Shown here: positions 1 to 53,455 of the stretch, one piece after another
Position numbering within the stretch: position 1 is the first letter of the stretch
Layout of the letters: every line of letters starts with the position of its first letter
Assembly: GCA_031273325.1 (NCBI GenBank)
Contig: JAISSB010000060.1
Location: forward strand, 1 to 53,455
DNA length: 53,455 nt
Direction: 5' to 3'
From: Treponema sp.
Lineage (GTDB): Bacteria > Spirochaetota > Spirochaetia > Treponematales > Breznakiellaceae
Notes under the pieces: model-generated
What the model saw: only the letters and a program-made list of their open reading frames with translations
What the model was told of the DNA's origin: nothing
Databases searched by the model: none
Translations under genes and position numbers: made by a program

Positions 1-2
1 TT

Positions 3-305
3 GCCGGTTTGGTCAAAGCCAATGAATCAGCAAAGGTAAAGCAATCTAATCAAGCTCTTAATCTGTGGACAAAGGCGTTTGTCGACTCATCGGGACTTCC
101 CACATTCGAAATCCAAACAGCCTCTGTCTACCGGGAAAGAACGTATACGGCGGCGGAGCTGACTGACGACTTGTTCAGCATTATGCTGTGGAAGGGCGCT
201 CCCTCAAAAGTAATTACTTTTGAAGTAACGCAACCATCAGATGCTACAACTAAAATAATCTACAAGATTGATTATAGCGCTGTAACATTCACAGCCGCTT
301 CATAA
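3..305 (+). CDS. C-terminal part of an unidentified protein, cut by window start
   Basis: The reading frame is open to the left edge and ends in TAA at 303-305, so about 100 C-terminal residues are visible. A TTG at 9 is the first possible start but is probably internal. The residues are mixed hydrophilic and beta-prone (SVYRERTYTAAEL, SKVITFEVTQPSD), without membrane segments or a motif I recognise. A strong terminator follows 19 bases after the stop, which supports a real gene end. Function unknown. Confidence 0.5.
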   Translation, partial: AGLVKANESAKVKQSNQALNLWTKAFVDSSGLPTFEIQTASVYRERTYTAAELTDDLFSIMLWKGAPSKVITFEVTQPSDATTKIIYKIDYSAVTFTAAS

Positions 306-323
306 CAGTTTTATACCTGTTAT

Positions 324-350
324 AGCCTGCCTTCACGGCAGGCTTTTTTT
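324..350 (+). terminator. Intrinsic terminator
   Basis: A perfect 8-bp stem, AGCCTGCC and GGCAGGCT, encloses the loop TTCAC and is followed by six further T. It terminates the partial gene to its left. Confidence 0.85.
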
Positions 351-358
351 ATTACTTC

Positions 359-438
359 AGAGGTCTGTCCCCAAATGACAAGAGGTCTGTCCCCGAATCA
401 ATGGAGGGTCTTTCTCGAATCAACAGAGGTCTGTCCCC
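359..438. repeat. Cluster of AGAGGTCTGTCCCC repeats
   Basis: Three exact copies of AGAGGTCTGTCCCC (359-372, 381-394, 425-438) and one degraded copy near 404-415 sit between two terminators, spaced by short segments such as AATCAATGG. The reverse complement, GGGGACAGACCTCT, recurs throughout the window and is densest at 46.1 and 51.0 kb beside the RAYT gene. Confidence 0.8.
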
Positions 439-440
439 AT

Positions 441-472
441 AAAAAAAGGCTTCTCCGTGCGGAGAAGCCTTT
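441..472 (-). terminator. Intrinsic terminator of the DUF362 gene
   Basis: AAAGGCTTCTCC and GGAGAAGCCTTT form a 12-bp stem around GTGC. The A-run at 441-447 is the U-tract when read on the minus strand. It lies about 50 bases past the DUF362 stop. Confidence 0.85.
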
Positions 473-524
473 TGGGTATATGCAGAAAAAGCATGTACCA
501 GCTCTAAAAGCGGCTGATAGGAAA

Positions 525-1634
525 TTAGTGCATAGTAATTAATTCGTATTCGTTTGTACCTAAACCAATTTTTTCTGCATGGTTTGTTTGCCCGCGCCAG
601 TCGGTCGTTGGGTGAACGTCCGTGAAGTGATCATTGTGTGTTTGCGGCTTATCAAAAAGGATACTTCCTCCAAGTCCAGGAGCAGCATTCACTGCATCAA
701 TACAAGCTCGGTCGATAGCAACCGGATCAAAACTTGCAAATATTCCAATATCCGGAATGATCGCTGCGTCATTTTCTCCGTGACAATCACAGTAGGGAGA
801 TACTTGATTGACGATACTGATATGAAAATGTTGCCGATTATGCAGCACAGCGGCGGTGTATTCAGCAATTTTACAGCCAAGATCGTATGAACTTGACCCA
901 CTGTTATTTGCAATCGCATTAAACGTACAGACACCAATACACCGCCCGCACCCGACACAGCGGCTATGATCGATAGAAGCTTTTCCCTGTTCGTTAAAAC
1001 TAATCGCTTGATGATTACAGTATTTTGCACAACTTCGGCATCGTTTACAGAGACTTGTCTCAACGTCAGGCTTACCGTCATTGTGCATAATCATTTTACC
1101 GGCGCGGCTTCCGCTTCCCATGCCGATGTTTTTAAGCGCTCCGCCAAAACCAGACACTTCATGTCCCTTAAAATGGTTCAGCGAAATAATAATATCAGCG
1201 TCCATAATTGCCCGCCCGATCTTTGCAGTTTTACAGTACACGCCGTTCGGTACCGGAACATCCACTTCGTCAATGCCTTTCAATCCATCAGCAATAATAT
1301 TTTGACAGCCGGTTGACAGGGGCGTATAACCGTTTTCCATTGCCGCATCAAGATGAACAAGAGCATTATTCCGGCGCCCAACGTATAACGTATTACTATC
1401 CGTAAGGAACGGCATGCCGCCAAGTTTCTTGATGCGGTCTGCAAGAGTCTTTGCCCAATTCGGGCGCAAAAACGCAAGATTCCCCGGTTCACCAAAGTGA
1501 ATCTTGATAGCAGTAAACTTATTTTTAAAATCAATTTTTTCAATACCAGCCTTCGTGATCAACCGATCCATTTTCATGAGTAGACTCTCACCAACAGAAC
1601 AACGCATGGTAGTAAAATATACTATAGAACTCAT
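525..1634 (-). CDS. DUF362 domain protein with two [4Fe-4S] clusters
   Basis: The protein has 369 residues: a DUF362-type domain at about 1-185 (IKIHFGEPGN, TDSNTLYVGRR, LNHFKGHEVSGFGGALKNIG) followed by a ferredoxin module at about 190-245 with two CxxCxxCxxxC motifs (CKRCRSCAKYC, CVGCGRCIGVC). The family is cytoplasmic and presumed redox-active; its substrate is generally unknown. The start is well supported: GGAGG lies five bases before the ATG. The gene stands alone with its own terminator. It is diverged from nth by a 58-bp gap. The family call is firm; the role is not. Confidence 0.9.
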   Translation of the reverse strand: MSSIVYFTTMRCSVGESLLMKMDRLITKAGIEKIDFKNKFTAIKIHFGEPGNLAFLRPNWAKTLADRIKKLGGMPFLTDSNTLYVGRRNNALVHLDAAMENGYTPLSTGCQNIIADGLKGIDEVDVPVPNGVYCKTAKIGRAIMDADIIISLNHFKGHEVSGFGGALKNIGMGSGSRAGKMIMHNDGKPDVETSLCKRCRSCAKYCNHQAISFNEQGKASIDHSRCVGCGRCIGVCTFNAIANNSGSSSYDLGCKIAEYTAAVLHNRQHFHISIVNQVSPYCDCHGENDAAIIPDIGIFASFDPVAIDRACIDAVNAAPGLGGSILFDKPQTHNDHFTDVHPTTDWRGQTNHAEKIGLGTNEYELITMH

Positions 1635-1692
1635 AGAAACCTCCGTTTCTACTTATAGAAAATTTTAAAGAAAAAATCAAGGAGTTAACAAC

Positions 1693-2337
1693 ATGGATTG
1701 GGAATTAATATGTGCTGAGCTTGAACTGTGGATGAACAGTCTCGATCAAAAACCTTCGGTAACTGTTGTTGCCGAACAAACAAAGCATGAACCGTGGGCA
1801 GTCTTGCTTTCAACGGTGTTGAGTCTTCGGACACGAGACGCTGTGACGCTCGTTGCTTCGCATCGCTTACTTGCAGCAGCTCCCATTCCAGCGGCTTTGC
1901 TCGCTATGGAAGAAGAACAGATTGCGTCGCTTATATATCCTGTTGGTTTTTACCATACCAAAGCAAAAAGTCTTAAACGTATAGCAGAAATTCTCATTGA
2001 AACGTACGGAGGACAGGTTCCCTCAACGATGGAAGAACTGTTAGCGTTACCCGGCGTTGGAAGGAAAACTGCCAATTTAGTACTCATTGAAGCATTTGAC
2101 AAAGACGGTATCTGCGTTGACACGCATGTCCATAGGATTTGCAACCGTGCCGGATGGGTTGCAACCAAAAGTCCAGATCAGACCGAAACGGTGCTCCGTG
2201 CCGTACTTCCACTTCGCTATTGGAAACGTATCAACAGCTTTTTGGTACTGTACGGGCAACAGATATGCCGACCGGGAAAACCGCGTTGTTCTGTTTGTGT
2301 GATCAAAGCTTTTTGCACAAGCTATCAAAAACCATAA
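1693..2337 (+). CDS. nth: Endonuclease III, DNA glycosylase/AP lyase
   Basis: This 214-residue protein has the full endonuclease III layout. The helix-hairpin-helix LPGVGRKTAN carries the catalytic Lys, VDTHVHRI carries the catalytic Asp, and a C-terminal [4Fe-4S] loop has Cys spacing C-x6-C-x2-C-x5-C (CRPGKPRCSVCVIKAFC). It removes oxidised pyrimidines and cleaves abasic sites in base excision repair. Length matches E. coli Nth (211). AAGGAG precedes the ATG. The last 13 bases overlap the convergent UbiD gene, so the two 3' ends share coding DNA. Confidence 0.96.
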   Translation: MDWELICAELELWMNSLDQKPSVTVVAEQTKHEPWAVLLSTVLSLRTRDAVTLVASHRLLAAAPIPAALLAMEEEQIASLIYPVGFYHTKAKSLKRIAEILIETYGGQVPSTMEELLALPGVGRKTANLVLIEAFDKDGICVDTHVHRICNRAGWVATKSPDQTETVLRAVLPLRYWKRINSFLVLYGQQICRPGKPRCSVCVIKAFCTSYQKP

Positions 2338-3782
2338 TCTTTCCACCGCTTTTGTACATATTCAATCATAGCACTGTCCATAGTAAGTGGGTCCGGCCAT
2401 GGACGGGTATGTCCCTCAGCCGGACCCTTTCGTGTTGCGTCAATACCGATTCGGGTGCCGTAATGAGGAAGCGGGGACGCATGATCCAGTGCATCAAGCG
2501 GTCCATCAGAGAATTCAAAATCACGTCGTGCGTCAATATTATTAAAGGTATACCACGCTACTTCTGAAAGGTTATGTACCGCAACGGTAGAATCAACAAC
2601 AATAATTAACTTGGTATACATCATTTGTCCCATACCCCACAGAAAGTGCATGACTTTCCGCGCATGACCGGGGAACCGTTTTCGTATAGAAACGATGACG
2701 CAATTGTGAAATACTCCTTCAATCGGCATATTAAGATCAACGATTTCCGGACAAAGCTGTTTAAGGAGCGGCAAGAAAAGGCGTTCTGTTGCTTTTGCAA
2801 GCCAACAATCTTCTTTTGGGGGAATTCCTACAACCGTTGCAGGATACACCGGGTTTTTCCGGTGGGTGATCCGTTGCAAATGAAAAACCGGATAGTAATC
2901 GGGCAAAGAATAAAACCCGGTATGATCGCCAAACGGTCCTTCAAGCCGCAATTCTTGAGGATCCACATAGCCTTCAAGGATAAATTCCGCGTCTGCAGGA
3001 ATGAGCAGACTGCTCAAGGTAGCTTGGCTAACTTCCGCCGGCTTACCGCGGAGAAAACCAGCAAAAAGCATCTCCCATATTCCCGGTGGCAACGGTGCCG
3101 TTGAAGCATAAGTAACTGCTGGATCACAACCAAGAGCAACTGCAACCGGCATTCGCTCGCCGCGCATTTTATATTTCTCAAAATATGCCGCCCCGTCTTT
3201 ATGAATATGCCAATGCATACCAGCAGTTTTATTATCATAGATTTGCATACGGTACATTCCAACGTTCCGTGCATTCGTTTCCGGATCTTCGGTACACACT
3301 AACGGTAACGTTAAGAAAGGTCCACCGTCCTGCGGCCAACATGTAAGAATTGGCAGACTTTCAAATCCGCTTTCGTCATCAATAATCTCTTGACAGAGGG
3401 GTTTTGTAATTTTTTTAGGCATTAATGCGCGAGCAAGCGGAAGTTTTGCAAGTGCCGAAGGGACAGCTTTAACAAGGTCAAAGAGCTTCAATGACCGCGT
3501 TTGAGTCCACAGCCACACCATTAACGCTTCAATTTCAGAAGCTTTTTCCTCTAAAGTATGCGCTCCAAGCGCCGCAGCCATTCGTTGCTCACTGCCGAAT
3601 GCGTTAATTAACAGCGGATACGGAGACCCTTGAACATGCTCAAAGAGAAGCGCCGGACCCTGTTGGACACGGGTAGCAATTTCTGTAATCTCCCATTTAG
3701 GAGAAACTTCTATACTAATTCGCTTGAGAAGAGATTTTTGTTCAAGGACATCGATAAAATCTTGAAGATCACGGTATGCCAT
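2325..3782 (-). CDS. UbiD family prenyl-FMN-dependent decarboxylase
   Basis: About 485 residues, close to E. coli UbiD (497). Typical stretches are MAYRDLQDFI at the N-terminus, MHWHIHKDGA (central metal/prFMN region), EGPFGDHTGFY, and a C-terminal GIDATRKGP. These enzymes decarboxylate aromatic or alpha,beta-unsaturated acids using prenylated FMN made by UbiX. UbiX is not in this window and the substrate cannot be read from sequence. I chose the ATG at 3782 over the one at 3797 because the family starts MxYRDL, and TATACT ends five bases before it with no Shine-Dalgarno, suggesting a leaderless message. Its 3' end overlaps nth. Confidence 0.88.
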   Translation of the reverse strand: MAYRDLQDFIDVLEQKSLLKRISIEVSPKWEITEIATRVQQGPALLFEHVQGSPYPLLINAFGSEQRMAAALGAHTLEEKASEIEALMVWLWTQTRSLKLFDLVKAVPSALAKLPLARALMPKKITKPLCQEIIDDESGFESLPILTCWPQDGGPFLTLPLVCTEDPETNARNVGMYRMQIYDNKTAGMHWHIHKDGAAYFEKYKMRGERMPVAVALGCDPAVTYASTAPLPPGIWEMLFAGFLRGKPAEVSQATLSSLLIPADAEFILEGYVDPQELRLEGPFGDHTGFYSLPDYYPVFHLQRITHRKNPVYPATVVGIPPKEDCWLAKATERLFLPLLKQLCPEIVDLNMPIEGVFHNCVIVSIRKRFPGHARKVMHFLWGMGQMMYTKLIIVVDSTVAVHNLSEVAWYTFNNIDARRDFEFSDGPLDALDHASPLPHYGTRIGIDATRKGPAEGHTRPWPDPLTMDSAMIEYVQKRWKDYGF

Positions 3783-3840
3783 ACGAAAGTATAGCATAGA
3801 TGCTCTGCGTCAGAAAGCAGTGAAGGTCTGTCCCCGCTGG

Positions 3841-3980
3841 TTCACGATTTCACCAAGCTGAGTATGTTTGCAGGAGTACTGTGGGAGATCAGGACAGAGT
3901 CCTCGCAGCTGAATATGTCGAGATACTTGTAGGGAGTTGCGGGATGTTCATTCCCAGCCTCTTTCAACAGATTGCTACCC
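3841..3980 (-). pseudogene. Internal fragment of an IS200/IS605-type tnpB
   Basis: Found by comparison inside the window: this stretch matches 28330-28480 of the larger tnpB relic on the same strand. Shared blocks include CACGATTTCACC, GGGAGATCAGGAC and GAGATACTTGTAGG. One minus frame gives YKYLD and SVLISHS, matching YKYLHKF and SVLISPQ of the other copy. Only about 45 residues survive, with no ends. It lies in the 490-bp gap between the UbiD gene and the vWA gene. Confidence 0.75.
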
Positions 3981-3997
3981 GTGTAGAGCGGGGAAGT

Positions 3998-4108
3998 AAA
4001 ATCACGTGATATTTATCGTTTGCAAGGTGCAAATAAAAAAAATCACGTGATGTTTATCGTTTGCAAGGTGCAAATAACAAAAATCACGTGATGTTTATCG
4101 TTTGCAGA
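3998..4108 (+). repeat. 41-bp tandem repeat, about 2.7 units
   Basis: ATCACGTGAT, a perfect 10-bp palindrome, occurs at 4001, 4042 and 4083, giving an exact 41-bp period. Each unit continues with TTTATCGTTTGCAAGGTGCAAATAA-like sequence in which TTTGCA and TGCAAA form a second inverted repeat. The last unit breaks off into GGGACAGACCTC. A sister array with the same period lies at 46613-46695. Confidence 0.9.
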
Positions 4109-4110
4109 AT

Positions 4111-4202
4111 GGGACAGACCTCAAAAGAAGACGGGTTTCTCAATGGGGGGACAGACCTCAAATCCTCTTAAGAGAAGTCACCCTTGTAAGGGGACAGACC
4201 TC
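4111..4202. repeat. Cluster of GGGGACAGACCTC repeats
   Basis: Three copies of (G)GGGACAGACCTCAAA lie at about 4111-4123, 4147-4160 and 4190-4203, all in the same orientation, directly upstream of the vWA gene promoter region. A copy in the opposite orientation, GAAGGTCTGTCCCC, is at 3822-3835. Confidence 0.85.
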
Positions 4203-4274
4203 AAAAGTAGGTTGTTTTAAACAGGCAGTTGATTTAGTATGTATAGTATACATTTATTATATAAGGATAACGTT

Positions 4275-5753
4275 ATGAAATTAATTATTAAATTAATGGG
4301 TTTAACAGTGCTTACGGCGCTGTTTTTCAGCGCTTGCTTACTTGAAGACCCATTTGATCCCGGTACCAGTACTCCCGGTACTCCTAGTACTCCCACTCCC
4401 CAATCCGGAGTCTACGTTGGACTCATTACCTTTGCCGGTAATGCAACAGATTGGACGAACGGTCCGATTTATCTTGATCTCTCCAATCGAAACAAGATTA
4501 TTGACTGGATAGACACCGCGTATGCATCTACTCAAAATGGAACTGCGCTTTTCTATGCTGTGCATAAAGCTTTTGCTCAATTGACTGCAAACGAATCTCA
4601 ACTGCCCGCTGACCTTGAAAAGGTAAATGTCGTTACGTTTACCGACGGATTAGACACCAGCTCTTATGGAGCTTCACGAGATAATCCTATTGAAGATAAA
4701 GTAAAGGTAGAAGATGCTGACTATCCACCGTATATCCAACAGCAAATTAACAGCAGACAAATCAAAGGAAAGCCAATCACTGCCTATTCAATTGGAGTAA
4801 AGGGAAATGATGTAGACAATGATACTGCTTTCATAAACAATTTAAATAACATTGCAAGCGCGAATAATGCCAATGTATTGGACGATTTTACTACAGTACA
4901 AAATACCTTTACAGACATTGCAAGTAACATGAATATCGTCACCGTGACTTCAAGATTTACTGTGGTAACAACAAAGTTAAGTCCCGGAACTAAAGTCCGG
5001 ATGGTTTTTGATAATCCGACGAATGCCATAAATTCTACATCATATCTTGAAGGTACCATAGCGGATTCTGGCGGATATTCGCTCACAGATATCGAATATA
5101 CTGGACTCAATTCTTTAACGGGGAGGGGGCCGGTAGCAGGAACAGAAAAAGGAACGGAAGTTAGTTTCATAATTAACGGTTTGAGTATTGATTTAACGAA
5201 GATAACTCCACAGCAATATTTGTATAAAAATGATTCAAATGGCTGGACTTTAAATAGTGAATATAGAACGGACAGTGCGGTTTCTACCACCGTTGAAAAA
5301 CATTCTTCCGTTGTATATATCGTGCTTGATACAAGTTCTTCGCTGAATGCAAATGTTGGAGATGTAAAAGAAGCGGCAAAATTGTTTGTTCATTTGTTAT
5401 ACAATCAATCAATAGCAGGGGATAATCCGTCCAGCCCTCTCCCAAGCGATAGTGCTATTATTAACATTCGAAATAATAGCGATAAAAAAATACTGTCATG
5501 GGCAGTGTATGACGCGATTTATACTACTGTCGTACATTCCGGCGGTGAAATTGCTATAAATGACAATCGACAAATATCGGTAAATCCGGGGGCATACTAC
5601 GTCAATGTACAAATTGCTCAGCCTGATCCAATTAATCCTGAATATTTTCAGTTCAGTTTCTACTCTCCTCCTGAAGATGATACTAACTTTAGTCTCATAA
5701 GTGGCGAAACGAAAATTTTGAACTTTAACAGAGGCACTGAAGACGATTTCTGA
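4275..5753 (+). CDS. vWA-type lipoprotein with MIDAS motifs in permuted order
   Basis: A lipoprotein signal peptide ends FFSAC (Cys21), followed by a Ser/Thr/Pro-rich linker (22-44). Residues 45-220 look like the later part of a von Willebrand factor A domain: VGLITFAG, a GTAL turn (89-92) and VVTFTDGLD (119-127), the usual second and third metal-site motifs. The first motif, DxSxS, is not before them; instead VVYIVLDTSSSLNAN occurs at about 346-360. A middle domain (225-335) is unidentified. The start at 4275 has AAGGA upstream and gives a clean signal peptide; the earlier ATG at 4239 does not. Probably envelope-anchored; ligand unknown. Confidence 0.8.
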   Translation: MKLIIKLMGLTVLTALFFSACLLEDPFDPGTSTPGTPSTPTPQSGVYVGLITFAGNATDWTNGPIYLDLSNRNKIIDWIDTAYASTQNGTALFYAVHKAFAQLTANESQLPADLEKVNVVTFTDGLDTSSYGASRDNPIEDKVKVEDADYPPYIQQQINSRQIKGKPITAYSIGVKGNDVDNDTAFINNLNNIASANNANVLDDFTTVQNTFTDIASNMNIVTVTSRFTVVTTKLSPGTKVRMVFDNPTNAINSTSYLEGTIADSGGYSLTDIEYTGLNSLTGRGPVAGTEKGTEVSFIINGLSIDLTKITPQQYLYKNDSNGWTLNSEYRTDSAVSTTVEKHSSVVYIVLDTSSSLNANVGDVKEAAKLFVHLLYNQSIAGDNPSSPLPSDSAIINIRNNSDKKILSWAVYDAIYTTVVHSGGEIAINDNRQISVNPGAYYVNVQIAQPDPINPEYFQFSFYSPPEDDTNFSLISGETKILNFNRGTEDDF

Positions 5754-5803
5754 TCCCAATTAAGCTAGTTGTTTAAACTAATTTTCTTCGCTATCATGAC
5801 AGT

Positions 5804-6466
5804 GTGATAGCGATTTTTTTATTTGTGGTTTCTTTACCGCTTTTTGGGCAGGACATTGTTACCGCTGAACGGTATCTTGAGATGGTTTCTCAACGGTATA
5901 CGAGCATTCAGGATTATGAAGCAAAGATTAATATACGGTCGGGAACAACGGAGATGACGGGAACGGTGGCGCATGTTGCCCCGTCTTTCCTTCGGCTTGA
6001 TTTTACCCGTCCCGCGAATCAGGTGATTGTCTTCAATGGGGACCAACTCACGGTCTATCTTCCGGAATATCAAGCAGTGCTTAATCAAGCGGTAACCGAA
6101 GCAAATCGGAATTCAAGCGCTTCATTGGCAACGGCGCGAGGCTTGAGTATGCTCCGGCGGAATTATACGACGTCATATCTGACCGGTCCTGATTCTCAAC
6201 CGTTAGAAACGGGCTCAAAAGAACTCGTGATAAAACTGAAGCTGTCGCGGCGCTCGTCCTCTGAAGGGTTCCGGGAATTAACGCTGAGTATTGACCCGGA
6301 GACCTACTTAATTCGGCGGATTGAAGGGAGAACGGTAACGGATACATTGGTCCGCTTTGATTTTAGTGCTGTTAAAATAAATCAAGGAATTCCTGAACAA
6401 CGGTTTATGTACGATTCGCCCAGTTCGGCAAGCATGTACAATAATTTTTTGTTCCGCAATCAATGA
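5804..6466 (+). CDS. LolA-like outer-membrane lipoprotein carrier / sorting protein
   Basis: 220 residues with a signal peptide (FLFVVSLPLFGQ). The mature part matches the LolA/DUF4292 beta-sheet fold: YLEMVSQRYTSIQDYEAKI near the start, SFLRLDFTRPANQVIVFNGD in the middle, and LSIDPETYLIRRIEG near the end. LolA shuttles lipoproteins across the periplasm. It starts at GTG 5804; no ATG is available in frame, and the ATG at 5796 in another frame stops at once. It is followed after 7 bases by the ferredoxin gene, so it may head that operon. Assignment is to the fold; the role is inferred. Confidence 0.75.
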   Translation: MIAIFLFVVSLPLFGQDIVTAERYLEMVSQRYTSIQDYEAKINIRSGTTEMTGTVAHVAPSFLRLDFTRPANQVIVFNGDQLTVYLPEYQAVLNQAVTEANRNSSASLATARGLSMLRRNYTTSYLTGPDSQPLETGSKELVIKLKLSRRSSSEGFRELTLSIDPETYLIRRIEGRTVTDTLVRFDFSAVKINQGIPEQRFMYDSPSSASMYNNFLFRNQ

Positions 6467-6473
6467 GGGTACT

Positions 6474-6689
6474 ATGGCAAGAAAAGGAATAATTTTTGTT
6501 GATCAAGCACTGTGTAAAGGGTGCTTTTTGTGTGAGCGTGCATGCCCGGTCGGCGTGTTAGGAAAAGGCAGCGCAATAAATGCGTTGGGAAATTATCCGA
6601 TAAATGTGATGCACGCAGAAAAATGTATCGCGTGCGGGAACTGTTATACGGTATGCCCGGATGTTTGTATTGAGGTACGGTATGCCTGA
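6474..6689 (+). CDS. korD: 2-oxoacid:ferredoxin oxidoreductase delta (ferredoxin) subunit
   Basis: A 71-residue bacterial-type 2[4Fe-4S] ferredoxin with CKGCFLCERACP and CIACGNCYTVCPD. It overlaps the next gene by 8 bases, the usual arrangement of the delta and alpha subunits of 2-oxoglutarate or branched-chain 2-oxoacid:ferredoxin oxidoreductases. It would carry electrons out of the enzyme. KorD and VorC cannot be told apart by sequence alone. Confidence 0.85.
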   Translation: MARKGIIFVDQALCKGCFLCERACPVGVLGKGSAINALGNYPINVMHAEKCIACGNCYTVCPDVCIEVRYA

Positions 6690-7737
6690 AAAAGTGTTAA
6701 TGAAAGGAAATGAGGCGATTGCAAAAGCAGCAATCCTCGCGGGTTGTCAAGTTTATTTTGGTTATCCTATTACCCCGCAAAATGAATTGATTGCCTATAT
6801 GGCTCGAGTTATGCTTGAACGGAAACGGGTATTTATTCAAGCGGAAAGCGAAACAGCAGCGATCAATATGGTCTACGGAGCCTCAGCGGCGGGAGCACGC
6901 GCGATGACTTCATCTTCAAGTCCGGGGATGAGCCTCAAACAGGAAGGGATCAGTTATGCAGCAGGGGCAGATATTCCCCTCGTAGTCGTAAATGTCGTAC
7001 GCGGCGGTCCTGGTCTTGGTTCTATTGCACCGGCTCAAAGCGATTACTTTCAATCAACCCGCGGCGGAGGACATGGCGATTACCGGTCGATTGTTCTTGC
7101 TCCAAAGAGTGTACAGGAATGTGCCGATTTGACGTATCTGGCATTTGATCTTGCCGATAAATACCGGATGCCGGTTATTATTCTTGCCGACGGTATGATT
7201 GGGCAGATGATGGAAGGAGTTGAACTGCCTCCGGAAATTCCCCCTGAAAAACTTTCAAAGCGGACGTGGACGGTAGGAAATATGGATAACCGCCCGGCAC
7301 GGCATTTAACGTCACTCAATTTGGTTCCTGAAGAACTGGAAGCTAAGACAAAAGCACGCTTTATGCGCTATGAAACGGTAAAGAAAGATGAAACCCGCTA
7401 CGAGTACAGTGCAGCACCGGGAGCGGTACTGACAGTGGTTGCCTACGGTACGGCTGCTCGTGTTGTCCAAGGAGCAGTACGGCAAGCAAAACAGGAAGGA
7501 ATTCCGGTTAACATCCTGAGACCGATCAGCTTGTGGCCGTTCCCAACAGAAATATTGTCGAATATCGCGGAATCAGGCCACCCGTTTCTCACGGTGGAAA
7601 TGAGTTTAGGACAGTTAGTTGAAGATGTGCGGCTTGCAGTACTTGGCAAAGCACCGGTCCATTTGTTAGGACATAGCGGCGGGGTTATTCCGACAGAAGA
7701 AGAAGTGTTTGCTGAAATTAAACGAATAAGTAGATAA
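6682..7737 (+). CDS. korA: 2-oxoacid:ferredoxin oxidoreductase alpha subunit
   Basis: About 351 residues from the ATG at 6682, which overlaps the ferredoxin stop. Pyrimidine-domain motifs of the alpha subunit are clear: FGYPITPQNELI, EAINM-like ETAAINMVYGAS, TSSSSPGMSLKQEGISYA, and a C-terminal domain II with VAYGTAARVV and ILRPISLWPFP. The complex oxidatively decarboxylates a 2-oxoacid to an acyl-CoA while reducing ferredoxin. The TPP-binding beta subunit and the gamma subunit normally follow, but infA comes 9 bases later. Either they are encoded elsewhere or this is a remnant operon. Confidence 0.88.
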   Translation: MPEKVLMKGNEAIAKAAILAGCQVYFGYPITPQNELIAYMARVMLERKRVFIQAESETAAINMVYGASAAGARAMTSSSSPGMSLKQEGISYAAGADIPLVVVNVVRGGPGLGSIAPAQSDYFQSTRGGGHGDYRSIVLAPKSVQECADLTYLAFDLADKYRMPVIILADGMIGQMMEGVELPPEIPPEKLSKRTWTVGNMDNRPARHLTSLNLVPEELEAKTKARFMRYETVKKDETRYEYSAAPGAVLTVVAYGTAARVVQGAVRQAKQEGIPVNILRPISLWPFPTEILSNIAESGHPFLTVEMSLGQLVEDVRLAVLGKAPVHLLGHSGGVIPTEEEVFAEIKRISR

Positions 7738-7746
7738 GGAGTATAT

Positions 7747-7971
7747 ATGTCTAAAGAAGAAGCTATAGAAGTAGCAGGTGTTGTTAAAGAAGCGCTTCCC
7801 AACACTATGTTTAGAGTAGAATTAGATAATCAAAATGGGCATAAAATTTTAGCTCATCTTTCTGGAAAAATGAGAAAACATTATATTCGTATTGTACCCG
7901 GCGATCGGGTGAAAATTGCTCTTTCCCCCTATGACTTGAGCCGCGGGCGAATCATTTACCGTGAGCATTAA
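7747..7971 (+). CDS. infA: Translation initiation factor IF-1
   Basis: 74 residues forming a single S1/OB fold: [64 protein letters not shown]. This is the complete IF-1 signature. AAGGAG lies upstream of the ATG. It follows korA by 9 bases and its last 20 bases overlap the convergent Smr gene. IF-1 helps IF-2 and IF-3 place the initiator tRNA on the 30S subunit. Confidence 0.96.
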
Positions 7972-8488
7972 CCGTTTCTTTTTTAAGTAAAACCCACGTT
8001 GCACCAGTTCCTCCTGCCGAAGCACATTCATAGCCGCTTTTTCCTACAAAAGGGCAAAGTTCTATGAATCTCAAGGTTATTTTTTGTAAAACACATTCTT
8101 GTTCACAGTGGTTTCCCTTTCCATGTATAATGACAACTTTTTCAAATCTATTTTTTTTACTTTCCTCAAAAAAGTTTTCAAGTTCATTCCATGCCTGATC
8201 ACGGGTTAAGCCATGCAGGTCTAAGACTGCATCAGGTGTTTTGTGTATCACCATAGTAGCATGCTGATATTTGGACTGTTCCCGTTCTGTTTCTTCAGCA
8301 GCATCTTTGTCGTACACCCCGTATTTTCGAATCCATTCGGTGATAGGATTTACTCGCTTTTGCTCGGGTTCCGGCTGAACTTTCTTATGTTTTTTGGCTT
8401 GAGGAATTGCCGTTTGCCGATCCCATGCGTCAAGAATGTCACCAAATGTTTGTTTTTTCTGTTTGGTAGGAGCTTTTTTCTGTGCCAT
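7952..8488 (-). CDS. Smr domain protein
   Basis: 178 residues. A basic, Gln/Lys-rich N-terminal half (1-85) precedes an Smr domain at about 88-178 with the [12 protein letters not shown] motif, [10 protein letters not shown] (TGxGxH equivalent), and [11 protein letters not shown]. Smr domains bind or cut nucleic acid; stand-alone versions include ribosome-collision nucleases. No Shine-Dalgarno is seen and TATACT directly abuts the ATG, so the start is uncertain. It is 29 bases downstream of the UMP kinase gene on the same strand and probably cotranscribed. Confidence 0.85.
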
Positions 8489-8517
8489 AGTATATCATCT
8501 ATAGCTGCTCCCTATAT

Positions 8518-9243
8518 TCACCCTGATTCTGTGTGTACGACGTACTGTTCGCGCGTTGATCCAATGACAGTGCCAACGAACGGTTTCCCTTCAAGAAGGG
8601 CTTGAATAGTAGCAAGATTCTTTCCAGCAGCGCAAATAACCGTAAGTCCAAGCGCTGCAGCATGCTGACTTGCAACAGGATCAAAAGGGACTTGAAGCCC
8701 GGAAGTCCATACAGTACCAACGATGTTTTGAAACTCATTCCACGAGATATAATCTATGGGGCGAGCCTCAGCATGCAGACGCGGGTCTGCTGTATATACT
8801 TTTTCAATATTTGATAAGTTGTACACGACTTGTGCATTAAACTGCTCAGCAAGAAGCACTGCATCATAATCAGAAGAAAAACCGGGCTTCCACCCAGCAG
8901 CAACTAAAATGTGCCCGGACCATTTTTCAACGGTAGTGGGATCGACCACGACCGCATCAGGACATATTGAACCAAACACAGCTTTAATGAGTTGTGCGTT
9001 GAGGCGGGTTGCCATAATGCCAATCCAATCGGCTTGATCATCGGTTGCTTTATCACCGCAGATCGACCGATACATGTGCTGCCACTGTCTGGCAGGTCCG
9101 CCGCCGCCGACAACAATGATAAAACGACGCTTTGAATCAGCTTCAACTATCGTCTGTATCAACAATGCAAAATTACGGACAAAGTTTTCGTCCACTGTCT
9201 TCGGGGCTACAATAGAACCGCCCAATGAAATCACGCTTATCAC
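8518..9243 (-). CDS. pyrH: UMP kinase, archaeal-type amino acid kinase
   Basis: 241 residues of the amino-acid-kinase fold: ISLGGSIV at the N-terminus, VVGGGGPARQW for phosphate binding, GWKPGFSSDYDAVLLAEQ for substrate and magnesium, and VYNLSNIEKVYTADPR. The GWKPGFSSDYDAV stretch is that of the archaeal UMP kinase branch rather than the GTGNPFFTTD form of most bacteria. It phosphorylates UMP to UDP. The start is GTG 9243 with GGAG seven bases upstream. It is the first gene of a probable pair with the Smr gene. Confidence 0.82.
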   Translation of the reverse strand: MISVISLGGSIVAPKTVDENFVRNFALLIQTIVEADSKRRFIIVVGGGGPARQWQHMYRSICGDKATDDQADWIGIMATRLNAQLIKAVFGSICPDAVVVDPTTVEKWSGHILVAAGWKPGFSSDYDAVLLAEQFNAQVVYNLSNIEKVYTADPRLHAEARPIDYISWNEFQNIVGTVWTSGLQVPFDPVASQHAAALGLTVICAAGKNLATIQALLEGKPFVGTVIGSTREQYVVHTESG

Positions 9244-9304
9244 GGTTTTACTCCAATTATTTTATATAGTAGTTTTTCTATTTTTTAGTTTTAAGCTTTT
9301 CTTG

Positions 9305-10762
9305 TCAATTCTCAATCTGCACTGCGCTCCACTCGGTCGTATATGATTGAGGGTCACCGACTACTTCTTCCCAAATATTTTGAAACGCATACCGTGCAGG
9401 TGCAGAAGAGACCTGTCCCCGCTGATCAATGTGCGGTACTTTAAGCTCCCCTCGTGAAAACAGTATATGCTGATTATCTAATGTTCCAAATTGAGCATTT
9501 ACGGTGTCAACAGGAACCCAGCCAAAAGTATCCAGCCAAAACTCTGCCCAATAATGGTTCGTTCCCCGATATATTCCCGCAACAGCTTGAGCTTGTATAC
9601 CTATATCCCGTGCTAACGCACAAAATAACAGTGCGGCTCCGTAAGAGTCCGTTTCACGTGTTTCAATAATGGCAGACAATGTGCGGTCATGTATATCGGG
9701 ACTAAACTGCAGTTCACGACGCATCCATTCATATATTCGTTGGGCTTTTATGAATAGATTGGTTTCACGGCCGACAATCGTTTGAGCAAGCGTTTGTACA
9801 GTGGGGTCGCTTGGTGGAATCAACGAACTGTCAATTGAAATACTGCTTCCCGGCGCAGGCTCTTGCATAACAGCTTGTACTGCATACCCATCAAGCTGAT
9901 AACTGACTTCAAGATTAATGCTATGATCGAGTGCATCAAACCGGTACAGTGAACTTCCTTGATAATCGTCAATAAACGGTTCATACGTACGTGATACAAG
10001 GCGTACGTTTCTCTGAGAAGGAGACTCCATAGGCTTTGGTACCCATAGATATAAAGTAGGGATAATGTGATCTTCTAGTACCTGTACGGTAACAGAATAT
10101 GAAAGAGAATATGAACGTTTGTCAGTCAACAGCTTTGAACCAACACGGTTTTGTATGGTGAGCGGAACGTGATTTGTTTCTCCCCGTTTCGTATGTACTT
10201 TTATAAAACCATGCTGTGCGCCGTCCGGAACACGTACCCGGAGTTCTTGTTCTGACCACTGTATGTACTCCACAGCTTTAATCCACGCTGATTCGTCCAA
10301 TGAAAAAAGTACCGCGCCTTTTTCCCGTGAAGTACCAAAATTACTCCCGTTGATAGTGATAACAGAACCGATTGTTGCTGTTGCTGGACTAACAGTATGG
10401 ATAGTTGGGAGTAAACTTGAAGCTGTCCGCGGCAATGAAATCCGTGTTGCAAGAAAAACAGGATTACTTTTTTTCTGTGCCGTGTGCACAACAACAAGTC
10501 CGGAATCAAAAAAATCAGGTACGGTAAAACGGATTTCCGTATCGTGCCATACCCGGTACTTTGAAGCAGTTGGGGCAATTCCGGCTATAGTTATAAAGGA
10601 CATACCCTGTTCTGCTCCAAAATCAACCCCGCGGAGGGTAATTTCTTCTCCCGTATCTCCTAACATAGGATCAATCGAGAAGATAACCGGCGTTTTCTTT
10701 AAACAAGAACTCAGTACCAAAAGGAATGCTGCGTGATAGAGTAAGCATTTAGCGTTGCGCAT
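9305..10762 (-). CDS. Lipoprotein with two IPT/TIG domains and a transglutaminase-like domain
   Basis: 485 residues. A lipoprotein signal ends LVLSSC (Cys20). Two IPT/TIG immunoglobulin-like domains follow: about 26-105 (PVIFSIDPMLGDTGEEITLRG) and about 118-205 (TIHTVSPATATIGSVITING). A transglutaminase/cysteine-protease core at about 330-435 has FCALARDIGIQAQ (Cys), HYWAEFWL (His) and GWVPVD (Asp), a complete triad. Its target is unknown. It closes the ECF sigma operon and overlaps the preceding gene by 14 bases. AGAGACCTGTCCCC at 9407-9420 differs in two bases from the dispersed repeat, so the C-terminal region may have absorbed one copy. Confidence 0.85.
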   Translation of the reverse strand: MRNAKCLLYHAAFLLVLSSCLKKTPVIFSIDPMLGDTGEEITLRGVDFGAEQGMSFITIAGIAPTASKYRVWHDTEIRFTVPDFFDSGLVVVHTAQKKSNPVFLATRISLPRTASSLLPTIHTVSPATATIGSVITINGSNFGTSREKGAVLFSLDESAWIKAVEYIQWSEQELRVRVPDGAQHGFIKVHTKRGETNHVPLTIQNRVGSKLLTDKRSYSLSYSVTVQVLEDHIIPTLYLWVPKPMESPSQRNVRLVSRTYEPFIDDYQGSSLYRFDALDHSINLEVSYQLDGYAVQAVMQEPAPGSSISIDSSLIPPSDPTVQTLAQTIVGRETNLFIKAQRIYEWMRRELQFSPDIHDRTLSAIIETRETDSYGAALLFCALARDIGIQAQAVAGIYRGTNHYWAEFWLDTFGWVPVDTVNAQFGTLDNQHILFSRGELKVPHIDQRGQVSSAPARYAFQNIWEEVVGDPQSYTTEWSAVQIEN

Positions 10763-11231
10763 GAATATCAGCAGTGTATGGAGTCAATTCAAGTTGCAGT
10801 TCTATGCGGGATTCACTTGAGATTAACGTATCCCCAAGCGGTAAAAAGTACACTTGTTCTCCGAATTGCAAAGGAATCCGTTGCATAATTGCTTGATATT
10901 CCATCCCTTTATTGGGAATATCGATCCATATTTGTCCTTGTGCAACCAAGGTAGTGGAACCGTCGCGCCCTAAATAAGGGGTAAATTTTACATCAACAAG
11001 AACATTTTTCCCCGATAATCTAATGGCAACCGGTCTCCCGTAAATAGTCGCCTTTGAATCACTTGATTGCCATATTTCTCGTTGATCTTGTTCAACGATT
11101 CGTGAAATTATCTTGAGGATGAGCGCTTGATCCCGAAGTGCCGGAGGTATATCTTCGAGTATCTCTTGAGCAAAAACAACCGTACTGTAAAAGATTAAAC
11201 TCCCAATAAGAGAAATTTTAGCAAGCTGCAT
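10749..11231 (-). CDS. Exported protein of the ECF sigma operon
   Basis: 160 residues with a signal peptide (SLIGSLIFYSTVVFAQE). The rest is soluble and beta-rich (KATIYGRPVAIRLSGKNV, LVAQGQIWIDIPNKG, RIELQLELTPY), with no Cys in the mature chain. I do not recognise a named family. It lies between the anti-sigma and transglutaminase genes, 3 bases after the former and overlapping the latter, so it is probably part of the envelope function controlled by this sigma factor. Confidence 0.7.
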   Translation of the reverse strand: MQLAKISLIGSLIFYSTVVFAQEILEDIPPALRDQALILKIISRIVEQDQREIWQSSDSKATIYGRPVAIRLSGKNVLVDVKFTPYLGRDGSTTLVAQGQIWIDIPNKGMEYQAIMQRIPLQFGEQVYFLPLGDTLISSESRIELQLELTPYTADIHAQR

Positions 11232-11234
11232 ATA

Positions 11235-11786
11235 TTATCTCCGCGTATAATCAGAGGCCTTAATAATAGTCGGCACTCCATACCGTGAGAAACTTTGACT
11301 CTCTGGCAATCGAAGAATAACAACATTTTCTTCTTCTTGGTTTTCTAAATACTGAAGCACCCCGGTTTTTTCGGAAAATGAAATAATACTTTCAACATCA
11401 AAGGCTGTCCCTCCCAGTGCCATTTCCGGTCCTTTCGGTGCTGGTGCTGTGAGTAGCTGTTGGACAAGGAATGTTGCACAAAATACGATAGTTAAAGCAG
11501 CCGCTGCAACGATAGGAAGCGGAATAGACACGGTACGCCGCCACAATGGCAACTTCTTATGTGTAGGACAAGTAGAAAGTGTTTGCCAAATTCTTTCCTG
11601 TGCCGGAGCAAAATCCGGACATACTGTTCGCAACAGTATTGAACAGTGCCTGATTTGATTAAGGTATGTCGAACATACCGGGCAACTATTAAGATGTGAC
11701 TCTATTTTCTCCTTCCATGGAGAAGGAAGTTCTTCGTCAGCAAACATTGAAATCAACTGACGATCCATACTACAAAGCTTATTCAC
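11235..11786 (-). CDS. Membrane-anchored anti-sigma factor with zf-HC2 domain
   Basis: 183 residues. The cytoplasmic N-terminal domain carries HLNSCPVCSTYL, the H-x3-C-x2-C zinc motif of zf-HC2 anti-sigma domains. One membrane segment lies at about 88-112 (IPLPIVAAAALTIVFCATFL). The C-terminal part, about 70 residues, would be periplasmic. It overlaps the ECF sigma gene by 8 bases, the standard cognate arrangement, so it most likely sequesters that sigma factor and releases it on an envelope signal. Confidence 0.88.
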   Translation of the reverse strand: MNKLCSMDRQLISMFADEELPSPWKEKIESHLNSCPVCSTYLNQIRHCSILLRTVCPDFAPAQERIWQTLSTCPTHKKLPLWRRTVSIPLPIVAAAALTIVFCATFLVQQLLTAPAPKGPEMALGGTAFDVESIISFSEKTGVLQYLENQEEENVVILRLPESQSFSRYGVPTIIKASDYTRR

Positions 11787-12306
11787 TTTTTTTTTCCCCT
11801 AAAAGTCCCATAAGACGCTCACGCGCCCTAAATACTCGCACTTTTACATTTCCTTCACTGATACCTAATACGTGACCAATATCTTTATAATTCATACCAG
11901 CATATTCTTTAAGAATTAGTACACACCGCAAATTTTCTGGTAATTTTGCGAGAGCTTCTTGTACCTCAAGTTGGGTTTCTTTCCTAATAAGCGTTTGTTC
12001 ACCTGTTTCTTCAACTCGTGAATCTTCCTGAAGAACCCTCTGATACGCTCTCCGTTCTCGTTCTTTCCACTTTACATAATTAAGCGACGCATTTTTAACC
12101 ACACGGATAAGCCAATATTTTGCGTCATTTAACGTAGGAAATGACATTTGTTTTTCATGAAGACGAGAAAATGCTTCTTGACATAAGTCTTCAGCCGCTT
12201 CCTCACTTCCTGCAATATGGTATGCAACCCGGAACAGTATTGGAAATACATTCGTATATATCTGCTGAAAATCAACTCCAGATTGTACCCCCACAGTCAT
12301 CTCCAT
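11779..12306 (-). CDS. rpoE: RNA polymerase ECF sigma factor (sigma-24 type)
   Basis: 175 residues with region 2 (FRVAYHIAGSEEAAEDLCQEAFSRLHE, LNDAKYWLIRVVKNASLNYVKW) and region 4 (LAKLPENLRCVLILKEYAGMNYKDIGHVLGISEGNVKVRVFRARERL), joined by an acidic linker. It directs polymerase to a stress or envelope regulon and heads the four-gene minus-strand operon. T. pallidum has one ECF sigma of this kind (sigma-24). A plausible promoter lies 20-45 bases upstream. The position of ATG 12306 fits the family N-terminus; a GTG downstream is less likely. Confidence 0.92.
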   Translation of the reverse strand: MEMTVGVQSGVDFQQIYTNVFPILFRVAYHIAGSEEAAEDLCQEAFSRLHEKQMSFPTLNDAKYWLIRVVKNASLNYVKWKERERRAYQRVLQEDSRVEETGEQTLIRKETQLEVQEALAKLPENLRCVLILKEYAGMNYKDIGHVLGISEGNVKVRVFRARERLMGLLGEKKSE

Positions 12307-12324
12307 TTAAAAATTAAAAACAAT

Positions 12325-12352
12325 AGTATATTCTGTATGTTACAATAATCAA
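12325..12352 (-). promoter_or_regulatory. Candidate promoter of the ECF sigma operon
   Basis: On the minus strand TTGATT (12347-12352) and TATACT (12325-12330) are separated by 16 bases, about 20 bases before the sigma start codon. The nearby inverted repeat CTGTTA-TTAT-TAACAG at 12390-12405 could be an operator, but it is also in the leader region of the divergent gene. Confidence 0.45.
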
Positions 12353-12525
12353 GAATTTTTGACAACAGTTCAGGATATATTTTGATTAACTGTTATTATT
12401 AACAGGTATTTTAAAATAAATAATACTTGACATTTCTATAAAGATAAATTAACCTGAAAAACAGTATACGGTCTTCACGGGATATAAAATCCCTTAATTT
12501 CAATGTTTTATATTCGGATAAACGC

Positions 12526-12930
12526 ATGAGAATAGTAATTGTAAGCGCACCCTCACAGCGGAAAGGCATTCCTGATTATATAAAGTCTTTACAAAAAGGA
12601 ATGGAATCAATGGGACACCGTGTTGATATTATTGATGCATGGACAGAAGATGGCTTCCGCTTGCCCGGATATGAATATATAGCTGTTGTAGCGGAACAGA
12701 TTTCATTATTCGGCGGAAAATTACCGGAAAAATTGAATACTATTCTTGCGGTCAACGGTATAAGCGGAAAACGGAGTGCTGCATTTCTTAAAAAGACGAC
12801 ACCTTTTACCTCAAAAGCTTTAACGGCTCTCATGAAACTGATGGAGCATGAAGGGTTAATGATAAATTGGAGTGAAATACTCCTCAATAATTCTCATGCA
12901 GAAGCTCTCGGCAAGCGGGTAGGAGCATAA
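12526..12930 (+). CDS. Conserved small protein, flavodoxin-like start, function unknown
   Basis: 134 residues. The N-terminus MRIVIVSAPSQRKGIPDYIK, then MGHRVDIIDAW and YEYIAVVAEQ, suggest an alpha/beta Rossmann- or flavodoxin-like fold, followed by KRSAAFLKKTTPF. No catalytic motif is evident. It is divergent from the ECF sigma operon, and treponemes keep a small gene beside their sigma-24 gene, so synteny may be conserved (from memory). No strong Shine-Dalgarno; TATATT lies 11 bases before the ATG. A hairpin at 13034-13059 is the likely terminator. Confidence 0.6.
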   Translation: MRIVIVSAPSQRKGIPDYIKSLQKGMESMGHRVDIIDAWTEDGFRLPGYEYIAVVAEQISLFGGKLPEKLNTILAVNGISGKRSAAFLKKTTPFTSKALTALMKLMEHEGLMINWSEILLNNSHAEALGKRVGA

Positions 12931-13033
12931 GTACACCGGAAACATTTTCCTTCCCCCTTTCAATACAGTTCTTCAACGCATATCTTGATTTTATAGAAAC
13001 ATGAAACCCGCTGTCCTGCGGTAGCTCCCTGAA

Positions 13034-13059
13034 AAACCCGCTCTTATAGAAGCGGGTTT
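13034..13059 (+). terminator. Terminator-like hairpin
   Basis: AAACCCGCT and AGCGGGTTT form a 9-bp stem around an 8-base loop. The T-run is short (TTTCCTT). It lies about 100 bases past the small gene at 12526. Confidence 0.55.
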
Positions 13060-13072
13060 CCTTAACCTTGGA

Positions 13073-13643
13073 TTCCACTAAGGAATCGTTTTGGATTCCA
13101 CTAAGGAATCATTTTGGATTCTAGTAAAGGAATCATTTTTGATTCCAGTAAGGAATCACTTTTGATTCCAGTAAGGAATCACTTTGAATTCTGGCACAGC
13201 GTTCGATTGGATTCTGGTACGGCATTCGATTGGATTCTGGTACGGCATTCGATCCGATACTGGTACGGCGTTTGATCCGATTCCAGCACGGCATTCGATC
13301 TGATTCCAGCACGGCATTCGATCTGATTCCAGCACGGCGTTTGATCCGATTCCAGCACGGCATTCGATCTGATTCCAGTACGGCTTCGATCTGATTCCAG
13401 TACGGCGTTCGATCTGATTCCAGCACGGCATTCGATCTGATTCCAGTACGGCTTCGATCTGATTCCAGTACGGCATTCGATCTGATTCCAGCACGGCATT
13501 CGATCTGATTCCAGTACGGCATTCGATCTGATTCCAGCACGGCGTTCGATCTGATTCCAGCACGGCATTCGATTGGATTCTGGTACGGCGTTCGATTAGA
13601 TTCTGGGACGGTGTTTAATCAGATTCCAATAGGAATCCGATTC
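13073..13643. repeat. 23-bp minisatellite, about 25 units in two subtypes
   Basis: Five units of type A at the left (GATTCCACTAAGGAATC plus a T-rich spacer) each hold a 6-bp inverted repeat, GATTCC and GGAATC. About 19 type B units follow (GATTCCAGTACGGCATTCGAT and variants), then a partial unit that regains GGAATCC. Both types share GATTCCAGTA and a 23-bp period; two units are 22 bp. A 23-base period keeps all three minus frames open for about 130 codons, so the apparent ORFs are most likely artefacts. Confidence 0.92.
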
Positions 13644-13905
13644 GATTCCAAATACATCAAAACAATGTAATGGGTGCGGAACTATTGCTAAGTAGTCAGG
13701 AGTACATCGAGATATAGTTGTGTGCAGTGCTGACATGCGGATTATGCAGATGTGCATGCGGATAGCAGATATTCGAAGACATATATACCGTTACAGCAAT
13801 CACCGGCTGTTTGTGATTGAGCAATGACAAGCACGTTTCAGCTGTGCAGCTAGCTCGTACAATCCTCTTGCTTGTCCAGCAGAGAAGGTTAATCTCACGT
13901 ACGAG
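13644..13905 (+). pseudogene. 3' end of a tnpB relic with its right-end hairpin
   Basis: One plus frame reads TSKQCNGCGTIAK, then an in-frame TAG, then (after a small shift) CVQC, an in-frame TGA, and HADYADVHA. These line up with TSQQCNRCGTIDKES, ICKHCGH and TDYADVHAAKN of the tnpB relic at 27.5 kb, that is the zinc ribbon and final RuvC motif. GTGCAGCTAG at 13844 and CTTGTCCAGCAGAGAAGG at 13871 match the right ends of the other copies. CTCGTAC (13854) and GTACGAG (13899) bracket the end as a 7-bp inverted repeat. The protein is dead. The relic begins where the 23-bp array stops. Confidence 0.85.
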
Positions 13906-13990
13906 CCGTAGGTTTTCTTTACAAAATAAAATATAGAAACACAGTCCGCTTAAGCTTAAAAATTTTTATTGAAAAAAAACAAAAAAGTTC

Positions 13991-14019
13991 TTGACAAAAA
14001 AAACAAAAAAAATTACTCT
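13991..14019 (+). promoter_or_regulatory. Promoter of tRNA-Gln
   Basis: A consensus TTGACA at 13991-13996 is followed after 17 bases by TACTCT at 14014-14019. The predicted start would be a few bases before the tRNA at 14030. Confidence 0.65.
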
Positions 14020-14029
14020 ATAACTTCAT

Positions 14030-14101
14030 TGGGACGTAGCCAAGCGGTACGGCATCGGCCTTTGGAGCCGACATTCGCAGGTCCAAATCCTGCCGTCCCA
14101 G
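14030..14101 (+). tRNA. tRNA-Gln (anticodon TTG)
   Basis: The cloverleaf is complete: acceptor TGGGACG with CGTCCCA, D-arm from TAGCCAAGCGG, anticodon stem TCGGC/GCCGA with loop CTTTGGA giving anticodon TTG, and T-arm GCAGGTCCAAATCCTGC. The discriminator base is G. CCA is not encoded. It is followed after 16 bases by rplY and may be cotranscribed with it. Confidence 0.93.
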
Positions 14102-14117
14102 GAAAAATGGGGGATCT

Positions 14118-14699
14118 ATGGCTAACATAGTGCTTAGCGCACAAACGAGGGTAAAAACAGGCTCAGGTGAATCACGCCGGATACGGCGTGCAGGTCGTAT
14201 TCCTGCAATTATCTACGGAAAATCTGAAAAACCGGTGACTATTGATATAGGAGCAGGAGAATTTTTAACCCATGTAAAAAATTTAACGCGAAGTACCATT
14301 CTTACCGTTGATGTTAACGGTAGCCCTTATAATGTGTTTGTAAAAGAAGTACAACGGAATATCGTGACCGGTGCAGTATATCATGTTGATTTTTATGAAA
14401 TTGCAATCGATGTACCAATTCGTGCCAAAGTACGCATTAGAACAAAAGGTAACCCCATTGGCGTTCGTGACGGCGGTGTTCTCGAATTACCTACCCATGA
14501 AGTTGAAGTCGAATGTCTTGCAGAGGATTTGCCTCCCCGAATAGAAGTTGACATCATAAATCTTAAAGCAAATCAATCGATTCATGTCCGTGATTTAAAC
14601 TTAGGAGAACGGATACGCGTAGTATCCGGTAGCGATCAAGTAGTAGCTTTAGTGAAATTTACTAAGGGAGAGAGTGCTACACCAACTGAGACAAAATAA
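14118..14699 (+). CDS. rplY: Ribosomal protein bL25, CTC form
   Basis: 193 residues: the N-terminal 5S rRNA-binding L25 domain at about 5-92 (SGESRRIRRAGRIPAIIYGKSEKPV, YHVDFYEI) plus the longer TL5/CTC C-terminal beta domain (VLELPTHEVEVECLAEDLP, SIHVRDLNLGERIRV). It binds 5S rRNA in the large ribosomal subunit. GGGGGA lies seven bases before the ATG. The end overlaps tilS by 26 bases, so the two are probably translationally coupled. Confidence 0.93.
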   Translation: MANIVLSAQTRVKTGSGESRRIRRAGRIPAIIYGKSEKPVTIDIGAGEFLTHVKNLTRSTILTVDVNGSPYNVFVKEVQRNIVTGAVYHVDFYEIAIDVPIRAKVRIRTKGNPIGVRDGGVLELPTHEVEVECLAEDLPPRIEVDIINLKANQSIHVRDLNLGERIRVVSGSDQVVALVKFTKGESATPTETK

Positions 14700-15969
14700 A
14701 ACACTTGAACAAACTGTTTCCTGTGTATTAGATCAGGGTTTGATGGAAACAGCGCTCCTTGTTGCAGTGTCCGGTGGAGCTGATTCAACGGCGTTACTGT
14801 ACGCGCTCAGCGAAATAAAAAAATCTAATATTTTTGTTCTCCATGTCGATCATGGAATTCGTTCTAAAAAAGAATGTTATGAAGATGCACAGTGGGTTAA
14901 GCAGCTCTGTGTCCATTTAAATGTTCCATGTCGGGTCATTCATGTGCCATGCGGAAAAATTCAACAAATTGCCCAACAGAAACATATTGGTATTGAAGCA
15001 GCAGCTCGTCTCTGTCGACACAGTATATTGCAACGGGAAGCACGGCGAATCGGCGCGCAAAAAATTTGTATTGCCCATACAAAAGACGACCTTTTAGAAA
15101 ATATTCTTATGAGGTTTTTCCGAGGAAGCGGACCCGACGGATTAGCAAGTATGCAGGAACAATCAAAAAATATTGTGCGTCCGTTAATAACTGTGACACG
15201 AAAAGAAATTATTCACTATCTTTCAGAAAAAAAGAGCGTTTACCGTAGCGATTCAACAAATAATGATAACCGTTTTTTACGCAATAAATTCCGGAATCTT
15301 TTGATTCCTTATTTAAACGAGCTTATTCCGCACTGGCAAAAAGCAGTACACCATGGTGCCGAAACACAATATTTGATTGCTCATTATCTTAATGAAGAAG
15401 CACAGAAACATATTAAATGGCAGAAAATAAACGATGGATTAATGACCGATTCAAAAATATTTTTTGAGCAAAATCCTATAATCCGTGAAGAAGCTCTTTT
15501 TTATGCAACAGATACTGTCGTCAAAAACAGATCACAACAGAGCTATAAACCGGATACAGTTTCCAAAAAGATCACAGTTCCAAAACGAAGGGTATTTCGT
15601 TCATTTAATCAACATACCCGTGCTTTAGACGCGGGACCGGTTCGTATCGTACAAAAAAATAATACTATTACTGTGCATCCCTACCAATCTGCAATTGAAG
15701 AAGCTTTTACGTTTGTCATTGAAAAAATAGGACTATATACGTTTAAAAAACTGAATATTAACTGTACGGCAGAATCAGAAAACAATGGATTTTATACGGA
15801 ATTACCGGTAGTGCTGTATGGAAATAATCGTACGATTACCGTAGAAGATATACAGGGAACCGTAGGATATATGTTCTGTACCGACAATTTAATCACCATA
15901 AAACATATCCGTACCCATGGAACTTTTTTTATTGCTTTTAGTTATGATGGCAAAACATTTGATTCTTAA
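14674..15969 (+). CDS. tilS: tRNA(Ile)-lysidine synthase
   Basis: 431 residues. The N-terminal PP-loop ATPase domain has the VSGGADSTALL motif, HVDHGIR, the AAARLCRHSILQ helix and AHTKDDLLENILMRFFRGSG, followed by LRNKFRNLLIPYL. It converts C34 of the AUA-reading tRNA-Ile to lysidine, an essential step. The C-terminal third, with lower similarity, would be the tRNA-binding domain. It starts at GTG 14674 inside rplY with AGGGAG just upstream. Confidence 0.92.
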   Translation: MLHQLRQNKTLEQTVSCVLDQGLMETALLVAVSGGADSTALLYALSEIKKSNIFVLHVDHGIRSKKECYEDAQWVKQLCVHLNVPCRVIHVPCGKIQQIAQQKHIGIEAAARLCRHSILQREARRIGAQKICIAHTKDDLLENILMRFFRGSGPDGLASMQEQSKNIVRPLITVTRKEIIHYLSEKKSVYRSDSTNNDNRFLRNKFRNLLIPYLNELIPHWQKAVHHGAETQYLIAHYLNEEAQKHIKWQKINDGLMTDSKIFFEQNPIIREEALFYATDTVVKNRSQQSYKPDTVSKKITVPKRRVFRSFNQHTRALDAGPVRIVQKNNTITVHPYQSAIEEAFTFVIEKIGLYTFKKLNINCTAESENNGFYTELPVVLYGNNRTITVEDIQGTVGYMFCTDNLITIKHIRTHGTFFIAFSYDGKTFDS

Positions 15970-16022
15970 AACCAAACATAGGCTAATTAATTTTTATTTT
16001 AATACACAAAGAGGAGATAAGT

Positions 16023-17210
16023 ATGCACAATTTTGAGTACTATAATCAAACGAAATTGATTTTTGGAAAAGGTACTGAACAAAAAGTCGGAGAAGAAATG
16101 GCGCATTATGCGAAACGGGTATTGCTGCACCATTCAGGGGGATATCCCGTAAAATCCGGGCTTATTGATACCATTAAACAGTCGCTTGAAAAGGCAGGTG
16201 TTGCATGGGTGGAGTTTGTTGGAGTACAACCTAATCCGCGACTTTCGCTCGTGTACGACGGCATTGAATATGCTAAAAAAGAAAAGGTAGAAGCTTTGTT
16301 GGCAATAGGCGGCGGTTCTGCTATTGATTCGGCAAAAGCTATTGCGCTCGGCGCCGTTGACAACGGAGATGTATGGGATTTTTATGCGGGCACCCGCGTT
16401 CCCCACAAAGCATTGCCTGTTGCAACGGTGCTTACTATTCCTGCAGCCGGCAGTGAATCGAGTATCAGCTCGGTACTTACGAACGAAAAGGGACCGTGGA
16501 AGAATGGGCTAAACCATGCAAGTATCCGTCCGGTTTTTTCCATTCTCAATCCGGAACTGAGCTATACGCTGCCGCCCTATCAAACAGCGTGCGGCATAGC
16601 AGATATGTTAGCACATATTATGGAACGGTATTTCACTCCTGAAAAGGATCATGAATTGACTGACCAACTGTGCGAAGGAACGATGCGGACCATTATTCGT
16701 AATGCGCGGACTGTCTTTAACGGAGGAGAGAAAGATTATCATGCACGTGCTGAAATTATGCTTTCCGGGACTATTGCTCATAATAATATGCTCGATATGG
16801 GGCGTATCGGTGATTGGGCAAGTCACGGTATTGAACATGAATTATCGGCACTCTACGACATTGCACACGGAGCAGGACTTGCTATCGTTTTTCCTGCATG
16901 GATAACGTACAATATTAAAAAGGAAGTTGCGGACGGTGTGCAACCGCTACGGTTTGCCCGCTTTGCAGCAAAAATATGGGGAGTTGACGGAGCTTACTAC
17001 GATTTTATTCAAGCAGCATTCGAGGGCGTATTCCGTATGCGGAATTTCTTCAAATCAATCGGCTTGCCGGTAAGTTTTGCTGACGCACAATTACCAACCG
17101 ATCAGATTGAAAAAATGGCGTTTCAAGCGGTTCGAAGAGGTCCTCTCGGCAACTATACAAAATTGGACAAAACTGCCGTCGAATCTATTTTGAAAGACTG
17201 TACCGTGTAA
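16023..17210 (+). CDS. Iron-containing alcohol (butanol-type) dehydrogenase
   Basis: 395 residues of the Fe-ADH/YqhD-BdhA family. FGKGTEQKVGEEM and the NAD(P)-binding GGGSAIDSAKAIALGA are in the N-terminal domain. The metal site is recognisable in ACGIADMLAHIMERYF (Asp and His ligands) and DWASHGIEHELSALYDIAHGAGLAIVFPAW (two His). It interconverts aldehydes and primary alcohols, usually with NADPH. GAGGAGATAAGT precedes the ATG. It stands alone with a bulged terminator about 95 bases downstream. Substrate not predictable. Confidence 0.92.
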   Translation: MHNFEYYNQTKLIFGKGTEQKVGEEMAHYAKRVLLHHSGGYPVKSGLIDTIKQSLEKAGVAWVEFVGVQPNPRLSLVYDGIEYAKKEKVEALLAIGGGSAIDSAKAIALGAVDNGDVWDFYAGTRVPHKALPVATVLTIPAAGSESSISSVLTNEKGPWKNGLNHASIRPVFSILNPELSYTLPPYQTACGIADMLAHIMERYFTPEKDHELTDQLCEGTMRTIIRNARTVFNGGEKDYHARAEIMLSGTIAHNNMLDMGRIGDWASHGIEHELSALYDIAHGAGLAIVFPAWITYNIKKEVADGVQPLRFARFAAKIWGVDGAYYDFIQAAFEGVFRMRNFFKSIGLPVSFADAQLPTDQIEKMAFQAVRRGPLGNYTKLDKTAVESILKDCTV

Positions 17211-17249
17211 CTCCTGTTAAGCTGCTAAAACAGCGCCATAGCTGGATAG

Positions 17250-17283
17250 TTCAACTACCGCTGGTACAAGCCAGCGGCTTGTA
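17250..17283 (-). mobile_element. Solitary right end of the tnpB element family
   Basis: On the minus strand an 8-bp perfect stem, TACAAGCC and GGCTTGTA around GCT, is followed by CCAGCGGTAGTTGAAC. The same order (stem, then AGCGGGAGTTGAA) ends the tnpB relic at 27.4 kb and the solitary copy at 31.2 kb. No tnpB coding sequence is attached here. Confidence 0.65.
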
Positions 17284-17304
17284 GAATCCTTTACAAGAAA
17301 TTTC

Positions 17305-17336
17305 ATCCCACAGGCTTATCCTGTGGATTTTCTTTT
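17305..17336 (+). terminator. Terminator after the alcohol dehydrogenase
   Basis: ATCCCACAGG and CCTGTGGAT pair with one bulged C around a short loop and are followed by TTTCTTTTT. Read on the minus strand this hairpin precedes the solitary right end at 17250-17283, so it may originally have belonged to that element. Confidence 0.7.
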
Positions 17337-17395
17337 TCTTCACCCATGATATAATCCTACATATCTTATGTGGGATCATGAAAAGGAGTATGCTT

Positions 17396-17926
17396 ATGAG
17401 TTTTAAAAATATTGATATTCAGGATTTGCACTTGAATCCTATTGAAATGATCGGCGAAGAATGGTGGCTCGTCACAGCCGGAAACAAAATAAACGGTTAC
17501 AACACCATGACTGCTTCATGGGGGCATATAGGAGCTATTTGGGGACGGTTGGACGAAAAGGCGCACAACCTTCCAACCGCTATTGTCTATGTGCGGCCGC
17601 ACCGCTACACAAAAGAATTTATGGATCGGGAAGAAGTTTTCACCCTGTCCGTTTTCGATAAAGCATACAAGAAAGCACTGACTTATCTGGGGACTCATTC
17701 CGGACGCGACGAAGATAAAGTTACCAATGCTGGAATTACACCGGTATTTGACGATGGGACTAGCTATTTCGCAGAGGCAAAAATGGTATTCATCTGCCGT
17801 AAACTCTACCATGCACCGCTGCTCGAACAAGGGTTTGTAGATAAAAGCCTGGTAGAAAATAATTATCCGCAAAAAGATTTCCACGAAATGTATATCGGGG
17901 AAATTGTAAAGATTTTATCAAAATAG
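17396..17926 (+). CDS. Flavin reductase-like FMN-binding protein
   Basis: About 176 residues of the split-barrel flavin reductase family: WWLVTAGNKINGYNTMTASWGHIGAIWG is the FMN-binding start, IVYVRPHRYTKEFMDREEVFTLSVF the core, and LTYLGTHSGRDEDK the typical later motif. Such proteins reduce or bind FMN and often serve an unknown partner. AAGGAG at 17383-17388 is seven bases from ATG 17396, so I prefer that start to the ATGs at 17378 and 17390. Single-gene unit. Confidence 0.85.
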   Translation: MSFKNIDIQDLHLNPIEMIGEEWWLVTAGNKINGYNTMTASWGHIGAIWGRLDEKAHNLPTAIVYVRPHRYTKEFMDREEVFTLSVFDKAYKKALTYLGTHSGRDEDKVTNAGITPVFDDGTSYFAEAKMVFICRKLYHAPLLEQGFVDKSLVENNYPQKDFHEMYIGEIVKILSK

Positions 17927-18022
17927 GCATAGAAAAAACCAAGAACAAAAGATGTACGTGTTGACATTATATTAAGGCAATTCTCCATTGTAAATGACTC
18001 AATCATTTGCTACCATACTCGC

Positions 18023-18222
18023 ATGGAAGCTGAAAAAGCTCACGTGAGAACTATCAAAACTACACTCCCGCTCACTGAAGATACAGAAAACCTTCATTCT
18101 CGACCCGATGAACCACGCAGTACAAGTGTTTGTACTGTTGTTTGCACACGAACAGCACGCAACTTCCTATCTCTATCGGTGCAGCTAGGTACAATTCTCT
18201 GGGCTTGTCCCAGAACTCATAG
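18023..18222 (+). mobile_element. Internally deleted tnpB mini-element (5' fragment joined to right end)
   Basis: ATG 18023 opens MEAEKAHVRTIKTTLPLTED, a TnpB-like start. After a frameshift the plus strand reads TFILDPMNHAVQVFVLLFAH, which lines up with TFILDTINQTKKVFNLFVQL on the minus strand at 28.5 kb; the DNA block ACCTTCATTCTCGAC is identical. About 60 codons in, it jumps to GTGCAGCTAGGTACAATTCT and the hairpin TCTGGG-CTTGT-CCCAGA, the right end. The result is a 200-bp MITE-like element that fills the gap in front of the WD40 gene and contributes the ORF extension upstream of that gene. Confidence 0.75.
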
Positions 18223-18235
18223 AAGGAGAGTATAT

Positions 18236-19642
18236 ATGGATTCATTAGAAGACCTTCTGTTCGGCAATGCCCAAGAAGAAGCATTGAAACGGGAAAAGGC
18301 AGCACGGGAAGAAGCAGAAGAGAAAGCGCAAAAAGCAGAGGCTAAAGCGCAAAAAGCGGAAGAAGAAATACGAAAACTGAAAGCAGAAATCGAGGCACAA
18401 AAAGCAGAAATAAAAGCCGCTGCAGAAAAGGCCGCAGGAGAAAATGCCCAGAAGGCAGTGTGGGAACTAACTGCACAGAAAGAAATGGATCCGTTAGAAG
18501 ACCTTCTGTTCGGCAAAGCCAAAGATGAAGCAGCGGAACGGGAGAAAGCCGAAGACGAAACACGAAGACTGAAAGCAGAAACCGAGGCGCGAAAAGCAGA
18601 AGAAGCTCTAAAAAATGCAAATGACAGAGTACTAAAAGCAGAAGCCGAAACGCGAAAAGCAGAAGAGAAAGCGCAAAAGGAAGCAGCAGAACGGGAAAAG
18701 GCCGCACGAGAGGAAGCACAAAGACAATGGGAAGAGGATGCAGAAAGCGGACAGGAGTTGCGTACCCTTACGGGTCATCAACAAGATATTAATTCAGTAG
18801 CGTATAGTCCTGATGGGCGGCGTATCGTGTCGGGGTCTGATGATAAAACTATCAAGATATGGGATGCGGAAAGCGGACAGGAGTTGCGTACCCTTACGGG
18901 TCATCAATCTCATGTTTTATCAGTAGCGTATAGTCCTGATGGGCGGTTTATCGTTTCGGGGTCTGATGATCAAACTATCAAGATATGGGATGCGGAAAGC
19001 GGACAGAATCTGCGTACTCTTAGAGGTCATCAATATGATGTTAGATCAGTAGCGTATAGTCCGGATGGGCGGTTTATCGTTTCGGGGTCTTGGGATAACA
19101 CCATCAAGATATGGAATGCAGAAAGCGGACGGGACCTGCGTACCCTTACGGGTCATCAATCTCATGTTAGATCAGTAGCGTATAGTCCTGATGGGCGGTT
19201 TATCGTTTCGGGGTCTTGGGATAACACCATCAAGATATGGGATGCAGAAAGCGGACAGAATCTGCGTACCCTTACAGGTCATCAAAATTCTGTTTGGTCA
19301 GTGGCGTATAGTCCGGATGGGCGGTTTATCGTTTCGGGGTCTGGTGATAAAACCATCAAGATATGGAATGCAGAAAGCGGACGGGATCTGCGTACCCTTA
19401 CCGGTCATAAATCTGATGTTCTTTCAGTAGGGTATAGTCCTGATGGGCGGTTTATCGTTTCGGGGTCTTATGATAAAACCATCAAGATATGGGATGCAAA
19501 AAGCGGACAGAATCTGCGTACCCTTACAGGTCATCAAAATTCTGTTTGGTCAGTAGCGTATAGTCCTGATGGGCGGTTTATCGTTTCGGGGTCTTATGAT
19601 AAAACCATCAAGATATGGCGGAAGGGAGTTGCGTACCCTTAG
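18236..19642 (+). CDS. WD40 beta-propeller protein with duplicated coiled-coil head
   Basis: About 468 residues from ATG 18236, which has GAAGGAGAG upstream. Two copies of a head module, M-D-x-L-E-D-L-L-F-G plus a Lys/Glu/Ala-rich coiled coil, occupy about 1-82 and 83-165. Seven 42-residue WD40 repeats follow (consensus LRTLTGH..SV.SVAYSPDGRFIVSGS.DKTIKIWD), enough for one closed propeller. Repeats are nearly identical at DNA level, a sign of recent expansion. The frame then breaks by an 11-base deletion and ends RKGVAYP. No signal peptide. A cytoplasmic scaffold is likely; partner unknown. The longer ORF from 18023 is tnpB debris. Confidence 0.85.
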   Translation: MDSLEDLLFGNAQEEALKREKAAREEAEEKAQKAEAKAQKAEEEIRKLKAEIEAQKAEIKAAAEKAAGENAQKAVWELTAQKEMDPLEDLLFGKAKDEAAEREKAEDETRRLKAETEARKAEEALKNANDRVLKAEAETRKAEEKAQKEAAEREKAAREEAQRQWEEDAESGQELRTLTGHQQDINSVAYSPDGRRIVSGSDDKTIKIWDAESGQELRTLTGHQSHVLSVAYSPDGRFIVSGSDDQTIKIWDAESGQNLRTLRGHQYDVRSVAYSPDGRFIVSGSWDNTIKIWNAESGRDLRTLTGHQSHVRSVAYSPDGRFIVSGSWDNTIKIWDAESGQNLRTLTGHQNSVWSVAYSPDGRFIVSGSGDKTIKIWNAESGRDLRTLTGHKSDVLSVGYSPDGRFIVSGSYDKTIKIWDAKSGQNLRTLTGHQNSVWSVAYSPDGRFIVSGSYDKTIKIWRKGVAYP

Positions 19643-19871
19643 AGGTCATCAAGGTTCTGTTAGATCAGTAGCGTATAGTCCTGATGAGCGGTTTATCGTT
19701 TCGGGGTCTTTTGATAACACCGTCAAGATATGGGATGCAAAAAGCGGACGGAATCTGCGTACCCTTACAGGTCATACAAGTTGGGTTAATTCAGTAGCGT
19801 ATAGTCCGGACGGACGGCGTATCGTGTCGGGGTCTCTTGATAAAACCATCAAGATATGGAGCGTGGAATAA
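19632..19871 (+). pseudogene. Frameshifted tail of the WD40 gene, two more repeats
   Basis: Downstream of the break, another frame continues GRELRTLRGHQGSVRSVAYSPDERFIVSGSF and a final repeat ending KIWSVE. Comparison with the other unit junctions shows that 11 bases are missing between KIW and GRELR, putting repeats 8 and 9 out of frame. A nine-repeat ancestor, or a population that switches by unequal recombination, would explain it. Confidence 0.8.
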
Positions 19872-19913
19872 GAAGGGTAAAGAAATTGAGAATACTATTA
19901 ACCGCCTGCTCTC

Positions 19914-19951
19914 AAAAAAAGGCGCACCAGTGCAACACTGGTGCGCCTTTT
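19914..19951. terminator. Bidirectional terminator between the WD40 and DUF6261 genes
   Basis: GGCGCACCAGTG and CACTGGTGCGCC form a perfect 12-bp stem with a CAA loop, flanked by A7 on the left and TTTT on the right, so it can serve both convergent genes. Confidence 0.9.
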
Positions 19952-19969
19952 GCCATTAATACTACTGCC

Positions 19970-20905
19970 CTACCGTGCAATAATGAACGTAACGGTCTTG
20001 GTGCCGCGGTAAGCGCCTTTACCGTGAAGGGTGCATTGGGCGTTGCCCACCTCGGTGTTGTTGCGGTACGTCAAGTTGTAGTCTTTGCCCAAGACGAGTG
20101 TTTCAGTGCCTTTCGGCGTAACGAACAGCACCAACGGCAGTGGAGTGATCGGCCGTCCCGTGTATGCTTGCTGAGGAATCGGTGCCGGTTCGGCACCGGC
20201 GATGTCCTGTTTTGCATGGTGGAACTCTCGATTGAGGCGCTCGATTTCCGGGTTCAGGGCATCAATGAACGCGCCGAATTCGGGCGACGAGCCTAGCAAC
20301 GCATTGGCATTAACGATGTCCGCAATCTGGTGGTAGACATCTTCAATGCCCCGCCGCACCTCGCGGAAGTTCTCCGCAGGCTTTTCCAACTGTGCTGCGT
20401 CACGCTCTTTGAGCAGCTCCGCAAACTCGTTGTAGGCGTTCTGCAACTCGGCACACCGGGTGCCAAGCTCCAGTTTGTTAACATCAGCGGCGTAGTCCCC
20501 ATCCAAGTTTTCGAGGATCGCCTTCACATCCCCCTCTTGCTCGTCATAGGGCTTTTTGCTCACATCGCCGTATTTTTTGAGAATGATACGCACCCGCTCC
20601 GCGGCGGCGACAACATCGTGGTCGGTGCTGTACAGCGCACTGTGTACTTGCGTGGAGACCGCCGACAGGCTGTGATCAAGGATACGGTCGGCATCGGCAA
20701 TTTTGGGAGTGAGGGCGCTTTTGTACGCCCAGCGCATCAGTGCGTCCTCTTTCTCCAGCCATTCGCTGAACTGGGCGATGAGGACACCGAGGGCCGTCTT
20801 AACCGCGGTTCCCGCCGCTGCAAGTGCTGTAGCAACACTTCCGCAAAAATCGTAGTGCGCCCCGTTAGGCAAAGAACGGAACAAAATATTTACTAGTTTC
20901 TTCAT
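19970..20905 (-). CDS. DUF6261-like helical protein with a C-terminal Ig-like repeat
   Basis: 311 residues. Residues 1-235 are mostly helical and resemble DUF6261 as I remember it (LPNGAHYDFCGSVATAL, DADRILDHSLSAV, CAELQNAYNEFAELLKERD, FREVRRGIEDVYHQIADIVNA). Residues about 245-311 look like a bacterial surface Ig-like repeat (YTGRPITPLPLVLF, GKDYNLTYRNNTEVGNA, KGAYRGTKTVTF). There is no clear signal peptide, which is odd for the C-terminal module. GGAG precedes the ATG. The gene is visibly more GC-rich than the 5-16 kb genes, suggesting acquisition. Function unknown. Confidence 0.65.
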   Translation of the reverse strand: MKKLVNILFRSLPNGAHYDFCGSVATALAAAGTAVKTALGVLIAQFSEWLEKEDALMRWAYKSALTPKIADADRILDHSLSAVSTQVHSALYSTDHDVVAAAERVRIILKKYGDVSKKPYDEQEGDVKAILENLDGDYAADVNKLELGTRCAELQNAYNEFAELLKERDAAQLEKPAENFREVRRGIEDVYHQIADIVNANALLGSSPEFGAFIDALNPEIERLNREFHHAKQDIAGAEPAPIPQQAYTGRPITPLPLVLFVTPKGTETLVLGKDYNLTYRNNTEVGNAQCTLHGKGAYRGTKTVTFIIAR

Positions 20906-21003
20906 AAAAATCTCCTTCCCTATTGCATATATATATCATCATAGCATAGTGTAGCAAGTCCCCCACTATCTCGTCATAGGCTGCTCCGCTATGGAGCAAA
21001 CTT

Positions 21004-21345
21004 TTTGCACCTTGCGGAAACCTTTAACACTATGCAGCAAGTCATGTGCATACCTGCAAAAAGCTTGCTACACTCTGTAGCAAGTCATGTGCGCCTTGCA
21101 AAAAGCTTGCTACACTATGGAGCAAGTCATGTGCACACCTGCAAGAAGCTTGCTACACTCTGTATCAAGTCATGTGCGCCTTGCAAAAAGCTTGCTACAC
21201 TATGCAGCAAGTCATGTGCGCCTTGCAAAAGGCTTGCTACACTCTGTATCAAGTCATGTGCACCTTGCAAGAAACATTCTGCACTATGCAGTACGTCATG
21301 TGCATACCTGCAAGAACCTTTAACACTCTGTAGCACGTCTCTCAC
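21004..21345. repeat. 42/43-bp tandem repeat array, about 7-8 units
   Basis: CAAGTCATGTGC recurs at 21038, 21081, 21123, 21166, 21208 and 21250, with a variant near 21292, so units alternate between 42 and 43 bp. Each has (T)GTGC(A/G)CCTTGCAA, AAGCTTGCTACACT and a short ATGCAG or CTGTAT. The core TGCACCTTGCAA is the reverse complement of the TTGCAAGGTGCA core of the 41-bp arrays, so the arrays may be distantly related. Open frames across it are artefacts. Confidence 0.9.
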
Positions 21346-21515
21346 TACCTCCTTCAGGGGTTGCTGCATAGTGTATCAAGGCTCACAATACTTCATCAGA
21401 GCTTATCAAATCTCTGGGGACAGACCTCCCTAACAAAGTCAGGTTACCCTTGCCTTTCATGCATATCGGATATACTATAGAAAAAAACCTCGTATGGAGT
21501 TTTCATTATATGGAG

Positions 21516-21529
21516 TTCGCGCATGCGCG
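21516..21529. promoter_or_regulatory. 14-bp perfect palindrome in a gene leader
   Basis: TCGCGCATGCGCGA is perfectly self-complementary and extends to 20 bases (21513-21532 region) with one G-T pair. It lies between a TATACT box (about 21470) and the AAAGGAG of the gene starting at 21546. It could be an operator or, as RNA, a hairpin close to the ribosome site. Confidence 0.6.
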
Positions 21530-21545
21530 AGCTAAAGGAGACTAT

Positions 21546-21795
21546 ATGAAAGAGAAAGCTTGTAGTTATCCCCAAGCTAAGAAATTAGTTAATTATCCCC
21601 CCCCCCCCCCGGCCGAAACTACCTCGCATAAGAATCTCGTCACAATCGGCACACTTTGTCTGTGTGCTGCTATTCTTCGGCTGTGCCGATAAAGAAACAC
21701 CAATAACACCTGAATACCAAGTAACGCTTGATACTGACGGAGGAACTACGATCCCCTCACAGACGATAGTCGAGGGCGATACCGTTTTGGACTAG
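21546..21795 (+). pseudogene. Truncated lipoprotein gene with a C14 tract, out of phase here
   Basis: ATG 21546 follows AAAGGAG by five bases. The first frame runs MKEKACSYPQAKKLVNY into a poly-C tract and stops at 21690. With one C fewer (13, or also 10 or 16) the frame continues through a hydrophobic stretch and lipobox-like VLLFFGCAD, then YQVTLDTDGG, IPSQTIVEGDTVLD and stop at 21793. That tail is the first half of an InlB/Listeria-Bacteroides repeat, so the gene is also cut short, about 40 bases before the GC-rich pair. It is either a phase-variable surface lipoprotein that has lost its body or a decaying one. Confidence 0.65.
21597..21610 (+). repeat. Homopolymeric tract of 14 C
   Basis: Fourteen consecutive C lie inside the start of the lipoprotein gene at 21546. 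Treponemes are known to vary homopolymer tracts by slipped-strand mispairing; a change of one base here would join two otherwise separate frames. Confidence 0.9.
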
Positions 21796-21835
21796 CGATC
21801 TAAAATCAATGAGGTTGTGGTGAAAGGAGGATTAC

Positions 21836-22978
21836 ATGAACAAGTTTGTGGGTTGTATGGGGGTTGTTGTTTTTCTTGCGGTTTTTGGCGGATGTTTCGC
21901 CGGAGGCACCGGAGGGGCTCAAACCGCGGTGAACCAGGAACAGGCGGCACTTTTGAAAAAGTATATGCCCCAGGCGGCAGCGGATGGGACGGTGAAGGTG
22001 GCGGTGGTCCGCAATCTTTCCGCGGGCGATCACACGAAGCAGTTTCTTGAGGGCTGTGTCTCTGAGGGTCAAGCGCTGGGGTTTACCGTGGACACCTTTA
22101 TTACCGACGGGGATGGGGAACGGTGTCAGGCGGCCCTGGCGGAGGTGATTGGCCGGGACTATGACGGTCTTATTCTCTCTCATGGGGAGGGGTCGTATAC
22201 CTACAACGCCCTGAAACCGGCGGTGGACAAGGGCATGGCGGTGGTTACGTTTGACTCGGCTCCCTACCGGAACGGCGATCTGGACGGGGAGCTTCTCAAG
22301 GGGGTAACGAGTACCGTTCAGGACGACGCGAAACTTGCCTATCTGTCGTTGCAGGCCTTGGTTACGAGTTTTGAACCGGGGCAGCGGCCCCTGCGGGTTA
22401 TCCGGGCGTGGATGGGGCCGGGGGTTCCGCCGCTGGACCGCCGGCAGCGTACCTACGATCAGTATGTCCGGGCAGGGACGATTGTTGAGCTTGCTTTGGT
22501 GGCTCCCAGTGATTTCGCCGATCCCCGGAACGGCACACAGGCCGCGCTGGCCGCGCTGCTTCCGCAGTATCCCGAGGGGACGGTGGACGCGATTTGGGGT
22601 TCCTACGACGAGCTGGCAAAGGGCTGCCTTGACGCTCTTGACGCCGCCGGGCGGAAGGACATCAAACTTATTTCCATTGATATTTCCAACGAGGACATAC
22701 GCCTGATGGTTTCTCACGGGGATGTCTGGGTGTCTACTACCGCGGCGGATCCCAAACTGATGGGTATTACCGATATGCGTATTGCCGCGGCGAAGCTGGC
22801 CGGTGAGTTTACCCCGGACACGTATAGTTTTGACGTACAAGAAATAAAGACCGCGGTGCTGAACAGTTCTATCACCATGGCGGACATCGCGACGGTGCGC
22901 TACGGCTGGGGGGCGGAAAAGGGCGTGTTTGACCGGTACGGCTGGATGGCGGACCTAAAAGACGCTGGACTTAGGTAA
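21836..22978 (+). CDS. Sugar-type periplasmic binding lipoprotein (peripla_BP_4 family)
   Basis: 380 residues. Lipoprotein signal ending VFGGC (Cys20), then a type-I periplasmic binding fold: VKVAVVRNLSAGDHTKQFLEGCVSEGQALGF, DYDGLILSHG, MAVVTFDS, then VDAIWGSYDELAKGCLDAL and IKLISIDISNEDIRLM in the second lobe. These bind ribose-like sugars or autoinducer-2. No ABC ATPase or permease is nearby; the next gene, 12 bases on, is a chemoreceptor, so the protein may present its ligand to that receptor. AAAGGAGG precedes the ATG. Markedly GC-rich with strong G/C third positions, unlike flanking genes. Confidence 0.85.
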   Translation: MNKFVGCMGVVVFLAVFGGCFAGGTGGAQTAVNQEQAALLKKYMPQAAADGTVKVAVVRNLSAGDHTKQFLEGCVSEGQALGFTVDTFITDGDGERCQAALAEVIGRDYDGLILSHGEGSYTYNALKPAVDKGMAVVTFDSAPYRNGDLDGELLKGVTSTVQDDAKLAYLSLQALVTSFEPGQRPLRVIRAWMGPGVPPLDRRQRTYDQYVRAGTIVELALVAPSDFADPRNGTQAALAALLPQYPEGTVDAIWGSYDELAKGCLDALDAAGRKDIKLISIDISNEDIRLMVSHGDVWVSTTAADPKLMGITDMRIAAAKLAGEFTPDTYSFDVQEIKTAVLNSSITMADIATVRYGWGAEKGVFDRYGWMADLKDAGLR

Positions 22979-22990
22979 GGAGGTTGTCCT

Positions 22991-25192
22991 ATGAAATTAA
23001 AGATTCGGTTAAGTCTTATAGTTATCGCCATTGTGGTAGCGGTCATCGCGGTTTTCGCCGGGGTGCTGCTGTTCCAGGCCCGCACACTCCAGGAAAACGC
23101 GGCTGAGGAGAATCTCAAAAACCTTGCGGGCCTTGCGGCGGCGGAAGCGAAGGACGATTTTGAGCGGTATCTGCATACGGTTACGGCCCTCGCGGCAGTT
23201 ATGAACGGCTATGAACACATGGAGCCGGGGGTGCGGCGTACGAACTACGATGAGATGCTGCGCTCCCTTATGGAAGCTTCCCTTGAATTCTTCAGCCTCT
23301 ATACGGTGTGGAAGCCGAACACCCTCGACAGCCGCGCCGGAGAGCTTGCGGGAACAGAGGGTACGGACTCAAGCGGGGAGTATATGACCTGGTTTGTTAG
23401 GCGGCAGGGGTATTTCATGGAAACGCGGGCCTATGGGGAAAACCCTGCAGCCTACCGCTCCCTCCTCAACCGTCTGGACACGATGCACACGCCGGCGGTC
23501 AGTAATCCCACGGTGGAGGTGCTGAACGGGAAGCAGCTCTACCTGGTGAACATTGAAGCGCCTATTATCCGGGACCGGGATCAGGCGGTTGTTGGCGCGG
23601 TGGGGATAACCTTTGATATTGCCCGCACGCAGGAGTTTCTGATTCAGCAGCCCCGGCCATACGGGGGACATTCGGGGGCGTATTTGACGATTTACGCCAA
23701 TGACGGCACGATAGCTGCCCACCCTGACGGGGCGCTTATCGGGAAGAACTACCGGGAGATTATGGCGGAGCGTATCGGGGACGCGGGGCTGCGTATGATT
23801 GCCCAATCCCTCAGCACCGGAAAGCCGGGCTGGAGCGAACACAACGGCCTGTTCTTCCAAAGCTACCCGTTTTATGTGGAGCAAAACAATCCTCCCTGGA
23901 CAATCATCGTTGCGGTTCCCACGGCGGTCGTGTTTGCAGCGGGTACGGTTATGACCCGGTTTACGGTTATATTCGCCTTTGCCGCGATTATCCTGTCCGG
24001 GGCTATCATCTTCCTCGCGGCGGCACAGATTGCCAAGCCTATTATGTATATCTCCCGCTCACTGAAGGATATTTCCGAGGGTGCTGGGGATTTGACGCAG
24101 TCCATCGCCCTTGAAAGCCGTGATGAAACCGGCGATCTTGCCCGGTATTTTAACCATACCCTGGGGAAGATACAGGCCTTGGTTATGACTATTAAGCGCC
24201 AGGCTACCGCGCTTTTTGATATAGGGAATTCTCTGGCGACGAATATGCATCAAACCGCGGGCGCGGTCAACCAGATTACCGCTACTATCCAGCGTATTAA
24301 AAAGCAAGTGGTGAACCAGTCCGCGAGCATAAGCGAAACGAACGCCGCTATGGAACAGATTACCGCCAGTATCGACCGGCTCAACGCGCATATCGATTAC
24401 CAGAATGAAAGTGTCGCTGAGTCTTCCGCGTCAATCGAGCAGATGCTTGCTAATATCGATTCGGTTACTCAGACACTGATGAAGAACGTGAATAAGGTGA
24501 AAGAGCTTACGGAGGCTTCAGGAATCGGGCGCGGAGGTCTTCAGAATGTCGTGCTGGATATTCAGGGGATTGCCCGGGAATCTGAAGGGCTTCTTGAAAT
24601 CAACGCGGTGATGGAAAACATCGCGAGCCAAACGAATCTCCTGTCTATGAATGCGGCTATCGAAGCGGCTCACGCCGGGGAAGCGGGGAAAGGCTTTGCT
24701 GTGGTGGCTTCTGAGATACAGAAACTTGCAGTTTCTTCCGCAAATCAGTCCAAGACTATCAGTACGGTGCTCAAAAAGATAAAAGGTTCTATTGACAAAA
24801 TGACGAAGTCTACGGGCGAAGTATTAAACAAGTTTGAAGCTATCGACTCAGGGGTGCAAGTTGTATTCCAGCAGGAAGAGCAGATCAGGAACGCTATGGA
24901 AGAGCAGGGTAACGGCAGCCGGCAGATACTGGAAACTATAGGTCACTTGCGGGATATAACCCGGCAGGTGAAGGCCGGCTCGCTCGAAATGCTTATCGGG
25001 AGCCGGGAGGTTATCAAAGAAAGCGGCAATCTTGAAAAGGTGAGTCAGGGGATTGTCAATGGGATGAATGAGATGGTGAGCGGCGCGGAGCAGATAAACG
25101 CCGCGGTGGACCGGGTCAACACCATAAGCAGCAATAACAAAGAAAACATCGAGATTCTCGTCCAGGAAGTCTCCCAGTTTAAAGTAGAGTAA
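22991..25192 (+). CDS. Methyl-accepting chemotaxis protein with Cache sensor
   Basis: 733 residues. TM1 at about 7-29, a periplasmic dCache-like sensor at about 30-310 ([32 protein letters not shown]), TM2 at about 313-350, HAMP ([28 protein letters not shown]), then a long methyl-accepting coiled coil. The hairpin tip [39 protein letters not shown] binds CheA/CheW. AAGGAGG lies seven bases before the ATG. It pairs with the binding lipoprotein upstream, shares its high GC, and is paralogous to the receptor at 51.8 kb. Confidence 0.95.
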
Positions 25193-25202
25193 GCCCTCCG
25201 AA

Positions 25203-25250
25203 GGCAAGCTGATTAACTTGACGCTAATCAGCTTGCCCTATTGTTTTTCT
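25203..25250 (+). terminator. Terminator of the binding protein-chemoreceptor operon
   Basis: GGCAAGCTGATTA and TAATCAGCTTGCC form a perfect 13-bp stem around nine bases, followed by CTATTGTTTTTCTCGTTTT. Confidence 0.9.
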
Positions 25251-25286
25251 CGTTTTCCTGCGGAAAATTGCGAAAAACCACATTAT

Positions 25287-25505
25287 GGGGAGAATCTTTT
25301 TACTCATGAGGAGAATCTTTTTGCTCATGAGGAGAATCTTTTTACTCATGAGGAGAATCTTTTTACTCATGGGGAGAATCTTTTTACTCATGAGGAGAAT
25401 CTTTTTACTCAAGAAGCGAATCTCTTAACTCAAGAAGCGAATCTCTTAACTCAAGAAGCGGGACTCTTAACTCATGAAACGAATCTCTTTCTACATGAGG
25501 AAAAA
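25287..25505. repeat. 21-bp minisatellite at the 3' end of mrdA
   Basis: Six units of GAGGAGAATCTTTTTACTCAT pass into four units of GAAGCGAATCTCTTAACTCAA and a last variant, all 21 bp. The array fills the gap between the chemoreceptor terminator and the mrdA stop. Because 21 is a multiple of 3, frames such as (HEENLFT)n stay open, but there is no start signal. Confidence 0.92.
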
Positions 25506-25515
25506 CGTGGGAGCG

Positions 25516-27378
25516 CTAGTCGCGCCGCTCACTGGTCGGTATTAAATATTGAAAACCTAGTGATCGTACGGCTTCTTCGTAACTTTGATGAGCAAAAATT
25601 CCTTGCAAAATAATGGCTGAAGAGTAGGTTGCCCACCATTCCCATTGATTCGTTGCTTCAACGATGACCGAGAGTACAATGCGTTCCTGCGGGTCGTCTG
25701 TTTGATACGGAGCAAAGGCGGTAAACCATGAATGCCACCGGTTTTCAAGCCCGACTTCCCCTGTGCCCGTTTTACCAGCGACTTCAACCGAGCGGATATT
25801 GAGCGGAAACTGTGCGGTTCCTTCGGTGATAACCGAGCGCATGTCGCGCCGTACTGCCTCAAAAATTTCTTTATCAATCGTGCTTTGACGGCTTACTGTC
25901 GGTTCAATCGTTTGTTCTACTGCTCCGGAAACAGGATTTCTAATCTCTTTGAGCAGGTGCGGCTGATAAAGCACCCCGTCATTGACAACCATTGCCGTCA
26001 TATTTGCCATTTGGAGGGGAGTAACAAGCGTATAGCCTTGACCGATTGCCATATTCATCGTATCCCCCTCCTGCCACCGCTCGTAGAATGTACGTTCTTT
26101 CCACTGCGGCGTAGGAATAAATCCGGCGGATTCGTTAGGAAGGTCTATACCTGTCGTTGAACCGTAGCCGTATTCGGTCGCATAGTTGAGAATATTCTCT
26201 ATTCTCAGCCGGTCGCGGCCGACGACCCAATAGTAAATATCGCACGATTGAGCCATAGCCCGGCGTAAATTAACGATGCCATGCCCGGTCCGCAGGTGGC
26301 AGTGCCACAGCCGTCCGCCATACCGTATGACCCCTGGACAAAAGACCGTTTGTTCTGCTGGGAACGCTTTTTCCGCAAGAATACCGGTCGTCATAATAAT
26401 TTTAAACGTTGAAGCAGGCGGATAACTGGATTGAATCGTTCTGTTAATGAGCGGTTTATTCGGGTCATTAACGAGTGTTTGATAATCACTGCCGAGCGGA
26501 TTCGTAAAAACATTGGGGTCATACCATGGATAAGATACGAGCGCAAGAATCTCTCCGGTTGCAGGACGCAGTACTACTGCCGCACCAATACGCGGTCCGA
26601 GCGCTTTTTCCACCAGCGTTTGCAGGTTCCGATCAATAGTAAGCACTAAATTTTTACCGTTGACCGCAGGTTCACGGGTTATTTGAGAGCTTGATATGTT
26701 ACGCCCGCGGACATCAACCGTGCGGGTCTCCTTCCCTTCTGTTCCCCGAAGCATACTATCATACTGCTTTTCTATCCCTGATTTTCCAATAATATCTCCC
26801 CGTTTGTAGCCGCTGTTGTACATTGCGGTTAATTCGTCGCTGGTAATTTCTCCGATGTACCCCACAACATGTACGAGACTTTCTGCATTATTATAGGTTC
26901 GGGTCGGCTTTGTAATCCACGAGACGCCGGGAAGGGTATTTTTCCGCTCAGCAAGGCTGGCAATAACGGAAAAAGGAACATTGGTCACCACTTCAACCGG
27001 TTGATACCTCTGTACGGCACTGTCAATTTTCTGCCGAATATGGTCGGGCGGAACCGAGGCAATGCGGGCGACTTGTTCGATCAGCGAATCTAATTGGTAC
27101 GACGAAGGTATGTCAGCCGGTATGATCGTTATCGTGTATGTGTCAACGCTCATTGCAAGCACATCGGTAAAAGAGCGGTCATAAATTTCTCCCCGTTGGG
27201 CAGAAATAGTACTCACCCGCTGAATAATATTTTGCGCCAGTTCTTGGTACTCAGTACTTTTAAGAATCTGTATGGTGAATGCTTTGTACGAATAAAAACC
27301 GAACAGAAAAACAAAAAGAATCTGTAGTACGATGATACGTCTTCGAGGGTGAAAAATACTAGGATCAAGAGAAAACAT
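25516..27378 (-). CDS. mrdA: Penicillin-binding protein 2, elongation transpeptidase
   Basis: 620 residues. TM at about 14-36, a PBP dimerisation domain at about 60-235 (ISAQRGEIYDR, GKSGIEKQYD), and the transpeptidase domain with SxxK at SYPPASTFKI, SxN-equivalent AQSCD and KTG at VAGKTGTGE. It cross-links peptidoglycan during cell elongation with RodA; treponemes retain such PBPs. No Shine-Dalgarno: TATACT lies six bases before ATG 27378, suggesting a leaderless message. No mreBCD or rodA adjacent. Confidence 0.93.
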   Translation of the reverse strand: MFSLDPSIFHPRRRIIVLQILFVFLFGFYSYKAFTIQILKSTEYQELAQNIIQRVSTISAQRGEIYDRSFTDVLAMSVDTYTITIIPADIPSSYQLDSLIEQVARIASVPPDHIRQKIDSAVQRYQPVEVVTNVPFSVIASLAERKNTLPGVSWITKPTRTYNNAESLVHVVGYIGEITSDELTAMYNSGYKRGDIIGKSGIEKQYDSMLRGTEGKETRTVDVRGRNISSSQITREPAVNGKNLVLTIDRNLQTLVEKALGPRIGAAVVLRPATGEILALVSYPWYDPNVFTNPLGSDYQTLVNDPNKPLINRTIQSSYPPASTFKIIMTTGILAEKAFPAEQTVFCPGVIRYGGRLWHCHLRTGHGIVNLRRAMAQSCDIYYWVVGRDRLRIENILNYATEYGYGSTTGIDLPNESAGFIPTPQWKERTFYERWQEGDTMNMAIGQGYTLVTPLQMANMTAMVVNDGVLYQPHLLKEIRNPVSGAVEQTIEPTVSRQSTIDKEIFEAVRRDMRSVITEGTAQFPLNIRSVEVAGKTGTGEVGLENRWHSWFTAFAPYQTDDPQERIVLSVIVEATNQWEWWATYSSAIILQGIFAHQSYEEAVRSLGFQYLIPTSERRD

Positions 27379-27420
27379 AGCTTAAGTATACGTGTTAATA
27401 TTTTTTTAAAAAAGGTTTAT

Positions 27421-28545
27421 TCAACTCCCGCTGGACAAGCCCAGTGGCTTGTCCCTAGCTACACGGCTGGAACGGTGTTTATCGCTTCTCCTATCGACGG
27501 AATGCCTGTCCGATTGCAACGACCGGCATAGGTGTCACGGATATTCTTCGCAGCATGCACATCTGCATAATCCGTGTGTCCACAATGTTTACAGATATAC
27601 CGAGACTTATTACGGGATTCTTTGTCAATGGTTCCACACCTATTACATTGCTGAGATGTGTAATGGGGGTCTACGTTAACCACATGAATGGCATGCAACA
27701 TTATACTTCAATTATTGTTCAAACTGTGCACATGACCAGTTTGAAAGCTATGAATTGAATTTCTTCCCTTTGTTTTTCTGTGTTCTGATTCCCTTAAGTC
27801 CTCAGGGACATACGTTTGTACATCGGTATTCACAGCTTGGTTATGCAATGGTTGAAGTCTGTCATATACCGCTTTTCCCTTATTGGCTCCTCGTTTAAGT
27901 TTCCGTTTTGCTGACAGGTGCGGCTGTACCATCACTGATTATATGCATATCTCCGCTTTGCTGTTTTACATGGTTTCGATGAGAAATCTGTTCCGTCTGA
28001 GAGGGTTAGTATATAAGCCTCTATCTACTCCGATAATTGCTTTACCAGAGTGATTCTTTGAAGATTGAACCCGATACTGCACACACCGGTAAAATGCTTT
28101 CCGTTTAGTATGGTATTTTAATTGTCCTGCTTGAACATTGTTGGTATGAAGCATGTGATACCGGTTGGTTTATGAACCACTGGGGAATAAAGTGTAAGAC
28201 TCGTATTCTTCCCCCAACAGACGAGAAAGTCGTGAAATTTCCCCGCCTTGAAAGACAGAGCTTATTCAAGGAGAGCTGTTGTGCTTTTTTCGTTCCCGGT
28301 ATTTCCCCATTGCTGTGTTGTATGGTTGGAATTCCACGATTTCACCCAAGCGAGGGCTTGTTGTGCGGTAGACTGTAACAATGCTGTGGGGAGATCAGGA
28401 CTGAGCTTTTGGCGGAAGTATAGCCGAACTTGTGGAGATACTTGTAGGAAGTTGAGTAGTGTTTGTGTGCAAGCTGTACGAATAGGTTGAAGACCTTTTT
28501 TGTTTGGTTTATGGTGTCGAGAATGAAGGTTTTCTTTTTTCCATA
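27421..28545 (-). pseudogene. tnpB: Near-complete but decayed tnpB element (IS200/IS605 family)
   Basis: Successive minus-strand frames give TnpB landmarks in order: TFILDTINQTKKVFNLFVQLA (28.5 kb), ALLQSTAQQALAWVKSWNS, AIIGVDRGLY (first RuvC Asp), AKRKLKRGANKG, VPEDLRESEHRKTKG (RuvC Glu), and YTSQQCNRCGTIDKES with ICKHCGHTDYADVHAAKNIRD (zinc ribbon and last Asp). At least three frameshifts and one stop (before ALSFKAG) break it. After the stop, GTGTAGCTAG, a perfect 9-bp stem GGACAAGCC/GGCTTGTCC and AGCGGGAGTTGAA form the right end. No tnpA is present. Confidence 0.88.
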
Positions 28546-28605
28546 AACATAAGCTTCTAAGGGAATAGACAGGAATACACGGAGAGTTCTTTTCTTTTAA
28601 AGAAC

Positions 28606-29328
28606 TTAAGTATAATCCCCTAAGGAATAGACAGAGGGGCGTTTTTCTCCGGTCGTCAGCATCGGCAGCGGCGCTTCGTGATCGTCCTTATGGTGTTGGC
28701 TATGGATTTCACGGTTCCTTGAAGTTATTTCCATAATAAGATCCGAACAAACCCGTTCAACAGCAGTGGTAAATTTATCAACGACATGGCTGAGCAGCGA
28801 ATGAGCAACCATAGCAATGAGCGCTATGATTAACCCAAAGGCAGTCGTGATCAGCGCTTCATAGATACCGTTTGCAACGATTTGCGCGTTTACTTCCGGG
28901 GCTTCGGCTATAGAACGGAATGCGCCAATCATGCCGGACACGGTACCCAAGAAGCCGGTCAAGGGAGCGAGTGAACCCAAGGCAGTTAAGAAATTGAAAC
29001 CGTTTTCAAGGCTATTGATGCACGTTAATGATTCCGTTTCTACAATCTTTTCAAGATCATGCTCTGAAATGTATGAACGTTTTACCAATGAAGCCAGTAT
29101 GGGTACCCCTATTTTACGGCTTGTTAATCCTTCAAGGTACGATTTTGCTTTTCGTATGTTCCCCGCGCGTATGAAGGTACTGAGCTGTTCGCCCATATCT
29201 TCCATCTTTAAATCGTGGTACGCCAAGAAGATTATCCGTTCAATGGTAATCGATACAGTTGCTATTGAAAAAATGAGCAGCGGCCACATAAACACACCGC
29301 CCATTCTGAATAAATCTAGTAAACTCAT
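28606..29328 (-). CDS. exbB: MotA/TolQ/ExbB-type proton channel protein
   Basis: About 240 residues from ATG 29328. MSLLDLFRMGGVFMWPLLIFSIATVSITIERIIFL is the first membrane helix; the family core with two more helices is NGFNFLTALGSLAPLTGFLGTVSGMIGAF and ANGIYEALITTAFGLIIALIAMVAHSLL. Such channels energise outer-membrane or envelope processes together with ExbD/TolR. No ExbD-like gene follows; the tnpB relic lies directly downstream. TTG at 29370 is part of the -35 box, so the shorter start is used. Confidence 0.88.
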   Translation of the reverse strand: MSLLDLFRMGGVFMWPLLIFSIATVSITIERIIFLAYHDLKMEDMGEQLSTFIRAGNIRKAKSYLEGLTSRKIGVPILASLVKRSYISEHDLEKIVETESLTCINSLENGFNFLTALGSLAPLTGFLGTVSGMIGAFRSIAEAPEVNAQIVANGIYEALITTAFGLIIALIAMVAHSLLSHVVDKFTTAVERVCSDLIMEITSRNREIHSQHHKDDHEAPLPMLTTGEKRPSVYSLGDYT

Positions 29329-29341
29329 AACATGTACAGTT

Positions 29342-29370
29342 ATTGTACTATAGGTATCCTTGACTGTCAA
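29342..29370 (-). promoter_or_regulatory. Promoter of the ExbB gene
   Basis: TTGACA (29365-29370), 17 bases, TACAAT (29342-29347) on the minus strand: an excellent sigma-70 match. The expected start is about six bases before the ATG at 29328, leaving almost no leader and no ribosome-binding site. Confidence 0.75.
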
Positions 29371-29407
29371 GCGAAACGTACTGATGAAGTAATCGGATTC
29401 TTGAAGC

Positions 29408-30085
29408 TTAAAGCCGTTTTGCTTGACGGTAACTAAAATACCCCTGTTCTGAAAATATCACATGATCAAGAAAGTTAATCCCCAAAATATCTGCTGAAGC
29501 TTTGAGCCGTTCAGTGATCTCGTCATCTTCAGGAGAAGGATTTAAATAGCCTGAAGGGTGATTATGAGCAACGACAACAGCGCTTGCCCGGTCAAGAATC
29601 GGATCAGCAAAGACTTCCCGCGGATGTACAATAGTTTTATTAACCAGCCCAATCGTCACAGTACGGACCGCCAGCACTTCATGCGCTCCATTGAGGGAAA
29701 GCGCTATAAAATGTTCTTGACGCCGATCCGCATAATGATAGAGCAGCGAGTAAATATCTTTTGGGTGTACAACATGAATTTTTGCTTTATCCCAGCGCCG
29801 CCGCCCCAGTTCCAAGAGAGCTACCAACGCGTAAACTTGCGTTTCATCGATACCGTTGATCTGCGACAGCGTCTGTACCGTTGGAACGGTTTCTATTGTG
29901 TCCACATACTTTAAAAGTTCATGGGCCGCATGATTGACATGTTTTCCTTTCGTTCCAGCACTGCTCAGTGCTACTGCCAACAGCTCACGGTCAGAAAGAA
30001 AACTTACCCCTTTCGTTTTGAGCTTTTCGCAGAGATTATTTGTACTAACCGTATTGTTAGTATCCTTGTACATTAAAGTGTCCAT
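29408..30085 (-). CDS. radC: RadC/DUF2466 family JAB-domain protein
   Basis: 225 residues. UPF0758 N-terminal helix-hairpin region (LSDRELLAVALSSAGTKG, INGIDETQVYALVALLELGRRR) and a C-terminal JAB/MPN metalloprotease-like fold with HNHPSG followed by SPEDDEIT and LDHVIF. The His-x-His and Asp metal ligands are present. Cellular role unsettled despite the name. No Shine-Dalgarno upstream. The 21-bp minisatellite begins about 75 bases before its start. Confidence 0.9.
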   Translation of the reverse strand: MDTLMYKDTNNTVSTNNLCEKLKTKGVSFLSDRELLAVALSSAGTKGKHVNHAAHELLKYVDTIETVPTVQTLSQINGIDETQVYALVALLELGRRRWDKAKIHVVHPKDIYSLLYHYADRRQEHFIALSLNGAHEVLAVRTVTIGLVNKTIVHPREVFADPILDRASAVVVAHNHPSGYLNPSPEDDEITERLKASADILGINFLDHVIFSEQGYFSYRQAKRL

Positions 30086-30159
30086 AGCTTGAAGTACTGG
30101 TGAAAGTTTGATTTTGATTGAAACAATTTTTCAGAAACTGCGGGATGAACGGAGCAATT

Positions 30160-31122
30160 TCATATCCACGCGCTAAAGATTCACATCCAAACGCTGAAGA
30201 TTCAATTCCAAACGCTAGAGATTCATATCCAAACGCTAGAGATTCATGTCCAAACGCTGGAGATTCATGTCCAAACGCTAGAGATTTAATGCCAAGCGCT
30301 AGATATTCAATACCAAACGCTGGAGATTTAATGCCAAGCGCTGGAGATTTATATCTAAACGCCGGAGATTCAATTCCAAGCGCTGGAGATTCATGTCCAA
30401 ATGCTAGATATTCAATACCACACGCTGGAGATTTAATGCCACACGCTGGAGATTCATGTCCAAACGCTAGAGATTCATATCTAAACGCTAGCGGTTTAAG
30501 TCCAAACGCTAGAGATTCATATCCAAACGCTAGAGATTCATATCCAAACGCTAGAGATTCATATCCAAACGCTAGAGATTCATATCTAAACGCTAGCGGT
30601 TTAAGTCCAAACGCTGGAGATTCAATTCCACGCGCTAAAGATTCAATTCCAAACGCTAGAGATTCATATCCACACGCCGGAGATTCAATGCCAAACGCTA
30701 GAGATTTAATTCCAAGCGCTGGAGATTTATATCTAAACACCGGAGATTCAATTCCACGCGCTAAAGATTCATATCCACACGCTGAATATTCAACTCCAAA
30801 CGCTAGAGATTTAATGCCAAATGCTAGATATTCAATACCAAACGCTGGAGATTTAATTCCAAGCACTGGAGATTTATATCTAAACGCCGGAGATTCAATT
30901 CCAAGCGCTGGAGATTCATGTCCAAATGCTAGATATTCAATACCACACGCTGGAGATTCAATGCCAAACGCTGGATATTCATGTCTAAACGCTAGAGATT
31001 CACATCCAAGCGCCGGAGATTCATATCCACGCGCGAGAGATTCATATCCAAACGCTAGAGATTCATGTCTAAACGCTAGAGATTCAATGCCAAACGCGAG
31101 AGATTCATATCCACGCCGCTGA
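30160..31122. repeat. 21-bp minisatellite, about 45 units without an indel
   Basis: Unit consensus TCCAAACGCTAGAGATTCATA. About 45 consecutive 21-bp units vary at restricted columns (AAACGCT/AAGCGCT/CACACGCT, AGAGATTCA/GGAGATTTA/AGATATTCA) but never lose phase. Blocks such as the run of four identical YPNARDS-coding units and the twice-used TCTAAACGCTAGCGG unit show duplication of multi-unit segments. Plus (heptads like YPNARDS) and minus (LAFGYES) frames both stay open; I see no start signal or codon bias and regard neither as proven. Confidence 0.92.
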
Positions 31123-31204
31123 GAATTTCTGCGAGAATATCTTTTGCGTCAGTACGGGGTGCGGGATAGTGAGCGGCTCTGCTTAATGCAGTACTGCTGT
31201 TTTC

Positions 31205-31258
31205 TCTCGGGGAATCCGGAATACTAAGCGTGGGCTTGTCCTAACGGGAGTTGAACAG
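31205..31258 (+). mobile_element. Solitary right end of the tnpB element family
   Basis: TAAGCGTGGGCTTGTCCTAACGGG-like sequence ends in CGGGAGTTGAAC at about 31246-31257, the same 3' end as the relic at 27.4 kb (GGGCTTGTCC then AGCGGGAGTTGAA). No coding remnant precedes it; the minisatellite does. It lies 13 bases before the iorA ATG, inside its leader. Confidence 0.65.
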
Positions 31259-31270
31259 TAGGATAAGCTT

Positions 31271-32857
31271 ATGTACACATTATTAGGTGACGAAGCTGTT
31301 GCGCTTGGAGCGCTGCATGCAGGATTAAGTGCAGCTTACGGTTATCCCGGTACTCCTTCTACAGAAATTCTTGAATATTTAATGGCTGCGCCGGGACAAC
31401 ATCGGGCTTCGTGGTGTTCCAATGAAAAAACCGCGCTCGAAACAGCTTTAGGAACTTCGTTTGCCGGTCAAAGATCACTAGTGACTATGAAACATGTCGG
31501 ACTTAACGTTGCTGCAGACCCTTTTATCAACGGGGCGCTTTTATCTATCCGGGGCGGTCTTGTCGTTGCAGTTGCTGACGATCCGGGGATGCACAGCTCA
31601 CAAAATGAACAAGATTCACGGTTTTATGCAGCTTTTGCGCTTATTCCATGTCTTGAACCGCGTAATCAACAGGAAGCTTACGATATGACCCGTGAAGCTT
31701 TTAGCATCTCTGAACGGTTCCATATACCGGTTTTACTCCGCCTCGTAACGAGGCTCTCGCATGCACGGGCTACGGTGATAGATTCTCCTCCGATTCCTCC
31801 GCACGGTTGTTCTAAACCTGAAGGCAAATTCGGTTGGGTTATACTTCCTGCATACGCGCGGCAGTATTATGATTCGCTCATTGAAAAGCAAAAAGCGCTC
31901 AACGAATGGGCAGCGCACTGTGCAGTAAACCGCCTTGAAAAAAAAGACCCGCACAGTGTCGTTATTACGTCCGGACTGGGGGGAAACTATTACGAAGAAA
32001 ATCTAGCTGATCTTATCCGTGTAAGGGCTGAACCGTCACGGCTGCACATTGGAGCTTATCCGGTGCCATCGGTATTAATTCGAGAGCTTTGTGCTGAAGC
32101 GCAAGAGGTATTAGTCATTGAAGAGGGACAACCGTTTATTGAAGAACGGCTTCGCGGGATTTTAACGCAACAGATCAGTATCCGGGGAAAATTAGACGGT
32201 ACAGTCAAGCGAAGCGGAGAGTTAGATCCGGATATTGTCCGAAGTGCTTTAGGCTTAAGCCCTCACCCGCGGACAAAACCTCCAGCGCTCAATATACCAA
32301 ACCGTCCGGCGCAGTTGTGTCAGGGGTGTCCGCACGGTGACAGCTTTGATACGATAAAAAAAGCTATTGCCGACTATGAGCCGTCGACGGTTGTATGTAC
32401 GTCCGATATTGGCTGTTATTCACTTGGAGTTCTCCCTCCGTATGCTATTCCGGAATCTATCGTATGTATGGGAGCATCAGTGGGAATGGCGCGTGGAGCC
32501 GCTGAAGCCGGTATTCAGTATGCCGTTGCAATTATCGGTGATTCAACGTTTTTACACTCTGGCATTACGGCACTGTTAGATACCGTTGCACAGCAAACAC
32601 CGATTACTATTATTATTTTAGATAATAGCGCGGTTGCAATGACAGGCTGTCAAGACACTATTATTCCTTCAGAGAAATTACGTTCACTTATTGTCGGCGC
32701 TGGAGTTGAACCGGATCATTGCATTGAATTAGCTGCAAAACGACAGTTAATCGATGAAAATGCTCTCCGTTTAAAAGCAGAATTAGCATACCGTGGAGTA
32801 TCAGTGATACTGTTTAAGCGGGAATGTCTTGAAGCTCTCCGACGGCGAAGAATGTAG
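31271..32857 (+). CDS. iorA: Indolepyruvate:ferredoxin oxidoreductase alpha subunit lacking the ferredoxin tail
   Basis: 528 residues. The N-terminal pyrimidine domain has YGYPGTPSTEILEYL, NEKTALETALGTSFAG and TMKHVGLNVAADPF. The C-terminal TPP domain has LCQGCPHGDSFD, TSDIGCYSLG, and IIGDSTFLHSGITALLD with ILDNSAVAMTGCQ (GDS...N). It decarboxylates aryl-pyruvates to aryl-acetyl-CoA. The chain stops at VSVILFKRECLEALRRRRM, where IorA usually goes on with a two-cluster ferredoxin domain; no such sequence is in any downstream frame. No iorB follows. AGGA precedes ATG 31271. Confidence 0.87.
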   Translation: MYTLLGDEAVALGALHAGLSAAYGYPGTPSTEILEYLMAAPGQHRASWCSNEKTALETALGTSFAGQRSLVTMKHVGLNVAADPFINGALLSIRGGLVVAVADDPGMHSSQNEQDSRFYAAFALIPCLEPRNQQEAYDMTREAFSISERFHIPVLLRLVTRLSHARATVIDSPPIPPHGCSKPEGKFGWVILPAYARQYYDSLIEKQKALNEWAAHCAVNRLEKKDPHSVVITSGLGGNYYEENLADLIRVRAEPSRLHIGAYPVPSVLIRELCAEAQEVLVIEEGQPFIEERLRGILTQQISIRGKLDGTVKRSGELDPDIVRSALGLSPHPRTKPPALNIPNRPAQLCQGCPHGDSFDTIKKAIADYEPSTVVCTSDIGCYSLGVLPPYAIPESIVCMGASVGMARGAAEAGIQYAVAIIGDSTFLHSGITALLDTVAQQTPITIIILDNSAVAMTGCQDTIIPSEKLRSLIVGAGVEPDHCIELAAKRQLIDENALRLKAELAYRGVSVILFKRECLEALRRRRM

Positions 32858-32887
32858 TTGAAAAAACTCTCTATTTCTGTGTACTAT
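32858..32887 (+). promoter_or_regulatory. Candidate promoter of the HEAT-repeat gene
   Basis: TTGAAA at 32858 begins right after the iorA stop and is followed by 18 bases and TACTAT at 32882-32887, six bases before ATG 32894. The message would start at or beside the ATG. Confidence 0.5.
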
Positions 32888-32893
32888 ATATCC

Positions 32894-34090
32894 ATGAAAC
32901 GATATATACTTATTTTTTTAGTGAGTACTTTTGGAGTTACAGCATTCGCTGATGCAGACACTGATTTTTATATCAAAGAATTTAACAGCGCTAAAAGTAC
33001 CGGGAATCAACGAGCGATTGTTGAAACAGTTGCCAACGCTTCACTAGATGATGCAGGTGATTTTTATGTGAGTGCGCTCCACACGCTCCTTCAGCAGTAT
33101 GCAACCGTCACAGGAAACAGTGAATTGGATGCAGCGGACGACACCGCAAAATTACTTGCTTATTTAATTGGGGAAGCAGGCCCCGATTATGCAAGTGCTG
33201 GTGCAGATTTATGGGAAGTTGTAGAACGATTCAGCAATCCTGTTGTACGATCAAATGCGCTCATCGCATTAGGAAAGATCGGCGCTACCGATCAGCTTGC
33301 TAAAGTAGTACAGCTCCTCAAAGATCTCAATACAAACCGTCCCATTGATAAAGCTGCACAGCTAGGGAGTGAACGAGTTGCATTTGGAGCAATTCAATCG
33401 CTTGGCTCCTATACAAACGTTGGCGGGTATGTTCCAATATTTTTTGCTCAAAATAGCTGGTATAATTTTTGGGTTAAGAATCAAGCACAAGAAAGCCGTA
33501 ATGCTATTACCCAAGACCCTGCAGAACCGTTAACGTCAATTATCAACACTCCAAGCTACAGTTATACTCAAAAACTTTTAGCATTAGAGGAACTTGAAAC
33601 AAATGAAGCTGCTTCAGAAGAAGCACGGGCTAACGCCGCGGTTGAAGCTCTGTGGGCGGGGTGGCGCTCAATCTCCAATGAGCCTCAAGAGATTCGTTCC
33701 CTCTACACGATCCGAAAATTGGCTCTTACGATGATCAGTGAGTATGGTACGAGTGACGAGAGGGTATACCCTCTTTTAAATCGATCGTACATTTATGGAG
33801 CAGATGAAGATGAACAAATAAAAGTTATTCAAGCTCTTAAAAAACTGGGAAGTTCCGGTGATGAGAGAGCGGCAGCTCAATTAGCTTCATATTTAACATA
33901 CAGTGGACAACAATTCGATCGGGGGGCTTTTACTAAGGAAGATGAACGGCTTGTGCGCGCAACAATTTACGCGCTCCGTGACGTACGTCACGGTGTTACA
34001 AAACAAGCAATACAATCTGCACTTAATTTAAATTGGTCACCGTCAGTTCGGGAAATACTTAAATCAGCTCTTGAAGCTATTTCTGAATAA
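32894..34090 (+). CDS. Exported HEAT/ARM-like repeat protein
   Basis: About 398 residues. A signal peptide (MKRYILIFLVSTFGVTAFADA) precedes helical repeats typical of HEAT/PBS proteins: VRSNALIALGKIGATDQLAKVVQLLKDL, GSERVAFGAIQSLGSY, EQIKVIQALKKLGSSGDERAAAQLASYL, ERLVRATIYALRDVRHGVTKQAIQSAL. Probably a periplasmic scaffold; partner unknown. Start chosen at 32894 because it gives the signal peptide; the TTG at 32858 overlaps the -35 box. Its last codons lie in a large inverted repeat shared with ptsN. Confidence 0.75.
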   Translation: MKRYILIFLVSTFGVTAFADADTDFYIKEFNSAKSTGNQRAIVETVANASLDDAGDFYVSALHTLLQQYATVTGNSELDAADDTAKLLAYLIGEAGPDYASAGADLWEVVERFSNPVVRSNALIALGKIGATDQLAKVVQLLKDLNTNRPIDKAAQLGSERVAFGAIQSLGSYTNVGGYVPIFFAQNSWYNFWVKNQAQESRNAITQDPAEPLTSIINTPSYSYTQKLLALEELETNEAASEEARANAAVEALWAGWRSISNEPQEIRSLYTIRKLALTMISEYGTSDERVYPLLNRSYIYGADEDEQIKVIQALKKLGSSGDERAAAQLASYLTYSGQQFDRGAFTKEDERLVRATIYALRDVRHGVTKQAIQSALNLNWSPSVREILKSALEAISE

Positions 34091-34131
34091 TTGAGAAGGG
34101 GCCTTGCGGCTCCTTCAACACTATTCAGAAA
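34081..34131. terminator. Long inverted repeat spanning two convergent stops
   Basis: TTCTGAATA (34081) and TATTCAGAA (about 34123) form outer arms, and GAAGGGGCC/GGCTCCTTC around TTGC the inner stem (one G-T pair). The arms encode the closing residues SE of both the HEAT protein and PtsN. There is no T-run. It probably terminates both genes or protects their 3' ends. Confidence 0.65.
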
Positions 34132-34567
34132 GGATTTTTAAAACATCCTCGTATGTTTTCGCTTCAAGAAGTTCAACTCTTTTTTGAGGACTCTTAAAAA
34201 GAAGGCTCATTTCGGCAAGGAATTGCAAGTGTGGTCCTGTTTGATCAAGGGGAGACAAAGTCATAATAAAAATACGACACGGTTTTTTATCCATCGCTTG
34301 AAAATCAATCTCATTATCCGAAATACCTAAACATGCAACTAAATCTTTAATAGTGTTACTTTTACCGTGGGGAATAGCGACCCCGTGCTTCATACCTGTT
34401 GACATTTTTTGCTCACGTTCCATAATAGCGGCAAATGCTATTTCTTTATCGTTAATTTGATGAGCAGAAACGAGAACATCAAGCAATTCACTGATTATCT
34501 CTTCTTTAGTTGTTCCCTTTAGGTGAAGGTTTATTGTGTCTTGTGTAATAACTGTCTTTATATTCAT
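34121..34567 (-). CDS. ptsN: PTS IIA (nitrogen/fructose type) regulatory protein
   Basis: 148 residues, a single PTS EIIA type-2 domain. The phosphoacceptor His is in GVAIPHGKS; KEEIISELLDVLVSAHQI and LSPLDQTGPHLQFLAEMSLLF are typical. Treponemes have PTS phosphotransfer proteins but not sugar permeases, so the role is regulatory. No Shine-Dalgarno: TTGAAC-16-TAAAAT ends nine bases before the ATG, suggesting a near-leaderless message. Adjacent to aroF on the same strand, but with its own promoter. Confidence 0.9.
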   Translation of the reverse strand: MNIKTVITQDTINLHLKGTTKEEIISELLDVLVSAHQINDKEIAFAAIMEREQKMSTGMKHGVAIPHGKSNTIKDLVACLGISDNEIDFQAMDKKPCRIFIMTLSPLDQTGPHLQFLAEMSLLFKSPQKRVELLEAKTYEDVLKILSE

Positions 34568-34613
34568 AACTTAATAATTTTAACCTCTGTATTTAAAAAG
34601 TTCAAGGAAATTT

Positions 34614-35639
34614 TCATATTATCCGTGATTCAAGAATCGCATAATTACGGAGCTTTTCTACAAGTGTACGAAAAACGGTTGGAGTAATTGATTGTTCTCC
34701 GTCACAAAGAGCATGTTCGGGATCATTATGTACTTCAACAATGATTCCGTCAGCTCCTGCTGCAAGAGCAGCTTTAGCCATTGCGGGTACCATCCAACTT
34801 AACCCGGTCGCATGGCTTGGATCCACTATAACTGGCAGATGACTTTGTTTTTTGAGTGCCGGAACAGCACTAATATCGAGTACATTACGAGTATAACTGT
34901 CAAAACTGCGGATGCCGCGCTCACAAAGCAGAACCGTTTCAGTGCCGCCTGCCATAATATACTCAGCCGCCATAAGCAATTCTGTAATGGTATTTGCAAG
35001 ACCGCGTTTGAGTAAAATTGGTTTATGACATTTTCCTATTTCTTTGAGCAGCGTAAAATTTTGCATATTCCGTGCGCCAATCTGAATTACATCAACCGAT
35101 TCAAAAGAGTCTAGTTGTTGAATGTCCATTAACTCACTCACTAAGGGCATTCCCGTTTCTTGCTTTGCTTGTATTAAAAGCTTTAAACCGTCAATACCAA
35201 GTCCTTGAAAACTGTAAGGAGAACTTCGCGGTTTGAATGCTCCCCCTCGCAAAAAGTGCGCTCCTGCCTTTTGTACAGATTTTGCAATGGCAATAATTTG
35301 TTCTTCGCTTTCAACAGAACAAGGTCCTGCGATAATACCAAAATATTGTCCTCCAATCTGTCTTGTATATCCGTCCAGCCCTTGTACTTCAATGCATGTA
35401 TCGTCTGGGTGAAAAGCTCTATGCGCTTTTTTATACGGTTCTTGCACGCGCAGTACTTTATCAACGCAACTAATCGCTCGAAGCGCTTCTTCGTCAATAC
35501 GTGTCGTATCCCCAACCAAGCCAAGTACCGTTTGACTCGTTCCCTGTGAACGGTGTACTGTGAGGTTTTTCTGTTCAAGGTATGCGGTCAACTGCTGCAC
35601 GGTCTCTTCAGAAATCCCTGTTTTTAAGGCAATAATCAT
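34614..35639 (-). CDS. aroF: 3-deoxy-7-phosphoheptulonate synthase (DAHP synthase, type I-beta)
   Basis: 341 residues with an N-terminal ferredoxin-like regulatory domain (about 1-70) and the TIM-barrel: YFGIIAGPCSVESEEQI, LRGGAFKPRSSPYSFQGLG, VSELMDIQQLDS, IQIGARNMQNFTLLKEIG, KPILLKRG, VIVDPSHATG, and DGIIVEVHNDPEHALCDGEQSI. It joins PEP and erythrose-4-phosphate, the first step of aromatic synthesis. No other aro genes are here. TATATT lies six bases before ATG 35639 with no Shine-Dalgarno. Confidence 0.95.
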   Translation of the reverse strand: MIIALKTGISEETVQQLTAYLEQKNLTVHRSQGTSQTVLGLVGDTTRIDEEALRAISCVDKVLRVQEPYKKAHRAFHPDDTCIEVQGLDGYTRQIGGQYFGIIAGPCSVESEEQIIAIAKSVQKAGAHFLRGGAFKPRSSPYSFQGLGIDGLKLLIQAKQETGMPLVSELMDIQQLDSFESVDVIQIGARNMQNFTLLKEIGKCHKPILLKRGLANTITELLMAAEYIMAGGTETVLLCERGIRSFDSYTRNVLDISAVPALKKQSHLPVIVDPSHATGLSWMVPAMAKAALAAGADGIIVEVHNDPEHALCDGEQSITPTVFRTLVEKLRNYAILESRII

Positions 35640-35686
35640 GATATAAATATACTGTCATTTGGAGGAAAAAAATAGATACCCATACT

Positions 35687-36616
35687 TTGCAAGAACGTGC
35701 TTGCATTATACGCCGTATTCGGAAGTTTTTTGATGATCGTATGTATCTTGAAGTAGATACGCCGCTCCTTTCCTCGACGCTGATTCCAGAATCATGCCTT
35801 GAGGTATTTGAAACAACGCTGCTCGTTCCATCGAAATATACTCACAGTCAACCGCTGTGGCTTATCCCTTCGCCGGAATTTTGGATGAAAAAACTTATTT
35901 CTACCCATACTGTTAATATGTATCAACTGTGCCATTGTTTTAGAAATGGAGAATCAAGAGGAAGAATTCATAATCCTGAATTTTCCATGCTTGAATACTA
36001 CACTATGGAAGCCGATTATACTGATTCTCTTGAAATAACAAAGGAACTTTTCGCCCATCTGTCACTACAAAAACCTTTTATACAGATGACTGTTGCAGAG
36101 GCGTTTGAGCGGTACGCTGGTTTTGATCTTTTTGATACAGTACAAAAAGGAACATTGGCTTTTCAAGCACAAAAACTGGGATTGGAATTTAATCCTCAAT
36201 GGAGTGTTTCTGCTTTGTACGATCTTATTTTTGTACATGCTGTTGAGCCGAGACTTTCTCATGATAATCCGGTTGTGCTTATGGACTATCCTACCTTTGT
36301 TCCATGCCTTGCAAAAAAAAATAGTGACGGACTGACGGTTCAACGGTGGGAATTGTACCTAGACGGGGTAGAGCTTGCAAATTGTTACTCAGAAGAAACA
36401 GATCCCCACTACGTACAACAGTTTTTTGACCATGAATCATTAGTAAAAAAGCAATCTGCTCTTGTACCGCACGCTGTTGACACGGAATATTGGAAGATAT
36501 TTAAGGATTTTCCTCATTGTTCCGGTGTAGCGCTCGGTGTGGATCGACTTATCATGATACTTCTTGGGAGTCATAGTATTGATAATGTGATACCGTTTTC
36601 CTTGATCGGATATTAA
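35687..36616 (+). CDS. epmA: EpmA: elongation factor P beta-lysine ligase (GenX/PoxA)
   Basis: About 310 residues, close to E. coli EpmA (325), a class II lysyl-tRNA synthetase core without the anticodon domain. Motif 1 region IRKFFDDRMYLEVDTPLL; motif 2 region LCHCFRNGESRGRIHNPEFSMLEYY; motif 3 CSGVALGVDRLIMILLG. It attaches (R)-beta-lysine to EF-P. The start is unclear: GGAGG at 35661-35665 is six bases from an ATA at 35672 and 21 bases from the first usual start, TTG 35687. Initiation at ATA would add five residues. epmB is not in the window. Confidence 0.85.
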   Translation: MQERACIIRRIRKFFDDRMYLEVDTPLLSSTLIPESCLEVFETTLLVPSKYTHSQPLWLIPSPEFWMKKLISTHTVNMYQLCHCFRNGESRGRIHNPEFSMLEYYTMEADYTDSLEITKELFAHLSLQKPFIQMTVAEAFERYAGFDLFDTVQKGTLAFQAQKLGLEFNPQWSVSALYDLIFVHAVEPRLSHDNPVVLMDYPTFVPCLAKKNSDGLTVQRWELYLDGVELANCYSEETDPHYVQQFFDHESLVKKQSALVPHAVDTEYWKIFKDFPHCSGVALGVDRLIMILLGSHSIDNVIPFSLIGY

Positions 36617-36624
36617 ACGATTCC

Positions 36625-37236
36625 TTATTTAAGTGCTTCCTTAGAAAGACGAGAACGGTTTTTCCCCCATGAGAGAACGTGCCACATACTAAGAACAGTA
36701 GCTACTAAAACTGCTGCAAAAACTGCTTCAATTGGTCCGTTTGTTAACGCTACCCCTGCAATAACTGTCCACGGATAGATTTTAAAAACTCCAAGCATAC
36801 CCAGTACAAGCACGGTATTAACCAAACTACCGGCGATAGAACCGATTATCATTGCTCCATACTCACGGCGGCTCGACATAGACTGTCCTTTTATCAATAT
36901 ATAGACTGCATACGTAGCAGGACCAATAAAAAGACGCGGAACAACAGAAATAAGCGGATTAATAAAGGCAAGATCACCAGGATTAACTGCAATAATTGAA
37001 GCTTGAATGAGACTAAATAAACCAAATAACAAACCAACAAAAGTGCCAACGATTGGTCCTTCAAGAATGGCGCCAATAAGTACCGGTACATGCATAATAG
37101 TAAGAGATACTCCCGGAAACCACGTTACAAAACCTATACCTGTAATTCCAAGTACTACTGTAAGAGCTGCTAACACTCCGGTTACAGCAATTTTTCGTAC
37201 TCGATTCATTGACTGTTCTGTTTTTTGATTCTTCAT
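36625..37236 (-). CDS. ECF transporter S component
   Basis: About 203 residues with six predicted membrane segments: KIAVTGVLAALTVVLGITGIG, VSLTIMHVPVLIGAILEGPIVGTFVGLLFGLFSLIQA, PLISVVPRLFIGPATYAVYILI, MIIGSIAGSLVNTVLVLGML, WTVIAGVALTNGPIEAVFAAVLVATVL. This is the vitamin/cofactor-binding S subunit of an energy-coupling-factor importer; the ligand cannot be told. The energising A/A'/T genes are not nearby. I use ATG 37236; the longer TTG start at 37269 lies inside tRNA-Arg. Confidence 0.82.
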   Translation of the reverse strand: MKNQKTEQSMNRVRKIAVTGVLAALTVVLGITGIGFVTWFPGVSLTIMHVPVLIGAILEGPIVGTFVGLLFGLFSLIQASIIAVNPGDLAFINPLISVVPRLFIGPATYAVYILIKGQSMSSRREYGAMIIGSIAGSLVNTVLVLGMLGVFKIYPWTVIAGVALTNGPIEAVFAAVLVATVLSMWHVLSWGKNRSRLSKEALK

Positions 37237-37261
37237 TTTCTTTTCAAAATTCCTTTTTAAT

Positions 37262-37334
37262 TGATCCAAGGCAGACTCGAACTGCCGACCTGCCGCTTAG
37301 GAGGCGGCCGCTCTGTCCTCTGAGCTATTGGACC
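37262..37334 (-). tRNA. tRNA-Arg (anticodon CCT)
   Basis: On the minus strand GGTCCAA/TTGGATC form the acceptor (one G-T), GCTC/GAGC the D-stem, GCCGC/GCGGC the anticodon stem with loop CTCCTAA (anticodon CCT), and GGCAG/CTGCC the T-stem around TTCGAGT. Discriminator A; CCA not encoded. The S-component gene follows 25 bases downstream and is probably cotranscribed. Confidence 0.93.
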
Positions 37335-37384
37335 AGGATACGAAATGTTAATTCACCCGTACATTTTGTGTCAAGTCAACAATA

Positions 37385-37411
37385 TTGACTAACGGTTCGG
37401 TTGAGCATAAT
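37385..37411 (+). promoter_or_regulatory. Candidate promoter of the beta-barrel gene
   Basis: TTGACT (37385-37390) and CATAAT (37406-37411) are 15 bases apart, slightly short. The -10 box ends eight bases before ATG 37420 and there is no Shine-Dalgarno. Confidence 0.4.
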
Positions 37412-37419
37412 CTTAAACT

Positions 37420-38319
37420 ATGGGAAAATTTTTTTTTACTGTCATTATACTACTATTCACGTATAGTATTCTCTACGCGCAAATCAGTGATTCAACTGAT
37501 TTAACAATACAAATTTCTTCATTGCCGGAAGCAAAAACAAGTCTTATTCAAAGTTGGAGTGTTCCTTTTTTAGCAGGAAATAACGCTTTTACAAGTAATA
37601 ATACTATCAAAGCTAACCTACGGGCAGAATTAACTCCTATTGATTTTCATATTGGAGCAGACGCTATTTTAACTCCCATAGCGTTTTTGCAGTTTGGCGC
37701 TGGCGCACGGATTGGTTCAGGGTGGACTGTCAATGCATTAGGTAAAAAATTGCGCGGTATCGGTATCAACACAGCGGGAGGAGTAATTGAAGTTTCCCCT
37801 TTTGACGGACTTTTTTGGCGTGTTTTCGCTCATGGAACATTTCAATTTGATTTCGCAGCTTTAATTCCCGGCGATTGGAATCATGTGGTTTTGAGAACAA
37901 GTCATGAAATTAATTATGAAGCATTCACCGGAGCTTCGGCTGGTGAAGCATGGTTTTTTCAAAATGATCATGGAGAGAATCAAAATGGCTTCAATTATTA
38001 CGGTAGCTTTTTCTTAGGTTATCAAATGCCGCTCATTCTCAACACAGTTGGATTTATGGCAGAAAATGATAAGTATTTGTACAACACACCAAACGGTGAT
38101 AAATGGGGGGATTCACGGAATCGGTGGATATTTTCGTTTCTAACGAATTTTACTGTGACGAATAACTTAAACATTGCTCTTATAGCACAGTTGCACACAC
38201 AACGAAACTACGGTACTACGGTAGATGACTTTTACCGTAATCGGATCATTGATACAGCTAAGCCGGAACAATTAGAATTTTATCGTATTGCGACTATCAT
38301 TTCTTTAAAGTTAAGGTAA
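37420..38319 (+). CDS. Predicted outer-membrane beta-barrel protein
   Basis: 299 residues. Signal peptide (MGKFFFTVIILLFTYSILYAQ) followed by alternating amphipathic strands rich in aromatic residues and Gly (FLQFGAGARIGSGWTVNALG, FHGTFQFDF-like GTFQFDFAALIPG, YYGSFFLGYQMPLIL, WIFSFLTNFTVTNNLNIALIAQL). The chain ends ISLKLR rather than in an aromatic residue. The pattern suggests a barrel or periplasmic beta protein of a treponemal paralogue family; I cannot name it. Confidence 0.65.
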   Translation: MGKFFFTVIILLFTYSILYAQISDSTDLTIQISSLPEAKTSLIQSWSVPFLAGNNAFTSNNTIKANLRAELTPIDFHIGADAILTPIAFLQFGAGARIGSGWTVNALGKKLRGIGINTAGGVIEVSPFDGLFWRVFAHGTFQFDFAALIPGDWNHVVLRTSHEINYEAFTGASAGEAWFFQNDHGENQNGFNYYGSFFLGYQMPLILNTVGFMAENDKYLYNTPNGDKWGDSRNRWIFSFLTNFTVTNNLNIALIAQLHTQRNYGTTVDDFYRNRIIDTAKPEQLEFYRIATIISLKLR

Positions 38320-38395
38320 TTCTTCTCTTGCACAAGTCTTTTTTTTATGCTAGTCTTGGTAAGATAAAGAAATCAATCGGCAACGGGGTTACTTT

Positions 38396-39196
38396 TTGTC
38401 GTATTCTATTATAGTGATTACTGCGCTTTTTGCCTTTATATTGGCGTTTGTCCTTGGCTTAGCGCTTGGGTTTTTTCGTACTTTTTTTGCGGTCCAAGAA
38501 GATCCGCTCATAGGACGGATTCGGGAAGTACTTCCGGGAGCAAACTGTGGAGCTTGTAGTTATCCTGGTTGTGACGGTTATGCGGCGGCAGTCGCATCAA
38601 AACAGGCAACTGGCAATAAATGTACCGTTGGTGGCTCTGCTGTTGCAGAGAAAATAGCTGCTTTAATCGGTTCTGAAGCATCAATGATTTCGGTTGTAGC
38701 GGTACTAACGTGTCAAGGTTCAAAAGAACATGCTCCCATTAAGGGAACATATACTGGTCTCAGAACCTGCCGGGGAGCAAAGCTTTCTACTGGAAGTACG
38801 AAGTTATGTGCGTGGGGATGCTTGGGCTTCGGAGATTGCGTTGCAGTCTGTCAATTTGGCGCCCTTTCTATCGGAACAGACGGACTGCTGCATGTTGATC
38901 GGGAACGCTGTACCGGATGTGGCATTTGTATATCTGAATGTCCACAAAATCTTCTTGTTGGTATTCCACGTAACCAAGTTGGTCCCCTGGCACGTTGTTC
39001 TAACCATGCAGCTGTACGCGCTTCTGTACGTAAAACATGCACAATAGGATGTATTAAGTGTGAACTTTGTGTAAAGAATTGCTCTCAACACTGTATCACT
39101 ATGGTAAACGGTATTCCAGCGATTGATTATAATTTATGTACTAACTGCGGTACCTGTATGAGCAAATGTCCCGTAAAGGTATTGGACAGTATTTAA
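38396..39196 (+). CDS. rnfB: Electron transport complex subunit RnfB
   Basis: 266 residues. One membrane helix at about 5-28, the [4Fe-4S] Fes-type cluster LPGANCGACSYPGCDGYA, then three further Cys-rich clusters: CAWGCLGFGDCVAVC, CTGCGICISECP, CIKCELCVKNC and CTNCGTCMSKCP. RnfB feeds electrons from ferredoxin into the Na+- or H+-pumping Rnf complex. TTG start at 38396 with GGGG eight bases upstream. The partner genes rnfCDGEA are not in this window; fliS follows after 17 bases. Confidence 0.92.
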   Translation: MSYSIIVITALFAFILAFVLGLALGFFRTFFAVQEDPLIGRIREVLPGANCGACSYPGCDGYAAAVASKQATGNKCTVGGSAVAEKIAALIGSEASMISVVAVLTCQGSKEHAPIKGTYTGLRTCRGAKLSTGSTKLCAWGCLGFGDCVAVCQFGALSIGTDGLLHVDRERCTGCGICISECPQNLLVGIPRNQVGPLARCSNHAAVRASVRKTCTIGCIKCELCVKNCSQHCITMVNGIPAIDYNLCTNCGTCMSKCPVKVLDSI

Positions 39197-39213
39197 TTCT
39201 GTAGGAGGGGTTT

Positions 39214-39657
39214 GTGGCATACATACATGCGATGTCCGCCTATAAAAATGCCGGTATTACAACAGCAAGTGGAGGGCAACTTACTATTATGCTCTACGAT
39301 GCTACGGTACGACACCTTGATAATGCGCTAGAATTGCTCTTAGCACATATGAATGGTAAAAGGGAGCCGGGAAAAATTGAAAAAATTAGTCATTCTCTTT
39401 TGAAAGCTCAAGAAATAATTGCCGAACTGGTCACTACGTTAGATATGGAACAAGGAGGAGACATTGCAAAAAACCTTCTTGCTTTATACCGATGGTTTCA
39501 CAGTGAGTTGCTCGAAGCAAATATTAGTCAAGATAGTCAGCGGGTGACCGTTGTGCGGAATTTAATGAGTGAATTACGTGATGCCTGGAATGACATTGTA
39601 TCGCGAACGGCAGCAGTACCCGGAAATAACACCCAGGGTATCAGTATTGCCGGCTGA
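39214..39657 (+). CDS. fliS: Flagellar export chaperone FliS
   Basis: 147 residues, all helical. The FliS signature is YKNAGITTASGGQLTIMLYDATVRHLDNALELL, then KAQEIIAELVTTLDMEQGGDIAKNLLALYRWFHSELLEANI. It binds flagellin C-termini in the cytoplasm and prevents early assembly; in spirochaetes flagella are periplasmic. GTG start with AGGAGGGG. Its last 11 bases overlap the next gene. Confidence 0.94.
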   Translation: MAYIHAMSAYKNAGITTASGGQLTIMLYDATVRHLDNALELLLAHMNGKREPGKIEKISHSLLKAQEIIAELVTTLDMEQGGDIAKNLLALYRWFHSELLEANISQDSQRVTVVRNLMSELRDAWNDIVSRTAAVPGNNTQGISIAG

Positions 39658-40042
39658 AGAGTACCTTCAAAAACTTCTTCACCGTCAAATCGATTGTTTG
39701 ACCAATTGTCGTGAATTTCTCATAAATCAACAAAACGCTATTGAACTGCATCAGATTCTCGGTGCAGTTGAAGCTGTAAAGGAAATGCTCCAACAGTTTT
39801 TTTCTATTCAAAAAGTTGTTAATTCTTGGACTGTCGAGTTTCCTGAAGCTGCACACAAATGTTCTATTCTTATAAATAAAGTGTACTGCCTCAGTGAGCA
39901 ACTCAGCGCTGAAACAGTACAAGCTACAAAGCACATTACACAAGAGATGCTATATATCCGCGAAGAATTGGAAAAAATACACCAAAATCCTTATTTTCGT
40001 GTAAAAGTAATCGAACCTATTTTAATTGATATTAAACAATAG
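39647..40042 (+). CDS. Helical protein coupled to fliS, probable flagellar accessory protein
   Basis: About 131 residues from TTG 39647, which has AGGG eight bases upstream and overlaps the fliS stop; the longer frame from 39569 runs deep into fliS and is unlikely. The chain is helical and amphipathic (EEYLQKLLHRQIDCLTNCREFL, IELHQILGAVEAVKEMLQQFF), reminiscent of FlgN/FliT-type chaperones, but I see no decisive motif. It overlaps the convergent thioesterase gene by 11 bases. Confidence 0.6.
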   Translation: MPAEEYLQKLLHRQIDCLTNCREFLINQQNAIELHQILGAVEAVKEMLQQFFSIQKVVNSWTVEFPEAAHKCSILINKVYCLSEQLSAETVQATKHITQEMLYIREELEKIHQNPYFRVKVIEPILIDIKQ

Positions 40043-40427
40043 GTGGAGCTAAAGCCTGAAAATCCCATTCAGGAGGGATTTTCGTTGGTATTCCCTGATC
40101 ATTAACAAAAGCCCATGTTATTTTAGCGTTAACAATTAAAAGTGATTCACGCCAAATTTGTTGGGCAAATATTCCGCTTGCAAGAGCTTTTTTTAGTGGC
40201 CATGTCTGAATTATTAAAAGATCGTCAGAAAAAGCAGGGCTTTTATATTCAATTTCAATTTTTGCCGTATAAACTCCATACCCTGCGCGGCGGAGAGCTT
40301 TATAATCAAAATTAATCGAACGTAAAAATTCACATCGTGCATATTCAAGGTAATTGAGATAAACAGCATTATTCACATGCCCATAACTGTCACATTCGTA
40401 TGTGCGCACCTGTAAAGAACATTGCAT
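40032..40427 (-). CDS. Acyl-CoA thioesterase, 4HBT/YbgC type
   Basis: 131 residues of a single hotdog domain. YECDSYGHVNNAVYLNYLEYAR carries the active-site Asp-x-x-x-His-VNNxxY pattern of 4-hydroxybenzoyl-CoA thioesterase relatives, followed by VYTAKIEIEYKSPAFSDDLLI. It hydrolyses acyl-CoA or acyl-ACP thioesters; chain specificity unknown. No clear ribosome site; TAGAAT abuts the ATG. Confidence 0.85.
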   Translation of the reverse strand: MQCSLQVRTYECDSYGHVNNAVYLNYLEYARCEFLRSINFDYKALRRAGYGVYTAKIEIEYKSPAFSDDLLIIQTWPLKKALASGIFAQQIWRESLLIVNAKITWAFVNDQGIPTKIPPEWDFQALAPPIV

Positions 40428-40469
40428 ATTCTACAGTGTAGAGATAATAATTTTTTATTTCAAGACTTC

Positions 40470-41345
40470 CTAAAATGAAGTACCGCCGACGATTTCCGCC
40501 ATCTCTTGGGTAATACTAGCTTGCCTAGCACGGTTATACGTGATTTGCAGATTGCTAAGCATTTCTTCAGCATTCTTTGAAGCTTCGTCCATTGCAGCCA
40601 TTCGAGCGCTTTGCTCGCTGGTATACGCTTCAATTAAACAACCGTAAACAAGCCCTCTAACATAAAAAGGAATAAGCGTATTGAAAACTGCTTCTACTGA
40701 AGGCAGATATTCAAAACGAAGTATTTCTCGTTTTTGTAAACCACTTTCCACAAGCGCCTGTTGTATTTTTTTCGCGTCCAGAGGAAAAATTTGCCGCTCA
40801 CTTGGAATTAACTTTATGGTACTATACATATGGGTATACACTATGTGGATTTCGTTGAACACTCCCCATAAATATTGTGAAATAAGATAATCGCTAATCA
40901 TTTTCGCATCGTCAAAAGTTGGTAGTTGTGCGTGAAATGAAAAATTTTCAATAATATGGTACGGTGAATGACTAAGATGCCGATATCCAATATTTCCAAC
41001 CGGAATCAAAAGGGGGTTTTGAACTTGTTCGCATACTGTATTGAGATAGCGGAAAATATTTGCATTGTATCCTCCGGCAAGCCCTTTATCAGTACTTATA
41101 ATTACAATTGCAGTTTTATGCTCACTATCTGCCGAATTTTCAAAAAATTCACTGTGAACCCATTCAGCTCCTGCTATAATATCATACAGTGACTTTTGAA
41201 TCCTCGTAAAAAAAGATTTTGTATCTTCCAACACCCGGCGACCTTTACGAAGTTTTGCTGTTGAAATAAGGTTCATTGCTTTTGTTACCTGTAGTGTTTG
41301 GCGGATTGCACGCATACGCAAACGTACATCTTGTCCACTTGCCAT
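40470..41345 (-). CDS. atpG: F-type ATP synthase gamma subunit, orphan
   Basis: 291 residues with both gamma hallmarks: the N-terminal helix RLRMRAIRQTLQVTKAMNLISTAKLRKGRRVL, and the C-terminal helix SEQSARMAAMDEASKNAEEMLSNLQITYNRARQASITQEMAEIVGG. STDKGLAGGYNANIF lies in the central domain. AAGGAG precedes the ATG. No alpha, beta, delta, epsilon or F0 genes adjoin; the upstream gene on the same strand is FtsB-like. The treponemes I know use V/A-type ATPases, so the context is strange. Confidence 0.9.
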   Translation of the reverse strand: MASGQDVRLRMRAIRQTLQVTKAMNLISTAKLRKGRRVLEDTKSFFTRIQKSLYDIIAGAEWVHSEFFENSADSEHKTAIVIISTDKGLAGGYNANIFRYLNTVCEQVQNPLLIPVGNIGYRHLSHSPYHIIENFSFHAQLPTFDDAKMISDYLISQYLWGVFNEIHIVYTHMYSTIKLIPSERQIFPLDAKKIQQALVESGLQKREILRFEYLPSVEAVFNTLIPFYVRGLVYGCLIEAYTSEQSARMAAMDEASKNAEEMLSNLQITYNRARQASITQEMAEIVGGTSF

Positions 41346-41355
41346 AAAATTCTCC

Positions 41356-41832
41356 TTAAGTTCTATTACGCCGAGTATGTAACTCTCTATGCAGAAGCAC
41401 GATGCCTAGCACAACAATAGCTACCATTATGAATATAAGTTGTATTTTCTTTTGGGTATCAAGATAAAAAATCGGTTTTTCTACTTTCAATGCGGTCCCT
41501 GCATCAAAAGATGAATCCGGCGTGCCCATAAAGCCGATAAAACGGAAAAAACGGTCTTCAGCACTTCCAAAGCCTAACTTTTGGGCATATACCTTAATAA
41601 TCTCTCTATCTTTTTGTTCAAGTGCATCTCTTAAAGTGTTTAAATGGGTATTAGTATAGCTCAGTGTTTCTATGTGTTTTTGTATTTGCTCGATTTGAAT
41701 ATTCAGCTCGTTATATGCTGGAATACCTTTACTTCCATAGTAAAATATAAAAACTACGACAGTTAATATAAGAGCACACAAAATAAAAACCGCATATTCG
41801 GTAATAGTTTCATATTTTTCCTGACGAGACAT
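41356..41832 (-). CDS. Membrane protein with FtsB/DivIC-like coiled coil
   Basis: About 158 residues. TM1 at about 12-36 (YAVFILCALILTVVVFIFYYGSKG), a coiled coil at about 38-75 (LNIQIEQIQKHIETLSYTNTHLNTLRDALEQKDREII), a linker that includes YAQKLGFGSAEDRFFRFIG, and a second TM (KIQLIFIMVAIVVLGIVLL). The first half resembles septum-formation initiators of the FtsB/DivIC type; a second C-terminal TM is unusual for them. GGGAGG lies 13 bases before ATG 41832; the TTG at 41844 is too close to it. It is 10 bases before atpG. Confidence 0.6.
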   Translation of the reverse strand: MSRQEKYETITEYAVFILCALILTVVVFIFYYGSKGIPAYNELNIQIEQIQKHIETLSYTNTHLNTLRDALEQKDREIIKVYAQKLGFGSAEDRFFRFIGFMGTPDSSFDAGTALKVEKPIFYLDTQKKIQLIFIMVAIVVLGIVLLHRELHTRRNRT

Positions 41833-42042
41833 TTTTATTCTCAAACCTCCCTGTTTGATACTTTCATTAATTATGCATGTTAATACTGTGCTTAAGCAAT
41901 AGAATCTCTTAGTTAAGATTCTTTATGAAGATGGGACAAGTTAAAACACTTGATTTATTTTTTAATACGTGATTATAATGTTATAAAGATGTGGTATTAG
42001 CCTTTGTTTTCAAGAAATTTCTTACTTAAGGAGAGTTTTTCA

Positions 42043-44613
42043 ATGTCAGACAAAAAAGAAATATTGGACAGTACTAACTATGATGCCGCTGGAGCGTCCG
42101 ATGAACTAGAAAAATATGGGGATTTTGTCACAGGAGACTCTCCAAATGAAATGTTCGACGTTTTTAGTGAAGGCAGTGCTGACGAGGTATCGATTCCTGC
42201 ACTCGAGACCATAGAACAGGTAGCACCGGAACAACCAACTGAGAGTGAAGGTAGTGCTGACGAGGTATCGATTCCTGCACTCGAGACTATAGAACAGGTA
42301 GCACCGGAACAACCGACTGAGAAAGAAGGCAGTGCTGACGAGATATCGATTCCTGCACTCGAGACCATAGAACAGGTAGCACCGGAACAACCAACTGAGA
42401 GTGAAGGTAGTGCTGACGAGGTATCGATTCCTGCACTCGAGACCATAGAACAGATAGCACCGGAACAACCGACTGAACGGGAAGCTGATAGTACGGCTGT
42501 ATCACCTCAAATACTGCAACAGATCCTCGGAGAGATTAATCTCATTAAGAACAACTTTGATTCTCTTAAGGAAGAGTTAGCTAATGGGCAGATAATTGAT
42601 AAATTAAGCTTTATTGAAAGTGAATTATTTACTTTAAAGCAATCAATAGCTAAAAAATTTGAACCCCCTGTTAAAGAATTTCCTACAGAAGAAGAATACG
42701 GTTTTTTTGATGATAGTGACGATGAAAAGATCGCTTTGACTGGTAGTGAACTAGACAATATTTTAAGCACTTCAAATTTTACCACAGAAGCGGAAGTTCC
42801 TGTAAGTACAGAAGAGAATATCGAGGATACTACGCTTTCGGGCATTCAAGATAAACAATCTCTCATAGAAAACAATGAGATTTTTGATTTGGACAGTATT
42901 GTACGAGACTCCATTGAAAAAACAAAGTTACAGTTTAACCTTGAAGACGATCTTCCAAAATTTAGATCTGTTGATGATGTTTTGGGTACCACGGAACCGG
43001 AAGAAGAGCTAGGACCGATTGATTCAGGTACCACGGAACCGGAAGAAGAAATAGAGCCGATTGATGTAGGTACTACAGAGCCGGACGAAGTGATAGAACC
43101 GATTGATTCAGGTACTACAGAGCCGGAAGAAGAGCTAGAACCGATTGATTCAGGTACCACAGAGCCGGAAGAAGTAGAGCAAATTGATGTAGGTACTACA
43201 GAACCGGACGAAGAAATAGAGCCGATTGATTCAAGTACTACAGAGCCGGAAGAAGAGCTAGGACCGATTGATTCAGGTACCACGGAACCGGACGAAGAAA
43301 TAGAACCGATTGATGTAGGTACTACAGAGCCGGACGAAGTGATAGAACCGATTGATTCAGGTACCACAGAGTCGGACGAAGTGATAGAACCGATTGATTT
43401 TGGCACGATAGAGCCGGACGAAGTGATAGAGCCGGTTGATTCAGGTACCACGGAACCGGAAGAAGTGATAGAACCGATTGATTCAGGTACCACGGAACCG
43501 GAAGAAGTGATAGAACCGATTGATTCAGGTACTACAGAACCGGAAGAAGTGATAGAACCGATTGATTCAGGTGCCACGGAACCGGAAGAAGAAATAGAAC
43601 CGATTGATTCAGGTACTACAGAACCGGAAGAAGTGATAGAACCGATTGATTCAGGTACTACAGAACCGGAAGAAGAAATAGAACCGATTGATTCAGGTAC
43701 TACAGAACCGGACGAAGAAATAGAACCGATTGATTCAGGTACCACGGAACCGGAAGAAGTGATAGAACCGATTGATTCAGGTACCACAGAGCCGGACGAA
43801 GAAATGGAACCGATTGATTTGGGTACGATAGAGCCGGAAGAAGAAGTAGAGCCAATTGATGTAGGTGCTACAGAGCCGGACGAAGAGCTAGAGCTGATTG
43901 ATTTAGGTACGATAGAGCCGGAAGAAGAAATAGAACCAATAGATTTTGGCACGATAGAGTCGGACGAAGTGATAGAGCCGATTGATTTTGGCACGATAGA
44001 GTCGGACGAAGAGCTAGAGCTGATTGATTTGGGTACGATAGAGCCGGAAGAAGAATTAATTGAAATAGAAGTTGAACCAATTAATCCGGACGAATCTGAA
44101 AGTACTCCGAAGGAAGATTCATTCGATGACGATCTTATTGGAGACAGTTTGGGAGAGACAGCAACCGCAGACAGTGGGGAAATAGATATGCTAGAATCAG
44201 CACATCTTGACGAATCTGAAGTCTTAGTCGATGCGATTTTGAATACTCCGCCGCTTAACAAAGATAGTGTTGAAAAGCATGAGGACGATTTACTTGGTGG
44301 AGAGTTAATAGGAACATCATTCAATGACGATACGCTGTACGATGACGACAATTTTCTTGACGAGGAATTTATCGGCGGTGGTTTGCCTGAACCTGTTACA
44401 GTCAGTACGAGTACGCCTCCGCCAACACCGCATGCAACAGACAAATCAGGCTTTGATATTCCGTCTACCATTGATAAAGAAAATTTGAGTACGATACTTT
44501 GCTATATGGATCAACTCTTAGAAGCGCTCCCCAGTGATAAAAGAGAACAATTTAGAACATCTGTTTACTACGATACCTATCAAAAACTGTTCAAGGAACT
44601 TGGACTTGTTTGA
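42043..44613 (+). CDS. Very acidic repeat protein, about 26 copies of a 14-residue unit
   Basis: About 856 residues. AAGGAG precedes ATG 42043. Residues about 43-146 hold four 26-residue repeats (EGSADEVSIPALETIEQVAP...), then a coiled-coil segment (LGEINLIKNNFDSLKEELANGQ). From about 315 to 675 come about 26 units of GTTEPEEVIEPIDS, one of them 13 residues long. The tail has more acidic sequence and ends with a helical segment (TILCYMDQLLEALPSDKREQF). No signal peptide or TM. Repeat units are near-identical in DNA, so length variation between strains is likely. It is coupled to the Maf gene by a 4-base overlap. Function unknown. Confidence 0.85.
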   Translation: MSDKKEILDSTNYDAAGASDELEKYGDFVTGDSPNEMFDVFSEGSADEVSIPALETIEQVAPEQPTESEGSADEVSIPALETIEQVAPEQPTEKEGSADEISIPALETIEQVAPEQPTESEGSADEVSIPALETIEQIAPEQPTEREADSTAVSPQILQQILGEINLIKNNFDSLKEELANGQIIDKLSFIESELFTLKQSIAKKFEPPVKEFPTEEEYGFFDDSDDEKIALTGSELDNILSTSNFTTEAEVPVSTEENIEDTTLSGIQDKQSLIENNEIFDLDSIVRDSIEKTKLQFNLEDDLPKFRSVDDVLGTTEPEEELGPIDSGTTEPEEEIEPIDVGTTEPDEVIEPIDSGTTEPEEELEPIDSGTTEPEEVEQIDVGTTEPDEEIEPIDSSTTEPEEELGPIDSGTTEPDEEIEPIDVGTTEPDEVIEPIDSGTTESDEVIEPIDFGTIEPDEVIEPVDSGTTEPEEVIEPIDSGTTEPEEVIEPIDSGTTEPEEVIEPIDSGATEPEEEIEPIDSGTTEPEEVIEPIDSGTTEPEEEIEPIDSGTTEPDEEIEPIDSGTTEPEEVIEPIDSGTTEPDEEMEPIDLGTIEPEEEVEPIDVGATEPDEELELIDLGTIEPEEEIEPIDFGTIESDEVIEPIDFGTIESDEELELIDLGTIEPEEELIEIEVEPINPDESESTPKEDSFDDDLIGDSLGETATADSGEIDMLESAHLDESEVLVDAILNTPPLNKDSVEKHEDDLLGGELIGTSFNDDTLYDDDNFLDEEFIGGGLPEPVTVSTSTPPPTPHATDKSGFDIPSTIDKENLSTILCYMDQLLEALPSDKREQFRTSVYYDTYQKLFKELGLV

Positions 44614-45953
44614 GTGATGTATCGAATCTTCATTCACGGTATAACCCGGTAGCCGAAGCAGAACGCTATCTGAACGCCCTCAAAGTGTCAGGTAGTGTTC
44701 GGTTTTTTATTTTAATAGAACCGGGTGACGGTTATATCATTCCGCTTTTGAAACAAAAATTCCCTTCTGCTGCACTAATTGCATTACACATTAGTGATTC
44801 ATTTATGAACCGTGACGGTTGTTCTAGCTGGAGTCCTAAAGAAGGAATGTTGCAGCGATTCTTAGAACGAACAATTCCGGATGTTGAAGCATCAGCGATT
44901 TTTGTGCTTGAGTGGCGACCAGCTTTAAGAGTGTTTGGCGACCGCTATTTAAAACTTCTCAGCGAAACCGTGGATTTTATCAAGCGCATTGATGCAAATA
45001 CCCGAACAACAAAAGCTTTTGCTAAAAAATGGGCAAGAAATTTTTTTCATACTATCACGTTACTGAAAACGGTTTATTATAATATTCACACTGAAACTCC
45101 TATTATTGTTGTCGGTGCAGGGCCAAGCCTCGAAGAATCACTGAAACAAATCCGTAATGCTCAGCACTATGCTTTCATTCTTGCTGTTTCGGCTGCTGTT
45201 CCTTGTCTTCTTAATGCTGATATTATTCCTGATTTTATTGTGAGTACTGATGGTGGTACGTGGTCGCTTTTTCATCTTTACGAATGTGTTCGCACTCCGC
45301 AGTCAATACCGTGCATTGTGAGTATGCAAGCGGCGATTCCTTCACAATGTTCCATGATGCCCTTTATTCTTTTAAATGACGGCAACGTATGGCAGCACAT
45401 TATTTTAGAAAAACTTCACATCCCTTTTATGAGCATGTTGCAGCGCGGGACGGTAAGTGCAACAGCGGTTGATTATGCATTGCGTATGACTTGTGCGTCA
45501 GTGGGAATAGTTGGCTTTGATATGGCTCCCAAAGATATTCAAAACCATGCGCGTCCCTATAGTTTAGATCGTTTTGAGGAAGAAACAGTTTCACGATTTA
45601 ATCCGTTATATCATAAGCATTTTGTACGAACCCATTTGTTAAATGCAGGGAATAGTTTAAATATTTATGCCTCTTGGTTTAAACAACAGGTACCGCACTA
45701 TCCACCGAGACTATATACGATTGGACATAACAATCCTGTTTTTAACAGCTTACCGTTATGGGCGGAGCATGTTCATACAAAGAAGTTGGTATATTCTGTG
45801 ATTCACTGTGAATATACCGTGCAATATATAGCTAAAACTGTTGGTGAAATGCTAGAAAACCCAATAATCAAGGAGACTGTAGCTTCGTCGCTTGCAACCG
45901 ACCGCAGTTCCTTAACGCTGCACGATATAATCCATGCATTAAAACCTCAGTAA
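44610..45953 (+). CDS. Maf/DUF115 motility accessory protein
   Basis: 447 residues. The DUF115/Maf core is clear in the middle: TPIIVVGAGPSLEESLKQIRNAQHYAFILAVSAAVPCLLNADIIPDFIVSTDGG. Such proteins (Maf-1 of Campylobacter, MAF_flag10) are linked to flagellin glycosylation. TTG 44610 overlaps the previous stop (TTGA), so translation is coupled to the acidic repeat protein. The pair may act together on flagella or surface proteins; that is inference. A tnpB right end abuts the stop codon. Confidence 0.8.
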   Translation: MSDVSNLHSRYNPVAEAERYLNALKVSGSVRFFILIEPGDGYIIPLLKQKFPSAALIALHISDSFMNRDGCSSWSPKEGMLQRFLERTIPDVEASAIFVLEWRPALRVFGDRYLKLLSETVDFIKRIDANTRTTKAFAKKWARNFFHTITLLKTVYYNIHTETPIIVVGAGPSLEESLKQIRNAQHYAFILAVSAAVPCLLNADIIPDFIVSTDGGTWSLFHLYECVRTPQSIPCIVSMQAAIPSQCSMMPFILLNDGNVWQHIILEKLHIPFMSMLQRGTVSATAVDYALRMTCASVGIVGFDMAPKDIQNHARPYSLDRFEEETVSRFNPLYHKHFVRTHLLNAGNSLNIYASWFKQQVPHYPPRLYTIGHNNPVFNSLPLWAEHVHTKKLVYSVIHCEYTVQYIAKTVGEMLENPIIKETVASSLATDRSSLTLHDIIHALKPQ

Positions 45954-45954
45954 T

Positions 45955-46085
45955 CACCCTGATGATTGTGTGCAATTCCCACAACAAGCTGTGGGTTCAC
46001 TCCGCTGGGACGAACCAGAGGATTGTGTACCTATCTGCATAATCCCCGTATGTCCACAACACACAAGATATGTTCACAGTGGGGA
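45955..46085 (-). mobile_element. Zinc-ribbon fragment and right end of a tnpB relic
   Basis: On the minus strand, after one lost base, TGTGGACATACGGGGATTATG-like sequence reads CGHT-DYAD, the TnpB zinc ribbon. Then GTACACAATCCTCT and GTCCCAGCGGAGTGAACC match the right end of the 13.8-kb copy (GTACAATCCTCT, GTCCAGCAGAG). Two hairpins follow, CCCACA/TGTGGG and AATCA/TGATT, the last touching the Maf stop codon, where it may act as terminator. Confidence 0.65.
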
Positions 46086-46300
46086 CAAACCTCAAGGAAG
46101 CAGACCTTAAGGGGGACAGACCTCAGAGTCACAACGGCAGATTTCTGATCAACGGAGACAGACCTCATGGGGACAGACCTCTGAACGATAGATTTCTGAC
46201 TGAACAGGGACAGATCTCAAGGATGCAGACTCTTAAGGGGACAGACCTCAGAGTCACAACGGCAGATTTCTAATCAACGGAGACAGACCTCAAGGAGACA
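46070..46300. repeat. GGGGACAGACCTC cluster with an 84-bp direct duplication
   Basis: Seven copies or near copies of GGGGACAGACCTC lie within 230 bases. A longer segment (CTCAAGGA.GCAGAC through CAACGGAGACAGACCTCA, including GAGTCACAACGGCAGATTTC) occurs twice, about 119 bases apart. No gene is visible. Confidence 0.85.
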
Positions 46301-46330
46301 TATAGTGGAGGAGGTGAGAATGAAGGAGTT

Positions 46331-46526
46331 AGGACGGTGCTATATCGTCCGTAGGAGCTTGAGGCGTTTCCTGTGCAGTTTGCTCTGCTTTCATACGCTT
46401 CATATTGTTTATATCTCATTTTTAGCGTTTACCCTATGCACCATGATACTCATAGAATACCCTCATTATGATCCATCTTAAACAATGCAACCGGATCGGG
46501 TTCTTCTATTCTTGTTAATAACGCCA
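46331..46526 (-). pseudogene. Remnants of small genes, one paralogous to 46787-47168
   Basis: Two pieces on the minus strand. One starts at ATG 46526 and reads MALLTRIEEPDPVALFKMDH before stopping. The other, ending at about 46331, reads KAEQTAQETPQAPTDDIAPS, similar in composition and ending to EAEQKAQAAKSRPS of the neighbouring pseudogene. AAGGAG lies upstream of the first. No function can be assigned. Confidence 0.4.
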
Positions 46527-46612
46527 TATATGTTTAAACTCCTTGTTCATGGTTTGTGCTAACATTTCGTACGTACTTTCTCTTTGTATCATAAGCATGG
46601 CTACATGCACAT

Positions 46613-46695
46613 AACAAAAAGCAGTTGCTTTTTATCGTTTGCAAGATGCAAGTAACAAAAAGCAGTTGCTTTTTATCATTTGTAATCATGCAAGT
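46613..46695 (+). repeat. 41-bp tandem repeat, two units, sister of the 4.0-kb array
   Basis: GCAGTTGC at 46621 and 46662 gives the same exact 41-bp period. Outside a 10-bp segment the unit equals the 4.0-kb unit apart from two bases (TAACAAAAA before, TTTATCGTTTGCAAG and TGCAA after). The segment itself, GCAGTTGCTT instead of TCACGTGATG, again makes a dyad: AAAAAGCA and TGCTTTTT. Confidence 0.9.
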
Positions 46696-46786
46696 AACTA
46701 AATAGTGAATCTACTACAGTAATGGTATAGGTTGATTAAAAAAGTCAGTAGGGGTTTTGCGGATAGTGAGGAGGTTAATCAAAGAG

Positions 46787-47168
46787 TTAAGACGGTCGTG
46801 ATTTGGCAGCTTGAGCTTTCTGCTCTGCCTCTATTTCCATTTCTCTAACCTCTGCTAATACTGCTTGTATACGCAACTTCTTCACTATCCCCCGCTGCTT
46901 CAGCAGCGTGCAGATTATTCTGCAATTCTTTTCTGACATTTGCTATACATGCTTGTATACGGGCAATTTCTTTAGATGTCTCAGCAGCGTGCAGATCATT
47001 CCGCAATTGTTCTCTATACAGTGCCTGACCTTCTAATCGGGAAGCTTTAGCAAGCGCATGGGCAGCCTCTGGATCGGTTTCATACAATCTATCGAATGCT
47101 TTTATACTTTCCCACATCGCCAAGACTTCTTCTAAACTCTCTACTTCCATACTATTAACTCTATCCAT
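46787..47168 (-). pseudogene. Frameshifted small charged helical protein
   Basis: AAGGA lies four bases before ATG 47168. The frame gives about 95 good residues (SMEVESLEEVLAMWESIK, DRLYETDPEAAHALAKASRL, KEIARIQACIANVRKELQN) and then derails. Comparison with its own internal repeat (IARIQA) shows two bases missing after GDSEEV; restoring them yields RIQAVLAEVREMEIEAEQKA and stop at 46787. It could still make the shorter protein. The sequence contains a degenerate about 34-residue internal repeat. Family unknown. Confidence 0.6.
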
Positions 47169-47271
47169 ATTTCCTTTTTATAGGAGATAATTTTTCTTTT
47201 TTAGTCTTTTCAGCAGTTAAATATGCGTAGTCAGGAAGTTCCGCTATTATCTTCATAATTTTCTCTTCTCA

Positions 47272-47305
47272 GAGGACTGTCCCTGTTCCAACGGGGACAG
47301 TCCTC
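47272..47305. repeat. Perfect 12-bp inverted repeat of the GGGACAG family
   Basis: GAGGACTGTCCC and GGGACAGTCCTC face each other across 10 bases. This is the palindromic form of the dispersed GGGGACAG(A/T)CC repeat, as expected of a REP/BIME recognised by a RAYT transposase. It may also terminate transcription (CTTTATC follows). Confidence 0.85.
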
Positions 47306-47311
47306 CTTTAT

Positions 47312-47499
47312 CTAGCGCTCCTTGAATCCTTTTCTTCTCATATCTTTTCGCATATCCCAATATTCTTGGAAAGCTTTTTTTGCTTCCTCCGGGCATCGTC
47401 ACCTAATCCCAGCTCTTTCCAACTACACGTCGTATCAGTAACAGGATTAAGCCACTCAAAAAACAATGTCCCTGCAATACGATAAGACATATTAACCAT
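47312..47499 (-). pseudogene. Frameshifted small gene downstream of pgcA
   Basis: From ATG 47499 the frame reads MVNMSYRIAGTLFFEWLNPV and SWKELGLGDDA, then loses its quality. Another frame continues EEAKKAFQEYWDMRKDMRRKGFKER to a stop at 47312. A one- or two-base change around 47385 would join them into about 62 residues. No family recognised. Confidence 0.5.
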
Positions 47500-47548
47500 T
47501 ATTATTCCATAAAGGAATGTCATCCCACAGACAAGCCGTGGGTGTCCT
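47500..47548 (-). mobile_element. Possible right-end relic of the tnpB family
   Basis: On the minus strand CCCAC/GTGGG bracket GGCTTGTCT, followed by GGGATGACATTCC, a second small stem ATTCC/GGAAT, and AATGGTTAATA. The order resembles the 17.3-kb copy (CCTGTGGGATGAAATT, stem, GGTAGTTGAAC). Weak on its own. Confidence 0.3.
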
Positions 47549-47557
47549 ATGAAAGCA

Positions 47558-49315
47558 TTAGTCTCCAATGACAGTCCGAATATCCTTTTTAATAGCTTCT
47601 AGTTTTTGTTCCCCTTCTGCTTTTGCTGCCGACAGTCCTTCGGCATTCAATGGGGTGCAGCAACTCGCATAAAATTTAATCTTCGGTTCTGTGCCGCTGG
47701 GACGAGCGCTCACCACGGTGCCGTCAGTAAGATAAAACTGCAGTACATCACTTTTCGGAAGATCAACCGGTTCAGTGCGGCCCGGTTCTGAAGGAAATTT
47801 CCAGAGCGACTCTTTAAAATCGCGTACTTTTTCAACGTTAATGCCTCCAAGTGTGCGGGGAGGTGTCTCACGGTAAAATTTCATAATGTCCTGCATGCTC
47901 TGCGGTCCTTCAATACCGGGAAAGTATTTAGAAATGCCCATCTCTTGCCAATAACCGGTAATTGCATAGAGTTCATTGAGCCGGTCAAGAAGTGTCTTCC
48001 CTTTACTGCGCCAATAGAGAGTCATTTCAGCGGTCATAGCAGCGGCAGATACTCCATCTTTGTCACGGACTGCTTGCTCAACCAAAAAACCGTAGCTTTC
48101 TTCGGTACCAAAGACAACGGTTATTCCTTTACCGTCCGTTTCTGATTCCCGCCATACCGAAGCAATCCATTTAAAGCCGGTTAAACATTCAAGGCACTGG
48201 GCCCCGTAATATTCAGCAATTTTTTTCTGCATCCCTGTCGTAACGATAGAGTTGATCATTGCAGGTTTAGCCGGCATTTTTCCGCATTCTTTGAGCGAAA
48301 GGAATATATAATCGGCAAGGAGTGCGCCGAGTTGATTTCCCGTGACTAACACGAAGTTTCCCGTCTTATCGGGAACTGCAATGCCGAAACGGTCGGCGTC
48401 AGGATCGGTTGCCATTACCACGTCTGCGTGCTGCTCTTTTCCTTTTTTAAGCGCCATATCAAGGGCTGCGCTTTCTTCAGGGTTGGGAAATGCAACAGTA
48501 GGAAAATCTCCATTACCTTCCCGTTGCTCAGGAACAGTGAGTACCCGCAGCCCCAAACTACCGAGAACAGCTTCAACATGGAATGCTCCGGTACCGTGCA
48601 GCGGTGTGTACACAATATTTACTTCATGTGCTTTAGCTTTGATAAGATCCGGACGGAAAAGCGTCCCGCGAACCATTGCGTGATACGGTTCGTCAATCTC
48701 TTTGTCAATGATATTCAGTAAAGCTTTATTCAGTGCGTCAGCTTTAGCTATATCCTTAATAGAAGAAACGGCGTTTACTTCAGCTATAATTCCACTGTCG
48801 TGGGGCGGAATAACCTGAGAACCATCATTCCAGTACGCCTTGTACCCGTTGTACTGTTTCGGATTATGACTTGCGGTTATCACGACGCCGGTATCACAGC
48901 CGAGCGTGCGGATAGCAAAAGAAAGCTCCGGTGTTGGGCGCAATCCGGAAAAAAGATAGGTTTTGATACCGTTGGCTGCAAATACAAGTGCCGCAGCCTC
49001 AGCAAATGCTGCCGAATAATGCCGGCTGTCAAAAGCAACGACGGCAGACAGTGCTTTTGTCGGAAACACTTTTTTAAGATAGTTTGCAAGCCCTTGAGTA
49101 GCTGATCGTACGACCAACGTGTTCATACGGTTGTAGCCGCCGCCGATTATACCTCTTAACCCGCCGGTACCAAACTCCAACCGTTGATAAAAACGGTCTT
49201 CTAACTCTTTCCAATCTTCAGCTTCGAGCAGTTGTTCAATCTCTGAACGGAATAACGGATCCTGCTCTTTTGCTCTATAATCAGACGCCTGTGCGCGAAT
49301 AATATCTCTATCCAT
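47558..49315 (-). CDS. pgcA: Phosphoglucomutase / phosphomannomutase
   Basis: 585 residues of the alpha-D-phosphohexomutase family, long (PgcA/PGM2) form. Substrate loops in order: GTGGLRGIIGGGYNRMN, catalytic GVVITASHNPKQYNGYKAYWNDG, metal loop ATDPDADRFGIAV, sugar-binding GTEESYGFLV, and phosphate-binding RPSGTEPKIKFY. It interconverts glucose-1- and glucose-6-phosphate. ATG 49315 has AGGAGG five bases upstream; the longer frame from 49375 lacks this. The GH5 gene lies 63 bases upstream on the same strand. Confidence 0.95.
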   Translation of the reverse strand: MDRDIIRAQASDYRAKEQDPLFRSEIEQLLEAEDWKELEDRFYQRLEFGTGGLRGIIGGGYNRMNTLVVRSATQGLANYLKKVFPTKALSAVVAFDSRHYSAAFAEAAALVFAANGIKTYLFSGLRPTPELSFAIRTLGCDTGVVITASHNPKQYNGYKAYWNDGSQVIPPHDSGIIAEVNAVSSIKDIAKADALNKALLNIIDKEIDEPYHAMVRGTLFRPDLIKAKAHEVNIVYTPLHGTGAFHVEAVLGSLGLRVLTVPEQREGNGDFPTVAFPNPEESAALDMALKKGKEQHADVVMATDPDADRFGIAVPDKTGNFVLVTGNQLGALLADYIFLSLKECGKMPAKPAMINSIVTTGMQKKIAEYYGAQCLECLTGFKWIASVWRESETDGKGITVVFGTEESYGFLVEQAVRDKDGVSAAAMTAEMTLYWRSKGKTLLDRLNELYAITGYWQEMGISKYFPGIEGPQSMQDIMKFYRETPPRTLGGINVEKVRDFKESLWKFPSEPGRTEPVDLPKSDVLQFYLTDGTVVSARPSGTEPKIKFYASCCTPLNAEGLSAAKAEGEQKLEAIKKDIRTVIGD

Positions 49316-49378
49316 AAAAACCTCCTGTTTAATGTTTAAAAGTTTAATAGTTAAAACAATGAACTGCAAGGACAATAC

Positions 49379-51079
49379 TTAAGGCGCTATCGTGATAGAG
49401 TCAAATATCACGGTGATTCCGAACAGATCGCCGTCTTCAGCAACGATGTCCATACTGTTGATAGCTGCCCACGAAAAACGTCCTTCAGGGTTCAGCCATG
49501 TTTGAGTTGCATTGAGCCATGCACCATGTTCAACCATCGTTGAAAGCGGAATACGCACCGTGTGCCATGTTCCGTCCGGAATCAGATCAACCGTAGCATG
49601 AATCCGCCATGGAATCTGCGTTTCGTCTTCACGGTCAACGAACCGGAGATCAAACCGTGCTGCTTTGTCTGTTTTTACCACAACCGTCAGCGCATAATCA
49701 TGCGCTCTCAGATAATCCCAATCAACAGGCTGCCTGAAATTAAAAGAAAGGCTGCCGTATTGAGCTGCATTTCCCCAGCTCAGTGCATATTCTTTGGCAG
49801 CATGCGGATAATACCAATCAACGTCCGAATTCCAATGTTCAACGCGTACAAGACTGCTTGGATAATTATCATACACGGTACATGTCGTGCGGATCGTTTC
49901 CGGAGGTTTTTGAGGAGGCACAGTGAACCCTAAAGCTTTAACGATGTCACTATTTAAATCACTTTCAAAAGAGCCGTTTTGCGCGGTCTTAAAAATCCCA
50001 AAGCCGCCGAAATAATCCCAACTTGTACGGATAATATTCCGCTCATCAAGCAAAGCTGTCACTGTTTGATACCACCGTACCCGATCTTCAGGAAGACTGT
50101 TGGGAATATATACCCCAAATTCACCGCACAAAAGCGGTACTCCGCCGCGTTCACGGGAAAACTGTACAGCTTTGTCCAGCGTTTCTGCTAAAGTGTGCGG
50201 ATCCGCATCGTGCCGATAAGACGTATTGATCGACTGTTCAATCCATGTTCCCTTTAAATCAGTGGGAATGTCCGGCAGTGCATGCGCTTGAGCCGGAAAC
50301 GGCATGCCGCGAAGGTTTTTCAAATTCGGCGGTGCTCCCCATGTTTCTCCTTGGTGGGTAAATAGATAAGGATCATAGAAATGAAACGTGTAGATCAGGT
50401 TGGAATCCGCATAGTGCGGCAGCTTAAAGAGGGCATCTATTGCATTATAATCAACACCGCCGACGATAATAGTATGCAAGCGGTCGACTGCTCGGATAGC
50501 GGCAATAACCGCTTCTTGAATCTGCCCCCAGCTTTGTGCAGCGATCCCGTGCGGTTCATTAAGAATTTCATACAGCACATAGCCGCTTCTATCCTTATAC
50601 TGTTGAGCAATCTGTGTCCACACGGGGATTAACACCGTAGCAATGTCCGAAGCAGTAGCCGCCACGGGGTCGAATGAATGGTTATCTATAATAAGGTAGA
50701 GTTGCTGCTGTTCCGCCCAATCAACAACGCGGTCAAACAAATCAAAAAAGAGCGGATCGACAATATAATCCGGAAAACCGGACGTCATACTGTGCATATT
50801 AATGGGTACCCGAATCACGTCCGCACCGAGACTTTTTACGTTTTTAATGTCCTGTTCCGTATAGGCAGTAAAAGGAATTGCACGGGGAGACGGCGCCTCA
50901 AACCATGCAGAAAAATTTACCCCGCGCGAAAAAGGCATGTGCGCCGGCACCGCGTCCCCAGCACGGACCGGTGTTTGACACGCACTCAACCCCACCATAA
51001 TCATACTAACCACAATGGGGACAGACCTCTGAATAAAAAACACTTTTTTCACAGTTTTCACATTTTCACAGTATCTCAT
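49379..51079 (-). CDS. GH5 endoglucanase-like lipoprotein with C-terminal carbohydrate-binding domain
   Basis: About 566 residues from ATG 51079. Signal peptide with lipobox GLSAC (Cys34), GH5 barrel at about 50-400 with RGVNFSAWFE, VIRVPINMH, acid/base Glu in EILNEPHG, YTFHFYDPYLFTHQG, and nucleophile Glu in LLCGEFGVY. Residues about 415-566 form a beta-sandwich resembling a CBM. The repeat GAGGTCTGTCCCC (51011-51024) encodes QRSVPI inside the signal peptide, so a repeat copy has become part of it. The reading frame also extends upstream to 51160 through two more repeat copies, which I consider non-coding. No Shine-Dalgarno; start uncertain. Confidence 0.85.
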   Translation of the reverse strand: MRYCENVKTVKKVFFIQRSVPIVVSMIMVGLSACQTPVRAGDAVPAHMPFSRGVNFSAWFEAPSPRAIPFTAYTEQDIKNVKSLGADVIRVPINMHSMTSGFPDYIVDPLFFDLFDRVVDWAEQQQLYLIIDNHSFDPVAATASDIATVLIPVWTQIAQQYKDRSGYVLYEILNEPHGIAAQSWGQIQEAVIAAIRAVDRLHTIIVGGVDYNAIDALFKLPHYADSNLIYTFHFYDPYLFTHQGETWGAPPNLKNLRGMPFPAQAHALPDIPTDLKGTWIEQSINTSYRHDADPHTLAETLDKAVQFSRERGGVPLLCGEFGVYIPNSLPEDRVRWYQTVTALLDERNIIRTSWDYFGGFGIFKTAQNGSFESDLNSDIVKALGFTVPPQKPPETIRTTCTVYDNYPSSLVRVEHWNSDVDWYYPHAAKEYALSWGNAAQYGSLSFNFRQPVDWDYLRAHDYALTVVVKTDKAARFDLRFVDREDETQIPWRIHATVDLIPDGTWHTVRIPLSTMVEHGAWLNATQTWLNPEGRFSWAAINSMDIVAEDGDLFGITVIFDSITIAP

Positions 51080-51225
51080 AACCGCACGGTGGGCAAGAGT
51101 AAGGGGACAGATCTCTGTGAATAAACGGGGACAGACCTCAAGGGGGCGAAAGGGGGACAAGACCCCCGAATCAAAACCGCTTGAGGACAGACCCCAAAAA
51201 AAAGTGGACAGACTTTTGAATCAAA
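51007..51225. repeat. GGGGACAGACCTC cluster next to the RAYT gene
   Basis: Copies at about 51012, 51107 and 51127 are good; degraded ones at about 51150 (GGGGGACAAGACCCCC), 51183 (GAGGACAGACCCC) and 51207 (GTGGACAGACTTTTG) are closest to the transposase start at 51253. One more, GGGGACAGTCCTTG, follows its stop at 51768. Confidence 0.85.
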
Positions 51226-51252
51226 ACTAGCTATACACCCTGTCAACTTGAT

Positions 51253-51768
51253 ATGGCAAGAAAAGAAAGAGGACATACCTTTTACGGTTATACCTATCAT
51301 GTCACCTTTGAAATAAACCGATGGTTAATGGAACTCAAAAATCCCGTTATCAAAGCTCTTCTTATACAGATTATCGCTGAAGCACACCGAAAGTATGGGT
51401 TCAAGCTATGGAATTTCTGTATTATGGATAACCATGTTCATTTCCTCATAACACCGGACAAAGACGTTAGTCTTTCCGAAATTATGAAATGGATAAAGAT
51501 GGTCTTCGCTATCCGGTGGAATAAACTGCACAAGACGACCGGACATGTATGGGGAGATAGATTTCACGCACGGATGATTGAAAGTAGCGAGGATTTTCTG
51601 AGAGTATTCCGGTATATTAACCAGAATCCGGTAAAAGCAGGGTTGGTGGAACAGGCGAAAGAATGGATATTCGGCGGATTACATCATTATCTTCATAACA
51701 TTGTTCACATCGTACCAACATTCTCAGACTTCCTCGTTAAAGTTTTTACGGCGGACTTTTCGACTTAA
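51253..51768 (+). CDS. REP-associated tyrosine transposase (RAYT, Y1_Tnp)
   Basis: 171 residues. Y1 transposase/HUH fold: FYGYTYHVTFEINRW at the start, the HUH motif in CIMDNHVHFLI, KMVFAIRWNKLHKTTGHVWGDRFHARMI, and the catalytic Tyr in FRVFRYINQNPVKAGLV. Length and C-terminus are those of intact RAYTs. These single-copy enzymes are tied to REP palindromes rather than to an IS. The gene is bracketed by GGGGACAG repeats on both sides, its likely substrate. Appears intact; start ATG 51253 lacks a good Shine-Dalgarno. Confidence 0.92.
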   Translation: MARKERGHTFYGYTYHVTFEINRWLMELKNPVIKALLIQIIAEAHRKYGFKLWNFCIMDNHVHFLITPDKDVSLSEIMKWIKMVFAIRWNKLHKTTGHVWGDRFHARMIESSEDFLRVFRYINQNPVKAGLVEQAKEWIFGGLHHYLHNIVHIVPTFSDFLVKVFTADFST

Positions 51769-51845
51769 GGGGACAGTCCTTGCTGAAAGATTAAATGGCG
51801 TATCCGTATAATGCTTCTTATAATAGAAGTATAGAAGGGAATACC

Positions 51846-53455
51846 ATGAAATTCAGCATAAAACTTACTTTAATTAATACATTCATTATGATTACACTGA
51901 TTGCTGCCATTGCATCGGTGGTATTGGTGCGAGCGGCTCATTTACAGCGGGAAGCTGCTCTGAAGCAGTTGACTACCTTGTCGGATTCTATTGCGAAAGA
52001 TATAACAACTCAGTCTGTTAACTGTATGGATATATTGACCGGGATAATCCTCACGGCATGTTATGATCAACATACACCGCTAGAGATGCGGCGCACGAGT
52101 CTTCAAAACGCCTTGGGTACGCTCTTAGCTGCGGTGCCTCAATTTATAAGCGTATATACTGTGTGGCTGCCTGACGCTTTCGACGGTATGGACGCTGCCT
52201 ATATCGGGACACCGGGAGCAACGGAAAGCGGGCAGTTCGCCGTGCTGATCAGCAGAACCTCAAGCTCTGCCATGGAAGTGAAAACCTACGAAGGCTATCA
52301 AGCGGTTCTTGCCAACATGACTACGGCAAATTTCGTGAGCAATCCGGCACTGTATACGGTTAACGGTGAGCCGACATACCTCTTAGATATACAAGTTCCG
52401 GTTATGTTCGGAAGAGAGAAAGCATCCGGACTTCTTGGGCTTCAAGTCGGATTAGAAGGCGCCCAAGCAATAGCAGAACAGGAAAAACCCTACGGTACGG
52501 GCTATGTTGCTTTGTACGCTAATAACGGCACTGTTGTCTCACATAATGATCCCGCTAAAATCGGAAAAAACTTCCGTGATGTGGATACAGAACTCCTCGG
52601 AACGATAGGTGTATCAGCTGTTGCCGAATCTATTACCGATTATAAAAGTGCAGCCTTTACCCATAATGACATGGCAATAGCAATCTGTCCCTTCAAAAGT
52701 AAAGGTACCAATGATACATGGACAGTTGTAAGCGTTGTTCCGCTTGACACGGTGCTTGCACCCGTACATAGCCTTATCGGCTTCAGTGTTGTCTTTCTTA
52801 TCATTGCAGGTCTGGTTGCCGCCATTGCTATCTTTTTAACGTCTAATAATCTTGCACGCCGTATCATCAGAGTTAGAGATATGGTCAAGAATATCGCAGA
52901 AGGTGAAGGAGACCTGACCAGACGCTTGACCATTTATGCTCAGGATGAAATCGGTAGTATGGGAACATACTTCAATGAAACTCTCGATAAAATACACAGT
53001 ATGATGTGGACGGTGAAAGACCGTTCCACTAATCTTGCGATGATCGGTGCGGAACTATCGGCAAATATGACCGAAACTGCCGCTACAGTCAATGAAATTG
53101 CCACCACGATCCAACAGGTACATAAACAAGTGAATAACCAAGCCGGAAGTGTATCCCAGACCGACAAAACTATGCAGAAAATTGCCGCAAGCATAGAACA
53201 ACTCAATACCCACCTTGAGACACAAGCAGAAAGTGTGAACCAATGTTCAGTAGCAATAGAAGAAATGTTAGCAAATATCGCATCAGTCACCCAGACCCTG
53301 ATAAAAAATGATGAGAACGTCAAGAAATTATCTCAAGCTTCTGAGGCAGGACGCACCGGATTAGAGGAAGTGTCCATCGATATACAAGAGATTGCAAAAG
53401 AATCTCAGGGTCTCTTGGAGATCACCGCAGTGTTAGAAAACATTGCCAGTCAGAC
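51846..53455 (+). CDS. Methyl-accepting chemotaxis protein, cut by window end
   Basis: 536 codons visible without a stop. GAAGGGA precedes ATG 51846. TM1 at about 6-28, Cache-like sensor at about 30-290 (VYTVWLPDAFDG, GYVALYANNGTVVSHNDPAKIGKN), TM2 at about 303-325 (LIGFSVVFLIIAGLVAAIAIFL), HAMP (IAEGEGDLTRRLTIYAQDEIGSMGTYFN), and the first part of the signalling coiled coil up to LENIASQ, just before the tip. Clearly paralogous to the receptor at 22991-25192 but with the lower GC of the core genome, and without a binding-protein gene beside it. Confidence 0.93.
   Translation, partial: MKFSIKLTLINTFIMITLIAAIASVVLVRAAHLQREAALKQLTTLSDSIAKDITTQSVNCMDILTGIILTACYDQHTPLEMRRTSLQNALGTLLAAVPQFISVYTVWLPDAFDGMDAAYIGTPGATESGQFAVLISRTSSSAMEVKTYEGYQAVLANMTTANFVSNPALYTVNGEPTYLLDIQVPVMFGREKASGLLGLQVGLEGAQAIAEQEKPYGTGYVALYANNGTVVSHNDPAKIGKNFRDVDTELLGTIGVSAVAESITDYKSAAFTHNDMAIAICPFKSKGTNDTWTVVSVVPLDTVLAPVHSLIGFSVVFLIIAGLVAAIAIFLTSNNLARRIIRVRDMVKNIAEGEGDLTRRLTIYAQDEIGSMGTYFNETLDKIHSMMWTVKDRSTNLAMIGAELSANMTETAATVNEIATTIQQVHKQVNNQAGSVSQTDKTMQKIAASIEQLNTHLETQAESVNQCSVAIEEMLANIASVTQTLIKNDENVKKLSQASEAGRTGLEEVSIDIQEIAKESQGLLEITAVLENIASQ

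Follow-up and report, generated by a model that had tools for sequence, protein, structure and literature searches.

A truncated poly-C lipoprotein module as a candidate switchable leader of a chemotaxis operon in a termite-gut Treponema, and poly-C leader ORFs in related genomes

In Streptococcus gallolyticus, a repeat within a leader ORF sets the reading phase at the pilus loci pil1 and pil3; short leader products stop 5′ of a terminator and long ones end in it or next to it (PMC3894217). As far as the open-access literature that we searched goes, repeat-driven leader-peptide attenuation was known before only from these two pilus loci of one streptococcus, and phase variation in termite-gut treponemes is not reported there. 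A homopolymer that switches the frame near the start of a surface gene is known from the intragenic poly-C and poly-G tracts of Neisseria, Campylobacter and Treponema pallidum (PMC11868660, PMC5084427), and in the RepG/tlpB system of Helicobacter pylori the mRNA of a chemoreceptor operon carries a homopolymer in its untranslated leader, a G-repeat on which a small RNA acts (PMC8295292). The locus studied here lies in a 53,455-nt stretch of Treponema sp. DNA (the window) and shares traits with all three. Like the intragenic systems it carries a homopolymer that changes the frame near a surface-gene start, but in this case the tract occupies part of the leader, before the codons of a lipoprotein signal peptide, within a multi-copy module with exchangeable bodies. 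Like tlpB it precedes a chemoreceptor operon, but the repeat sits in a leader reading frame. The pil1 and pil3 repeats are GCAGA pentamers at two loci in Firmicutes, whereas here the repeat is homopolymeric C, at many loci per genome, in spirochaetes, and the treponeme leaders often have a stop/start overlap with the next gene; furthermore, unlike pil1, the window locus has no convincing terminator.

The window tract is a C14 run at 21597-21610 (plus strand, as are all features below) that gives polyproline codons, filling codons 18-21 of the leader and positions one and two of codon 22. It is the sole C or G run of at least 8 in the window; from the window's base composition, C/G runs of at least 12 are expected 0.001 times per window and 0.04 times per genome. 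In the 1.8 Mb genome, 39 poly-C tracts (C12-C15) were counted against this expectation of about 0.04, their lengths being as assembled and possibly off, while A/T runs of 12 numbered zero in the same genome. The earlier note had placed the C14 in leader codons and proposed a slipped-strand switch; the placement was borne out, and the tract is a repeat far beyond chance length at a frame-changing position. The 39 long C runs near gene starts probably act as on/off switches of genes through slippage during copying; the window tract would be hypermutable. For six of the 39, a contig end is no more than 130 nt away (0.6 expected), an excess that is only suggestive of variation in tract length. L019 and L025, two contig ends each breaking off within a C tract, were considered as halves of one gene; this was rejected, the flanks being of different sub-types.

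Around the tract, the remaining elements that the earlier note had named were all found in place. A promoter-like region (21450-21480) contains TATACTATAG at 21471-21480 with its TATACT box; a strict sigma-70 scan of the window module returned no site, and the assignment as promoter-like therefore rests on conservation in 11 paralogous modules. It is followed by a first 5′UTR hairpin (21484-21503), the stem of which is partly degraded in the window copy, and by a second hairpin (21517-21530), the perfect 14-bp palindrome TCGCGCATGCGCGA, whose enclosing stem has a dG of -11.9 and which stands just 5′ of the Shine-Dalgarno (SD) sequence AAAGGAG (21534-21540). The leader codons MKEKACSYPQAKKLVNY (21546-21596) begin with the ATG at 21546. 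With 14 C the frame encodes 48 aa and stops at 21690-21692, and with 13 C it encodes 82 aa, passing through the lipobox-like VLLFFGC (21664-21684, in this phase only) and the start of an InlB B-repeat (Flg_new, 21715-21784) to a stop at 21793-21795, 40 nt 5′ of the next start codon. The earlier note was right about both frames; its "half" InlB-type repeat proved to be the first third, after which homology ends. The window copy differs from its paralogs by a +1 insertion within the signal-peptide coding stretch: the first part of the ancestral signal peptide is read in the C14 phase and the last part in the C13 phase, and thus no phase reads it whole. The 82-aa C13 product could itself be exported and lipidated as a small phase-variable lipoprotein, given that its open frame carries VLLFFGC, but we consider this very improbable, as the hydrophobic core is broken by the insertion, the InlB repeat is reduced to about one third, and a similar short paralog was not seen. 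Between tract and stop, a terminator-like hairpin, CGGCACAC-loop-GTGTGCTG (21647-21669, dG -11.6), has a poor U tail, where an attenuator would need a strong intrinsic terminator masked in some phases. The stem of this internal hairpin is largely conserved in the family described below; since the U tail is weak, an attenuator role for it is not relied on.

Twelve of the 39 tracts lie in modules of the window type, which comprise the promoter box, two UTR hairpins, SD, a MKEKACSYP..KKLVN leader and the tract. All 11 family copies that have the region keep its promoter box, the pair of UTR hairpins and the SD, and the window copy shows the full series up to its C tract. In intact copies the tract (C12-C15 among the paralogs) and signal peptide lead into lipoproteins of about 380-870 aa with InlB repeat and BspA-type LRR; in 7 of the 12 copies the frame stays open through a body of at least about 350 aa, and the intact bodies tested match Flg_new and LRR_5 in Pfam. 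The window segment homologous to the 5′ ends of these paralogs extends over 21444-21784 by blastn (best L014, 81.6%). As homology ends one third into the InlB repeat, the "stump of a switchable gene" in the earlier note is an apt description, and full-length paralogs that share its leader and tract occur in the same genome. The window copy lacks any LRR and holds no complete Flg_new plus LRR_5 body, these being present in the paralogs only, and no phase opens a full-length lipoprotein. With at most 82 aa and homology ending at 21784, it is, as read from the sequence, a decayed and truncated relic of the family and no working member. The same note had also offered a role as recombination donor, for which nothing was found beyond multi-copy homology. 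A silent cassette recombining with full-length paralogs would be in keeping with identities of about 76-84% over roughly 140-350 bp and with one body swap, at L039, where a window-type module is joined to an unrelated FIVAR-domain body, showing that modules and bodies have been exchanged; a mosaic tract was not shown, however, and the stump would donate leader sequence only, which makes this account very unlikely. Across 200 genomes of the family (termite-gut treponemes, probably the Breznakiellaceae) the leader pattern of these modules was found in the own genome only, it had no match in the GTDB contig collection, and the stump DNA had none among plasmids. Most of the modules have a repeated element, GGGGACAGACCTC, on their 5′ side, e.g., at 21416-21428 in the window beside the left end of the homology, and this could be a recombination site. 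Further 5′, the window holds about seven copies of a 42-bp tandem repeat (21006-21339) just ahead of the module and, at 18023-19642, a gene for a 539-aa WD40-repeat-dominated protein scoring highly against beta-propeller profiles of eukaryotic proteins.

The stump stands directly 5′ of a sugar-sensing operon consisting of a solute-binding lipoprotein gene (Peripla_BP_4, 21836-22978, SD at 21823) and, 12 nt after it, a chemoreceptor gene (HAMP plus MCPsignal, 22991-25192). The closest relative, Treponema sp. Kf353_bin150, has the operon pair twice (83% and 85-86% identity), in both cases without tract or stump, and more distant solute-binding orthologs have no tract upstream. Homology to the relative's solute-binding gene starts around 21811. 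Both Kf353_bin150 copies share an upstream segment, GGTAGATTTTTAT..TTGGAGG..TATATTCTG, which reads as promoter-like; it was searched for in the window and is absent. These sequences show the junctions, the absence of the stump from relatives and the loss of the promoter-like segment seen in the closest one. The simplest history would be that a lipoprotein module recombined into the upstream region of the operon and replaced the usual one. On this basis we propose, with confidence evenly divided for and against, that the lipoprotein 5′ module, cut after 341 bp, is now promoter and switchable leader ORF of the solute-binding/chemoreceptor operon.

Slippage in the C tract would decide in which of the three frames the sequence after the leader codons is read. 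Among the intact paralogs, the complete lipoprotein is open in a single phase, and either other phase ends within about 20-50 codons; in the window copy, a lipoprotein body is open in none of the phases. From its position, the window copy most likely supplies a promoter and a switchable leader ORF to the operon. In the longest phase, ribosomes would come within 40 nt of the solute-binding gene; in the shorter phases an untranslated stretch of 140-200 nt would remain, which in one phase contains the terminator-like hairpin, and output may depend on phase. As at pil1, the leader ORF has an ATG (21546) with an SD and the repeat inside, and the next gene (21836) has an SD of its own. The gap of 40 nt is larger than the stop/start overlaps at other leader loci, and coupling would therefore be weak; furthermore, the open C13 phase is inherited coding sequence, and thus its reach is no independent evidence for leader function. 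The same distance, together with the frameshifted signal peptide, the missing body and the degraded UTR stem, suits the alternative that the stump is an inert relic, a dead lipoprotein gene whose tract has no effect on an operon served by its own unrecognised promoter. Against it, a dead tract should decay, whereas the promoter box, palindrome, SD and long tract are intact, the stretch from 21700 to 21836 yielded no promoter-like site, and the relative's promoter-like segment is missing; we regard the inert relic as a possible but rather doubtful explanation. Should the promoter-and-leader reading of the window hold, a bet-hedging switch that once belonged to a surface antigen would have come to serve nutrient sensing, and this in a mutualistic gut community rather than in a pathogen.

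The 39 tracts of the own genome were grouped by inspection. Besides the 12 window-type modules, 19 lie in short leader ORFs 5′ of genes mostly with their own SD, including genes for small lipoproteins, acyltransferases and a DNA methyltransferase, and two stand directly in the N-terminal codons of other lipoprotein genes, one of which encodes a CotH kinase domain. Three are G tracts within chemoreceptor genes, one is a G tract just after a solute-binding protein signal peptide, and the remaining two fall outside these groups. The chemoreceptor tracts are G13-G14 (L017, L034 and L035), one gene being open across the tract (743 aa) and two interrupted, a mix such as phase-variable chemoreceptors would be expected to give. 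At L021 the G13 (4684-4696) follows the signal peptide of an ABC solute-binding protein, and signal peptide and body differ in frame as assembled. The poly-C leader at 4565 of L030 is 5′ of an N6_N4 DNA methyltransferase gene (5123-6187), a possible phasevarion.

Poly-C leaders in related genomes precede genes for chemoreceptors, an ABC permease, a solute-binding protein and others. In a first set of 26 loci from five genomes (own, G002, G003, G042 and G025), one of the three phases ends between -15 and +8 nt from the downstream start at 11 loci, as compared to 3.0 ± 1.35 in dinucleotide shuffles, with 0 of 2000 shuffles reaching 11; the idea was formed on part of these data, and paralogs among the 26 are not independent. 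A phase reaching within 90 nt of the downstream start was present at 23 of the 26 (13.4 ± 1.6 in shuffles). A second set, from two complete single-contig genomes and examined after the first, used a slightly looser rule for leader starts in that an ATG without SD was allowed; here, a phase ended at the start of the next gene at 7 of 14 loci (2.3 ± 1.27 expected, P = 0.001). In addition, tract and gene are separated at several loci by a strong hairpin followed by a U-rich stretch (dG -24 to -28 at L057, L124, L132 and L188, and -17 at L189); one phase reads through this terminator and at least one other stops before it. The geometry of the pil1 attenuator, which is proven there, recurs at L009, L010, L033, L057, L124, L132, L138, L188 and L189. 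Half of the leader loci in each set have neither a start-adjacent end nor a terminator, and the mechanism is thus not universal. The many C tracts in mRNA 5′ regions, some before chemoreceptors, together with the RepG precedent, also fit a small RNA with a G-rich loop for which tract length tunes the pairing, as RepG does with tlpB; we hold this to be very improbable, since it leaves unexplained why phase ends at downstream starts are commoner than in shuffles.

The leader-ORF result across genomes is stronger than the reading of the window operon. We tentatively suggest, as a view that we would rate below an even chance, that poly-C leader ORFs in termite-gut treponemes form a general, genome-wide system of phase-variable attenuation and coupling for lipoproteins, transporters, chemoreceptors and a DNA methyltransferase, that the module can be captured by new operons, and that the sugar-sensing chemotaxis operon of the window came under such a switch. 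An abundant symbiont family whose members are mostly uncultured would then have homopolymer versions of a leader attenuator at many loci, two complete genomes included, and in these leader attenuation could be tested. C runs of at least 12 were present in 182 of the 200 genomes of the family and in 27 of 117 genomes sampled from the rest of the class, there mostly one or two each. Three genomes of the family, G063, G025 and G082, carry 265, 174 and 135 poly-C tracts, counts that exceed the 115 phase-variable genes reported for N. meningitidis (PMC5084427). The C tracts at L181, L186 and L192, in single-contig genomes, are 45, 61 and 40 bases long, which is unusually long for bacteria.
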